This document shows positions 1 to 49,323 of a DNA stretch of 49,323 nucleotides, one piece after another; positions within the stretch are counted from its first letter, which is position 1, and each line of letters starts with the position of its first letter. Source of the stretch: Pseudobdellovibrionaceae bacterium (GTDB lineage Bacteria; Bdellovibrionota; Bdellovibrionia; Bdellovibrionales; UBA1609); NCBI GenBank assembly GCA_015163855.1, contig JAAOIK010000027.1, forward strand, positions 1-49,323. The letters are read 5' to 3'. The position numbers and the translations under genes were made by a program. The notes under the pieces were generated by a model. It was not told where the DNA came from. It saw only the letters and a program-made list of their open reading frames with translations, and ran no database searches.

Positions 1-1177
1 AAGCAATGCTCCCCTCCCCTTTAAGATCTTCAACCAACTGTTCTGCCAAAGCTAAACGAGGATCTTTGCTATCATTATGTAAATAATTTTTATAAACCAC
101 TTTGCCTTGCCCCAAACCTTGACTCAAACCCTGCCCCAAATCCTGCCCCAAACCTTGCCCCAAACCCACAGTGTATTGAAAAGGAATTTGTTCATACGGT
201 CTTACCCCCTCCCAAAACGGAACAGCGGGGTTAATGCTATTAAAACTTAAATACTGTAAAGGCCACTGCCATCGCTTTAAATCGGCAGCAATACCTTGGC
301 GATGGATGTAAGACTGATCTTGCACATGCACTTTTTTAGCGATTTGTTGTTTAGCATTTAGCTCGCCCTCAGGTATATCTTTTATTTCTATGATATTTTT
401 TTTATAAAAACCCCATAGCTTTTTTTTCCATGCTTCTTCTTTAAAATCATACTCTTCCATACTGGGTAATAAAAAAATACTATCCTTGGGTAAATGCTTT
501 CCGCAATGGGCTTTAAATTTACATTCATAAGGTGCATTACAGTGAGGGCCAATGTCTACCTCGGGTTCTTGTTGTGAGTCCACCATTTGTTTTAACTCTA
601 TTATAGAATTAGCCACACTGTCTTTTAACTCTTGTGCCCTTGCTGTAATATCTTGTTTGTGAAAAAAATTAGACATGTCGGGAAAAACACATTGGTTATT
701 AATATGCATTAAATAACAGCTTTGCACTTTATAACCTAGGTTTTCTAAAATCCATAACTGTAAAGCCACATCTTTTACATTTTCGTCTTTAACTTTTGTT
801 CCCGATTTTACTTCCACCAAATTCCATACATCTTGTCCGTCACTGCTTTGTACTTTTTCTAAAATATCCACTCGAGCAAAAATTCCTTTATAAGAAAACG
901 AAGCTTCAAAAATATTTTTTTTACCTTGCAGAATAAATTCTTCGGTTTTAGTTAAGGCTCCCTTAAAATCCCAATACGCCGTGTTCACCAACGCAGTGTC
1001 TTTTTTAAATTCTTTTTGAGCCAACTCGCCCACTAAATTTCCTTGATCGAAAATCATCTGCTCGGCCGCAGTAATTGGGGCGGCTAATTTTTTATTATAC
1101 ACTTGTAAAAACAAATTTTTTGGGCACTGCATGCCTGCCATCATTTTTGTTTTACTTAAATAAGAAGGAGTTTTCAT
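1..1177 (-). CDS. DUF2779 / Cas4-like nuclease-fold protein (partial, C-terminus off window)
   Basis: The reading frame is open from an ATG at 1177 to the window edge (about 392 residues seen). The N-terminal part looks like a PD-(D/E)XK nuclease of the Cas4/RecB type: a Cys in MQCPK near residue 16, an RVDI segment followed by an EVKSG segment (the D and E-x-K catalytic positions), then a three-Cys cluster (CNAPYECKFKAHC) that with the first Cys would hold an Fe-S cluster. The second part matches DUF2779 (segments NPAVPFWEGVRPYEQIPFQY and DPRLALAEQL), a domain known from Bdellovibrio and mollicutes. Two oddities: where I remember the family having LDFET, this protein reads LSFNS, and five LGQG-type tetrapeptides follow IPFQYTV. 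A role in DNA processing is inferred only. It is divergent from msrAB. Confidence 0.75.
   Translation of the reverse strand, partial: MKTPSYLSKTKMMAGMQCPKNLFLQVYNKKLAAPITAAEQMIFDQGNLVGELAQKEFKKDTALVNTAYWDFKGALTKTEEFILQGKKNIFEASFSYKGIFARVDILEKVQSSDGQDVWNLVEVKSGTKVKDENVKDVALQLWILENLGYKVQSCYLMHINNQCVFPDMSNFFHKQDITARAQELKDSVANSIIELKQMVDSQQEPEVDIGPHCNAPYECKFKAHCGKHLPKDSIFLLPSMEEYDFKEEAWKKKLWGFYKKNIIEIKDIPEGELNAKQQIAKKVHVQDQSYIHRQGIAADLKRWQWPLQYLSFNSINPAVPFWEGVRPYEQIPFQYTVGLGQGLGQDLGQGLSQGLGQGKVVYKNYLHNDSKDPRLALAEQLVEDLKGEGSIA
105..164 (-). repeat. five-copy 12-bp tandem repeat inside the DUF2779 gene
   Basis: Five consecutive 12-nt units (consensus ccttgccccaaa on the plus strand) start at 105, 117, 129, 141 and 153; units 1 and 5 are identical and the others differ by one to three bases. 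On the coding (minus) strand they encode LGQG, LGQG, LSQG, LGQD and LGQG. The unit length keeps the frame, so copy number can change without disrupting the protein. Confidence 0.9.
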
Positions 1178-1272
1178 AAAAGAAGCTTACATTAAAAACA
1201 ATACTGTCTCAATATTAGAAAATACTTATTTTTTTCTAGCTTATGCCCTAAAGATAGACTAAAATACAAACA

Positions 1273-2403
1273 ATGAAGCATTTTTACAAAATCGGCCTTC
1301 TTCTAGTCTTATCTGGTGCTGCTGTGCTGCTGCTAGACACTCCTAACTATAATTTTTATAAGAAAAAGATAATTAACTCTGCTTTTCGTGTTACAAAACT
1401 ATTTTCTTCTGTTACAACAAGTTTAAAGAAAAAAACAAACAAGGCCCTTACCGTGACTAAGTCCAAATACGATTTAAAAAATTTAAGTCCCGAAGAGTAT
1501 GAAATTACACAAAACAAAGGCACCGAAGCTGCCTTTGCTAACAAATATTGGGATAACAAAGAAGAGGGCATTTATGTGGATAAAGTTTCAGGAAAAGCCC
1601 TTTTTAGTTCAAAAGACAAATACACCTCAGGGTCTGGTTGGCCCAGTTTTACAAAACCCCTAGATGCTGACGAAATTAAAAAAGAAATAGATAACAAATT
1701 AAATGTAGAAAGAGTAGAAATTCATAGCAAGTCTGCAAAAACTCACCTAGGTCATGTTTTTAATGATGGCCCTAAAGAAAAAGGCGGAAAGCGCTTTTGT
1801 GTAAACTCGGCATCTTTACAATTTATTTCATTAAGTGAAATGAAAAAAAGAGGTTACGAACAATATTTAAAGTTATTTAAAAATAAAAATACTAAAGACG
1901 AAACGGCAACAGTTACAAAAACAGAAACCGCCACCTTAGCGGGAGGGTGTTTTTGGGGGGTGCAACACCTTTTAAAAAAACTACCTGGAGTTATATCTTC
2001 GCAAGCGGGTTACACTGGTGGTACCACAAAAAACCCTACCTACAATACTATTAGTACGGGGCTAACCTCCCATGCAGAAGCAGTACAAATTGTGTTTGAC
2101 CCACAAAAAGTATCTTACACACAAGTTCTAGACTATTTTTGGAGACTACATAACCCCACAGAGTTAAACAAACAAGGGCCTGATGTGGGCATACAATATC
2201 GCTCTGCTATTTTTTATCACTCAGAAAAGCAAGAACAATTAGCCCAAGCCTCTTTAACCGCCTTTGATAAATCGGGCGTGTTTAAGAAAAAAGCAGTTAC
2301 ACAAATTGTTAAGGCTTCAACCTTTTATCCTGCCGAGAAATACCATCAAGATTATTTTTCAAAAAATACTGGGCGAGTCTGTCACGCCTTAAGAGATAAG
2401 TAA
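1273..2403 (+). CDS. msrAB: membrane-anchored peptide-methionine sulfoxide reductase, MsrB-MsrA fusion
   Basis: This bifunctional enzyme repairs oxidised methionine: MsrB reduces the R-sulfoxide and MsrA the S-sulfoxide. Residues 7-21 form a hydrophobic anchor, so the catalytic part probably lies on the periplasmic side. The MsrB domain (about 70-195) has GWPSF, the HLGHVF motif and the catalytic Cys176 in RFCVNSASL. It lacks the zinc-binding CxxC pairs (GIYVDKVSGKALF), and the usual recycling Cys before GWPSF is Ser121. The MsrA domain (about 219-376) carries catalytic Cys226 in GGCFWG and a likely resolving Cys370 near the C-terminus. The domain order B then A is the reverse of the Neisseria PilB Trx-MsrA-MsrB arrangement, and no thioredoxin domain is present. 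The subtilase gene follows on the same strand after 56 bp. Confidence 0.93.
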   Translation: MKHFYKIGLLLVLSGAAVLLLDTPNYNFYKKKIINSAFRVTKLFSSVTTSLKKKTNKALTVTKSKYDLKNLSPEEYEITQNKGTEAAFANKYWDNKEEGIYVDKVSGKALFSSKDKYTSGSGWPSFTKPLDADEIKKEIDNKLNVERVEIHSKSAKTHLGHVFNDGPKEKGGKRFCVNSASLQFISLSEMKKRGYEQYLKLFKNKNTKDETATVTKTETATLAGGCFWGVQHLLKKLPGVISSQAGYTGGTTKNPTYNTISTGLTSHAEAVQIVFDPQKVSYTQVLDYFWRLHNPTELNKQGPDVGIQYRSAIFYHSEKQEQLAQASLTAFDKSGVFKKKAVTQIVKASTFYPAEKYHQDYFSKNTGRVCHALRDK

Positions 2404-2459
2404 AATAAAGCTTATTAAAAATCCCTTAAGCTTCCTGCTTAGAATACCGAACAGAAGAC

Positions 2460-3764
2460 ATGAGCTATTTACGAATATGGGCCATTATTGGCTTTGTTAG
2501 TTGCGGGATTTTTGTAGGTATAAGCAGTCTTAAAAGACAACCCTACAGCGTTTCTTTGTCCTCTACTAAATCGAAAAATAATCGACTTTTAATTTTAGGA
2601 CAGCCCCTTAACCAAGGCCATTTAAAATCTAACAAAGACATTAAACAAAACGACCCATCTATCCATAATAACTGGGGTATTAACGGAACACATTCCGCCG
2701 CCGCGTGGAATAAAATTACCAAAGGCAGTCGCAAAGTAGTGGTTGCCGTAATTGATACAGGCATTGATACTAATCATGTCGACCTTAAAGATAACTTATG
2801 GAGCAATCCTGGAGAAATAGGTTTAGATAAAAATGGTCACTCTAAATCGTTTAACGGCATTGATGATGACAACAATGGATATGTTGATGATGTTCATGGT
2901 TGGGACTTTGTAAACAACAAACCTATTAAATCAGACAAGCACGGTCACGGAACTCATGTATCTGGTATTATTGGAGCTGTGGGTAATAACGGTATTGGTA
3001 TTAGCGGAATTTCGCCACGCGTTTCTTTAATGCCACTAAACTACTATAACACAAACTCCTCAGATGATTCTCAAAACTTAGAAAATACCGTAAAAGCTAT
3101 TTATTACGCCATCAACAATGGTGCACATATTATTAATTATTCGGGAGGAGGGCCCGAATCTAATCCAAAAGAATTTGCAGCTATTAAAAAAGCATTTAAT
3201 AAAGGCGTTTTATTTGTCGCGGCCGCCGGCAATAAAAAACCAACAGACAAAGTAAATTCTTATTACCCTGCCGACTACGGCCTACCTAATATTATTTCTG
3301 TAACCGCTATTAACCAAAACAATAATGTTTTAAGCACTAGTAATTTTAATGAAAGCCGTGTGGATATTGCCGCACCCGGTGGAAATATTTATTCCACTTT
3401 ACCTAATAACCAATACGGTTTTATGACAGGCACCTCGCAAGCTACTCCCTTTGTTTCTGGAGTGGCCGCGTTAATTAAAGCCAAGTATCCTGACTTTTCT
3501 CCTCAACAAATAAAAAAACAGCTTACCACTACTGGCGATTTAAAATTGCATAAATTAAATCATAAAACAAAAAACAGAACAGTGCTTAACACCTACAGAG
3601 CCCTTAGTACATTGGGAAGTAATGTTAGTGCCAATGGTGCATTTTTAGTAAATAACCGACAACAGTTTGACTCAAGTACAAAAAAAAAGGATTCCTCAAC
3701 ATTTTCGTCGGGAATCCCTTTTACGATTAATCAATTAACCGATTTTTTAAAGCCTTCTAAATAA
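2460..3764 (+). CDS. secreted subtilisin-like serine protease (S8 family)
   Basis: Residues 5-22 are a hydrophobic export signal. The catalytic triad of the S8 family is complete: Asp99 in VIDTGID, His163 in HGHGTHVSG and Ser326 in GTSQATP. The oxyanion Asn258 lies in AAAGN. An Asp/Asn-rich stretch at about 134-144 (GIDDDNNGYVDD) resembles the calcium-binding insert of fervidolysin-type subtilases. A short prodomain-like segment precedes the catalytic core, and about 70 residues without a recognisable domain follow it. The gene ends one base before the dnaK stop codon on the other strand, and its last 30 codons contain the likely dnaK terminator. Exported proteolysis is likely; the substrate is unknown. 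Confidence 0.93.
   Translation: MSYLRIWAIIGFVSCGIFVGISSLKRQPYSVSLSSTKSKNNRLLILGQPLNQGHLKSNKDIKQNDPSIHNNWGINGTHSAAAWNKITKGSRKVVVAVIDTGIDTNHVDLKDNLWSNPGEIGLDKNGHSKSFNGIDDDNNGYVDDVHGWDFVNNKPIKSDKHGHGTHVSGIIGAVGNNGIGISGISPRVSLMPLNYYNTNSSDDSQNLENTVKAIYYAINNGAHIINYSGGGPESNPKEFAAIKKAFNKGVLFVAAAGNKKPTDKVNSYYPADYGLPNIISVTAINQNNNVLSTSNFNESRVDIAAPGGNIYSTLPNNQYGFMTGTSQATPFVSGVAALIKAKYPDFSPQQIKKQLTTTGDLKLHKLNHKTKNRTVLNTYRALSTLGSNVSANGAFLVNNRQQFDSSTKKKDSSTFSSGIPFTINQLTDFLKPSK
3680..3717 (-). terminator. intrinsic terminator of dnaK, inside the subtilase 3' end
   Basis: Read on the minus strand, a 7-bp stem GGATTCC / GGAATCC with a 15-nt loop (plus-strand arms 3689-3695 and 3711-3717) is followed directly by nine T residues (plus-strand A run 3680-3688). 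This is a textbook intrinsic terminator about 50 nt past the dnaK stop codon. It lies inside the coding sequence of the convergent subtilase gene. Confidence 0.75.
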
Positions 3765-3765
3765 A

Positions 3766-5691
3766 TTAGCTTTTAGGCACTTCTGTATAATCGGCATCAA
3801 TGATGTCTTCTTTATCCGAAACCTTATCGGTTTTTTGCTTAGCATCAGGTTTAGCTTCGTCCCCATTATTGGCAGCATCTGCAGAGGCAGACTTAGTGTC
3901 TTCGTATAAGCTTGCACTAATTTCTTGATGAACTTTTCCAACCTCTTCTTTACTTTTATTCATCTCTTCTGCCGTAGAAGCTTCATTAGCCAAAATCACT
4001 TTCGCAGCCTCAACGCTAGTTTTAATTTTTCCTTTTTGATCATCAGATAATTCTTTTTCTTTATCTGTAGATAATTTTTCTAATTGATAAATCATGCCAT
4101 CTAATTCATTTTTAGCTTGAATACTTTGGGCTTTTTTCTGATCTTCTTCTTCATTAACTTTAGCATCATCTACCATTTTTTTAATTTCTTCTTCTGATAA
4201 CCCCGACTGAGCTTTTACTTCGATTTTTTGTTCTTTACCCGTTTTTTTATCTTTGGCAAAAACATTAATAATACCATTGGCATCAATATCAAAGCTCACC
4301 TCAATTTGTGCCATACCTCTAGGAGCTGGTTCAATTCCTGATAATTCAAAACGAGCTAAACTTTGGTTATCAGTTGCCAATTTTCTTTCTCCTTGTAGCA
4401 CATGAACATCCACACTAGGTTGGTTGTCTTGAGCTGTAGAAAAAACTTGTGATTTTTTAGTAGGGATTGTTGTGTTTCTTTCAATTAAAGTTGTCATAAC
4501 TCCACCTAAAGTTTCAATACCTAAAGATAAAGGAGTAACATCTAATAATAAAACATCTTTTACATCACCTTGTAAAATACCACCTTGAATACCTGCGCCT
4601 AATGCTACAACTTCATCGGGGTTTACAGAGCAATTTGCTGTTTTAGCAAAAAACTTTTCTACCGCAGTACGCACGGAAGGAATACGAGTACTACCTCCCA
4701 CTAAAATGACTTCGTTAATATCAGACACCGATACGCCAGCATCTTTTAAAGCTTTTCTACAAGGTTCAATAGAGCGATCTAAAAAACTTTTAGTCATTTG
4801 TTCAAACTTATTACGAGATAATCGTAAATTTAAATGCTTAGGCCCCGCTTGATCGGCTGTAATAAACGGTAAATTGATTTCTGTTTCTTCTCTAGAAGAT
4901 AATTCAATTTTTGCTTTTTCTGCAGCTTCTCTTAATCTTTGTAAAGCCATTTTATCTTTTGATAAATCAATTCCATCACTAGTTTTAAATTCTTTAATCA
5001 TCCAATGTAAAATTTCTACATCAAAGTTATCTCCACCTAAGCGAGTATCCCCATTAGTGGCTAAAACTTCTACCACATTATCACCAATTTCTAAAACAGA
5101 TACATCAAAAGTACCACCACCAAAATCATAAATAACAATTTTTTGGTCTTTCTTTTTGTCCATTCCATAAGCTAACGCAGCAGCTGTGGGCTCGTTAATA
5201 ATTCTTTTTACATTTAATCCTGCAATTTTACCTGCGTTTTTAGTAGCTTGTCTTTGGGCATCGTTAAAATAAGCCGGCACAGTTATCACAGCTTCGGTTA
5301 CAGGCCCTCCCAAATAAGCTTCTGCATCTTTTTTTAATTTAGATAAAATTTTTCCGCCCACTTCTTCTGGACTAATTACTTTTCCATGAACATCAAAGCC
5401 CACATCTCCCGATCTATCGACAATTTTGTAAGGAGCTAATTTTTTTTCTTCGCCTACTTCAGAGAAACGACGACCAATAAAACGCTTTGAAGAATAAATC
5501 GTATTAGTAGGATTAGTAACACCTTGTCTTTTTGCTAATTGGCCCACCAATTCTTCTTTTCCTGTATAACCCACTACAGATGGGGTGGTTCTAACGCCTT
5601 CGGCATTAACAATAACCTTAGCCTCGCCCCCCTCCATTACAGATAAACAAGAATTTGTTGTACCTAGATCAATTCCTATAATTTTGCTCAT
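3766..5691 (-). CDS. dnaK: Hsp70 chaperone DnaK
   Basis: This 641-residue Hsp70 has the expected length. The nucleotide-binding domain shows [12 protein letters not shown] at the N-terminus, the [14 protein letters not shown] phosphate loop and the [11 protein letters not shown] adenosine motif. The substrate-binding domain follows ([17 protein letters not shown]), and the protein ends with the acidic tail typical of bacterial DnaK ([12 protein letters not shown]). It works with DnaJ, encoded just upstream on the same strand, in ATP-driven protein folding. A good SD (AGGAG) precedes the ATG. The gene order is dnaJ then dnaK, opposite to the common dnaK-dnaJ order, with an 88-nt gap that holds a promoter of its own. 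No grpE is adjacent. Confidence 0.98.
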
Positions 5692-5748
5692 AATATTCTC
5701 CTATTTAAAATTTATTGTTTTGTAATTTAATGCCTTATCAGCATGTAA

Positions 5749-5778
5749 AAAATATGTAAACCCTTTAAAAAAAGTCAA
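5749..5778 (-). promoter_or_regulatory. dnaK promoter
   Basis: On the minus strand TTGACT (5778-5773) is followed by 16 nt and CATATT (5756-5751). The base before the -35 is C, giving CTTGAC-N17-CATATTT. It starts directly behind the dnaJ stop codon and would leave a leader of about 50 nt. The same spaced pattern occurs upstream of dnaJ. No CIRCE-type inverted repeat was seen. Confidence 0.5.
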
Positions 5779-5779
5779 G

Positions 5780-6874
5780 CTAGCCAAATAAAGATTTTTT
5801 CTTAGTTGTACTTAAAACAGACACTTTTTGCTTCTCGGCAATAGAACGCAAGGCATCCTCTTCCATACGCGTTAACTTTTTAGGCAATAACACCTTAAGC
5901 TGTAATAATAAATGCCCTTTGCTTGTGGAGTTCACCTCGGGTAAGCCACAGGCTTTTAAGCGTAAAAGCGCACCTGGCTGACTACCAGAAGGAATTTTTA
6001 ACATCTTTTTATCCCCTCCCAGCAAGGAAATTTCTATTTCTGCCCCCAAAGCGGCTTGTAAATAAGACACAGAAAGCACTTTAATTAAATTAGAATCCTC
6101 TCTTTTAAAATCTGTATGAGGGATTACATTAAGACTAATATATAAATCCCCAGAAGGGCCCCCTAAAGAACCATCTTCGCCCTTACCAGACAAACGCAAC
6201 TGCATTCCTGTTTCCACTCCCGCAGGAATACTAACTTCTACCTCTTGTTTTTCTAATTGACGACCTTCTCCATGACAAGAAGAACAAGGATTAGTAATCC
6301 TTTCTCCCTTACCTCTACAAACTGGACACACTACCGTGGATTGAAAAAACCCTTGTTGCTGAACCACTTGCCCCTGCCCATTACACTGTTTACAGATTTC
6401 TTTATCAGAGCTTTTAACAGCCCCTTCTCCAGAACAGTCTTTACAAGAGGCCTCTTTTTGAAAACTTAATACCTGCTTATCCCCATTTAATACATCCTCT
6501 AAGGTGATATCTAGTTCGTAAGTAATATCGCGGCCTCTGCGCGCTCGGCTTCTTGAGCGGCCCCCACCTCGACTTCCTCCAAAAATATCGCCAAAAATGT
6601 CTCCGAAATTTTCAAAAATATCGTGAACATTAGAAAAACCACCGGCACCGCCAGCATCACCAACTGTTCCAAACTGATCGTATTGGCGACGCTTTTTTTC
6701 GTCTCTTAAAACTTCGTAAGCTTCAGAGGCTTCTTTAAATTTATTTTCAGAAGCTTTGTCTCCTGGATTTTTATCCGGGTGATGCTTCATTGCTAATTTA
6801 CGATAAGCCTTTTTTAATTCCACTGAATCAGCAGTTCGTGAAACTCCTAAAATATTGTAATAATCTTTAGACAT
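5780..6874 (-). CDS. dnaJ: Hsp40 co-chaperone DnaJ
   Basis: This is a full-length type I DnaJ (364 residues). The J domain has the HPD motif at 32-34. A Gly/Phe-rich linker spans about 71-105. Four CxxCxGxG zinc repeats start at Cys144, Cys161, Cys183 and Cys197. The C-terminal substrate-binding domain ends in a short Lys-rich tail. The protein delivers unfolded substrates to DnaK and stimulates its ATPase. The gene lies upstream of dnaK on the same strand and has a separate promoter at 6932-6959. I see no SD at the usual spacing; only a weak purine stretch precedes the ATG. Confidence 0.97.
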
Positions 6875-6931
6875 AAAAATACATTTTTATAGCCCTTTTT
6901 TACCGCTGGGCACTTTAATAACCTGCTAAGA

Positions 6932-6959
6932 AATATGATGATTTATTAGAAAAGGTCAA
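6932..6959 (-). promoter_or_regulatory. dnaJ promoter, same layout as the dnaK promoter
   Basis: On the minus strand TTGACC (6959-6954), 16 nt, then CATATT (6937-6932), again with C before the -35. The hexamers, the spacing and the extra T after the -10 match the dnaK promoter, suggesting the two are read by the same sigma factor. The -10 resembles an RpoH-type CATNT core more than TATAAT; that assignment is inference. Confidence 0.5.
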
Positions 6960-6970
6960 GACAGAAATAC

Positions 6971-7648
6971 TTATTTTTTCTGATTTTTCACGGCTCTGTA
7001 TTGTTTTTCTAACAAATATAGGCGTTTTTTTACTTTCTTAATATTTTTTGGTTTTTTTAAGGTTTTTAAGTAATTTTTTAAAGATATAATCCCCAACAAC
7101 AACGCTCCCTCTTTTTTGTGCAATCGTGCAGCTAAAGAATACAACCAAGAAGGCCCACCATGTTGGGCAGACCTTTGCAAAAGTTGTGCGGCTAACACAT
7201 TGTTTTTATCCTCTAGTAAAAAGTGATAAGCTGCTTTGTATAAAATTTCCCAATCATCAGGAAATTCTTTAATGGCTTTATAAAATATTTTACTAGCACC
7301 TTTTCTATCATTTACCAAAACGCTTAAAGTTAAAGCTCCAGCAGAGTAAGCGTTGCGAAACTTTGGTGACAGCTCAACAATAGCTTCTAACATTTTATAC
7401 GCCCAACCTTCTGAGCATTTATTTTTTCCTTTTTCGCAAAAATCAATATCTTGAATTAACCGCAACCATAAAATGTCTGCATAATAATCAGAATATCCAA
7501 AACTAAATAAGGACATGTACTTAGGAGGGTACAACACGGTTTCACTAGCTTTTTTAGGAATACTATAATTTTTATTAAAATATACAATGCCAAAAAATAA
7601 GATCATGGCTATTAAAAAATAACCTATTTGTATTTTATTTTTTAGCAA
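6971..7648 (-). CDS. membrane-anchored TPR-like protein of unknown function
   Basis: This 225-residue protein has one N-terminal transmembrane helix (about 9-23) followed by an alpha-helical region with TPR-like spacing (AYSAGALTLSVLVND, AIKEFPDDWEILYKAAYHFL, and later repeats) and a very basic C-terminus. No enzyme motif is visible. Start choice: TTG at 7648, because AGGAAG lies 5 nt upstream and no ATG is available before residue 15 of the anchor. It precedes dnaJ on the same strand with its 3' end 97 nt from the dnaJ start, so it may be an upstream part of that unit, but dnaJ has a promoter of its own. The TPR assignment comes from the helical pattern only. Confidence 0.7.
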   Translation of the reverse strand: MLKNKIQIGYFLIAMILFFGIVYFNKNYSIPKKASETVLYPPKYMSLFSFGYSDYYADILWLRLIQDIDFCEKGKNKCSEGWAYKMLEAIVELSPKFRNAYSAGALTLSVLVNDRKGASKIFYKAIKEFPDDWEILYKAAYHFLLEDKNNVLAAQLLQRSAQHGGPSWLYSLAARLHKKEGALLLGIISLKNYLKTLKKPKNIKKVKKRLYLLEKQYRAVKNQKK

Positions 7649-7769
7649 AACAACTTCCTATTTTATATTCGTTTATAGAGACAAAGGTATTGTATAATAA
7701 AGCTATTTTGCTTGTAAAGTATAAATATTTTTATTATTCTTTGTAAGAACAGTAACCACAGGAGCTAGT

Positions 7770-8660
7770 ATGAACTTAATAAAGCGCGTATTTTTATATG
7801 GTTTATTAAATATCTTTATTATTGCAACGCTGAGTATATTTTGGGCTATATTATCTAGTTTTTTTAACCTTCCCACAGAAGGCTATTTGCTGACTTTAAT
7901 ATTTTGTATGGTTTTTGGTATGGGAGGTTCTTTTATATCCTTATTTTTATCAAAATATTTGGCAAAAAAATTAATGAAGGTAAAAACCCTTCCTTTTCAA
8001 AATAAAACCGAAAAAGAAAGTCAGTTAGCGCAAATTGTAAAAGATTTATCTAAAAAAGCAAAATTAAAAGCCATTCCAGAAATTGGCATTTATCAAAGCG
8101 AAGACCTTAATGCTTTTGCCACAGGGTCTAGCCAAAACAATGCCTTAGTTGCTGTCTCTTCAGGCCTATTAAATACTTTATCTACAGAGGAGCTAGAAGG
8201 GGTTATCGCTCATGAAATCGCTCACATTGCCAATGGAGATATGATTACCATGGCCTTACTGCAAGGGGTAATAAATACTCTAGTTATGCTCTTAGCCCGC
8301 ATTATTGCTCACGCAATTAGTCTTGTGGATGAAGACATGGGGCCTTTTATGTATTTTGGAATAATCATTGTTTTACAAATAGCTTTAGGAGTTTTAGGTA
8401 GCATTTTAGTAAATAGTTTTTCTCGCCATCGAGAGTTTAAAGCCGATTACGGTAGTGCAAAACTAAGCAGCAAAGAAAAAATGATAGCCGCTCTTAGGGC
8501 CTTAAATAACAGCAAGAGTATTGGCCAAAGCTCGGCTTCGCAACCTGCATTTAATGCTTTTAAAATTTCTAACAAAAATTCGAAAAATACCTTATTAACT
8601 AAGTTATTTTCTACTCACCCCTCTATAGAGGCTAGAATTCAAAAATTAGAGCAATTATAA
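7770..8660 (+). CDS. htpX: membrane-integral zinc metalloprotease HtpX
   Basis: This is an M48 family protease of the inner membrane that degrades misfolded membrane proteins. There are two N-terminal transmembrane segments (about 8-30 and 36-60), the zinc motif HEIAH near residues 148-152, two further membrane segments (about 165-185 and 195-215), and the third-ligand region FSRHREFKADYGSAKL with its Glu. The length of 296 is normal. The SD GGAG lies 6 nt before the ATG. Its 3' end overlaps the convergent pterin-synthase-like gene by 22 bp. Together with dnaJ/dnaK nearby it forms a protein quality-control neighbourhood. Confidence 0.96.
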   Translation: MNLIKRVFLYGLLNIFIIATLSIFWAILSSFFNLPTEGYLLTLIFCMVFGMGGSFISLFLSKYLAKKLMKVKTLPFQNKTEKESQLAQIVKDLSKKAKLKAIPEIGIYQSEDLNAFATGSSQNNALVAVSSGLLNTLSTEELEGVIAHEIAHIANGDMITMALLQGVINTLVMLLARIIAHAISLVDEDMGPFMYFGIIIVLQIALGVLGSILVNSFSRHREFKADYGSAKLSSKEKMIAALRALNNSKSIGQSSASQPAFNAFKISNKNSKNTLLTKLFSTHPSIEARIQKLEQL

Positions 8661-9454
8661 AAATCCACTGGGTAAAAAAAAGAATTTTTTCTAGTTTCAT
8701 TTAACTCCACAGCTAAGTCTGTGTTACCCAATGCAGGTTTAATCTGGTTGTAACAGTGTTTTGCTAAAATTTCACCAGAAGTATTGCCTACCAAATCGTT
8801 TAAGTATTTGCCATGAAAATGCTTTAATATTTTTTTTTCTAATATGCTTTTTAATAAACTTAATTCGAAAAATTTATTATCATTATTTTTAGCAAGAGTT
8901 TTTTTTAAAAAAATTCTTATTTCATACTCATGCCCATGATCAACAGAACATTTTTTATATAGCTGTTTATTTTGTTCATCCGATAAATCACTATTATAAT
9001 GTCTATGCACAGCACTAAAGCTACCTGCCGTACTAATAATGCATTTATTATCAAAAAAGTAAGTCGCTTTATCTACAAAACCTCTTTGTACCTGAACAGA
9101 AAATAGCTTAACTAAATCTTTATCCTTTTCCATTTGCTTTAACTCATTTTGTAGTTGATAAAAATACACTTTAGCAATGTCTTCTATATACACATTCTCT
9201 TTATTAAACATAGCCCCAGTTTGCTTATAACTGCTTTTTTCATTTAACAATATATGATCTAATTTTTTAGAAGTAGCACTAGCTATTGTAAAGAGTTTTT
9301 CTTCTACAGAAATAGGGATACTTTTTTGTAATAATATCCATGAGGGTTGAATAATAAAATTCGAAGCTTTTATTTTATTATTTATTTTATACGAAGAACT
9401 AATGCTATAATTAAAAGCTAATGTTCTTGCTTTTTCCAACATCTTTTGCGTCAT
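8639..9454 (-). CDS. tandem 6-pyruvoyl-tetrahydropterin synthase / QueD-like protein
   Basis: The C-terminal half (about 140-271) has the T-fold pterin synthase signature: GSFSAVHRHY with zinc ligand His150, KKC with the likely catalytic Cys169, HGH with ligands His173 and His175, then YLNDL, a TSGEILAKH segment (family PTxENLA) and the final Glu in the ELNETRK stretch. The N-terminal half (about 10-135) looks like a second, degenerate copy: LDHILLNE, an NVYIEDIAKVYFYQL helix and VQVQRGFVDKATY follow the family layout, but the HxH zinc motif is missing. At 271 residues it is twice the usual length. The likely role is queuosine or pterin precursor synthesis (6-carboxy-tetrahydropterin synthase). 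The SD AGGAAAA precedes the ATG. Confidence 0.75.
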   Translation of the reverse strand: MTQKMLEKARTLAFNYSISSSYKINNKIKASNFIIQPSWILLQKSIPISVEEKLFTIASATSKKLDHILLNEKSSYKQTGAMFNKENVYIEDIAKVYFYQLQNELKQMEKDKDLVKLFSVQVQRGFVDKATYFFDNKCIISTAGSFSAVHRHYNSDLSDEQNKQLYKKCSVDHGHEYEIRIFLKKTLAKNNDNKFFELSLLKSILEKKILKHFHGKYLNDLVGNTSGEILAKHCYNQIKPALGNTDLAVELNETRKNSFFYPVDFYNCSNF

Positions 9455-9513
9455 TACTTTTCCTATTTCATTTTATCTTGCCTTTTATTATAGCCTAGCC
9501 TAGACTCAACGAT

Positions 9514-11205
9514 ATGACTACTTTAGCGGAAAAAAAAATTTGGCACAAACAATATCCTGATTATATGCCGACTAGCATACCCGCTATTAAAGAAGAAGAC
9601 TCCCTTTTAGAATACATACAAAGCGCTTTTAAAAAACACGGCGCTAAAACGGCCTTTTCTTTTATGGGGTCTAACTTATCCTTTAAAGAAGTAAATAAAC
9701 AGGCTTTACACTTAGCAAAATTTTTACAAAACACTGCTGGTTTAAAAAAAGGGGATGTTGTGGCTTTGCAGATTCCTAATTTACCTCAATACCCCATTGC
9801 AGTATTTGCTTGCTTTTATGCAGGCTTAACTATTACTAACATTAATCCTCTTTACACCCCTCGAGAAATGGAGCATCAATTAAAAGATTCTCAAGCCAAA
9901 TTAATTATTATTTTTTCTGCCTTTACTTATAAATTAGAAACTTTATTATCACAGACTAACTTAAAAACTATTATTACCACAGACCCCGCAGATTCTTTTT
10001 CTTATTGTAAAAAACAAATTATTAATTTTATTTTTAAAAAAATAAAAAAACTTTGTCCTTCTTACAACATACCCCATACTCCTATATATTCTTGGCAACA
10101 AAGTTTAAATATAAATAAAAACAACCCTTTTAAAACAGTGCCTACCACATCAAAAGACACTGCAGTTTTACAATATACTGGTGGAACCACGGGGTTATCT
10201 AAGGGTGCTATTTTAAGTCATGGTAATATTTTGGCAAATATTAGACAAATTCAAACTTATGTAAAACATGACCTTTCAGAAAAGGAAGTTATTGTCACAG
10301 CCCTTCCCCTGTATCATATTTTTGCATTTACTGTAAATTTACTTACCTTTTTAGAGTATGGGTACCAAAATATACTAATTAGTGATCCTCGAAATACCGC
10401 TTTATTTATTAAAACTTTAAATAAATACCCTTGGTCTATTTTTACAGGAGTAAACACATTATTTCAATCTATGCTAAATCACTCTGATTTTAAAAGTTTA
10501 AAATTTAAACAAGTAAAAGTTTGTATTGCTGGTGGAGCGGCTTTACAAACAGACACCGCTCGCCAATGGAAGAAACAAACAGGAGTTAGCCTTGCAGAGG
10601 GTTATGGACTTACCGAAGCTTCCCCTGTTTTGTGCTGCAATCTTTTAAATCATACCAAAGAAAAAAGCATTGGGTTACCCTTGCCTTCCACAGACATTAA
10701 ATTAATGGATGAAAATGACAATGAGGTAGAACAAGGAAAAACAGGAGAACTTTGGGCAAAAGGCCCTCAAGTAATGCAAGGATACTTAAATAATGAAACA
10801 GAAAGCCAGGCGGTTTTTCATAAAACCTCTTCGGAAACTTGGCTAAAAACTGGTGATATAGCTTATCAAGACGAACAGGGTTTTATCTTTATAGCTGATA
10901 GAAAAAAAGATATGATTTTAGTCTCTGGGTTTAATGTGTTTCCTAATGAAATAGAAGATGTACTAAGTGCACACCCTAAAATTGCAGAAGTAGCCGTAGT
11001 TGGTGTTCCCAACTCACAGTCAGGAGAAAGTGTTAGAGCTCATATTGTTAAAAAAGAGGAAAGCTTAACCGATGACGAGGTTATTCAATTTGCAAAAAAA
11101 AACTTAGTAAACTACAAAGTGCCTAGAACTATTAAATACCATACAGAATTACCAAAAAGTAATATAGGAAAAATTTTAAGACGCAAACTAAAAAATATAA
11201 CTTAA
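9514..11205 (+). CDS. fadD: long-chain fatty-acid--CoA ligase
   Basis: This is an ANL-superfamily adenylate-forming enzyme of 563 residues. Key motifs: the ATP P-loop YTGGTTGLSKGA (about 229-240), the adenine motif EGYGLTEASP, LKTGD with the ribose-binding Asp, DRKKDMI in the hinge region, and the C-terminal catalytic Lys in PKSNIGKILRR. It activates long-chain fatty acids to acyl-CoA for degradation or lipid use. The order and length match FadD. No convincing SD precedes the ATG. The next gene starts 19 nt downstream on the same strand, so the two are probably cotranscribed. Confidence 0.93.
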   Translation: MTTLAEKKIWHKQYPDYMPTSIPAIKEEDSLLEYIQSAFKKHGAKTAFSFMGSNLSFKEVNKQALHLAKFLQNTAGLKKGDVVALQIPNLPQYPIAVFACFYAGLTITNINPLYTPREMEHQLKDSQAKLIIIFSAFTYKLETLLSQTNLKTIITTDPADSFSYCKKQIINFIFKKIKKLCPSYNIPHTPIYSWQQSLNINKNNPFKTVPTTSKDTAVLQYTGGTTGLSKGAILSHGNILANIRQIQTYVKHDLSEKEVIVTALPLYHIFAFTVNLLTFLEYGYQNILISDPRNTALFIKTLNKYPWSIFTGVNTLFQSMLNHSDFKSLKFKQVKVCIAGGAALQTDTARQWKKQTGVSLAEGYGLTEASPVLCCNLLNHTKEKSIGLPLPSTDIKLMDENDNEVEQGKTGELWAKGPQVMQGYLNNETESQAVFHKTSSETWLKTGDIAYQDEQGFIFIADRKKDMILVSGFNVFPNEIEDVLSAHPKIAEVAVVGVPNSQSGESVRAHIVKKEESLTDDEVIQFAKKNLVNYKVPRTIKYHTELPKSNIGKILRRKLKNIT

Positions 11206-11224
11206 CATAACCTTTATTTTAATT

Positions 11225-12598
11225 ATGACAAATTTACACAACTTATTAACCAAAGAAAAAGCTTTAGAAATCAATAAAGACAGTAAGCCCTACGGTACTT
11301 TTGCAGAAATTGGTGCTGGCCAAGAAGTCGCTCGGCATTTTTTTCAAGCAGGCTTATCTTCTCACACTATTGCCAAAACCATGTCCGCTTACGACATGTC
11401 TTTAAGTGACGAAATTTATGGCGAAAGCCCTCGCTATGTTTGTGCAGATAGAGTAAAAAAAATGCTTCAGTACGAATATGATTTATTAGTAACGCGTTTA
11501 TCAAAAACTCGAGGCGATAAAACGCAATTTTTTTCTTATGCTAATACAGTAACTACAACTAATAGCTCTAATAAAAACAGTCATGGATGGATGGGGTTTT
11601 GTTTTCAAGAAAAAGAAGGCAGCTTACCTAGTAAGGTAATTATACATTTAAAACTGCACCATGCTCAGCGCCTAGTTCAACAAACAGAAATTGGAACACT
11701 TGGTGTAAATTTAATTTATAATAGTTTGTATAAGCGAGAAAATTTATCTGAATTTATATCTAGTTTAAAAGATAATTTACATAGCACAGTAGAAATAGAC
11801 TACATTGATTTTACAGGAACCGCCTTCTCTCATATAGATAACCGCACTGCCAACTTAGAGCTTATTGAAAATCATTGGACAAAAAGTGTTGTTTTTACTC
11901 CAGATGGAAGTATTTTACCTGCCGAAGAAGTTTTTTTTGATAAATCTTTATTAATTATGCAAGGTACTTACCGCCCAATTACTAAAGCAAATTTAGAAAT
12001 TTTAAATCAGTCAAAACAACATTTTAAATCGATTTTTGCTGTTAAAAACGAAGAAGTAGTGCCTGTTTTAGAAATGAACTTAGGGCAAAAAGATGGAATG
12101 GATTACGCTGATATTTTAAATCGTATTGATACTTTAGCTGCTACAAACAATTATACATTAGTATCGAAGTTTAATGTAATGCACGAATTAAAAGCCTACA
12201 TTCGTAATGTAAGCGCTAAACCATTAGCCTTTGTTATTGGAGCTAGTTTTTTAGAAAATCTATTTAACGAATCCTCTTATAAAAATTTAGAAGGCTCTTT
12301 ACTAGAAGCCATGGGAAAATTATTTGACGAAAATACTAAAGTATTAGTTTTTCCTTACAAACGAAAAGATTTATGTGTAACTAGTAAAAGTTTTTCACCA
12401 AAAGAAAAGTATTGTTATTTATATAAATATTTATTAGAGCAACAATTTATTACAGATATTTCTGTTTGCGAAGATGTGGATATATCTATTTTATCCGAAG
12501 ATGTAAGAAAATTATTAAAAACATCAGACGCTTCTTGGTCACAGTTCGTTCCCGAAGAAGTGGTAAAATTAATTAAAGCAAAAAATCTGTTTCAATAA
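11225..12598 (+). CDS. conserved protein of unknown function, family with YGTFAEIGAGQEVARHFF signature
   Basis: This 457-residue soluble protein has no signal peptide or membrane helix. The N-terminus has a striking conserved-looking block (YGTFAEIGAGQEVARHFFQA, then TIAKTMSAYDMSLSDEIYG and RYVCADRV), followed by HGWMGFCFQ and GTLGVNLIYNSLY. I recognise this pattern from a family found in Bacteroidetes and other bacteria whose database names (nucleotide adenylyltransferase, TonB-dependent receptor) look like mis-annotations. No nucleotide-binding or catalytic motif can be named safely. Being 19 nt behind fadD suggests cotranscription, but that does not define a role. It ends 9 nt from the convergent aminopeptidase gene. 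Confidence 0.8.
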   Translation: MTNLHNLLTKEKALEINKDSKPYGTFAEIGAGQEVARHFFQAGLSSHTIAKTMSAYDMSLSDEIYGESPRYVCADRVKKMLQYEYDLLVTRLSKTRGDKTQFFSYANTVTTTNSSNKNSHGWMGFCFQEKEGSLPSKVIIHLKLHHAQRLVQQTEIGTLGVNLIYNSLYKRENLSEFISSLKDNLHSTVEIDYIDFTGTAFSHIDNRTANLELIENHWTKSVVFTPDGSILPAEEVFFDKSLLIMQGTYRPITKANLEILNQSKQHFKSIFAVKNEEVVPVLEMNLGQKDGMDYADILNRIDTLAATNNYTLVSKFNVMHELKAYIRNVSAKPLAFVIGASFLENLFNESSYKNLEGSLLEAMGKLFDENTKVLVFPYKRKDLCVTSKSFSPKEKYCYLYKYLLEQQFITDISVCEDVDISILSEDVRKLLKTSDASWSQFVPEEVVKLIKAKNLFQ

Positions 12599-12607
12599 CA
12601 AAGTAGA

Positions 12608-14086
12608 TTAGTTTATATTGTTAACCAATTTGTTTTCTAACCAATAAATTAAACTTTGTACCGCTTGCCCACTTCCTCCACTTTCTAACAAAGCCCCTTG
12701 TGGAGAGTTTTGCCAAGCATAAATATCTAAATGCACCCATGGGCAGGATTGAATAAATTCCTCTAAAAATAAAGCCGCTCTAATACCACCGGCCATTCCA
12801 TCTGCGGCATGAGAAATATCTGCAGTATTAGAAGATAATTGCTGTTTATATTTTTTTACCATAGGCATTGGCCATAAAGCTTCGCCCGACTGCTGTGCGC
12901 TAGTTACAATTTCTTTAGTAAAAGCCACATGATTAGAATACAAACCTCCTACATCATAGCCTAAGGCCACGCGAGTCGCTCCTGTTAAAGTAGCAATATT
13001 AATAATTTTTTTAGGCTTAGATTCTACCGCCAAAGATAAAGCATCTGCTAAAATTAACCTACCCTCTGCGTCGGTGTGATGAATTTCTACTAATTTTCCC
13101 GAGCGAGATTGGTAAACATCGCCTGGGCGAAACGCTTTACCAGAAATACTATTTTCTGCAATGGGAATATAAAAATCACAGTTAATGGACGGTTGATTAT
13201 TTGCTACCCAGTAAGCTAAACCTAACACACTGGCCGAACCACCCATATCTTTTTTCATTAAGCGCATAGCCCCCGCAGGTTTAATACCCAAACCTCCCGA
13301 GTCAAAAACAATACCCTTTCCTACAAAAGCCACATCAATAGTATTAAGTGTTTTAGTTTTACTGTTTTTAGCCCCACGGTAAGATATTTTAACTAAGTAA
13401 GAAGAACAAGCACTCGCCTCCCCCACAGCTAACAATAAGTTCATTTTTTCTTTTTTTAATTTTTTATTATCCCAAACACTGACTTTAGTATTTGCAAAAC
13501 CCTTCCAAGTTTCTTGAATCCAATTAGCATAATTATCTGTGTTTAAAATATTAGGCGGTAAATTTACCAAGTGCCTTGCCATATTAATAGCATACGCCTG
13601 AGTTTTTCCTTTTTTTATTAAGCTAGAAGAAATTCCTTTAATAGTAAATTTAAGATTTGGTTTAAAACAGTCTTCCTCCATGGAATGACTTAATAATTTA
13701 TTAAAGGCTATTTTTTTATATTTATACGAAGCTACATAAGCCCCTACCACCACACCTAATGACTGAAAAGTATTTAAATTTTCTGTAAAAATAGATAGTT
13801 TTTTGACAGACAATTTAGACAGGTGCGAAAAACTGTCTCCCGTTTTATTTTTAGCCTCTGAAAAGTCGGAACTACAAAAAGCATCTGTAGAAGTGTTTGA
13901 TGGTTTATGTACAGAAAGCAGGCATAAGAAAAAAAAAGAATCTTTTAAAAGAAAATAAGTGCTTTTATTTTCTTTATAAGCTTTTAAAAAAATAGATTTA
14001 TTTTTAGGGCTTAAAAAAGGATTTAAAACTTTATAATTATTTTTGCTAAATTCTTCTTTACTACAAAATAAAATACGAGCATTCAT
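12608..14086 (-). CDS. M17 leucyl aminopeptidase family protein
   Basis: This is a cytosolic two-metal aminopeptidase of the PepA/LAP family (492 residues). Visible signatures: VAFVGKGIVFDSGGLGIKP with the Lys and Asp metal ligands, KKDMGGSA with the next Asp, and HHTDAEGRLILADAL, which holds the family box NTDAEGR with its Asp and Glu ligands and catalytic Arg. His replaces the usual Asn in that box. The N-terminal half is divergent, as usual in this family. The start is the ATG at 14086, five nt after the stop codon of the 145-residue gene upstream, with no clear SD, suggesting translational coupling. It releases N-terminal residues from peptides. Confidence 0.92.
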   Translation of the reverse strand: MNARILFCSKEEFSKNNYKVLNPFLSPKNKSIFLKAYKENKSTYFLLKDSFFFLCLLSVHKPSNTSTDAFCSSDFSEAKNKTGDSFSHLSKLSVKKLSIFTENLNTFQSLGVVVGAYVASYKYKKIAFNKLLSHSMEEDCFKPNLKFTIKGISSSLIKKGKTQAYAINMARHLVNLPPNILNTDNYANWIQETWKGFANTKVSVWDNKKLKKEKMNLLLAVGEASACSSYLVKISYRGAKNSKTKTLNTIDVAFVGKGIVFDSGGLGIKPAGAMRLMKKDMGGSASVLGLAYWVANNQPSINCDFYIPIAENSISGKAFRPGDVYQSRSGKLVEIHHTDAEGRLILADALSLAVESKPKKIINIATLTGATRVALGYDVGGLYSNHVAFTKEIVTSAQQSGEALWPMPMVKKYKQQLSSNTADISHAADGMAGGIRAALFLEEFIQSCPWVHLDIYAWQNSPQGALLESGGSGQAVQSLIYWLENKLVNNIN

Positions 14087-14091
14087 ACAAA

Positions 14092-14529
14092 CTAGTGCTG
14101 ACTAACTTTAATTTTCTTTTGCATACTAGAAATTAAATATACAGCCATTTTTTCATGAATTTTGCACATATTTAGCTCGTCTAAACGATAAGAACGCTGA
14201 CTAGGAGTTAAAGTTCCTTGCTCTAAATCCATTTCATAATCCATTTTATTTTCGCGGATTCCTTCTAAACTCTTTGTTTGTTCTTTAAATAGCTTTTTTA
14301 CAGAACTTAAAGGCGCCACAGATAACCATGCATTTTTATTTTTGTACCAAGTAAACATACGAAAAAAACGGGCTTTGTTTTTGGCTAGCGTAAATACAGG
14401 AAAATCTTTTTCCTTCATATCTAGAACATTTTCGATATCAAAGCCATATTTAGGCCCTTTTGCTATTTTAGAAGACTTAGAAACCGAGTTTTTTCCATCT
14501 ACAGACGCATTTGCTAATAAATCAGACAC
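14092..14529 (-). CDS. hypothetical protein, 145 residues
   Basis: This small soluble protein starts at a GTG with AAGGAG 5 nt upstream. The sequence is charged, with no signal peptide, membrane helix or Cys cluster. The second half contains a Leu/Glu/Met-rich helical segment (about 85-140). I recognise no family. It sits directly before the M17 aminopeptidase gene with a 5-nt gap and is very likely cotranscribed, so a related cytosolic role is possible but unsupported. Confidence 0.65.
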   Translation of the reverse strand: MSDLLANASVDGKNSVSKSSKIAKGPKYGFDIENVLDMKEKDFPVFTLAKNKARFFRMFTWYKNKNAWLSVAPLSSVKKLFKEQTKSLEGIRENKMDYEMDLEQGTLTPSQRSYRLDELNMCKIHEKMAVYLISSMQKKIKVSQH

Positions 14530-14640
14530 ACTGACTCCTTTCGCTATTATTTACACTTACGTTAATCTTATAGCGTATTTTTGCCAAAAACACAATAGAT
14601 CGCAATTTAATCAAATATTTTTGTAAAGATAATGAAATTT

Positions 14641-14997
14641 TTATAAATTTAAGGCCAACTTATAACCTAAGTAACAAGCCAAAATGCTTAACAGGTTATT
14701 AGCAATAAAAACTACCCCCGCCCGTAACCACTGCCCCTCTAACAATAATTGATGAACTTGCAATGCATAGCTAGAAAAAGTACTAAAAGAGCCCAAGAGC
14801 CCAAATATAATAACTAATTTATAAGGGGAGGACAGCGTCGTGCTAAAACTTAATACTCCAGCAAAAAAACTGGCTATGACATTAACTGCTAACACTCCAT
14901 ACATACTATGCATAAAAAATGCACCAACCATATAACGAAAGAATGCCCCTAAACCACCTAGTATAAAAATACCAATAACAATATTCAATCCTTGCAC
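14641..14997 (-). CDS. crcB: fluoride efflux channel CrcB/Fluc
   Basis: This small four-helix membrane protein exports fluoride as an antiparallel dimer. Family motifs are present: GGLGAFFRY near the N-terminus, the AVNVIASFFAG segment with its conserved Asn, and GLLGSFSTFSSY in helix 3. Start choice: the GTG at 14997, because GGAGGGG lies 6 nt upstream; the in-frame ATG at 15012 would place that SD inside the gene and has only a weak SD of its own. The divergent lnt gene begins 30 bp away. No fluoride riboswitch is recognisable in the very short leader. Confidence 0.9.
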   Translation of the reverse strand: MQGLNIVIGIFILGGLGAFFRYMVGAFFMHSMYGVLAVNVIASFFAGVLSFSTTLSSPYKLVIIFGLLGSFSTFSSYALQVHQLLLEGQWLRAGVVFIANNLLSILACYLGYKLALNL

Positions 14998-15026
14998 TAA
15001 TCCCCTCCACATCTTATTCTTTTACT

Positions 15027-16604
15027 ATGCTAGCAAAGAGTCTTTCGATTTACAAACTACCTCTTTTATCCGCTCTTTTAATTAGCCTTAGCTATATACC
15101 TTTTTATCCATGGGCGACTTTATTTAGTTTTATACCTTTGTGGATATTTATTTTACGCAGCAAGAGCCTTAAAACCGTGTTTTATGGCTCTTTAATTACG
15201 GGAACCTTACTGGCTGCCATATCTTCGTATTGGATTTTTATTGCTATTTTTGAGTTTGGACAAATACCTGTACTACTAGCACTGCCTTTAAGTTTGCTGT
15301 TTTTTCTTATTGCACAACTATTTATACCTTTATCTTCTGTTTGTAGTTTTTTGATAAAAAAACATTTTCAGCTCAATAAAGCTTATGGCTTACTAGTTTT
15401 AGCCACTATATTTAGCTTATTACAGCAATTTACCCCAACCCCCCTGCCTTGGTTTGCCTCTACTACTTTTTTGCAGTACCAAATTCCTTTATATCACTTT
15501 GCTGACCTTATTGGTTTTGCAGGGCTAAATAGTGTGTTGTTGCTTTTTAATGCTAGCTTAGGCTATGCCTATTTATATAAAAAAAAATACTGGGCATTAA
15601 ATACTATTATTCTTTTTTTTACTTTAGTAAGCTTAGGGCACTTTTATGGCCAAGCTTATAAAACTTCTACTGTAAAAAATCAAAAAACACTTTCTATGCA
15701 AATAGTACAGACAGGAATAGGAAGTGTAATAGATTATAAAAAATATTTTATTAACAAGCCTTCTAAACTACAAAAGAATTTTAATCCTCGAAGACAAATT
15801 CTTGAACTTCATAAGAAAGAAACTTTAAAAACTATAAAGCCTAACAGCATTAGTCTGTGGCCTGAATCAGCTCTATTAAATTATGCCAATCAAAATAACC
15901 CTCTAAGCCAAAATTTAAATGCATTTTCTAAGACTCATAATATTTCTATAATATTTGGATCTTGGTTTTTTAACCAAAAGCATCAAGCTCCTCAAATTTC
16001 TTTATTTTTTCACTCCCCTAAGGATACAAAATCTACACTTTCTTATAAGAAAGTAAAACTAGTGCCTTTTGGAGAAACTTTGCCTTTACAGCAATACTTT
16101 CCTAAATTTATTCAATGGATATATACACAAATACCTTCTGTTGGAAATTTTTTAGCAGAAAAAAAGCCACTGATAAAAACTTTTCAAAATATTAACTTTG
16201 GTTCACAAATTTGTTATGAATCCTTATTTCCAGAATTATCTCGCGATTTAAGTCAACAGGGAGCGCAAATTTTAATAAATGTTAGTAATGACTCTTGGTA
16301 TGATTCTTGGTTTCAACCAAGGCAACATCTATATACTAGCTTTTCTAGAGCTATAGAAAACAGACTGCCCATGGTTAGAGCTACCACTACAGGAATTTCT
16401 GGAGCTATACTAGCCAATGGCAATGTCTTAAAGCTATCTCCCTACAAAAAGGGAGCCTCTTGGAGTCATTTATACTCTATTAAATATTTACAAAATCCCT
16501 CCCCTAGCTTTTATGCAAAACACCCTTATTGGTTTAACTACTTATTGCTTATTTTTTTGTTTAGCTTATTAATAACAAAATATAAAAAAAATAACTGCAA
16601 TTAA
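15027..16604 (+). CDS. lnt: apolipoprotein N-acyltransferase Lnt
   Basis: This inner-membrane enzyme adds the third acyl chain to lipoproteins. The N-terminal half is a bundle of hydrophobic helices (about residues 10-210). The C-terminal half is the periplasmic nitrilase-type domain with its triad: Glu in LWPESAL, Lys in KKVKLVPFGE and Cys in SQICYESLFPE. A final membrane segment lies near the C-terminus (YLLLIFLFSLLI). At 525 residues it is typical. It serves the many lipoproteins of a Gram-negative envelope, such as those encoded at 22-26 kb. The gene is divergent from crcB, with 29 bp between the preferred start codons. Confidence 0.95.
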   Translation: MLAKSLSIYKLPLLSALLISLSYIPFYPWATLFSFIPLWIFILRSKSLKTVFYGSLITGTLLAAISSYWIFIAIFEFGQIPVLLALPLSLLFFLIAQLFIPLSSVCSFLIKKHFQLNKAYGLLVLATIFSLLQQFTPTPLPWFASTTFLQYQIPLYHFADLIGFAGLNSVLLLFNASLGYAYLYKKKYWALNTIILFFTLVSLGHFYGQAYKTSTVKNQKTLSMQIVQTGIGSVIDYKKYFINKPSKLQKNFNPRRQILELHKKETLKTIKPNSISLWPESALLNYANQNNPLSQNLNAFSKTHNISIIFGSWFFNQKHQAPQISLFFHSPKDTKSTLSYKKVKLVPFGETLPLQQYFPKFIQWIYTQIPSVGNFLAEKKPLIKTFQNINFGSQICYESLFPELSRDLSQQGAQILINVSNDSWYDSWFQPRQHLYTSFSRAIENRLPMVRATTTGISGAILANGNVLKLSPYKKGASWSHLYSIKYLQNPSPSFYAKHPYWFNYLLLIFLFSLLITKYKKNNCN

Positions 16605-16658
16605 ATGCATATAAAGTTTTTACTTTATTTATATTAACAACAGACAAGCATTATAATT

Positions 16659-18668
16659 ATGAATGAAAAATTAAATACTTTAAATTGGAATAATATTTGT
16701 CAACATTTGGAACAATATTGTAGTAGCCAGTTGGCAAAACAATTAACAAAAAAAATTACTCCTTTTAAAACAGAAACCGAAGCTAACCAAAGCTTTCAAG
16801 ATATTGAAGATGTACGAAGTATTTTAAAAAATAAAGTAGAAATTCATGCGCAATCTTTAGATGACTTTGATAAATGGTTTTCATTAATTGAAAAATCTAG
16901 TCATATAAAAAGCCAAACCTTGCATACTATTATGCTTTTTTTATATGAAGTTTTACATTTAAAATTAATTTTAAATAATCAAAAAGAAAACTGGGCTAAA
17001 AAATATACAAAAAAATTATTTTCGCCTCAAAACATGATTAAAAAAATTCAATTAATCATAGATGAAAAAGGCATTATTAAAACTACTGCCAGTAAACAAT
17101 TATTAACCTTATATCAAGAAAAGCAAAACTTAAGCCATAATATACAAAAGCAGTTAGATAAAATGGTTAAAGATTATGACATTGAACATATACTTCAAGA
17201 TAAATTTGTTACTACTCGAGAGGGCAGATTAGTTTTACCTATAAAAAGTGGTATGCAACACAACTTTAACGGCCTTATCCATGACTCTAGTAATACACAA
17301 AAAACTGTGTTTATGGAGCCTCAAGAGTTAGTTAATAGCAACAATACTTTGATGAACTTAGGTAAACAAATAGATAAAGAAATTATTAATATTTTATCCA
17401 TAATTTGTGCAGATTTGTATCAAATTAAACACGAACTAAAACAAGCCCATTGGGTTTTATTAGAAAGTGACTTTCTTTTTGCAAAAGCCAAACTAGCTGA
17501 TGAACTAAATGCTGTTTCGGTTGTATTTTCTAAAAAAGTACAATTATTTAATTTAAAGCACCCTTTACTACTAATTAAAAAGTTAGATCCTGTGGGTAAT
17601 GATGTTACTTTTAATAACAAACAACGCATACTCTTGCTTTCTGGCCCCAATGCAGGAGGAAAAACTACCTTTTTGCAATCTTTTGCCCTGGCTGCTTATA
17701 TGGCCAGTTGTGGCCTACCCATTTGCGCTAATAAAAACAGTGAAATTATTTTTTTTAAACATATTCATTTAATTTTAAATGACGAACAAAGCTTAAGTGA
17801 AGGTTTAAGTAGTTTTAGTTCTCATGTTTCTAATTTAAACCAAGCTTGTAAATTACAAGGCCCTCAATCTTTAATAATTATTGATGAAATTTGTGCTTCC
17901 ACTAACCCTGAAGAGGCAGTGGCTCTTTCTAAATCCTTTATTGAGTATTATTTAGATCAAAATATTTTTGCACTAATTAGTTCTCACCTTAATCAATTAA
18001 AATATTCTTGGAAAAGTTCTTCTCCTATTTTTCAAGGGTCTTTAAACTTTTCTAAAAAAACTGGTCCTAACTATAAATTTACTGCCGGACACCCTGGAGA
18101 GTCTTTTGCTTTTGATATAGCAAAACAAGTTGGTGTATCTAGTGAAATTTTAAAAAAAGCTTTAAGTTTTTTAAGCCCCGAACAAAAAAATTATTTTACA
18201 GCCTTAAAAGAATTAGAAGAAAACAAACAAAAAATACTAGAAACACAAGAAACTTTAAAAACAGAAATACAAACTTGGGAAAAAAATAATCAAATACTAA
18301 AGGAAGAAAAAGAAAATTTTAAAAAATTTAAGAAAAATAAACTACAAGAAGTTATGGATGGTGCCGAAGAAGAGATACAAACTTTTATTTCAGAACAAAA
18401 AACACGAAAAAGTATTTTTAAATATGAAGAATTAAAAAAAATGCAGAAAAATTTACCCATAATTATTAAAGAAAATTTACAACCTAAAGAAAAAACTTTA
18501 GAATACTTTAAAAAACACTATAAACCAGGAACTAGAGTTTTTATTTCTGGACTAAACCAATACGGAGTCATACAAGGGCAAGTTAATCAAAAAGGCGAAA
18601 TTCCCCTACTATCACAGTCTATGCGTATTACTGTTCACTGGACTGCTTTACAAAAAATAGAGAGTTAA
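16659..18668 (+). CDS. mutS2: MutS2-family ATPase without a C-terminal Smr domain
   Basis: This 669-residue MutS-like ATPase lacks the mismatch-recognition domain and has a lever/clamp region first, as in MutS2. The Walker A motif is GPNAGGKTT (about 328-336), Walker B is IIIDEICAST (about 407), and the LSSFSSHVSNL segment lies between. A charged coiled coil (about 520-600) follows, then a KOW-like beta segment (GTRVFISGLNQYGVIQGQV), and the protein stops there. Canonical MutS2 (about 780 residues) continues into a Smr endonuclease domain that is missing here. The family acts in recombination control and rescue of stalled or collided ribosomes. The ATG lies 54 nt after lnt, with no strong SD. 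Confidence 0.88.
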   Translation: MNEKLNTLNWNNICQHLEQYCSSQLAKQLTKKITPFKTETEANQSFQDIEDVRSILKNKVEIHAQSLDDFDKWFSLIEKSSHIKSQTLHTIMLFLYEVLHLKLILNNQKENWAKKYTKKLFSPQNMIKKIQLIIDEKGIIKTTASKQLLTLYQEKQNLSHNIQKQLDKMVKDYDIEHILQDKFVTTREGRLVLPIKSGMQHNFNGLIHDSSNTQKTVFMEPQELVNSNNTLMNLGKQIDKEIINILSIICADLYQIKHELKQAHWVLLESDFLFAKAKLADELNAVSVVFSKKVQLFNLKHPLLLIKKLDPVGNDVTFNNKQRILLLSGPNAGGKTTFLQSFALAAYMASCGLPICANKNSEIIFFKHIHLILNDEQSLSEGLSSFSSHVSNLNQACKLQGPQSLIIIDEICASTNPEEAVALSKSFIEYYLDQNIFALISSHLNQLKYSWKSSSPIFQGSLNFSKKTGPNYKFTAGHPGESFAFDIAKQVGVSSEILKKALSFLSPEQKNYFTALKELEENKQKILETQETLKTEIQTWEKNNQILKEEKENFKKFKKNKLQEVMDGAEEEIQTFISEQKTRKSIFKYEELKKMQKNLPIIIKENLQPKEKTLEYFKKHYKPGTRVFISGLNQYGVIQGQVNQKGEIPLLSQSMRITVHWTALQKIES

Positions 18669-18678
18669 ACTTTTTTTA

Positions 18679-18702
18679 TTATAAAAAGCCTGTGCTTTTT
18701 AT
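18679..18702 (+). terminator. hairpin after mutS2, possible terminator
   Basis: A perfect 10-bp inverted repeat (TATAAAAAGC / GCTTTTTATA) with a 4-nt loop CTGT lies 11 nt past the mutS2 stop codon. A run of seven T precedes it, but no T tract follows the stem on the plus strand, so it may act as an mRNA 3'-end stabiliser or weak terminator. It separates mutS2 from the sppA promoter. Confidence 0.45.
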
Positions 18703-18706
18703 AGCC

Positions 18707-18735
18707 CTTGATATTTTAAGAAATTTGTTTATATT
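18707..18735 (+). promoter_or_regulatory. sigma-70-type promoter of sppA
   Basis: TTGATA (18707-18712), a 17-nt spacer and TATATT (18730-18735) form a good housekeeping promoter. It would give a leader of about 35-40 nt ending in GAAGG before the sppA ATG. Confidence 0.6.
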
Positions 18736-18779
18736 AAACTTAGAAAAAATAACACTTTAAATCATATAAAGAAGGTTTT

Positions 18780-20666
18780 ATGAAAAAATTTTTTACTACT
18801 GTTTTAGCTAGTGCCTTGGGCACTTTTTTTGCTATTAGCTTATCCATTATTCTTATTATTTCTTTTGCTGTTTCTACAGTACTTTTTACTGGCGAAAAAA
18901 TTAAACATACTTTAAAACAACCTGATCAAAAAAATGGCCCTTATGTTTTAAAAATCGAATTATCAGGAAATATTGAAGAACGCTCGTCAATAGAAAAGCA
19001 ATTTTTAAATGTACTAGAGAAAAAAAACAAAGTGCATACTTTAATGAGTTTAACCAATTTACTAAAGATGGCTAAAAAGAATAAAAAAATAAAAGGGATC
19101 TATTTAAAAATACAAAATTTTTCTGCAACATGGTCAGTATTAAAGCAATTACAAAAGCAATTAATAGATTTTAAAAAGTCAGAAAAATTTATCATTGCTT
19201 TTGCTCAAGGTTTATCAGAAAAAGATTATTTATTAGCCTCTACTGCTACTAAACTTGTTTTGTATCCAGAAGGCCATATCGAATGGAATGGATTTCATGC
19301 ACAATTTACTTCTTTTAAAGAGCTTTTAGATAAAGCAAAAATAGAACTTTATGTTTTTAGAACAGGAAAATTTAAAAGTGCTGTAGAGCCTTTAATAAGT
19401 AAAACGATCAGTGAAGAAAATAAACTACAAATAAAGAATGTAATTGATAAAATGTGGACCTATTTAATTAATGGAATTTCTAGACCTAATGTAAATAAAA
19501 AAATATTAAATTATTTAGCACAAAATTATTTTTATTTATCTTCAAAAGAAGCTTTAAAGTATAACTTAATAGATGCTATAGGCACCGAATGGAAAGCCTT
19601 TGCTATGATTAATGAAAAATTACAAGTAAAAAACCTATCTTCTTTGCCTCGTTTTTATAATGAAGATACTAATGGTTTTAAAGGCTTTATAGCTAGTATT
19701 AATAATATAAACACCCCTTCTCAACAATCAAAAACCGAAGAATGTAAAAAACTTAAGAAAAAAGACAAAAATCTTTGTGTGAATAACCAAGTGGCTATAC
19801 TTTATTTAAGTGGTGAAATTCAAGACGGAAACGCACGAAGGCACAATATTGGTTCTTTAAATACTGTTAAAGTATTAAGAAAAATTAAGGCCAATAAAAA
19901 AATCAAAGCCCTTGTTATTAGAGTTAACAGCCCTGGAGGAAGCGCTTTGGCCTCGGACATAATATGGAGTGAGGTGGAAATGATAAAAAAACACATTCCT
20001 GTAGTTGTTTCGATTGCTGATGTAGCTGCTAGTGGTGGTTATTATTTATCCGCTGGGTCTAATTTTATTTTTGCCGAACCTAGTAGTATTATAGGTTCTA
20101 TTGGAGTTTTTTTTGTACGCCCCTACACAGAAAAATTAACAAAAAGCCTTGGCATACATAGCCAAATTATTTCTACACATAATAATACAGAACTATTTAA
20201 TTTTAGTAAGCCTTTGTCTTTATTAGAAAACAACAGAGTACAAAAGATACTACAAAAAACCTATAATAAGTTTAAATATATTATAAAAAAAGGTCGTAAC
20301 TTACCAGAAGAACAAGTGGCACAATTAGCAACAGGTAGATATTGGCTTGGGGAAGAAGCTATAAAATTGGGTTTAGTAGATAAAATAGGAAGTTTAAAAG
20401 AAGCAATAAATAAAGCGGCTAATTTAGCTAAAATAAAATTATATTCTACTACTAATTATCCAAAAGACTCTTATTTAAATTTAAATTTTGCTTTATCTTT
20501 GCAAAATTTTTTAAAAAACACTTTATTAAAACCATGGAACTTAGTGTTTTCTAACTTAACCAATTCTTCTGTTTTAACAACACCACCAGCCTATTTATCT
20601 AATCTTCTTAAGTTAGACCGAAGAGGAATACTAACATTAATGCCCGAAAAAATTACTTATAAATAA
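18780..20666 (+). CDS. sppA: signal peptide peptidase SppA, 67K type
   Basis: This is an inner-membrane serine protease of the S49 family with two ClpP-like domains (628 residues, long form as in E. coli). An N-terminal membrane anchor lies at about residues 8-38. The first domain gives the catalytic Lys in FRTGKFKSAVEPL (about 198). The second domain gives the nucleophile Ser in VAASGGYYLSAGS (about 418), next to INSPGGSALAS and GSIGVF. It clears signal peptides after secretion. The SD GAAGG lies 5 nt upstream. It ends 5 nt from the convergent N-formylglutamate-amidohydrolase-like gene. Confidence 0.95.
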   Translation: MKKFFTTVLASALGTFFAISLSIILIISFAVSTVLFTGEKIKHTLKQPDQKNGPYVLKIELSGNIEERSSIEKQFLNVLEKKNKVHTLMSLTNLLKMAKKNKKIKGIYLKIQNFSATWSVLKQLQKQLIDFKKSEKFIIAFAQGLSEKDYLLASTATKLVLYPEGHIEWNGFHAQFTSFKELLDKAKIELYVFRTGKFKSAVEPLISKTISEENKLQIKNVIDKMWTYLINGISRPNVNKKILNYLAQNYFYLSSKEALKYNLIDAIGTEWKAFAMINEKLQVKNLSSLPRFYNEDTNGFKGFIASINNINTPSQQSKTEECKKLKKKDKNLCVNNQVAILYLSGEIQDGNARRHNIGSLNTVKVLRKIKANKKIKALVIRVNSPGGSALASDIIWSEVEMIKKHIPVVVSIADVAASGGYYLSAGSNFIFAEPSSIIGSIGVFFVRPYTEKLTKSLGIHSQIISTHNNTELFNFSKPLSLLENNRVQKILQKTYNKFKYIIKKGRNLPEEQVAQLATGRYWLGEEAIKLGLVDKIGSLKEAINKAANLAKIKLYSTTNYPKDSYLNLNFALSLQNFLKNTLLKPWNLVFSNLTNSSVLTTPPAYLSNLLKLDRRGILTLMPEKITYK

Positions 20667-20671
20667 TGTTT

Positions 20672-21499
20672 TTATAAACTGGAATAAATTTCTGTAATGC
20701 ATTTCTGTAATTGCATTTGTATGTCTGTATATTTAGGTAATAGTTCTTTACTGTTTTCATCCATATACAAATCTCTTCTTAATTCTATTTGTACAGTATG
20801 ACAATTGGTTTTTGGAGAGGCATGCTTGCGAGTCACTCCCCCTCCTATATAAGGCCAGTTATAAGAAATTTCAAAATAATTACTAAATGCTTTTTTTACT
20901 AAGTTAACAAAAAAACTAGACGCACTTTTTCCATTTAAATCACTGATAACCACTTCGGGTCGTTGTTTGCCATTATCTCTGTGAACAGAGGTTCCATAAG
21001 AGGGCATACTATGAAGGTCTAAGTGATAAGCAACTTTAAAATTTTTTAAAAATATTTTTTGATAGCTAGTAATAGTTTCATGAAATGGATAGTAAACTTT
21101 ATCTAACAAAATTTTATGGGTAAGCTTATCTAAAGGCGAAGCTAATAATACATCTCCCTTAGTTGTTTTTGTCCAATATAGACCAGAGGCTAAACCAGAG
21201 CTTGTTTGTGCTTTAGTAGAAGAGCCCATTACCGTGTCTTCAGTAATATCTGTTTCTAGGCGATTTAGATCTAAAGCATAGCGATGACAAGAACTATAAA
21301 TAGAAGGGATTTTATTTTTTTCAATTACGGGCAGATATAATTCATGCACAAAACGATCTACATCGCATAATAAAATATGTGGCTCTTTATTAAGTAACCA
21401 CACGGCCTCTTGTGGAATTTGTTCGCCCGAATGAGGAATGGAAACAAATAAGGGCTTGGTATTAAAGTCTTGCTGGGCTAAAAAAGAATTATAAGTCAC
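20672..21499 (-). CDS. N-formylglutamate amidohydrolase family protein
   Basis: This 275-residue protein shows the family landmarks: FVSIPHSGEQIP near the N-terminus, DVDRFVHELY, ALDLNRLETD and HLDLHSMPSYG with the metal-site His/Asp residues, then HTVQIELRRDLYMDE near the C-terminus. The family hydrolyses N-formyl-L-glutamate to glutamate and formate at the end of a histidine breakdown route, but many members have other acyl-amide substrates, and no other hut genes are seen. Its start overlaps the end of the VWA lipoprotein gene by 11 bp on the same strand, so it is read from the tail of the envelope cluster. That placement may be just readthrough. Confidence 0.85.
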   Translation of the reverse strand: MTYNSFLAQQDFNTKPLFVSIPHSGEQIPQEAVWLLNKEPHILLCDVDRFVHELYLPVIEKNKIPSIYSSCHRYALDLNRLETDITEDTVMGSSTKAQTSSGLASGLYWTKTTKGDVLLASPLDKLTHKILLDKVYYPFHETITSYQKIFLKNFKVAYHLDLHSMPSYGTSVHRDNGKQRPEVVISDLNGKSASSFFVNLVKKAFSNYFEISYNWPYIGGGVTRKHASPKTNCHTVQIELRRDLYMDENSKELLPKYTDIQMQLQKCITEIYSSL

Positions 21500-22445
21500 C
21501 AGGTCTTGCTCTTTTATAACTTAACTGCAATTTTTGTATAATGTTTTGATTTCCTAGTTTTTTAAAAAACTTAGCAGCAATACGGATACTAACGGTTTTA
21601 GGGTTATAAGACCAACCCTCAGTGATACTTCTAGGAATAATGGTGGTACCATAGGATAAAACAATGCTTTCGTAAATAGGCACTTCCTTTAGTTTAAAAG
21701 TAAAAGCCTCTCTAACTACTTTTTTTGCTAATTCAATTAGCTCCACAGCATAATTAGAACACAAGTTAACAGATTTACCACGACTAGTATGTATAAATTG
21801 TTTTAAACGGCGAATATTGTGACTGCTATACTCCCCACTGCAACTGCTCTTTTTTATTATAGCTGCAAAAGTAATCACTTTTGCACTGTCTTGTTTTAGA
21901 CCCAGTAAAAAATTATAAAAGGATGTTGCAGATATTTCTTTACTTTGATCGTCGGTGTCTGTAATAAAAATTAAATTTAAAGTCGCTCTTTTTCTTAAAA
22001 AGCTACTACTTCTACCTGTTCTAAAGGATGGATTTAAAGCTAAATATACAGGATCAAAAAATTTTTCAATACTTTTACCAGAAGACCCTAATAATAAATT
22101 TAGCTTTAAAGTTTCTAAAACATTAGGAGTTTTTCGGGTTAAATAAGGTCTAGTAAAACCATTCAAATAATCAGATCCTAACACTCCTATATGAAAATCT
22201 ATAGATGGAATTTTTAAAATTTCATTGGCATAATATTGAATCTGGTTTTTTAAATGAACTTGATGCCCCGACATACTTCCCGAGTTATCAATTACAAATA
22301 AAATATCTACCTTAGGAACTAGCTCTTGCCCTACATTTAATTTTACCCTTTGGTTTTGATCAATATCTGCCTTAAAATTAGGAGGTAAATTTTGCCCACA
22401 AGAGCTTACAAAAAATATAACCATCAGTGTATAAATTTTCCACAT
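21489..22445 (-). CDS. VWA-domain outer-membrane lipoprotein (CglB-like by context)
   Basis: A short signal peptide ends in the lipobox VSSC (Cys16, followed by Gly), so this is a lipoprotein. A von Willebrand factor A domain follows at once: DILFVIDNSGSMSG holds the MIDAS residues Asp53, Ser55 and Ser57, and LIFITDTDDQS the later acidic position. About 100 residues of unknown fold complete the protein. Start choice: the ATG at 22445 with GGGGAG 5 nt upstream, not the longer ATG at 22472, which lies inside the previous gene. Myxococcus CglB, the gliding adhesin, is also a VWA lipoprotein. Because this gene ends an Agl/Glt-like cluster, a surface adhesin role is attractive but inferred. Confidence 0.85.
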   Translation of the reverse strand: MWKIYTLMVIFFVSSCGQNLPPNFKADIDQNQRVKLNVGQELVPKVDILFVIDNSGSMSGHQVHLKNQIQYYANEILKIPSIDFHIGVLGSDYLNGFTRPYLTRKTPNVLETLKLNLLLGSSGKSIEKFFDPVYLALNPSFRTGRSSSFLRKRATLNLIFITDTDDQSKEISATSFYNFLLGLKQDSAKVITFAAIIKKSSCSGEYSSHNIRRLKQFIHTSRGKSVNLCSNYAVELIELAKKVVREAFTFKLKEVPIYESIVLSYGTTIIPRSITEGWSYNPKTVSIRIAAKFFKKLGNQNIIQKLQLSYKRARPGDL

Positions 22446-22458
22446 ATTTTCTCCCCTT

Positions 22459-24081
22459 TTACATACTAGCATTGCATAAATTTTTTAATTTTACATTATA
22501 ATGGTTAAGTTCATCTAACCATACTTCAGAGTTAGTACTAAAATACATTTTTTTTCTTTTACTAGTATTTTTAGCTTTTAAAGTTTTATTTTTTTCTAAC
22601 ACTTTTAATTGATTAGTTAACTGTTTATTGGCTAAGCTTTTATTACTATGCATAGCCTTTACTAAAACATTTACTTGCTGAAGCATTTCTAATTCGACAA
22701 CTTTAATATGTGCTATTTGTTGTTTAATAGTAGCCAGCTCCTCTGTGGCTAATTTTTTTACTTCTAAAAAAACTAAATCTTTCCAAGATTGAGATTGCTT
22801 TCGTAAATTATTAGATAAAGATTTAAAAAAGGATTGAAAGCCTAAGCCACTTCCCTTAGATAAAGAAGATTTAAAAAAGGTTTTTGCTAACACCGACTCT
22901 TTAAAAAAAGCGTGTTTTTGTTGCAAAAGAAACCGCAACCTTTGATCGTTAGGGGCAATAACTGGTGTTTTACGGGCTAAGCGTATTAAGTCTTTTCTAT
23001 TTTGTGTGTTAACTGCATTTAGCCAATTTTTAATTGCAGGAGTATTTGGTCTTAGTTTTATTTCCTCCAAAGCAGGAATTCTTTTTTTCATTACTTTTTT
23101 AAATAAGGTAACCGTATTAGATACTGCTATATAATTACAAGTTTTTAACTCTACCAAAGACTTTAAAAATAAACTTTCACTTAGCGAAGTGTAATAAAAC
23201 ATAGATTTAGTTGTTGTTGTTAATATCGATAAACTTTTTTCTAACTGCCTTGATCTTAAGTATGCCCAAGCTATTTCTTCTTGAGCGATAAACCAAAACT
23301 TAGAAGATTTTTTAACTTTTTTATAATATTTTATTGCAACATTTAAAAAGTTATTGCCATATAAAACTCTAGCCATAGTTAAAAAAATTAAATCTTCTTT
23401 TATTATTTTTTGATTACTTTTAGATAAAAAAGATAAAACTTTAGCAGCACTTTTTGATTGCCCCTCTAAATATAAAGCTAATGCCAATTGCCACTGCAAG
23501 TAAATGCCTTCTTTAGACTTTAAATCAACCACCTTCACTAAACGGTATAATTGCTTGGATTTTAATCCATAGCTATTATAAGCCAAATAACGAGCCTTTA
23601 GTTGAACAGATAAAACAGAAGTCCATTGTTTATTCCAATTTAATTTAGAAACTTTTACCCAAGAAGACATATTGTTTTGTAGTTCTGACTTCCATAATTC
23701 TAGTAATTTTTTATTAATTTTCTTTGGATTTTTAATTAAAAATAAATGTTTAACGCCAGTAATAAATAATTTATTTTTCCATAATAAATAAGCAAACAAA
23801 GCTTTTCCATTAGTAGAGTGAACAAATTGCGTTTTAGAAAAAGCCCCTTTCCACTGATACAAAGCTTTTTTATATAAAGCCTTTTGAAAAAAATTAACAA
23901 ATTGTTTTTGTTCAGCCGTTGTAATCTTTATCCCATATAGTTTTTTACTACTTAAAAATAAAGAATCTACTTCTTTAGAAGTTTTATTTTCTAAAATAGA
24001 AATTAAACTATTATTTTTTTTTGCATAAACCGATGAGTAAAAAATAAAATTAAATAATAAAATATAACTTATTGTTTTCAT
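22459..24081 (-). CDS. exported helical-repeat (TPR-like) protein
   Basis: This 540-residue protein has a clear signal peptide (hydrophobic about 4-18, cleavage near VYA-KK). The rest is Lys-, Leu- and Ala-rich alpha helix with 30-40-residue spacing that resembles degenerate TPRs (for example YYKKVKKSSKFWFIAQEEIAWAY-type units), and the last 120 residues look like coiled coil. There is no enzyme motif. It lies between the outer-membrane barrel and the VWA lipoprotein genes with gaps of about 12 nt and is surely in the same transcription unit. A periplasmic scaffold role similar to the Glt TPR proteins fits the context. Confidence 0.75.
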   Translation of the reverse strand: MKTISYILLFNFIFYSSVYAKKNNSLISILENKTSKEVDSLFLSSKKLYGIKITTAEQKQFVNFFQKALYKKALYQWKGAFSKTQFVHSTNGKALFAYLLWKNKLFITGVKHLFLIKNPKKINKKLLELWKSELQNNMSSWVKVSKLNWNKQWTSVLSVQLKARYLAYNSYGLKSKQLYRLVKVVDLKSKEGIYLQWQLALALYLEGQSKSAAKVLSFLSKSNQKIIKEDLIFLTMARVLYGNNFLNVAIKYYKKVKKSSKFWFIAQEEIAWAYLRSRQLEKSLSILTTTTKSMFYYTSLSESLFLKSLVELKTCNYIAVSNTVTLFKKVMKKRIPALEEIKLRPNTPAIKNWLNAVNTQNRKDLIRLARKTPVIAPNDQRLRFLLQQKHAFFKESVLAKTFFKSSLSKGSGLGFQSFFKSLSNNLRKQSQSWKDLVFLEVKKLATEELATIKQQIAHIKVVELEMLQQVNVLVKAMHSNKSLANKQLTNQLKVLEKNKTLKAKNTSKRKKMYFSTNSEVWLDELNHYNVKLKNLCNASM

Positions 24082-24093
24082 GTAAAAAACCTT

Positions 24094-24831
24094 TTAAAAT
24101 ATATAGCCTGTAGATAGCATAACTTGTGTGCTAACAATGTTATGTTGACTGTTATACCAAGTTTCTTTGTATAATTTACTTTGCAATTCCATTCTACCCG
24201 TCCATTGTTTTGTTAGCCAAAAGCTAGAACCCACACTAAACGAAAATAAAGCTGATGGCTTATGCTTTAAAACAATTTGGCCTATCCCAGAAGTTAAAAA
24301 TAAATCGAAATACATAATTTTATTAAATAAATTAAATTTTCCGTAACTTGGGTACCACGAAGCTGTAGCGGTATAAGAAAATTTAGGAAAATCTAAATCA
24401 GGAATAAAAGCATAGTCGGGATCATTTTTTAATTTACTTTCTCCCTCTTTAATAACTTGCACACCTGCAGGAGACAGCTTATTGGAAAAATAAGAATAGT
24501 CTAAACCCACAGACCATTTAGAGTTTATATACACTTTATAAAGCATAGTTACTGCAGTAGTCTTAAAGTATGCAGGGCCTGATGTTGAGTAAGCAAGACC
24601 CGTAAGCATTTCTTGCTTTTTTCCACGAGAGAAAAACCGATTTTGTATAACCGATACCTCCGAATCCGTGCTAGTTTTTTGAATGTAAGGAACTAAAAAT
24701 GTATTTTCCCCTAAATTGTGTAAATCCTCTAATAACGATGGCTTTGCTTCTGCCGCCAACACTAATGAATTAGTAAATAATAAAAGTAGTCCTGCAAATA
24801 AAGGGAAAAAGTATAATTTAATTATTTTCAT
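24094..24831 (-). CDS. outer-membrane beta-barrel protein of the envelope cluster
   Basis: A signal peptide (hydrophobic about 8-26, cleavage after VLAAEA) precedes a 220-residue region of alternating polar/hydrophobic strands (SVGLDYSYFSN, FSYTATASWYP, YFDLFLTSGIGQIVL, SALFSFSVGSSFWL, STQVMLSTGYIF). It ends in an aromatic residue, as outer-membrane barrels do for BAM recognition. It resembles the barrel proteins found with gliding-type clusters in Myxococcota and Bdellovibrionota. Its ATG overlaps the stop codon of the lipoprotein gene upstream (TAATG), so translation is coupled. Probably the outer-membrane element that meets the AgmX-like linker. Confidence 0.8.
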   Translation of the reverse strand: MKIIKLYFFPLFAGLLLLFTNSLVLAAEAKPSLLEDLHNLGENTFLVPYIQKTSTDSEVSVIQNRFFSRGKKQEMLTGLAYSTSGPAYFKTTAVTMLYKVYINSKWSVGLDYSYFSNKLSPAGVQVIKEGESKLKNDPDYAFIPDLDFPKFSYTATASWYPSYGKFNLFNKIMYFDLFLTSGIGQIVLKHKPSALFSFSVGSSFWLTKQWTGRMELQSKLYKETWYNSQHNIVSTQVMLSTGYIF

Positions 24832-25766
24832 TACTTTACCTCTTTTTTATTTTTAGATGTTTTCTTTTTAGAAGTCTTGGTTTTGTCTGAAGGTGCAGGA
24901 ACTGGAGGAAGCACTGGGCTAGGACCCGCGATATTTTTTTCGATAGGAATTTTTAAATTTTTTAATCCAAAACTTTTTCCAAAAGAAGAAAAAACTTCAT
25001 AACCTATATAAAATTTTGCATCTTTGTTTAGCTTAAGCTTTGATAAGTCAAAATGGGCTTCAATAACCCATGTAGAAGAATCTTTCCAATTTCGTAAATA
25101 CGGCCTTGGAAGAGCTTTTAAATAAGGCAGTAAATAATCCACATTAGACAGCGCCCCTTGAGTTATCATAAGTCTAGGAATTGCTGCTTTTTTTCCTCCG
25201 ATATTTACATTCACATCTAAATCCTTAACCGTCATAATTACTTTAGCTACTTTTTTACTACCAGCTACAAAATTAGACATAATAAGATTTTCTAACTTTA
25301 AACCTAATAATGTACGGTAAGCCCTAACATAAATAGTATGCTCTACATATAAAGGCCGAGGGTCTGCAAAATTAACACGAATGCGTATGGGGATATATTC
25401 AAATAAGCTGGATAACCCTGATAAGTTAGGCACCCAATGGATTTGATTTTTTTTATTATCAAAACTAGATTTACCAGGCAAAGTATCTAAATTTAATACC
25501 TCTACTGTGTAAGGAGCTTGAAAACTTTGTAAAAGGCGAACATCGATGCCTATTTGTGAAGGTTCATCATGAAATACCAAAGGAGATTCTGGAAAGCTGC
25601 TTACTTCAATAACCCCTCTTGGAATAGGTTTTAAAACTCGATTATCCCCAGGTAATTTTCCGTTTCTAATTTCTTTAGGAAAAGAAGCTAAGGGATCTTG
25701 CTCAAAAGAACAAGAGCTTAAAAATAAACTAATACTAATAAAACTTAAAATTATTTTTTTATACAT
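24831..25766 (-). CDS. lipoprotein of the gliding-type cluster, function unknown
   Basis: The signal peptide ends in the lipobox LSSC (Cys19, then SFEQD); the residue after Cys is Ser, so outer-membrane sorting is expected by the E. coli rule. The 311-residue protein is beta-rich in the middle (PYTVEVLNLDTLPGKSSF then IHWVPNLSGL, an Ig-like or cadherin-like turn pattern), with a Lys/Ser/Pro-rich low-complexity C-terminus. No enzyme motif is visible. It lies between the AgmX-like gene and the barrel gene and overlaps the latter by one base, so both are made together. A structural partner of the barrel is the likely role. Confidence 0.75.
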   Translation of the reverse strand: MYKKIILSFISISLFLSSCSFEQDPLASFPKEIRNGKLPGDNRVLKPIPRGVIEVSSFPESPLVFHDEPSQIGIDVRLLQSFQAPYTVEVLNLDTLPGKSSFDNKKNQIHWVPNLSGLSSLFEYIPIRIRVNFADPRPLYVEHTIYVRAYRTLLGLKLENLIMSNFVAGSKKVAKVIMTVKDLDVNVNIGGKKAAIPRLMITQGALSNVDYLLPYLKALPRPYLRNWKDSSTWVIEAHFDLSKLKLNKDAKFYIGYEVFSSFGKSFGLKNLKIPIEKNIAGPSPVLPPVPAPSDKTKTSKKKTSKNKKEVK

Positions 25767-25783
25767 ACATTTTCTCCAGTTAA

Positions 25784-26887
25784 TTAATTACTTCTTTGCA
25801 ATACAAAGGGGTAGGAAACTTTTACTACTACCCCTCCACTTGGATATGGAAATTTCCATGATTTTAAATGATTAACAATACAAAATTCTACAGAAGGAAA
25901 ATTTAAACTGCTAGCTTTAATATTAGCCAACTTAACTAAACCATTAGCCTCGATAGCAAAATTTACTACTACTCTTCCTTTTAAATCGGGCTGCCCCTGT
26001 AAAGCTTTTTCATAACAAAATCGTACCTCTGATAAATGCGCTTGAATAACCGCTGCAATGGCCGATTTATCTAAGCCTCCCGAAGTAATAGACTCTCTTC
26101 CCACTTCTAAAGAACTAACTCCCCTAGAACCAATTAAACTAAGGCGACCCACTCCTGCTTTTCCGCCACCAGCTCCCGCTTTTCCATAACCGCCAGCGCC
26201 AGTAATTTTACCACCAACACCCAAGGCCACTTTGGATAAACCTTTAGCATACAAAGAAGTTTGTGCTCCGCCACTACCTTGGCTTCCACCTAGCCCAACA
26301 CCGCTAGAGGTTTTAGAGAAGTTTAAATTTAAACCGCCTTTTTGTTTTCCTGTTTTCAGTGCACCTAAAACAGCCAACGCTCCTAAACGGCGCACACTGC
26401 GTCTTTTAACCACAGGGACAGATACAGAATTGGGAACAATTAACACAGAATATCTTGGCTTAATTACTTCTTTTTTTTCTATTTTTACAACTTCTGTTTT
26501 TTCTTTTACCTCTTCTGGCACTTCTTGACGAGTTAAACTAAAATAAGCAATAAAAAATAAACAAAAGAAAAAAAGCATAGCACTTCTTTTAAAAGTACGA
26601 CTTATTTTTTTATCCGCATACACTAATGGTCTTTCTAAATTTACCTTTTCGGTACTAGTAGAACCTAGCAAAGAAAAATGAATATTTAAAAAAACTTTAG
26701 GTTCTGATTTTAAGCTATTTTTATCTAAAGTTCCTAAATGAACAAAATTTAAAGAACTTTGCTGTTCTTTATGTAAGCCCAAACGGCCAGTTTTTTTATT
26801 AAAAGATACATAGGCAATATTATCCGGCCAATCATATATTCGGATAATTTCACCAGATTCTTTTTTTAAAACAATACCTTCTTTCAA
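25784..26887 (-). CDS. AgmX/PglI C-terminal-domain (TonB-like) linker protein, GltG/GltJ-like
   Basis: Architecture: a cytosolic N-terminal domain of about 100 residues, a single membrane helix (about 103-118), a charged Glu/Lys/Val stretch, a long Gly-rich region (about 180-265), and a C-terminal AgmX/PglI domain of about 90 residues (DKSAIAAVIQAHLSEVRFCY, LKGRVVVNFAIEANG, SWKFPYPSGGVVVKVSYPF) with its two conserved Cys (RFCY and EFCI) that probably form a disulfide. The same plan is seen in Myxococcus GltG/GltJ, which carry force from the Agl motor across the periplasm. The N-terminal part does not look like the GltG FHA or the GltJ zinc/GYF domains. The start is a TTG at 26887 with GGAG 8 nt upstream. 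Confidence 0.88.
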   Translation of the reverse strand: MKEGIVLKKESGEIIRIYDWPDNIAYVSFNKKTGRLGLHKEQQSSLNFVHLGTLDKNSLKSEPKVFLNIHFSLLGSTSTEKVNLERPLVYADKKISRTFKRSAMLFFFCLFFIAYFSLTRQEVPEEVKEKTEVVKIEKKEVIKPRYSVLIVPNSVSVPVVKRRSVRRLGALAVLGALKTGKQKGGLNLNFSKTSSGVGLGGSQGSGGAQTSLYAKGLSKVALGVGGKITGAGGYGKAGAGGGKAGVGRLSLIGSRGVSSLEVGRESITSGGLDKSAIAAVIQAHLSEVRFCYEKALQGQPDLKGRVVVNFAIEANGLVKLANIKASSLNFPSVEFCIVNHLKSWKFPYPSGGVVVKVSYPFVLQRSN

Positions 26888-26904
26888 TTTAAATTCTCCA
26901 ATTA

Positions 26905-27168
26905 TTAAAATTTATAAAAACTTTTTTTAATTCTTTTTTTAAAATCTTTTTTTACGCCCAATAAAGCGTCTAATACTTTGTCTGCCCCAACAGTAATAAC
27001 TGCCTCGCCAACACCGTGGTGTTTTGCATTTACCAATGCATCTTCAAAAGAAATATTTGTTTTTAAATTAGAGGTGCTTTTTGCAACTGTATGCTTGCTA
27101 ACCTTTGCACTTAAATTAAAAGAAGATAAAATAATAACAAAAAACATAGTGATAAATGGTATTTTCAT
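26905..27168 (-). CDS. small exported protein of unknown function
   Basis: This 87-residue protein has a signal peptide (hydrophobic 5-19, cleavage near LSA-KV) and a short basic mature part (FEDALVNAKHHGVGEAVITV, ending KKRIKKSFYKF). Its ATG lies one base after the stop codon of the large helical-repeat gene, and it is followed after 17 nt by the AgmX-like gene, so it is firmly inside the operon. No family is recognised. Its size and position suggest an accessory of the complex. Confidence 0.65.
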   Translation of the reverse strand: MKIPFITMFFVIILSSFNLSAKVSKHTVAKSTSNLKTNISFEDALVNAKHHGVGEAVITVGADKVLDALLGVKKDFKKRIKKSFYKF

Positions 27169-27169
27169 G

Positions 27170-30100
27170 CTATTCCTTAACCTTGTTTACTTTATTATTT
27201 AAAGATGCCAACCGTGAGTTTAAATACGCAGACATAGAGTAATTACCTTTCTGATCCATCTCTTTTATAAAGGCTTTTATATAATCTATATTTTCTGGAA
27301 ATTGCTTAACTTTTTGTTTTAATTCCGAATCCGCAATGGCTAATGCTGGTTTTTTAGATACATTGCTAATACCTCTAACATTTAACTTTTCTTTTAATGT
27401 GTTTTCTAAAACCACCATATTGGTTAATATATCTTCTGGTGCTACTAATTTTAACTCACTAACAAAGAGGTTTAATAAAAAGGAATTGTTTAAATTTAAC
27501 TGCGATTGTTTTTTTAAAACACTTAATAAGTCAGAATTTTTCCAAAATTGAGTATAGTACTGGTTATAATATTTTTGCTTAGTTTTATATACTGCCGCCT
27601 TTTCTGCTATAGCGCTAGAGTACAGCTGCGTCTCTTCCTTGTTTAAGCCTTTAGGCAATGGAAAATTTAAAATTTCGTCATGCAATTTTAAAGACTCTAA
27701 TATTAAAGCTTTAGAATAAAACATTTGTAACACAGAGTCGTTTTCTTTAATTACTAGTTTTAATAATCTTTCCCCTTTTCCCAGCAAATATAAGCGGCGT
27801 TTTAAACCTTTAGAAATTTGATACTGACTAATAGTTTTAATTTTATGTTTAGTAATACGGCTTAGCCATGGCTTATACTTTTTCTCTAAATGTGCAAAAC
27901 GAGACACAAACATAGTCTCTGCATTTTTGCTATATTTTTTAGAAGATAAAATTTTATGCAAAAACTTTTTGTCGAGTTTTCCTAAATTTGCAGATAATTG
28001 ATTTAGCACTTTTAAAGAATTAGCTTGGTATTGTTTTTTAGATAAGTATTTTGTATATTTGTTAAAAATTTTTAAATTAAAGTTGCTTTCTTTTATTAAA
28101 TCAAAAGCTAATGCTTGTTTTTTAGTTATACTTTTTTCTTTTTTAAAAAACTGCTTATAATACTTATGGTTAATTGCTAAAGGCTTTTTAGAAAGCTTTG
28201 CAAATAAAATTAAACGCAAATATCTATTTGCCGAGGTATTTTTATTAACTAATTTTAATAAATGCTTAAAAGCAGAATTAAAGTCTAATTTTAATTCTGC
28301 TAACCAAACCTGTCGTAACACTAAGGTATTATACTTACTTGGTGTTAAATGCTTTTTTAAATTTAATAGTTTAGCAATAACTACTGCTTCTTCTTCTTTT
28401 TTTTGCATTTTTCCTAATAAGGAAATTTGGTTATAATAATAATTTATTTTTTCTTTTAAATTTAAACTGTTGAAAGGAAGGCTAAGTAACTTATTGTACG
28501 CTAATTCATTAGACCCTTGTTTGCTTAACTGTGCTGTTTGATTTAAAACGGCTTGCTTTTTATAAGCCTTCCAATTAGCCGATTTAGAAAAAGGATAAGC
28601 TTGATACTGTTCTATCCACTTTTCGATGGCTTGGTCTTTTTTTAATTTTACTAAAGATTGTAAAACCAAATTAACCGCCTGTGCAACAACAGGATATATT
28701 TTTTTTGAATTAAAAGATTTGGTTTTTATGTACTGTGTAATAATAAGAGGAAAATCTTTGGCTACACTTTCTCGTTGTTTGTTTTCATATAAAGATACAA
28801 ACTTTTGGTATTGAATTTTAAACACTTTATTTTTATCTTTCGAGTTTTCAATAAAATATTTGTAAGTTTGTTGTAATAGGTTGCGATTTTTAGATAATTC
28901 GGCAACCTCGATTTGTGTCCATAAAAAATGCTCGCCAGACAACTTTAACAGCTTTTTATCTTTAAATACTATGGTTTTTTCTTTTAAACCCATTTCTATT
29001 TTTTTATAAAACTGTAAAGCCTTGTTCCATTTTTTTTGTGTAACACCAATTTGAGCAGCTAAAACTAAAATGTCTCCGTTGTTAGGAAATAGGTTAGCAA
29101 ATAAAGTACAACTTTTAAAAAGTAAATCTCTACGCTTTTTTGCGCTAAACCAGTCAATTAATAAATTTTTTAAACTTACCTCGTAATCTTTGCACTCAGA
29201 AAAATTTTTCTTACACTCTGCTGTCAATGCAGAAAAGCTGGCTGTGGCTTGTTTAAACAAAAAGCTTTTATAATAAACTTGAGTAATATGTTGATAAGCG
29301 GAAATACGATCTTTAGGGCTATTTAAGTACTCTAGATTAAAATTCCATAACTTAATAGATGCAGTCAAATGCCCTAGCCGTTCTAATTCTTTTGCATAAA
29401 ACATTAAGAATTTAACCTGCTCTTTTTTTGGAGTCCAAACTAGTAATTGTTTTGCTTTTTTTATAGGAGCATTGCTTTTGTAAGAGTAAAATAACACTAA
29501 ATCATTTAGTAATTCAGAATAAAAGTAAGCATTTACTTTAACTAAACCCGATGTTTTTTCTTTATAGCTTTTAGCAATTAAACTTTCTAAATTACTAGTG
29601 GCTTGGTTTATTTTATTTAATCTAAATAAAGCCCACGATTTTTTTTGAACAGCTAAATTGTACTTTTCAAAGCTAGGTTGTTTTAGCACTTGGTTATAAT
29701 AGCTGATGGCTGTTTTATAACTTCCTAATTTAAAATAAACTTGCGCCAAAGCCATTTGAATTGCCAATATAGCTTTAGTGCTGCCAGGCAATGTTAATGC
29801 TTTTTTATAAAACCCAATTGCAGCAGTATTTTTATTGGATAGTTGTAATAAATGGGCCAATTGCGAGTAAACCGCTAATTGCGCACTAGAGTGCAGGCGA
29901 GGTAATACCGATTTATATAACTTAATAGCTTGATTGCGAAATTTTAAAATTTGAGAAGAGGAGCATTTCTTGCTAATACAAAGCCTGCTTTGTTCGGAGA
30001 GCAAATCGGCCATCCGTAAGCTAATCCCCGCCCATGTGGGGTCGTTTTTGGCTACAGTGTCTTTTACATCACTTAGCTTAGTAATTAATAACTTATTGGC

Positions 30101-30178
30101 CTTAAATCCATCATAAGCAAAAGAGGTCAAAAGACTGGTAAATGTAATTAATAAAATAGTAAAAATTTTTATAAACAT
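27170..30178 (-). CDS. large periplasmic TPR/helical-repeat protein, GltI/GltE-like by context
   Basis: This 1002-residue protein has a signal peptide (hydrophobic 4-19, cleavage near SFA-YD). The mature part is a long run of helical repeats; recognisable TPR units occur near the N-terminus (AVYSQLAHLLQLSNKNTAAIGFYKK-type and VYFKLGSYKTAISYYNQVL-type), and the remainder is a Lys/Leu-rich solenoid. No enzyme motif is visible. It starts 5 nt after the second TolR-like gene. Agl-Glt systems contain several very large TPR proteins (GltD, GltE, GltI), and this gene holds the matching place. The exact equivalent cannot be named from sequence by eye. Confidence 0.8.
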   Translation of the reverse strand: MFIKIFTILLITFTSLLTSFAYDGFKANKLLITKLSDVKDTVAKNDPTWAGISLRMADLLSEQSRLCISKKCSSSQILKFRNQAIKLYKSVLPRLHSSAQLAVYSQLAHLLQLSNKNTAAIGFYKKALTLPGSTKAILAIQMALAQVYFKLGSYKTAISYYNQVLKQPSFEKYNLAVQKKSWALFRLNKINQATSNLESLIAKSYKEKTSGLVKVNAYFYSELLNDLVLFYSYKSNAPIKKAKQLLVWTPKKEQVKFLMFYAKELERLGHLTASIKLWNFNLEYLNSPKDRISAYQHITQVYYKSFLFKQATASFSALTAECKKNFSECKDYEVSLKNLLIDWFSAKKRRDLLFKSCTLFANLFPNNGDILVLAAQIGVTQKKWNKALQFYKKIEMGLKEKTIVFKDKKLLKLSGEHFLWTQIEVAELSKNRNLLQQTYKYFIENSKDKNKVFKIQYQKFVSLYENKQRESVAKDFPLIITQYIKTKSFNSKKIYPVVAQAVNLVLQSLVKLKKDQAIEKWIEQYQAYPFSKSANWKAYKKQAVLNQTAQLSKQGSNELAYNKLLSLPFNSLNLKEKINYYYNQISLLGKMQKKEEEAVVIAKLLNLKKHLTPSKYNTLVLRQVWLAELKLDFNSAFKHLLKLVNKNTSANRYLRLILFAKLSKKPLAINHKYYKQFFKKEKSITKKQALAFDLIKESNFNLKIFNKYTKYLSKKQYQANSLKVLNQLSANLGKLDKKFLHKILSSKKYSKNAETMFVSRFAHLEKKYKPWLSRITKHKIKTISQYQISKGLKRRLYLLGKGERLLKLVIKENDSVLQMFYSKALILESLKLHDEILNFPLPKGLNKEETQLYSSAIAEKAAVYKTKQKYYNQYYTQFWKNSDLLSVLKKQSQLNLNNSFLLNLFVSELKLVAPEDILTNMVVLENTLKEKLNVRGISNVSKKPALAIADSELKQKVKQFPENIDYIKAFIKEMDQKGNYSMSAYLNSRLASLNNKVNKVKE

Positions 30179-30183
30179 AATAA

Positions 30184-30669
30184 TTAGTGTTGAATAACTG
30201 CAAATTTAATATTGCTAAATCCTGCATGATTACTAGCTAAAACAATGCTGTTAATATTTTTATATAACTCGGCCTTGTCTGATTGAATAATAATAGAATG
30301 CTCAGAGTTTTTATCCGAGCCATTTATTTTTTTTTGTACCTTTACCAAAAAAGAAGTTAACTGCCCTGGCTTTATTTTAGTATTTTCTAAAAACACCTCT
30401 CCTTTTATCAATTTAATTACTGTGTGCCTTGTGGGCAAGCTGGCTTGAACGGCATTGGGCAACTGTATACTAGGGTCAATGAGTAAAGCCTCGCCATCAT
30501 TAAAATTTACTAACAAGTAAATGACTAAAATAGAAAATGCATCAATTAAAGAAGTTAATAACACAGCACTGTCTAATTTTTTTTTATTTCTAGACTTACC
30601 TTGGCTATTAAGCAAAGAGGTTTGATCGATAACACTATTTACTTCTGTATGTTTTAAAATGCTGTTCAT
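30184..30669 (-). CDS. ExbD/TolR-family protein with the membrane Asp (AglQ/AglS-like)
   Basis: This 161-residue protein has a basic N-terminus (SRNKKKLD), one membrane helix containing the family's proton-carrying Asp (TSLIDAFSILVIYLLVNF), and a periplasmic TolR-like domain (HTVIKLIKGEVFLENTKI and SIIIQSDKAELYKNI). With the TolQ-like channel it would form the proton-driven stator. It is the second of two TolR-type genes in tandem, as Myxococcus has AglQ and AglS with AglR. Confidence 0.88.
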   Translation of the reverse strand: MNSILKHTEVNSVIDQTSLLNSQGKSRNKKKLDSAVLLTSLIDAFSILVIYLLVNFNDGEALLIDPSIQLPNAVQASLPTRHTVIKLIKGEVFLENTKIKPGQLTSFLVKVQKKINGSDKNSEHSIIIQSDKAELYKNINSIVLASNHAGFSNIKFAVIQH

Positions 30670-30694
30670 AACTACTTACCTAGTATTGCTGTTT

Positions 30695-31159
30695 TTATAA
30701 AGGCACTATCCCTAACTGCGAAACACCTGCTATTTTTAAAGAATCCATTAATTTAATTACATCTTCATAAACGGAATTAGAATTGGGCTTAACAAAAGCT
30801 TGCTGCAATTTTGGTAATGCTTTAACCAATTTTTGCACATGAGCCGTTAAGGCCGCCTCTTTCCACTTTCCCCGTTTAATAAAAAACTTTTTAATCCTTA
30901 ATGAGTATTTTAGTTTTTTGCTGTTTTTTACTTTTAAGTAAATAAACTTTTTGTTCATTTGTACCCATAATCGAGGGTTTTTTTTATTTGTTTTGGCCGA
31001 TTTAACTTTAGCCCCTCCAATCGCTTGAGTAATGTCAAAAGTAGCAACTTTTACCCAAACTGTGCTTAGCAATAGCGTACAAATTAAAACCGAAAGTAAA
31101 GAAATAAAAGAAATTAAATTAATTTCGTTATCTAAACTCTTTTTTTTTGTTTTCATCAT
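30695..31159 (-). CDS. ExbD/TolR-family paralogue lacking the membrane Asp
   Basis: This 154-residue protein has the TolR plan: a short basic/acidic N-terminus, one membrane helix (NEINLISFISLLSVLICTLL) and a periplasmic domain. In TolR/ExbD the helix reads like INVTPMIDVVL with an essential Asp; here the equivalent position is Ser and no acidic residue lies in the helix. It therefore cannot carry the proton itself and may act as a structural or regulatory subunit beside the Asp-bearing paralogue downstream. The SD TAAGG lies 7 nt before the first of two adjacent ATG codons. Confidence 0.8.
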   Translation of the reverse strand: MMKTKKKSLDNEINLISFISLLSVLICTLLLSTVWVKVATFDITQAIGGAKVKSAKTNKKNPRLWVQMNKKFIYLKVKNSKKLKYSLRIKKFFIKRGKWKEAALTAHVQKLVKALPKLQQAFVKPNSNSVYEDVIKLMDSLKIAGVSQLGIVPL

Positions 31160-31207
31160 AGACGAACCTTACCAGTAATATTTAAATGCCAATCAGCTAA
31201 TTAATTA

Positions 31208-31906
31208 CTAAACTCTTTTCACTTCTGTTTTAGAAGATTCTAAAGCGACTTTTTCTGGTAATACTTCATAAGAATAGCTAAACCAGTTAAACACTTTTAA
31301 AGCGGCTTGGTTTAAATCTTCTATTAAATGGCTAGAACGATTATTTAATATAGCAAAAGCAATTAAAGCAGGAATGGCCATAATTAAACCGTAAGCCGTG
31401 GTGTTCATAGCCTCTGATATCCCAGAGGATAACAGTGCCGCTTTTTCAGCAGGGTTGGCCTGGCTTACTGCTGTGAAAGATTTAATCATTCCCACAATAG
31501 TTCCTAATAAACCCGTTAATGTACCTACATTGGCAAGCATTGGTAAAAATCCTATACGACGCTCTAAAAGGTTGTTTTCTTGTAATAAAGTTTCATCCAT
31601 TTTGGATTGAATTTCCTCTTTGCCCCCAAGATCTAAAGCGGTAATGGCTGCTTCTTTAGTTAAGTGGCCAATTACTGATGGAGTTTGTACTTCATCAATA
31701 TCTTTAATTAAAGTGCTTAACTCCCCTTTCTTAATAGCTTTTTCAAACCCATAAGCCGTAATCATGGCTTGCATTTTTTCTTTAAAATATAAGGTAAAAA
31801 CTCTTTCTGCTATAATGGCAATAGACACTAACTGTAAAGCTAGGATTACCCACATCCAAAAACCACCATTTTGAAAAGCTTCTATTATTGTTATAAAAAA
31901 TGACAT
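31208..31906 (-). CDS. MotA/TolQ/ExbB proton-channel protein (AglR-like)
   Basis: This 232-residue inner-membrane protein has three helices: about 14-35, then after a cytosolic loop of about 90 residues, LPMLANVGTLTGLLGTIVGM and TTAYGLIMAIPALIAFAIL. The TolQ/ExbB signature GTLTGLLGTIVGMIKSF and the conserved Thr/Ala-rich third helix are present. With the TolR-type proteins it converts proton flow to movement across the periplasm. The SD AGGAG lies upstream. A 144-nt gap separates it from the outer-membrane protein gene upstream, so the operon promoter may lie there, although I found no clear one. Confidence 0.93.
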   Translation of the reverse strand: MSFFITIIEAFQNGGFWMWVILALQLVSIAIIAERVFTLYFKEKMQAMITAYGFEKAIKKGELSTLIKDIDEVQTPSVIGHLTKEAAITALDLGGKEEIQSKMDETLLQENNLLERRIGFLPMLANVGTLTGLLGTIVGMIKSFTAVSQANPAEKAALLSSGISEAMNTTAYGLIMAIPALIAFAILNNRSSHLIEDLNQAALKVFNWFSYSYEVLPEKVALESSKTEVKRV

Positions 31907-32050
31907 ATTTTTCTCCTGTTAATACACAAGGGCCTACCTTGTAATATTTATTATAGTAGTAATTTACCAACTAAAGCACAAGACGAAGGTCTGCATAGTG
32001 GACTGCGTTATGGCGTTTTTTTATAGCTTATTAAAAAGACTAAGGAAATA

Positions 32051-32674
32051 CTAACGGAGAAAAACAAGGCCAACGCTGATATAGCTAAAGGCTTGATTTA
32101 AATTAAAGCCTAGCTCGGCAATGAAGTTAAACTTAGGTTGCGCAAATAATTTTAACTCCGTTCCTACTCCAAGTAATAAAGGCACTTTGGTTTTTTCTTT
32201 AAATTTTTGTAGGCTCAAATGTAAAGAGGCAAAACTGTTTATTTCGCCAGCCTCTACCAAAAATTGCTTACTTAAAAAAGTTTTAGCAAAAATGCTAAAA
32301 TCTTGCTGTTGTTTTGCTTTATCTTGGGAGGTTAATTGAGTCTTAAACTGACCCAGTTGAATACCTAACACCCCTCCCACTGCAGGTTGACGGGCTAAGT
32401 CTGGAATAGGCACCCACTTAATAGCCGCCGAAACCATTTGGTGTGTTCCAACACCTGCGGAAAATAATAAACTAGCATCGTCACGCAAGTAAGACTCTAA
32501 TTGCCCATTAAAAGTAGTGCCCACTGGTCCATCGGTAATAAACTGTATAAAACCGGTAACTTTATAGGTGTGTGGCTGAAGAAGATCGCCCGTAGTTAAT
32601 AAAGTGTAATAGGCTTTTGCTGGAGGAGCTTGAAAAAAAATAGTAACTAATATTAATAAAAATAAATTTTTCAT
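32051..32674 (-). CDS. probable outer-membrane protein
   Basis: A signal peptide (hydrophobic 4-16, cleavage near AKA-YY) precedes 190 residues with many alternating beta-strand segments (YKVTGFIQFITDG, ASLLFSAGVGTHQMV, FLVEAGEINSFASLHLSLQ, VPLLLGVGTELKLFA, FSYISVGLVFLR). This suggests a small outer-membrane barrel, though the final residue is Arg rather than aromatic. It is upstream of the TolQ-like gene on the same strand with a 144-nt gap, and could be the first gene of the cluster or an independent neighbour. No family is recognised. Confidence 0.65.
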   Translation of the reverse strand: MKNLFLLILVTIFFQAPPAKAYYTLLTTGDLLQPHTYKVTGFIQFITDGPVGTTFNGQLESYLRDDASLLFSAGVGTHQMVSAAIKWVPIPDLARQPAVGGVLGIQLGQFKTQLTSQDKAKQQQDFSIFAKTFLSKQFLVEAGEINSFASLHLSLQKFKEKTKVPLLLGVGTELKLFAQPKFNFIAELGFNLNQAFSYISVGLVFLR

Positions 32675-32702
32675 ATTATAATAGTGGCGGGAATAAAATG
32701 CT

Positions 32703-32732
32703 TTGACAAGCTACTTATACTGTTTTTAGTAT
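32703..32732 (+). promoter_or_regulatory. promoter upstream of tRNA-His
   Basis: A perfect -35 TTGACA (32703-32708), an 18-nt spacer and TAGTAT (32727-32732) point toward tRNA-His, which begins about 100 nt downstream. No other plus-strand gene lies between them. Confidence 0.5.
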
Positions 32733-32831
32733 GTTTTCGTAGATGAACTTACGATGAATTCATTAAAGTAAATTGTCTGTGGTAAATAGCTATCGATGTT
32801 TTTTTGCTTTGAGGTTGTTGTTTATGTTTAT

Positions 32832-32908
32832 GGCGGTTGTAGCTCAGTTGGTAGAGCGCCGGATTGTGATTCCGGTTGTCGCGGGTTCAATCCCCGTCAA
32901 TCGCCCCA
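32832..32908 (+). tRNA. tRNA-His (anticodon GTG), CCA encoded
   Basis: A full cloverleaf is visible. The extra 5' G(-1) at 32832 faces C73, the His identity pair. The acceptor stem GCGGTTG pairs with CAATCGC, the D-loop contains AGTTGGTAGA, the anticodon stem CCGGA/TCCGG closes the loop TTGTGAT with anticodon GTG, and the T-arm contains GGTTCAATC. The terminal CCA is in the DNA. Confidence 0.97.
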
Positions 32909-32991
32909 ATTTTTTCGCTTCAAATTTTTTCAACAGTTAAAAAACTTCCATAAACTCTTACATCGTACGGACACTAATTATTTTTTTTATT

Positions 32992-33103
32992 CTGGAATGC
33001 CCCTGTCAATAATCACATCTTTATCGAAGGCACCACTGGCAATTTGCTGGAATGCCCCCATCAATAATCACATCTTTATCAAAGGCACCACTGGCAAATT
33101 TTG
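32992..33103 (-). repeat. tandem 55/56-bp duplication at the 3' end of the leucine-rich-repeat gene
   Basis: Two adjacent near-identical units (32992-33046 and 33047-33103) differ at a few bases and by one lost base. The unit nearer the gene encodes KFASGAFDKDVIIDGGIP in frame. In the second unit the missing T shifts the frame, giving NCQWCLR and a stop. Read in the shifted frame, the second unit still encodes ASGAFDKDVIIDRGIPE followed by a stop, so the protein probably once ended there. Confidence 0.85.
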
Positions 33104-34193
33104 TTGACTCTGGTAATTTAACATACTTAATATTATTATTTTCAAACGCACCTTCCAAAATTTTAGTTACACTATTCGGAATAGTAACAGATGTTAGGTT
33201 GTTATTTTCAAATACACTATAGTCTATCTTTGTGACACTGTTTGGAATAGTAACAGATGTCAGATTGTTATTGTAAAATGCATGATTACCAATCTCTGTG
33301 ACACTGTTTGGAATAACAACAGATGTCAGATTGTTATTTGCAAAGGCACTGCCAAAAATCTTTGTGACACTGTTTGGAATAGTAACAGATGTCAGATTGT
33401 TAGTGTGAAATGCACTGTGACCAATCGTTTCGAGGCTGTTTGAAATAACAACAGATGTTAATTTATTATTTTCAAAGGCATTGGAGCCAATCCTTGTAAC
33501 ACTATTTGGAATAGTAACAGATGTTAATTTATTGTATTCAAATGCTTCGCTGCCAATCCTTGTAACACTATTTGGAATAGTAACAGATGTTAATTTATTG
33601 TATTCAAATGCTCCGTTGCCAATCCTTGTAACACTGTTTGGAATAGTAACAGATGTCAGGTTGTTCTTTTTAAATGCAAAACCCCCAATTACTATGACAC
33701 TGTTTGGAATAACAACAGATGTCAGATTGTTATTCTCAAATGCAAAGTCCCCAATTATTCTGACACTATTTGGAATAACAACAGATGTCAGATTGTTATT
33801 TGCAAAGGCCCAGACATTAATCTGTGTGATACTGTTTGAAATAACAACAGATGTTAAGTCATTATCTGCAAATGCAGAGTTACCAATCACTGTAACACTG
33901 TTTGGAATAGTAACAGATGTTAGATTGTTATTTTTAAATGCTAGGTGATCAATATATGTCACGCTACTAGGAATAACAACAGATGTTATACCCTTGTCAT
34001 AAAACGAGTACTCCCATAACCCAGTTACACCTTTTGGAATAACAACAGATTCTAGATCACAAGTATAGTTCGTAATTATTGTTGATTTTTTTTCAAAACA
34101 TTCTGATCGAGTCGTGTTTGTATTTGCTAATACATTAGTGCATATAAATAAACTGATCGGTAATAATATATATTTAACAAGTGTTTTGTTCAT
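33021..34193 (-). CDS. BspA-like leucine-rich-repeat exported protein
   Basis: A signal peptide (hydrophobic about 9-22, cleavage near VLA-NT) is followed by about 15 LRR_5 (BspA/TpLRR-type) units of 23 residues with the core LTSVxIPNSVTxIGxxAF. Units 2-13 are close to identical. Such proteins are surface or secreted binding proteins and often interact with other cells or matrix. The C-terminus ends in a frameshifted copy of its last repeat. Cys residues occur only in a short N-terminal pair region and in the frameshifted tail. The SD AGAGG lies 6 nt before the ATG. It lies between tRNA-His and ahpF, pointing away from ahpF. Confidence 0.88.
   Translation of the reverse strand: MNKTLVKYILLPISLFICTNVLANTNTTRSECFEKKSTIITNYTCDLESVVIPKGVTGLWEYSFYDKGITSVVIPSSVTYIDHLAFKNNNLTSVTIPNSVTVIGNSAFADNDLTSVVISNSITQINVWAFANNNLTSVVIPNSVRIIGDFAFENNNLTSVVIPNSVIVIGGFAFKKNNLTSVTIPNSVTRIGNGAFEYNKLTSVTIPNSVTRIGSEAFEYNKLTSVTIPNSVTRIGSNAFENNKLTSVVISNSLETIGHSAFHTNNLTSVTIPNSVTKIFGSAFANNNLTSVVIPNSVTEIGNHAFYNNNLTSVTIPNSVTKIDYSVFENNNLTSVTIPNSVTKILEGAFENNNIKYVKLPESTKFASGAFDKDVIIDGGIPANCQWCLR
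33130..33990 (-). repeat. array of near-identical 69-bp repeats coding for leucine-rich repeats
   Basis: About 12-13 in-frame units of 69 bp share long identical stretches (such as ggaatagtaacagatgt on the plus strand). The high DNA identity, including synonymous positions, indicates recent expansion or ongoing gene conversion between units, so copy number may vary between strains. Confidence 0.9.
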
Positions 34194-34396
34194 TCATGAC
34201 CTCTTTGTAATGGCTTTATTACAAGCTTTGCTAATAATTTCTTTAATTAAATAAACTTCTACCTCCCTTGCAAATAATCAATCAAAATTATTTAGCTTGG
34301 AATTTTTTACAAATTTAAAATTACGCTATTTGCACTTAAATACCTCTTAATCTAAAAAAACTGTATTTGGACGAGCATACTCTATTATATATTACA

Positions 34397-34432
34397 ATAG
34401 CTTTAAACTATCACTTAATAGAAATATAATAG
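34397..34432 (+). promoter_or_regulatory. OxyR-like operator overlapping the ahpF promoter
   Basis: ATAG (34397-34400), N7, CTAT (34408-34411), N6, ATAG (34418-34421), N7, ATAG (34429-34432). The OxyR consensus is ATAG-N7-CTAT-N7-ATAG-N7-CTAT. The first half-palindrome is perfect; the second has one base less spacing and a mismatched last element. A TATAAT -10 lies at 34425-34430 with a weak -35 (TTTAAA, 34402-34407, 17-nt spacer) inside the operator, which fits an activated promoter. The arms TTTAAACTAT and ATAGTTTAAA also form a 10-bp inverted repeat. Confidence 0.5.
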
Positions 34433-34489
34433 TTTAAATCTTACTAAAGACTCTCTATACTTTTACTAAACTTAAAAAAGAGGTAGCCA

Positions 34490-36034
34490 ATGATTGATGC
34501 ACAAATGCTAACACAATTACAATCGGTTTTTGAAAAACTAACTAACACGGTAGAGCTAGTTTACTCCCTATCTACTCACCCAAAACAAAACGAATTACTA
34601 AACTTGCTTACACAACTAGAAAGCACCTCTTTAAATATAAAAATTAGCTCTTCTAAAGAGCAAACTAGTGCACCTTCTTTTTTTATTAATTATAATGGAA
34701 GAAAAAATGGAATTAGTTTTGTAGGAATTCCCAGTGGGCATGAATTTACCTCCTTAGTTTTAGCCATTTTGCACTCCGACAACCAAGGGAAGTTACCTGA
34801 CCCCGGCATTATAAATAGAATCAAACAACTTAAAGGACCCATAGAATTAAAAACTTACATTGCATTATCTTGCGAAACTTGCCCCGAAGTGGTGCAATCC
34901 CTTAACTTAATGGCCGCTGTTCATTCTAACTTCACCCACCAAATGATTGATGGTGAAATGGCTCAAGACGATATAAAAGCATTAAAAATACAAGGTGTCC
35001 CTAGCGTTATAGCGAAAGGGAAATTAATTAGTTCGGGAAAATCCAACCTAGCCACCCTACTAACTACATTAGAAAAACAATATGGTGCGGAAAAAACCAC
35101 GCAACAAAATCAAAATTTAGGACAATACGATGTGGTCATTGCAGGAGGAGGCCCCGCGGGAGCAGCCTCTGCCATTTACTCGGCTCGCAAAGGTTTAAAA
35201 ACGGCTTTAATTGCAGAAAAAATGGGCGGACAAGTGCAAGACACAAAAGGTATTGAAAATTTAATTTCTGTTACTTACACAGAAGGCCCCGCCTTAGCCA
35301 ATCAACTAGTTAAACACATGGCCGAATATGATATAAAAATTTTTGAACACAGACGCATTAAATCCATAGAAAATAAAACGCTAAAAAATTTACACCTAGA
35401 TAGCGGAGAGTTTTTAAATACCAAAGCACTTATCGTAGCCACAGGTGCACAGTGGCGAACACTGGGCATTGAAGGAGAAAAACAATACACCGGCCAAGGA
35501 GTGGGTTACTGCCCTCACTGCGACGGCCCTTATTACAAAGGACAAGATGTGGCCGTTATTGGTGGAGGTAACTCGGGCGTGGAAGCGGCCATTGATCTTT
35601 CGGGCATTGTAAAATCGGTGACCCTTTTTGAATTTGCTTCCGAGCTAAAAGCCGACAAAGTTTTGATAGACAAACTGAAATCTCTAGACAACGCAAAAAT
35701 ACTAACTAATGTGCAAACCACAGGCATCATAGGTGATGGTAGCAAAGTGACTCACCTAAAATACACAGACAGACAAACAAAAACCACCCAACAACTTCCC
35801 CTTAATGGAGTGTTTGTTCAAATTGGATTGATGCCTAATAGTCAATTTATTAAAGACATTGTAAAAACCAATTCTTTTGGAGAAATTATAGTCGATAACA
35901 AAGGTCGCACTAATGTTAATGGTATTTATGCCGCAGGAGATGTTACTACCGTCCCTTTTAAACAAATCATTATTGCTATGGGAGAGGGAGCAAAAGCAGC
36001 TTTAACCGCCTTTGAAGATCAAATGTTACTGTAA
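34490..36034 (+). CDS. ahpF: alkyl hydroperoxide reductase subunit F
   Basis: This FAD/NAD(P)H-dependent disulfide reductase recharges the peroxiredoxin AhpC. The N-terminal tandem thioredoxin-fold domain carries the CETC motif (Cys128, Cys131; CxxC-P-x-VV as in AhpF). The C-terminal thioredoxin-reductase part has the FAD motif [16 protein letters not shown], the redox pair CPHC (about 341-344), the NAD motif [17 protein letters not shown] and the final FAD-binding [16 protein letters not shown]. The length of 514 is normal for AhpF and too long for TrxB. No ahpC lies next to it in the window. The SD GAGGT lies 6 nt upstream. The OxyR-like site upstream suggests peroxide induction. Confidence 0.95.
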
Positions 36035-36050
36035 TGTTACTGTAATGTTA
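36023..36050 (+). repeat. 11-bp tandem repeat over the ahpF stop codon
   Basis: atgttactgta occurs at 36023-36033 and 36034-36044, with a partial third copy at 36045-36050. The first copy holds the last codons (Met-Leu-Leu) and most of the stop codon. It is a small slippage-type duplication that leaves the protein unchanged. Confidence 0.7.
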
Positions 36051-36079
36051 ATTGTAAATTTATAAAAATACTATTTATC

Positions 36080-36107
36080 AAAAAACTTTTTATACAAAAA
36101 GTTTTTT
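36080..36107. terminator. bidirectional terminator between ahpF and merR
   Basis: A perfect 12-bp stem (AAAAAACTTTTT / AAAAAGTTTTTT) with the 4-nt loop ATAC gives a T-rich 3' arm on both strands. It serves the convergent ahpF and merR-type genes and contains the last codons and stop codon of the latter (36090-36092). Confidence 0.6.
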
Positions 36108-36581
36108 ACAGTTTTGAATATCTATTAATAAAAGTTGTGCCAATGATAAACTGTTTTTCATTTTCATTCGTATTTGTTTTTCTTGAAAAAAACCTTTAAA
36201 TTCTTTTTTCGCTTGAGCTAAAACCCCCCTAGCCCCTTCGATAGAAAATCTATCTCTATACAATAATTTTTTTATTAAAAATAATTGCTCCACATCTTTT
36301 TTCTTATACATTCTTTGATTTTTACCCGATTTATTTGGCGAAAAAGAAGGAAATTCGGTTTCCCAATATCGCAAAACCGAAGATTTTACTTCTAGTAAAT
36401 TAGCTACCTCACCAATTTTAAAGTAAATTCTATCTGGTATGTTATTTAATTCTTTTTTTAACTGAGGGTCTAAATAATTAAAAGCAGAAGTAACCTCTAT
36501 GGCATCTGGTATGTTTTTTACATGTGTTTTTGAAGATAAATTGCTTGTATTATTTTGCTTATGTTTGTCTAGATAAGACAT
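36090..36581 (-). CDS. MerR-family transcriptional regulator
   Basis: This 163-residue protein has a long N-terminal extension (about 48 residues), then a MerR winged helix: YFKIGEVANLLEVKSSVLRYWETEFP, the wing with NQRMYKKKDVEQLFLIKKLL, and a short coiled coil. No metal-binding Cys set is present. This type (MerR following pheST-ihfA) is a conserved neighbour in proteobacteria with no settled role. Start choice: the ATG at 36581 with AGGAG 7 nt upstream; the GTG at 36587 overlaps that spacing. It is 26 nt downstream of ihfA, so cotranscribed. Confidence 0.88.
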   Translation of the reverse strand: MSYLDKHKQNNTSNLSSKTHVKNIPDAIEVTSAFNYLDPQLKKELNNIPDRIYFKIGEVANLLEVKSSVLRYWETEFPSFSPNKSGKNQRMYKKKDVEQLFLIKKLLYRDRFSIEGARGVLAQAKKEFKGFFQEKQIRMKMKNSLSLAQLLLIDIQNCKKLFV

Positions 36582-36607
36582 GGTCACACTCCTTGTTGCT
36601 TTGTAAC

Positions 36608-36910
36608 TTACTTGTTGTTTAAATTGCCTTTAAAAACTTGGCTAGGTTTAAAACCAATAACCCTTCTGGCTTTAATGGCTATTTTTTCTCCTGTTTGAGG
36701 ATTTCTTCCCATTCTTTCTTTTTTTTGATTTACCACAAAGTTTCCAAAACCAGAAATTTTAACATCCTCGCCATCACATAACGATGTTTTCATTAAAGAA
36801 AAAAATAACTCTACAAAATCGGTAGCATCTTTTTTAGAAAATCCAATTTTATTATAAACCTGTTCTACAATGTCGGCTTTTGTAATAGTAAGCTCTTCAG
36901 AAGAATTCAT
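36608..36910 (-). CDS. ihfA: integration host factor alpha subunit (HU/IHF family)
   Basis: This DNA-bending protein of about 100 residues has LTKADIVEQVYNKIGFSKK (helices 1-2), GEDVKISGFGNFVV and the beta-arm block RMGRNPQTGEKIAIKARRVIGFKPS. The order pheST-ihfA-merR matches IhfA in other proteobacteria. Start choice: the ATG at 36910, because AAAGG lies 8 nt upstream; the GTG at 36919 would touch that SD. Its leader contains a 9-bp inverted repeat that includes the SD. Confidence 0.93.
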   Translation of the reverse strand: MNSSEELTITKADIVEQVYNKIGFSKKDATDFVELFFSLMKTSLCDGEDVKISGFGNFVVNQKKERMGRNPQTGEKIAIKARRVIGFKPSQVFKGNLNNK

Positions 36911-36918
36911 TATAAACA

Positions 36919-36947
36919 CCTTTGTTATACATTAATCTTAACAAAGG
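36919..36947 (-). promoter_or_regulatory. inverted repeat in the ihfA leader overlapping the SD
   Basis: CCTTTGTTA and TAACAAAGG (plus-strand arms 36919-36927 and 36939-36947, 11-nt spacer) form a perfect 9-bp dyad. If transcribed, one arm contains the ihfA SD (AAAGG) and would hide it. A possible promoter (TTGAAT, 16 nt, TAAGAT, with the -10 at 36940-36935) overlaps it, so it could instead be an operator. A 14-bp palindrome TTGAATATATTCAA lies just upstream (36949-36962). Confidence 0.5.
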
Positions 36948-36969
36948 CTTGAATATATTCAATATTTTT

Positions 36970-36994
36970 AAAAAGTCTGGCCTTAGGTAAGGCC
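36970..36994 (-). terminator. terminator after pheT
   Basis: On the minus strand the stem GGCCTT / AAGGCC with loop ACCT (36994-36979) is followed by AGAC and a T5 run (36974-36970). It lies about 30 nt past the pheT stop codon and before the ihfA promoter region. The T run is short and spaced from the stem, so termination may be partial. Confidence 0.5.
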
Positions 36995-37022
36995 TCCCAC
37001 ATAAGCCTTATAAGGTAAAAAA

Positions 37023-39449
37023 CTAACTAGAAGGAACTGTGACACCTAATTTTTCTGATAAATTTTTAAAAATATTGCTTTGAAGCAATTGTAAATCTGC
37101 CTCTGAGTAAGTTTTTTCTGCATTTTGCACAACTAGTCGAAAAGTAATAGAGATTTCTTCTTTATCTTTAGGTTCGTAAATATCCAAAACACTGCAAGAA
37201 ACGCAATCTTTTCCCGCTACTTTTTTTATTAACTGAAGAACCTCTTCGGACAATAAAGTTTTAGGGCACAGTACAGATAAATCTCTAGTTACTGCTGGGT
37301 ATTTTCCTGCTAAGGCTGTGGAGTTACACAAACTTAAAGTAGAATTAAACCACTCGGTATTAAATTCGGCCAAGGCCACATTTAAACGCAGTTTGTGTTT
37401 TTGTAAAAGTAAAGGATGTAGCTCGCCTAAGTAACCCACCAACTTACCTTTTACCTGCAAGGCTATGGATCGCTTTGGATGTAAAAAATCCGGACAAAAA
37501 TTAGGCTCTTTTATTACCCTCCACTTAAAAGGAATGTTTAAAGATTTTAATACAGCCTCTACCCTTCCTTTTAATGCAAATACTAATGGCGTTTTAGACT
37601 TATCCCATAAAGTTTCTTTATTTCCCCAAGATACAAAGCTAAGAAAAAATTGCTCATTATAAGCCTCTTCTTCTTTGTTAAAAACAGTTCCTAATTCAAA
37701 TAAATTTCCCCATTTTTGGTTATGATTATAATTATATATTAAATTTTGAAATAAGCCTGGTAATAAACTTAATCGCATAACATCCCAATCGGCACTTAAG
37801 GGATTTAACACAGGAATGGCTTGCCTTCCCATATAAGTGCTATATTTTTTTAAATCTTTTTCTTCTCCTAAAAAATCTTTTTGAAAAGTGGAATGAATAA
37901 AGTGGTGGTTAATCGCTTGTAACAAGCCAGCATTTTTACATAAATCCATTAAATGTTTATTTTTTAAATACTGCTTAGTATGCGGGCTAGATTCGCCAGA
38001 AAAAGAAGGCAATTGTTCTGGAATTTTATCATAACCATTTAAGCGAGCATATTCTTCTAATAAATCCACAGGCTGACTTAAATCTTTTCTAAAACAAGGA
38101 GGTGTTACTTCGCGACTTTTTGAATCAGAAACATTTAGCTGGCAACCTAAAGCTGTAATCCATTTATCAAAATCTTTCATACTAACTTCATAGCCCAATT
38201 TATCTTCTAAAAACTCTTGTGTGATTTTTATTTTTTCTTCTGTAACTGCTGGAGGTGCGTGATAAAATATTTTCTGCTGCACTTCTCCCTGTGCTAAATC
38301 TTCAACCAACTCGCAAGCTCTATTAAGAGCTTGTAGCAAAATAGACGAATCGGCCCCTTTAGAAAAGCGATCCGAAGAGTCTGTTTGTATTCCAAAAGTT
38401 TTGGCTGTTTTTCTAATTGCCGAGGGTTCAAAATACGCCGATTCAATAAAAATATCTTGTGTATCAAAAGTAACTCCCGAATCTAAACCTCCAATAATAC
38501 CAGCCAAAGCTACTGGAGCAGACTCGTTAGCAATAACTAATTCCCCCCCCTCAAACACAAGAGTTTTGTTGTCTAAGCTAACTAGCTTTTCCTCTTTTTT
38601 AGCTAGACGAATATTTATTCCTTGATTTACTTTTTGCAAATTAAAAGCATGTAAAGGTTGTCCTAGCTCCCACATAATAAAATTAGTAATATCAACAATG
38701 TTGTTAATAGAGTTAACTCCCACAGAAGCCAGGCGTTGCTTAAGCCATTTAGGGCTTTCTGCAACTTTAACATTTTTAATAATGCAACCCGAATAGCCTA
38801 TATTGGTATTTTGTTTTTCTACTTGAATGGAAAAAGCAGAAAAGGTCGACTTAAGAGTTTTAACAGGAAAAGTTTTTTTTAAAGGTTTGTCTAACACACA
38901 AGATAATTCTCTAGCAATACCAAAATGACTTAAACAGTCGGTACGGTTGGGCGTAATATTAATATCAAATATAGTGTCATTTAAGTTTTTGTATTCACTC
39001 CAACATTGCCCCTCTTGCAAACCTTCGCTTGGTAAAAGCAAAATGCCTTCCATAGTTTTGCTTAATCCCAATTCTTCTTCGGAACATAACATACCACAAC
39101 TTAATTCTCCTCTTAATTTGCTTTTTTTAATAAGAAAATCTCCAGGTAAATTAGCACCTGGCAAAGCCGCCACAACCCAATCCCCTTCTTTATGGTTTTT
39201 TGCTCCACAAACAATGGGCACAGTGTCTTTGCCAACCTTAACTTGGCAAAGACTCAGTCGGTCGGCATTAGGGTGAGCTTGCTTTTTTATAATTTTAGCA
39301 ATAACCACATGGTCCCATATTTTTTTTTGATCCTGAATACCTTCTACTTCTAAACCTACATTGGTTAGCTTTTTTCCCAACTCTTCTGGTTGAGATTGAA
39401 AAGAAGTAATATCAATATATTCGGTTAACCAATTAAAAGAAATTTTCAT
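37023..39449 (-). CDS. pheT: phenylalanine--tRNA ligase beta subunit
   Basis: This 808-residue subunit has the expected length. It contains the N-terminal tRNA-binding (EMAP-like) domain (HPNADRLSLCQVKVG, VCGAKNHKEGDWV), B3/B4 editing-domain sequence (SVGVNSINNIVDITNFIMWELGQPLHAFN), the B5 domain with FRKDLSQPVDLLEEYARL, and the C-terminal anticodon-binding (FDX-ACB) domain (KYPAVTRDLSVLCPK). It pairs with PheS, encoded 33 nt upstream on the same strand, to charge tRNA-Phe. The gene order is the standard pheST. Confidence 0.98.
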   Translation of the reverse strand: MKISFNWLTEYIDITSFQSQPEELGKKLTNVGLEVEGIQDQKKIWDHVVIAKIIKKQAHPNADRLSLCQVKVGKDTVPIVCGAKNHKEGDWVVAALPGANLPGDFLIKKSKLRGELSCGMLCSEEELGLSKTMEGILLLPSEGLQEGQCWSEYKNLNDTIFDINITPNRTDCLSHFGIARELSCVLDKPLKKTFPVKTLKSTFSAFSIQVEKQNTNIGYSGCIIKNVKVAESPKWLKQRLASVGVNSINNIVDITNFIMWELGQPLHAFNLQKVNQGINIRLAKKEEKLVSLDNKTLVFEGGELVIANESAPVALAGIIGGLDSGVTFDTQDIFIESAYFEPSAIRKTAKTFGIQTDSSDRFSKGADSSILLQALNRACELVEDLAQGEVQQKIFYHAPPAVTEEKIKITQEFLEDKLGYEVSMKDFDKWITALGCQLNVSDSKSREVTPPCFRKDLSQPVDLLEEYARLNGYDKIPEQLPSFSGESSPHTKQYLKNKHLMDLCKNAGLLQAINHHFIHSTFQKDFLGEEKDLKKYSTYMGRQAIPVLNPLSADWDVMRLSLLPGLFQNLIYNYNHNQKWGNLFELGTVFNKEEEAYNEQFFLSFVSWGNKETLWDKSKTPLVFALKGRVEAVLKSLNIPFKWRVIKEPNFCPDFLHPKRSIALQVKGKLVGYLGELHPLLLQKHKLRLNVALAEFNTEWFNSTLSLCNSTALAGKYPAVTRDLSVLCPKTLLSEEVLQLIKKVAGKDCVSCSVLDIYEPKDKEEISITFRLVVQNAEKTYSEADLQLLQSNIFKNLSEKLGVTVPSS

Positions 39450-39482
39450 TATCTACCTAAGTTTTATTTTTTGTATTTTCCT

Positions 39483-40523
39483 TTATTTAAATTGAGATAA
39501 AAAACGAATGTCATTTTGACTAAAATAGCGAATGCTTTTAATTCCATATTTTAAAATAGCCATTCTTTCTAGCCCAAAACCAAAAGCATAAGCTTGCCAA
39601 TCCCCTTTGCCTTGATTCACATTAGATAATTTTAATACTTTAGGGTTTACTAAACCACAGCCTCCAATTTCAATCCAACCCGTCTGCCCACATAAAGAAC
39701 AGCCTTTGCCCATGCAAGAAGAACACTGGCAATCCACTTCTACGGAAGGTTCTGTAAAAGGAAAAAAGCTAGGTCGAAATCGCGTTTTTAACTCTTTATT
39801 AAAAAAGGCTTTTACAAAAAAAGAAACCGTGCCTTTTAAATGGGCCATGGATACTTTTTTATCCACAAACAAGCCTTCAATTTGATAAAAATTAGGCGAA
39901 TGCGAAATGTCACTATCCGAACGAAATACCGCTCCCAAACCAATCACCCTTAAAGGCGCTGCCTCGGTCTCTAAGGTGTGAACTTGTATGGGGCTAGTGT
40001 GTGTTCGCAAAACATGCTGTTTATCAATATAAAAAGTATCTTGCATATCACGGGAGGGGTGATCTTTAGGAATATTTAAAGCTTCAAAATTATAATAATC
40101 TTCTTCAATTAATTTTCCAGTACGAACCGAAAAGCCCATCTTAGAAAATATATCGACAATAGCTTCGCTCACTTTCTGTATAGGGTGCAAGGCCCCACTT
40201 TCTACCTCTTTACCCGGCAGACTCATGTCTAAATAATCTTGCTCTAACTTTTTATTTAAATCGATTAAATCTAATTGTTTTTTATGTTGTAAATAGACCT
40301 CTTCTAAAGATTTTTTTTTTATATTAATTAAATTACCAAATTTAGGCTTATCCTCATTAGATAACTTAGCCATGCACCCCATCAACAAAGATAGCTTTCC
40401 TTTTTTTCCTAAAACCTCTACCTTTAAATCATATAAATCTTTACTAGAAGAAGCGCCCTTAAAGGCCTTTAAAGATTCTTCATGAATAGCTTCTATTTGT
40501 TGTGATAAATCAGAAAATTTCAT
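39483..40523 (-). CDS. pheS: phenylalanine--tRNA ligase alpha subunit
   Basis: This catalytic class II subunit has an N-terminal coiled coil (about 1-90), motif 2-type sequence ([36 protein letters not shown]), and motif 3 in [29 protein letters not shown] is the PheS signature. The four Cys in [15 protein letters not shown] replace the short loop of many PheS proteins and form a likely metal site. It ends LSQFK. The 5' leader to the tlpA-like gene is only 45 nt, so cotranscription with it is possible. No Phe-rich leader peptide is seen. Confidence 0.97.
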
Positions 40524-40568
40524 ACTCTAAGAGTAACTCTCCATAGCTTTAGAATCAACTACATAATT

Positions 40569-41150
40569 TTATAATGCGCTTTTTATTAAATTCTGCGCTT
40601 TTCCATTTAGCCATTTTTTACTACCTATAATCTTTGTTACTATTTTTAAATTTTTATCTAAAATTAAAGTTTCTGGCAATTTAATGATTTTAAATATTCC
40701 CTGTGTGATTTTAGAGTTCTTATCCCAAACGCCATAAACAAAAGGAAAGCTTTTGGGGTAGTTTTTTTGAAAGCCTTTTAAAAAAGAAATGGCCCTAGCC
40801 TTATTAAAATCATTAGAAATGGCTATGAGCACCACTTTTCCTTTAAATCTATTCACTAATTTTAAGATGGCAGGAAACTCTTCTTTACAAGGATCGCACC
40901 AAGAAGCCCAAAAGTTAATTATAATCACTTTGCCTTTAAAATCGGTTACTTTAAAAGACTTTCCTTTTAAAGAAGTAAAACGCAAAGTGTTTAAATTAGA
41001 AAATAACTGCTGTTTATAAAGCTTATCTCTAGATAAAGGTCTTACCTTACTGGAGTTAGGAACTACCCATTTTAAAGCTAGTACTCCTGCGGAGTCTAAA
41101 CCCAATATTCCAATAAGCACAAATAAAAATAATACTATAATTTTAAACAT
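40569..41150 (-). CDS. TlpA/ResA-like membrane-anchored thioredoxin
   Basis: An N-terminal membrane helix (about 3-19) leads to a periplasmic thioredoxin fold of the TlpA/ResA type: SLKGKSFKVTDFKGKVIIINFWASWCDPCKEEFP holds the redox CDPC motif, followed by KLPETLILD with the cis-Pro. It is likely a reductant of periplasmic disulfides, as used in cytochrome c maturation. Start choice: the ATG at 41150 with AGAGG 8 nt upstream; the longer TTG start at 41174 would include this SD in the gene. It is divergent from the deacetylase gene and lies 45 nt upstream of pheS. Confidence 0.88.
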   Translation of the reverse strand: MFKIIVLFLFVLIGILGLDSAGVLALKWVVPNSSKVRPLSRDKLYKQQLFSNLNTLRFTSLKGKSFKVTDFKGKVIIINFWASWCDPCKEEFPAILKLVNRFKGKVVLIAISNDFNKARAISFLKGFQKNYPKSFPFVYGVWDKNSKITQGIFKIIKLPETLILDKNLKIVTKIIGSKKWLNGKAQNLIKSAL

Positions 41151-41286
41151 AAAAAGAACCTCTACTTTAATCAAGAAAAGGTCAATAAATTACTACTACA
41201 GCTTACAAACCAAAGTCTTTCACCCACAATAAAAGTAATCAAAATACTCAGTAACAAAGCCCAAATAACGAAAAAAGGATAAACCC

Positions 41287-42984
41287 ATGAAAAGCATTCT
41301 TGTTTTTAATGTACTAACTTATGTACTAAGCACTAGCCTTATAAATATGTTTTTAATACCCTCCCAAAGTCAGGCAAAAAGCATTGCTCCCCATAGTGTA
41401 GTTTTTTTACAATATCACAGAGTGGGAGAAGAACATATTCGCAAAAAATCCACAGGACGAGTGTGGACTAATATACAAGAATTTCAATTTTTAAATCATT
41501 TAAACTATATGGATGGAAAAAACCTTAGCGTTAATACTTTTAAGCGAGACACTTACTGCAATAGTATAGAATCTAAATATAGTAATGAAAAAAATACACA
41601 AGAAGAAAAAGTAAAAAATATTCATTACCGAGAAAAAAAGCGCACGGCCTATTTAGCCAAAAAGCAAAAACAAAATAAAAAACCAGGTACTGCTTGGAAA
41701 AGCTGCGTAATAAAACAAGATACAAAATTGTATAAAAAACCTAATTTTGCATTTTCTGTTATTCCTATGGAAAAAGCTATTTCTCACCTTGTGAATAAAG
41801 AAAATTTTAACTCCAATTCTGTTGTTATTACTGTAGATGACCCCTACCGTTCTTTTTATACTTATGGCTTTCCCCATTTAAAAAAAAGAAACCTTCCTTT
41901 TACTTTTTTTATTAATACCGACATTATCGATACAAATAATCATAAGCCTGTTGCCGAAAAAAAATTAGGAATTTTAACATGGAATGAGTTACGAACAATT
42001 ACCGAATACAAAGGCACCACTATTGGCTGCCACACTGCCGACCATGCCCACATGATTGAGCACTCTATAGAGAAAAATTTTTTAACTGTCCTTAAATGTA
42101 TGACTAGAATCAAAGAAGAATTGGGAGTAAGCCCTCGTACATTTTCTTACCCTTATGGCGAAAGCACAGTGGCTTTAAGAACAATGCTTTCCACTTTTTC
42201 TGTAGAAGATATTGAAATCATGAGTGATAAATACAACAGCATTAAAACTTTTGTAAACAAAACCCTTCAAAAACATTCTGCAGATTTTTTTAATGACTTT
42301 AAAGTAGATGCGGCTTTTGGACAACACTCCTCTCCTGCATCGTTTATTCCAAAATCTGCTAATATAAAACCTTCTTTTTTAAAATCTAGCTCTTCTGATT
42401 TATATAATTTACCGCGTTTTGCTTTAAATGAAAAGTATGGAGCTATGAATTCTTTTGTAGATAAAGTGTCTAGTTTAGGTATGCCCATCATAGATGTTAA
42501 ATTTAATAATTTACAAGAAGATAATATATTTTTACAAAAATCGGAAGAAACGGCTCTTAAAGAAATACAATTTTCTATAGTTAGAAATATTATTAAATAT
42601 TCTTACCTAAATGCTTGTTATGTTTGGAACAAAGCCTTTCTTATAAAAGACAAAGAACTTCCCCCTTTATCTAGAAAAATTTTTGATGATAAAATTTCTT
42701 TCAAAATAGCTATTGATAAAATATATAATCGATCTAGAAGAGAGCGAATTAATTGCACCTTTGCAAGAAAAGATAATAGGTTTTATTGGTTTGGACTACA
42801 GTTAAGCAAATATTACAAAAGAGAAAACCGAAACCATAAACCTAACCTGTTACCTGAATATCTATTAACTAAATTTAATGCATTTAAACGCAGCATTGCT
42901 AGCCAAAAAATAAATAATAAAAAATTATGGATCAACACACCTAGCCTGAAACAGCGATTTCATAACAACAATCCCCTTAAATAA
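41287..42984 (+). CDS. exported polysaccharide deacetylase (NodB-domain) protein with insert
   Basis: A signal peptide (hydrophobic about 4-26, cleavage near SQA-KS) precedes a carbohydrate esterase 4 domain split by extra sequence. VVFLQYHRVG starts the domain, then a charged insert (about 85-155) comes before ITVDDPY with the catalytic/metal Asp184 and Asp185. His249 and His253 (CHTADH) complete the metal site, and FSYPYGES is motif 3. About 200 C-terminal residues are basic and not recognised. It would remove N-acetyl groups from a cell-wall or exopolysaccharide glycan. pyrE begins 3 nt after its stop codon. Confidence 0.85.
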   Translation: MKSILVFNVLTYVLSTSLINMFLIPSQSQAKSIAPHSVVFLQYHRVGEEHIRKKSTGRVWTNIQEFQFLNHLNYMDGKNLSVNTFKRDTYCNSIESKYSNEKNTQEEKVKNIHYREKKRTAYLAKKQKQNKKPGTAWKSCVIKQDTKLYKKPNFAFSVIPMEKAISHLVNKENFNSNSVVITVDDPYRSFYTYGFPHLKKRNLPFTFFINTDIIDTNNHKPVAEKKLGILTWNELRTITEYKGTTIGCHTADHAHMIEHSIEKNFLTVLKCMTRIKEELGVSPRTFSYPYGESTVALRTMLSTFSVEDIEIMSDKYNSIKTFVNKTLQKHSADFFNDFKVDAAFGQHSSPASFIPKSANIKPSFLKSSSSDLYNLPRFALNEKYGAMNSFVDKVSSLGMPIIDVKFNNLQEDNIFLQKSEETALKEIQFSIVRNIIKYSYLNACYVWNKAFLIKDKELPPLSRKIFDDKISFKIAIDKIYNRSRRERINCTFARKDNRFYWFGLQLSKYYKRENRNHKPNLLPEYLLTKFNAFKRSIASQKINNKKLWINTPSLKQRFHNNNPLK

Positions 42985-42987
42985 AAA

Positions 42988-43512
42988 ATGACTAAAGAAG
43001 ATTTAAAAAAAAATATTTATAAAACTTCTCACTTAACCGGAAAGTTTTTGCTTCGCTCAGGGCAATACTCTTCAGAATATTTTGACAAGTATCGTTTTGA
43101 ATCTAATCCAACGCTTTTACAAGCTATAGCTAAGGAATTAAAACATTTAATTCCCCCAGAAACAAAAATTTTAGCAGGATTAGAAATGGGCGCCATCCCT
43201 ATTGCCACCGCCCTTGCCATAGAGTTAAATTTACCTTGCGTATTTGTGCGCAAACACAGTAAAAAATATGGCACTAACAAAGTCGTAGAAGGCATAGAGG
43301 TAAAAGGTAAAAATGTTTGCATTATTGAAGATATCATCACCACAGGAGGCCAGGTTTTACTCAGTTTAGACGATCTGCGAAACGCAGGCGCAACAGTCAA
43401 CACTGTTGTTTGTGTAATTAATCGAAGCCCCTTTAGTATACAAAAATTTATCGATAAAAACTTGCAGATAAAAAATCTTTTTGAAAAAAAAGATTTTGAT
43501 GCTTTGGCATAA
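42988..43512 (+). CDS. pyrE: orotate phosphoribosyltransferase
   Basis: This 174-residue type I phosphoribosyltransferase of the pyrimidine pathway joins orotate to PRPP to give OMP. Visible motifs: GKFLLRSGQYSSEYFDKYRF (substrate region with the SGxxSxxY pattern), VFVRKHSKKYGTNKVVEG (catalytic Lys-rich flexible loop) and the PRPP motif VCIIEDIITTGGQ. It is shorter than E. coli PyrE but similar to the compact bacterial form. The ATG lies 3 nt after the deacetylase stop codon, so the two are coupled, and it ends 9 nt from the convergent dacB gene. Confidence 0.92.
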   Translation: MTKEDLKKNIYKTSHLTGKFLLRSGQYSSEYFDKYRFESNPTLLQAIAKELKHLIPPETKILAGLEMGAIPIATALAIELNLPCVFVRKHSKKYGTNKVVEGIEVKGKNVCIIEDIITTGGQVLLSLDDLRNAGATVNTVVCVINRSPFSIQKFIDKNLQIKNLFEKKDFDALA

Positions 43513-43521
43513 TTTTTAAAA

Positions 43522-45030
43522 TTATTTAGTAACTAATAATTGAAGAAACTTTCTTCTCCAATTTAATGCTTTTAAAGTATCTTTAGCTTTGCCATTAAAC
43601 ATCCAAACTACTAATAATTGTTCTTTTTTTCCCGCTTGAACAAAACCCGCAAAAGTAACAACAGAATTTAACAAACCCGTTTTTCCTCTAATAACTTGAT
43701 TAGACTGGCTAAAATTATAGCTTTTTAAAGTTCCATCTATGCCCGCTATAGAAAAAGCACTTAATAGCTCGGGGGCGTAAGTGTGATTTTTTATATATTT
43801 TAATAAGCTTAAAATAGTATTAGCCTTTAATTGATTTTTTCTAGATAAACCCGAAGGGTTAAAAAAATAAGCACTTTGTTTAGGCTTTCCTATTTTTTGA
43901 AAAATATCTTTTATTCTAAGATTATAATTATAAAATTGTGAACTTAACATATCTGCAATATAATTATTAGAAAACTTTAACATATCTGCAATTATTAAAG
44001 GAAGAGGCTTACTTTTTATTTCTGCTAGTTTTTTATACTCCCATAAGTCTATGGTATTAAAATTTTTAATTTTAACCTTGCCTTTAACAACAATTCCTCG
44101 CTTTTTTAAAAAAACACGCAAATAACTACCCAACCAACGCTCGGGGTTAATTATGCTTTTATAAGCTACAAAAGCTTTAGCCTTAATACCAATTTTCCCC
44201 TTAATAATTAGTATATTTTTTTTCTTTTCAACAAGTCTTTTAATTTGAATATTAGCTTTGCTACCAGCTACACTTTGCACATTATTTCGGATTTCTAAAA
44301 ATGGAGACTTATAGGGGTCAATAATAATGTTCGCTTTTTTTCCAATGGTCGATGCCCTTACCTTAACAGTAACACTATTCCAATTAAAAGAACTTGGTGC
44401 AATTAATGCCTCATAAGCTCTATCTCCCTTAGGAGGTTTATTGGCATTTTGAATTTTCGATTTAAATGATTTTTTAAAGATAACAAGGTCGCCCTTAATT
44501 ACAGAAATATTAGAGTGAGAAAAAACTCTAACTAAATTCCACATGGATTCAGAAACAAAAACAGGGTCTCCTCCCCCATTAAAATAAAGACTTCCGTTTA
44601 GTTGCTTGTTTTTAATTTTACTTTGCTTTTTTACCAACAAAGAACTGGTAAATTTTTTTTTAATTCCCCACTCCTCCACTGCAGCCAAAGCAATAACTAT
44701 TTTATTTAAAGAGGCTGGAACAAAATAAGTATTTCCGTTATGACTTAACTTAAAGCCTTTAATGGGGTTGTGTGCCTTGATAGAAAAAGATAACTGAGCA
44801 GGATTAATTTTATTTTTCTTTATAAATTTTTTAATTTTTTGATTTAAACTGTTTTTACTCCAATAAAAACCAGGATTTGGTAAATTAATAAATTCTGCGC
44901 GAGCTATAATAGTGCTGAATAAAAAAAATAAAATTAAAGTGGTACGGATAGGGAGACTTGAACTCCCATGGTGTTGCCACCGGTGGATTTTGAATCCACT
45001 ACGTCTACCAATTCCGCCATATCCGCACAT
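43522..45030 (-). CDS. dacB: D-alanyl-D-alanine carboxypeptidase/endopeptidase (PBP4), start upstream of an embedded tRNA
   Basis: This periplasmic penicillin-binding protein has all three motifs: SLNK (Ser107, Lys110), SNN in KFSNNYIADML and KTG in RGKTGLLNSV. A hydrophobic signal core (about 31-43, TLILFFLFSTIIA) ends with ARA-EF. No ATG, GTG or TTG lies in frame between the tRNA-Leu gene and residue 100 of this numbering. The only conventional start is the ATG at 45030, which overlaps the stop codon of the upstream gene (TAATG) and forces codons 2-30 to be read through the tRNA sequence. The signal h-region begins exactly where the tRNA ends. The true start may instead be a rare ATC or ATT codon. 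It trims or cuts peptidoglycan cross-links. Confidence 0.85.
   Translation of the reverse strand: MCGYGGIGRRSGFKIHRWQHHGSSSLPIRTTLILFFLFSTIIARAEFINLPNPGFYWSKNSLNQKIKKFIKKNKINPAQLSFSIKAHNPIKGFKLSHNGNTYFVPASLNKIVIALAAVEEWGIKKKFTSSLLVKKQSKIKNKQLNGSLYFNGGGDPVFVSESMWNLVRVFSHSNISVIKGDLVIFKKSFKSKIQNANKPPKGDRAYEALIAPSSFNWNSVTVKVRASTIGKKANIIIDPYKSPFLEIRNNVQSVAGSKANIQIKRLVEKKKNILIIKGKIGIKAKAFVAYKSIINPERWLGSYLRVFLKKRGIVVKGKVKIKNFNTIDLWEYKKLAEIKSKPLPLIIADMLKFSNNYIADMLSSQFYNYNLRIKDIFQKIGKPKQSAYFFNPSGLSRKNQLKANTILSLLKYIKNHTYAPELLSAFSIAGIDGTLKSYNFSQSNQVIRGKTGLLNSVVTFAGFVQAGKKEQLLVVWMFNGKAKDTLKALNWRRKFLQLLVTK
44940..45026 (-). tRNA. tRNA-Leu (anticodon CAA), CCA encoded
   Basis: A complete class II tRNA is visible on the minus strand. 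The acceptor GCGGATA pairs with TATCCGT (G1-T72 wobble), and the D-arm TGGCGGAATTGGTAGACG is typical of tRNA-Leu. The anticodon stem GTGGA/TCCAC closes the loop TTCAAAA with anticodon CAA. A long variable arm follows (CGGTGGCAACACCATG), then the T-arm GGGAG-TTCAAGT-CTCCC, discriminator A73 and CCA. It begins 4 nt after the stop codon of the PpiD-like gene and lies wholly inside the dacB reading frame. Confidence 0.97.
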
Positions 45031-46037
45031 TATAATTTTATTAAATTTTTATTAGTATAAATGTTTAAATTTTTACTATAGTTTTGAAACCAAGATTGCA
45101 TAGCCACCTGTTGCCTTTGACGAGCAAACCACTGACTTATAATACCAAAAGAAGCTTTGTTTTTTGCTTTGGCTTTTTTTACCGCTTTTACATAAATTAA
45201 ATAATACGCTCCTTTGTGAAAAGCTAGTGTATTTACAAATTGTCCCGGTTTTGTTTTTAAAATATTTGTATAAACCATTTTATTTTGCCCCAATATAGGT
45301 AAATAAGAGCTTTGCAAAGAAACCTTGGCAGATTTCACAGGCTTTAGTTTATTCTTTTTTTTCCAGCTATTAATACTAGCAACCTTGGTTGTAGTTAATA
45401 ATTGTTTTATTTTTTTAATTTTTTTATCAAAAGCTTTTTTTAAAGCTTTTTTGTTTTTACTAGGCTTTTTTAGTTCAAAAAAATCTAAGTGAACTTCGGC
45501 ATTTAATACAGAATTTTTTAATTTTTCCTCTAGGTCTACCATTTGAGTAGCTTGCTCTATCCATCCAACAAAGTCTTGATAAACAATGGATTTTTCTATT
45601 TGTGACTCAAAGCTGTCTGGAGTTTGCCCAATCGACTTTAGCAAAGACTCATAACGCGTACGCCTAAACTGACCATTCTCTGAAAAAGCCGGTGTAGAAA
45701 CCACTTGGTCAATAATGGCCTCAGAAGCAATATAAAACCTCGAATTTGCTAAAGAGACATAAATCACATTTAGCTGTAACAACTCATTTAATAGCTGTTG
45801 TTTTAGGCGTGCCTCTAATAATCTCCGTTCCTTAGCCGTTTTGCCTCTAGGCGCTGACTGTCTTCTACTAGCTGAACGAACCATCTTATCAAAACTAAGC
45901 GTACTGATCACTTCATTATTAACCGACAAAGCCACTCCTCGCCCACGATCTCCTCCAAAAAAGGAAGGCGTTAAGCCAAAAAAGGCAAAGGCTAAAACAA
46001 TAATACCAGAAATAAGCATAAAAATAATTTTTTTCAT
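45030..46037 (-). CDS. SurA/PpiD N-terminal-domain periplasmic protein without PPIase domain
   Basis: This 335-residue protein has one N-terminal membrane helix (about 4-21) and a SurA_N-type chaperone domain (VNNEVISTLSFDKMVRSASR, LKQQLLNELLQLNVIYVSLANS, IDQVVSTPAFSENGQFRRTRYESLLKSIGQTPDSFE), as in PpiD. The family's peptidyl-prolyl isomerase (parvulin) domain between the helical parts is absent or unrecognisable; a Lys-rich C-terminal region replaces it. It is probably a periplasmic chaperone anchored in the inner membrane. Its stop codon overlaps the ATG of the dacB frame, and tRNA-Leu begins 4 nt after the stop. Confidence 0.82.
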   Translation of the reverse strand: MKKIIFMLISGIIVLAFAFFGLTPSFFGGDRGRGVALSVNNEVISTLSFDKMVRSASRRQSAPRGKTAKERRLLEARLKQQLLNELLQLNVIYVSLANSRFYIASEAIIDQVVSTPAFSENGQFRRTRYESLLKSIGQTPDSFESQIEKSIVYQDFVGWIEQATQMVDLEEKLKNSVLNAEVHLDFFELKKPSKNKKALKKAFDKKIKKIKQLLTTTKVASINSWKKKNKLKPVKSAKVSLQSSYLPILGQNKMVYTNILKTKPGQFVNTLAFHKGAYYLIYVKAVKKAKAKNKASFGIISQWFARQRQQVAMQSWFQNYSKNLNIYTNKNLIKL

Positions 46038-46151
46038 AAAGGCACCCTCAAGGATTACTTGAATTTTTACTAACCTTTGGTATTTTAAACAATAAGCGCT
46101 TTATAATGCAAGAACTTTCAAAGTAAAACTCATATATATTTAAAGAAATCT

Positions 46152-46973
46152 ATGCCTTCTATTGTTAAAAGTAAAATCACCCTATTTAGCTTAGTCTTAA
46201 TCGTAGGGCTTAGCCTGTATAATTACCAAAAACACTTTCAATCCCTACTAAACAACACGACATATCATTTTAGCAACGCTTCTGCTATTTTGCCTAGTAT
46301 CTTATACCAAGCCCCAATAGGAATATATGAGGCCATTAAAAAATACACTTTGCTATTATCTATCAAAGAAAATAATAAAAAACTAATTATAGAAAATCAA
46401 AAATTAGTTATTCGATTACAAAATAAATTAGAGCTACAAAAAGAAAATCAACGCTTAAAAGCTTTGTTAAATTTAAAAATTATAAAAGAATCTAAATTAA
46501 TAGTGGCCAAAGTAATTAGTGTTGATATTTTTGATCACTTTTTATCCATTACTGTCAGCAAAGGGTCGGCAGACGGCGTAGAAAAACTGCAAGGAGCCTT
46601 AAGCCCCGAAGGGGTTGTGGGAATGGTAAGAAATGTTTACAAACACACCTCACAAATTATTTTATTACTGTCTAATCAAATATCTATAGATAGTATTAAT
46701 CAAAGATCTAGAGTGCGCACTTTAATTACAGGATATAAAAACGGTTTTTATACATTTATTGACCCTCAAGAAAACCTATTATCTTCTAAAGAAATTCAAG
46801 AAGGAGATTTATTTATTAGTTCGGGCTTGCAAAAAAACTTTCCTGAAGGCTTGCCTATTGGAAGAATTTTTAAAATTACAAAAGCCCCGTTAAATAAACA
46901 ACTCCAAGTACTTATAAAACCCGCTGTCTCTTTTAATACTTTAGAAGAAGTATTTATTGTAAAAAAACCTTAA
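46152..46973 (+). CDS. mreC: rod shape-determining protein MreC
   Basis: This 273-residue protein has an N-terminal membrane helix (about 8-25), a coiled coil (about 70-108), then the MreC beta domains (VAKVISVDIFDHFLSITVSKGS, GALSPEGVVGMVRNVYKHTSQIILLLSNQ, GDLFISSGLQKNFPEGLPIGRIF). It links MreB filaments to the PBP2/RodA elongation complex and activates PBP2. mreD starts 1 nt after its stop codon and mrdA follows, giving the usual mreCD-mrdA order. No mreB is seen upstream, where the divergent PpiD-like gene lies; mreB may be elsewhere. Confidence 0.95.
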   Translation: MPSIVKSKITLFSLVLIVGLSLYNYQKHFQSLLNNTTYHFSNASAILPSILYQAPIGIYEAIKKYTLLLSIKENNKKLIIENQKLVIRLQNKLELQKENQRLKALLNLKIIKESKLIVAKVISVDIFDHFLSITVSKGSADGVEKLQGALSPEGVVGMVRNVYKHTSQIILLLSNQISIDSINQRSRVRTLITGYKNGFYTFIDPQENLLSSKEIQEGDLFISSGLQKNFPEGLPIGRIFKITKAPLNKQLQVLIKPAVSFNTLEEVFIVKKP

Positions 46974-46974
46974 T

Positions 46975-47511
46975 ATGTATTACTTAAAAGCCTACCTTTC
47001 TATTGGCCTTGTTTTATACGCATGCCTTAGCTTGCAAGTGACTTTATGGTTTTATCTTTTTCCCTTTGCCCCCTCCCCTCAAATATGGATTAGTTTTATA
47101 GTATACGCAGCACTTTATACTAACAAAACCACGGTAACTATTGTGTCTTTGTTTGCTAGCCTTTTATTATCCTCTTATACTCTTTTTAAAGGCTTTCCTC
47201 TTTTTTTTAGCCTGTGCAGTTGTGGATATATTATTTTTTATATTAAAGAAACTCTTTTTACCTCTAGTATAAAAACATTTTTTGTATTTTCTTTGTTAAG
47301 CTTTATTGCCATACAAATGCTTTACTCTACTTACACGGGAAAAAGCTTTAGCGCTAGCATTCAAAAAAGCTTTACGGTGTTTAATATCTATAGCAGTTTA
47401 CTTACTGCTGTTATTAGCTTGTTGTTTTTTTATTTCTTTCGCAAAAAAAAAATATTTTCAAAAATTTCTAACCCCTCCACCCCCTCTAGTAAACATATAG
47501 GTTGGGTATAA
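46975..47511 (+). CDS. mreD: rod shape-determining protein MreD
   Basis: This 178-residue inner-membrane protein has five to six hydrophobic helices with almost no soluble part, the MreD plan. Assignment rests mainly on topology, size and position between mreC and mrdA. It starts 1 nt after mreC and its stop is 2 nt before the mrdA ATG, so the three genes are translationally coupled. It is part of the elongasome, bridging MreC to RodA/PBP2. Confidence 0.85.
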   Translation: MYYLKAYLSIGLVLYACLSLQVTLWFYLFPFAPSPQIWISFIVYAALYTNKTTVTIVSLFASLLLSSYTLFKGFPLFFSLCSCGYIIFYIKETLFTSSIKTFFVFSLLSFIAIQMLYSTYTGKSFSASIQKSFTVFNIYSSLLTAVISLLFFYFFRKKKIFSKISNPSTPSSKHIGWV

Positions 47512-47513
47512 AA

Positions 47514-49323
47514 ATGACTGCTAATATAAAGGATTGGATTTATAAATATAAAAATTTTTCTCTTTATTTAAAAATAGGTTTACTACTTTTAACTGCAAGG
47601 CTTTTTTATTTACAAATTATAAAAGGCTCTGACTTTAAATTTTTTTCTGACTCTAATTATATTAAAGTTCAAAGTATTGCTCCAACAAGAGGCTTGCTAC
47701 TAGATAGAAATCGAAAAATACTGGTTAAAAATTTATCGGCTTATCAAGTCGAGCTTAGCTCTTTTAATAAAAATAATAATAAAGAAAGTTTAAAAGCACT
47801 TAGTGCAATTATAAACATTCCTGTACAAAAAATTAAAAAAGCAATTATCTCTTATAAAAAAAATCAATCTAGATATCAAAACATACCCATAAAAGATCAT
47901 CTGAATTTAACAGAAATTTATAATATTCAAAAATTAGCACTTAGCTATCCTAATATTATATTAAACCAGCACCCTTATAGACACTCACTAATACAAGACA
48001 GTGCTTCGCAATTATTTGGATTAGTACGAAAAAGTTCTAATAAAAAACATTTATCTAATGATCAAGTTGGCCAAAGTGGTTTAGAAAAAATTTGGAATAC
48101 CATACTTTTTGGAAAAAAAGGATATAATATGGTAGAGGTGGATTCTAAAGGTAGGCAAGTGCGATCGAAATTTAGTTCTTTTGATCTTAAAAAAGAGACG
48201 GTTATACCTGGCGATAATATCGTATTAACCTTAGATAAAGATGTACAAGAGGTTGCTTTTAAAAGCTTTAACAGAAAAGACGCCATTGGGCCAAGGTCTG
48301 GAGCTTTAATTGCTATGAAAACTAATGGAGAAATTATTGCTTGGGTTAGCTCCCCTTCTTATGACAATAATCTATTTTCTAAAAAAATTAAAAATGATTT
48401 ATGGAAAGCATTGTCTGAAAATCCAGGAAAACCTTTAATTAATAAAGTCGTGCAAAACCACTACTCTCCTGGGTCTACATTTAAACCCATTGTTGCCTTG
48501 GCCGCATTAGAAAAAGGAATTATCACCAAAGACACCTTATTAGATGCTCCCTCTACCTTAAAGTTTGGCAATCGCCTTTTTCATAATCACTCTAAAATTA
48601 ATCAAGGAAAAATTAATCTTGCAACTGCCCTAGAAACTTCTAATAATATATTTTTTTACAAACTGGGTATTGATTTAGGAATAGATAATATTGCCTATTA
48701 TGCCAGAAAATTAGGCTTAGGAGCAAAAACCAATATTGCTCTTCCTTATGAAAAAACAGGACTAATTCCTGATCCAAAATGGAAAATTAAAAAAATTAAT
48801 GAACCTTGGCAAAAAGGAGAAGATTTAGTGCATGCTATTGGGCAAGGCTACACTTTAACCACTCCCTTACAAATGCTAATTAGTTATAATACTATTGCAA
48901 CCGAAGGGCTTGTAGTAAAACCATTTTTAGTAAAAAGTATTATCAATAATCAAGGAAAAGTAATTAAACAATTTTCACCCACAACAAAAAAAAATCTTAT
49001 AGAAGAAGGTTTTAAAAAAGAAAATTTTAAAATAATTAAGCAAGGTTTATTTCAAGTGACTAACAACAAAAGAGGAACGGCACATTGGTGGAAATTAAAA
49101 AAGTATAAATTTTCTGGAAAAACAGGAACTGTTCAACTTCGTTCTTTTTCTAAAAAAAATATTTATACCAATTGTCCAAAGCTGCCTTTAAACCAAAGGC
49201 ATCATGGCTGGTTCATAGGTTTTGCCCCCGCAGAAAACCCTGTAATTACTGTGGCTGTATTAACAGAACACTCCTGCCATGGGTCAACAGGAAGCGCTCC
49301 CCTAGCTCGAGATGTAATGCAAG
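47514..49323 (+). CDS. mrdA: penicillin-binding protein 2 (partial, C-terminus off window)
   Basis: The frame is open from the ATG at 47514 to the window end (about 603 residues). It has an N-terminal membrane helix (about 20-38), the class B PBP pedestal domain (APTRGLLLDRNRKIL, the canonical R-G-x-I/L-x-DRN motif; GQSGLEKIWN), and the transpeptidase domain with SxxK in SPGSTFKP (Ser about 322), SxN in TSNN and KTG in FSGKTGTVQ. This transpeptidase makes lateral-wall cross-links with RodA. It sits in the mreC-mreD-mrdA operon. Only about the last 20-40 residues are expected to be missing, judged from usual PBP2 lengths. Confidence 0.95.
   Translation, partial: MTANIKDWIYKYKNFSLYLKIGLLLLTARLFYLQIIKGSDFKFFSDSNYIKVQSIAPTRGLLLDRNRKILVKNLSAYQVELSSFNKNNNKESLKALSAIINIPVQKIKKAIISYKKNQSRYQNIPIKDHLNLTEIYNIQKLALSYPNIILNQHPYRHSLIQDSASQLFGLVRKSSNKKHLSNDQVGQSGLEKIWNTILFGKKGYNMVEVDSKGRQVRSKFSSFDLKKETVIPGDNIVLTLDKDVQEVAFKSFNRKDAIGPRSGALIAMKTNGEIIAWVSSPSYDNNLFSKKIKNDLWKALSENPGKPLINKVVQNHYSPGSTFKPIVALAALEKGIITKDTLLDAPSTLKFGNRLFHNHSKINQGKINLATALETSNNIFFYKLGIDLGIDNIAYYARKLGLGAKTNIALPYEKTGLIPDPKWKIKKINEPWQKGEDLVHAIGQGYTLTTPLQMLISYNTIATEGLVVKPFLVKSIINNQGKVIKQFSPTTKKNLIEEGFKKENFKIIKQGLFQVTNNKRGTAHWWKLKKYKFSGKTGTVQLRSFSKKNIYTNCPKLPLNQRHHGWFIGFAPAENPVITVAVLTEHSCHGSTGSAPLARDVMQ

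Follow-up and report, generated by a model that had tools for sequence, protein, structure and literature searches.

How is a protein gene read when a complete tRNA gene stands between its only canonical start codon and the enzyme that it encodes? This question is raised by dacB on a contig of a Pseudobdellovibrionaceae bacterium, a relative of Bdellovibrio with a small genome (JAAOIK010000027.1); the whole stretch of DNA that was analysed, 49,323 nucleotides, is referred to here as the window. The answer that we consider probable is that a functional tRNA-Leu(CAA) lies within the dacB 5' coding region, that translation begins at an ATG coupled to the upstream ppiD-like gene, that the tRNA encodes the n-region of the DacB signal peptide, and that cleavage by RNase P would remove the start codon. 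The features concerned are listed in Table 1.

Table 1. Features of the region spanning the ppiD-like gene, tRNA-Leu(CAA) and dacB, with positions in the window.
Feature	Position	Strand	Basis
ppiD-like gene (SurA_N_3), directly upstream of dacB	45030..46037	-	Pfam; ORF list
ppiD stop codon TAA, last A is the first base of the dacB ATG	45030..45032	-	sequence
dacB ATG, sole canonical in-frame start, 4 nt before the first base of the tRNA	45028..45030	-	sequence; kept in congener
tRNA-Leu(CAA), 87 nt, CCA encoded, dacB codons 2-31	44940..45026	-	ARAGORN; Rfam RF00005, 54.4 bits
dacB signal-peptide region, R29 to ~E46	44893..44946	-	sequence, alignment, substitutions; judged by eye
dacB, peptidase S13/PBP4, 502 aa	43522..45030	-	Peptidase_S13 PF02113, E 1.5e-56

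The preliminary description of this DNA had reported a complete tRNA-Leu(CAA) in the dacB frame and a frame that stays open through it into the signal-peptide core. ARAGORN and Rfam agree on the tRNA and the stop-free frame is seen in the sequence, with codon 31 of dacB made up of the end of the tRNA and the first two bases behind it. The predicted tRNA fold is stable (-36.7 kcal/mol, z -3.8). All 87 positions of the tRNA are identical in the second species of the genus, and the copy at dacB is the only tRNA-Leu(CAA) found in either genome. Together, these two results indicate that it is a working tRNA and rule out a tRNA pseudogene. At dacB, the reading frame of a conserved protein gene contains a complete functional tRNA. 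The unusual G1-U72 pair was considered as a brake on RNase P and dropped, since two tRNA-Met genes share it. The A/T-rich flanks of the tRNA, AAAAUUA (45039-45033) and UAAUUUU (44936-44930), are predicted to form base pairs beyond the acceptor stem, closing a loop that would hold the ATG; in A/T-rich sequence such pairing may arise by chance.

The comparison within the genus covers two genomes, both draft assemblies. The congener, Bdellovibrionales bacterium TC_Bin3 (JAAOIH010000004.1), is the only other genome available for the genus. DacB is 75% and PpiD 70% identical between the two species, and the gene order pyrE-dacB-tRNA-ppiD-mreC-mreD is common to both. In the congener the ATG likewise lies 4 nt before the tRNA, and the ppiD stop and the dacB ATG are 3 nt apart (TAACCTATG, TAA CCT ATG), compared with the overlapping TAATG of the window. 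Behind the tRNA, the signal region of the two species has diverged at 56%, 25% and 50% of codon positions 1, 2 and 3, respectively, without an indel. No in-frame canonical start codon was found in the congener between the tRNA and the mature enzyme, the next one being a TTG inside the mature enzyme. The arrangement is present in both genomes available for the genus and in no other family member examined. A sequencing error hiding or destroying a start codon, which the preliminary description had named as a way in which its reading might fail, is very unlikely because the second species has the same ATG, the same frame and no alternative start.

The dacB gene itself has the features of a maintained enzyme gene. 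In the alignment, the three motifs that characterise Peptidase S13 (DacB/PBP4), SxxK, SxN and KTG, are intact in both species as SLNK (107-110), SNN (354-356) and KTG (450-452). Over 456 codons, the proportions of differences between the species are 0.175, 0.112 and 0.368 at codon positions 1, 2 and 3, a substitution pattern that rules out a dacB pseudogene and indicates that purifying selection has acted on the gene in both species after they separated. A gene under purifying selection with its motifs intact must start somewhere, and the sole canonical choice is the ATG at 45030: between this codon and mature DacB the window contains no in-frame ATG, GTG or TTG, and the earlier statement to this effect extends to both species. 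The case for ATG 45030 is an argument by elimination. When random sites were examined, 6% of the trials had an ATG no more than six open codons upstream. The conservation of the ATGT in front of the tRNA was rejected as proof of a start, since 13 of 23 pairs of orthologous tRNAs from the two genomes have identical bases at the last four positions before the tRNA; it counts against the ATG start that these bases could have been retained as mere tRNA flank. Selection at the codon level is invisible in the tRNA part of the gene because the sequence is held fixed as a tRNA.

On the minus strand, a single base separates the ATG (45030-45028) from the tRNA (from 45026). The TAATG overlap of the ppiD stop and the dacB start at 45032-45028 is as previously described, and a second such overlap is present at 24831 in the window. 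As a conserved mode of coupling, the TAATG finds no support: the congener does not share the overlap but keeps the ATG at -4. A Shine-Dalgarno motif is absent at the dacB ATG, as it is at many genes in the window. In support of this ATG, it is the sole canonical start and stands at the same place in both species, with the ppiD stop 0-3 nt away, a distance that suits reinitiation without a Shine-Dalgarno motif. No promoter-like sites above chance were found within ppiD just before the tRNA, which makes co-transcription from upstream of ppiD likely.

Under the explanation that we favour, ppiD, the tRNA and dacB would most likely form one transcript. While terminating at the stop codon, a ribosome ending ppiD would sit over the 5' side of the acceptor stem, and it would restart at the overlapping or nearly abutting ATG without the help of a Shine-Dalgarno motif. 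The tRNA would be read as ~29 residues with many Arg, Lys and His among them, so that the product would begin with MCGYGGIGRRSGFKIHRWQHHGSSSLPIRT, followed by the hydrophobic core; IHRWQHHGSSSLPIR is an example of a peptide expected with a start at 45030. The last Arg of the signal region is encoded within the tRNA, the hydrophobic stretch TLILFFLFSTIIARA lies directly behind the tRNA-encoded codons, and plausible cleavage sites (ARA/E and TNA/Q) follow the core when the sequence is read by eye. A signal-like N terminus is present in DacB of all relatives. The tRNA-encoded stretch would form the basic n-region of a long signal peptide; the whole of this peptide would be cleaved off by signal peptidase, with no change to the mature enzyme. 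The T-rich trailer would be read as Leu and Phe codons, and the tRNA and its trailer may in this way have yielded a working signal peptide. T-rich sequence is common behind the tRNAs of the window genome. Further points count against this explanation: an n-region of 30 residues is long, and the stable fold predicted for the tRNA would hinder translation.

If the tRNA were to fold first, RNase P would cut at 45026, the body of dacB would be left without a start codon, and only tRNA-Leu would be obtained. One RNA molecule would therefore probably yield either the mature tRNA or the enzyme, not both. This corresponds to the earlier proposal that the tRNA belongs to a translated leader and that its maturation and PBP4 synthesis exclude each other, which survives the comparison with the congener as the best-supported reading, with partial support overall. 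All starts that keep the basic residues, including an ATC at codon 28, lie within or before the tRNA and so need RNA that is uncut by RNase P; the exclusion per transcript would hold in every reading save that of a near-cognate start behind the tRNA. A further step, which we regard as a tentative and rather doubtful one, is that the locus acts as a switch, in which the arrival of ribosomes from ppiD at the ATG before the RNase P cut decides between tRNA-Leu(CAA) and the cell-wall enzyme for each transcript. With such a switch, the amount of enzyme would depend on the rate of translation, on the folding of the tRNA and on the capacity of RNase P. That tRNA processing regulates the output of the cell-wall enzyme is speculation.

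Near-cognate start codons offer another way of translating dacB, and an ATC or ATT start behind the tRNA had been suggested as the alternative in the preliminary description. Up to codon 46, the near-cognate codons in frame are ATT 7, ATC 15 and ATC 28, all three within the tRNA of either species; ATT 33 and ATT 41, behind the tRNA in the window only; ATT 31 in the congener only; and ATA 42 in both. Starts at codons 41 or 42 would leave no signal peptide. A start at ATT 33 in the window and at ATT 31 in the congener, on a nearly leaderless mRNA behind the processed tRNA, would allow one transcript to give both tRNA and enzyme. Each species does have a near-cognate codon in this stretch, and short leaders are tolerated in the genus, where other genes start 6-30 nt behind tRNAs, but these genes use ATG and ATT starts are very rare. 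Moreover, the codon is not at the same position in the two species and the resulting signal peptide would have no basic n-region, all of which makes this start unlikely. The ATC form of the suggestion is likewise weak, as the only nearby ATC lies inside the acceptor stem.

This ATC at codon 28 (44949-44947) could itself serve as the start, with GGGAG in the T-arm as a weak Shine-Dalgarno motif. The product, MRTTLILFFLFSTIIARA, would have a textbook signal peptide, and the codon is common to both species, although it is fixed in any case as part of the tRNA. Initiation at ATC is extremely rare, and the GGAG stands 13 nt from the codon and is tied up in T-stem pairing; the RNA would also have to be both uncut and unfolded, and we consider a start here improbable.

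The tRNA might also have arrived at dacB by chance in a reduced genome, with dacB silent or decaying and the open frame a coincidence. The window genome is indeed reduced (1.24 Mb), the arrangement is restricted to one genus, and an open frame through tRNA-Leu is common. Of 369 genomes of the phylum scanned with the 29 translated tRNA residues, 94 gave a match, and tRNA-Leu in the dacB-type frame is commonly stop-free across the phylum, for which reason the open frame was rejected as proof of coding. Outside the genus, the open frames around the 97 matches have a median length of 55 aa and a maximum of 197 aa, compared with 508 and 503 aa for the frames through tRNA-Leu in this genus. What is out of the ordinary is that the tRNA leads into a conserved enzyme of ~470 aa that has no start of its own downstream. 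This enzyme gene is intact, and purifying selection appears to have maintained it in both species after they diverged, which argues that the protein is made somehow and renders a coincidence quite improbable. Lastly, initiation at an ATG of another frame inside the tRNA, followed by a -1 shift into dacB just behind it, is hardly credible: ATGs in that tRNA frame are conserved and T-rich sequence lies downstream, but in the window the frame hits a TAA after one codon, before the T-run, the congener differs, and no conserved slippery heptamer was seen.

A tRNA within the coding region of dacB, as in the reading that we favour, sets this genus apart from its relatives. Among the 29 tRNAs examined in the window genome and the 25 in the congener, only tRNA-Leu(CAA) at dacB has a nearby upstream start that leads through it into a long gene. 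In the 28 other members of the family and order that were examined, dacB has no tRNA nearby and a canonical start is available. Relatives with an ordinary dacB start, which had been named as evidence that might overturn the preliminary description, thus exist but do not contradict it, as they lack the tRNA. The tRNA-Leu(CAA) genes of relatives sit elsewhere with other neighbours, and an ancestral position directly beside ppiD or dacB was not found among them. A contig scan for dacB relatives returned only the congener record, the remaining matches being to the tRNA-derived stretch. Judging from these comparisons, the tRNA at dacB is a genus-specific change in a reduced genome. If the favoured reading is true, a single stretch of DNA would double as tRNA gene and signal-peptide coding sequence, ribosome and RNase P would compete for one RNA, and the locus would suggest how RNA and protein genes can become joined during genome reduction at a site that tolerates additional residues, namely a cleaved signal peptide. 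For gene finders, the masking of tRNAs strips dacB of its start.

In bacterial mixed tRNA-mRNA operons, such as the tufB tRNA operon of E. coli, translation of the protein gene begins at a start codon of its own downstream of the tRNA. The dacB locus is similar in that tRNA and mRNA would share one transcript cut by RNase P. It differs both from these operons and from the other tRNA-gene junctions of the genus, as only dacB is without its own start behind the tRNA (no ATG, GTG or TTG in either species). Several genes of the genus begin with an ordinary ATG 6-30 nt behind the CCA of a tRNA, namely behind tRNA-Ser(GCU), tRNA-Arg(ACG) and tRNA-Val(GAC), the last being followed by an isocitrate-dehydrogenase-like gene, and tRNA-mRNA read-through transcripts may be usual in the genus.

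The closest known system is selC (tRNA-Sec) of Alphaproteobacteria, which is nested within selB at its 3' end and was presented as the first bacterial tRNA found inside a protein ORF (Mukai 2021, PMC8124441). Processing of the tRNA and protein synthesis were proposed to be mutually exclusive there too, as a hypothesis from computational evidence (PMC8124441). The two cases share a whole tRNA in frame in a bacterial ORF, stop/start coupling with a neighbouring ORF, the proposed exclusion and a computational basis. In selB the tRNA forms a C-terminal extension and its processing gives a nonstop mRNA, whereas in dacB the tRNA follows the start codon, near the beginning of the gene, and processing would remove the start. 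The dacB case further involves tRNA-Leu(CAA) rather than tRNA-Sec and a different gene, its tRNA and protein are not functionally linked, and the extension falls in a putative cleaved signal peptide. In the open-access literature we found no 5'-nested bacterial tRNA and no precedent closer than selC/selB, although an example may exist outside it; to judge from the papers found, tRNA-Leu(CAA) would be the first bacterial tRNA between a start codon and its gene. Animal mitochondria have tRNA genes in or overlapping protein genes, an example cited in PMC8124441 being tRNA-Lys in cox1 of Armadillidium. There, as at dacB, a compact genome uses a single sequence both as tRNA and as coding sequence; the setting is mitochondrial, the genes are others and the tRNA is inside the protein body.

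The dacB start reads AUGUG in both species, like the ambiguous AUGUG start sites of E. coli (Kohl 2022, PMC9841429). At dacB, the overlapping GUG frame meets a TAG after 7 codons inside the tRNA, making a second long product unlikely. Elsewhere in the window, a tRNA-His (32833-32908) lies inside a 103-aa open frame (32796-33107) that overlaps the repeat gene on the opposite strand and is probably spurious. This repeat gene, at positions 33021-34193, encodes a protein of repeated 'NNLTSVTIPNSVTxIG' units, which resembles BspA-type leucine-rich repeats.
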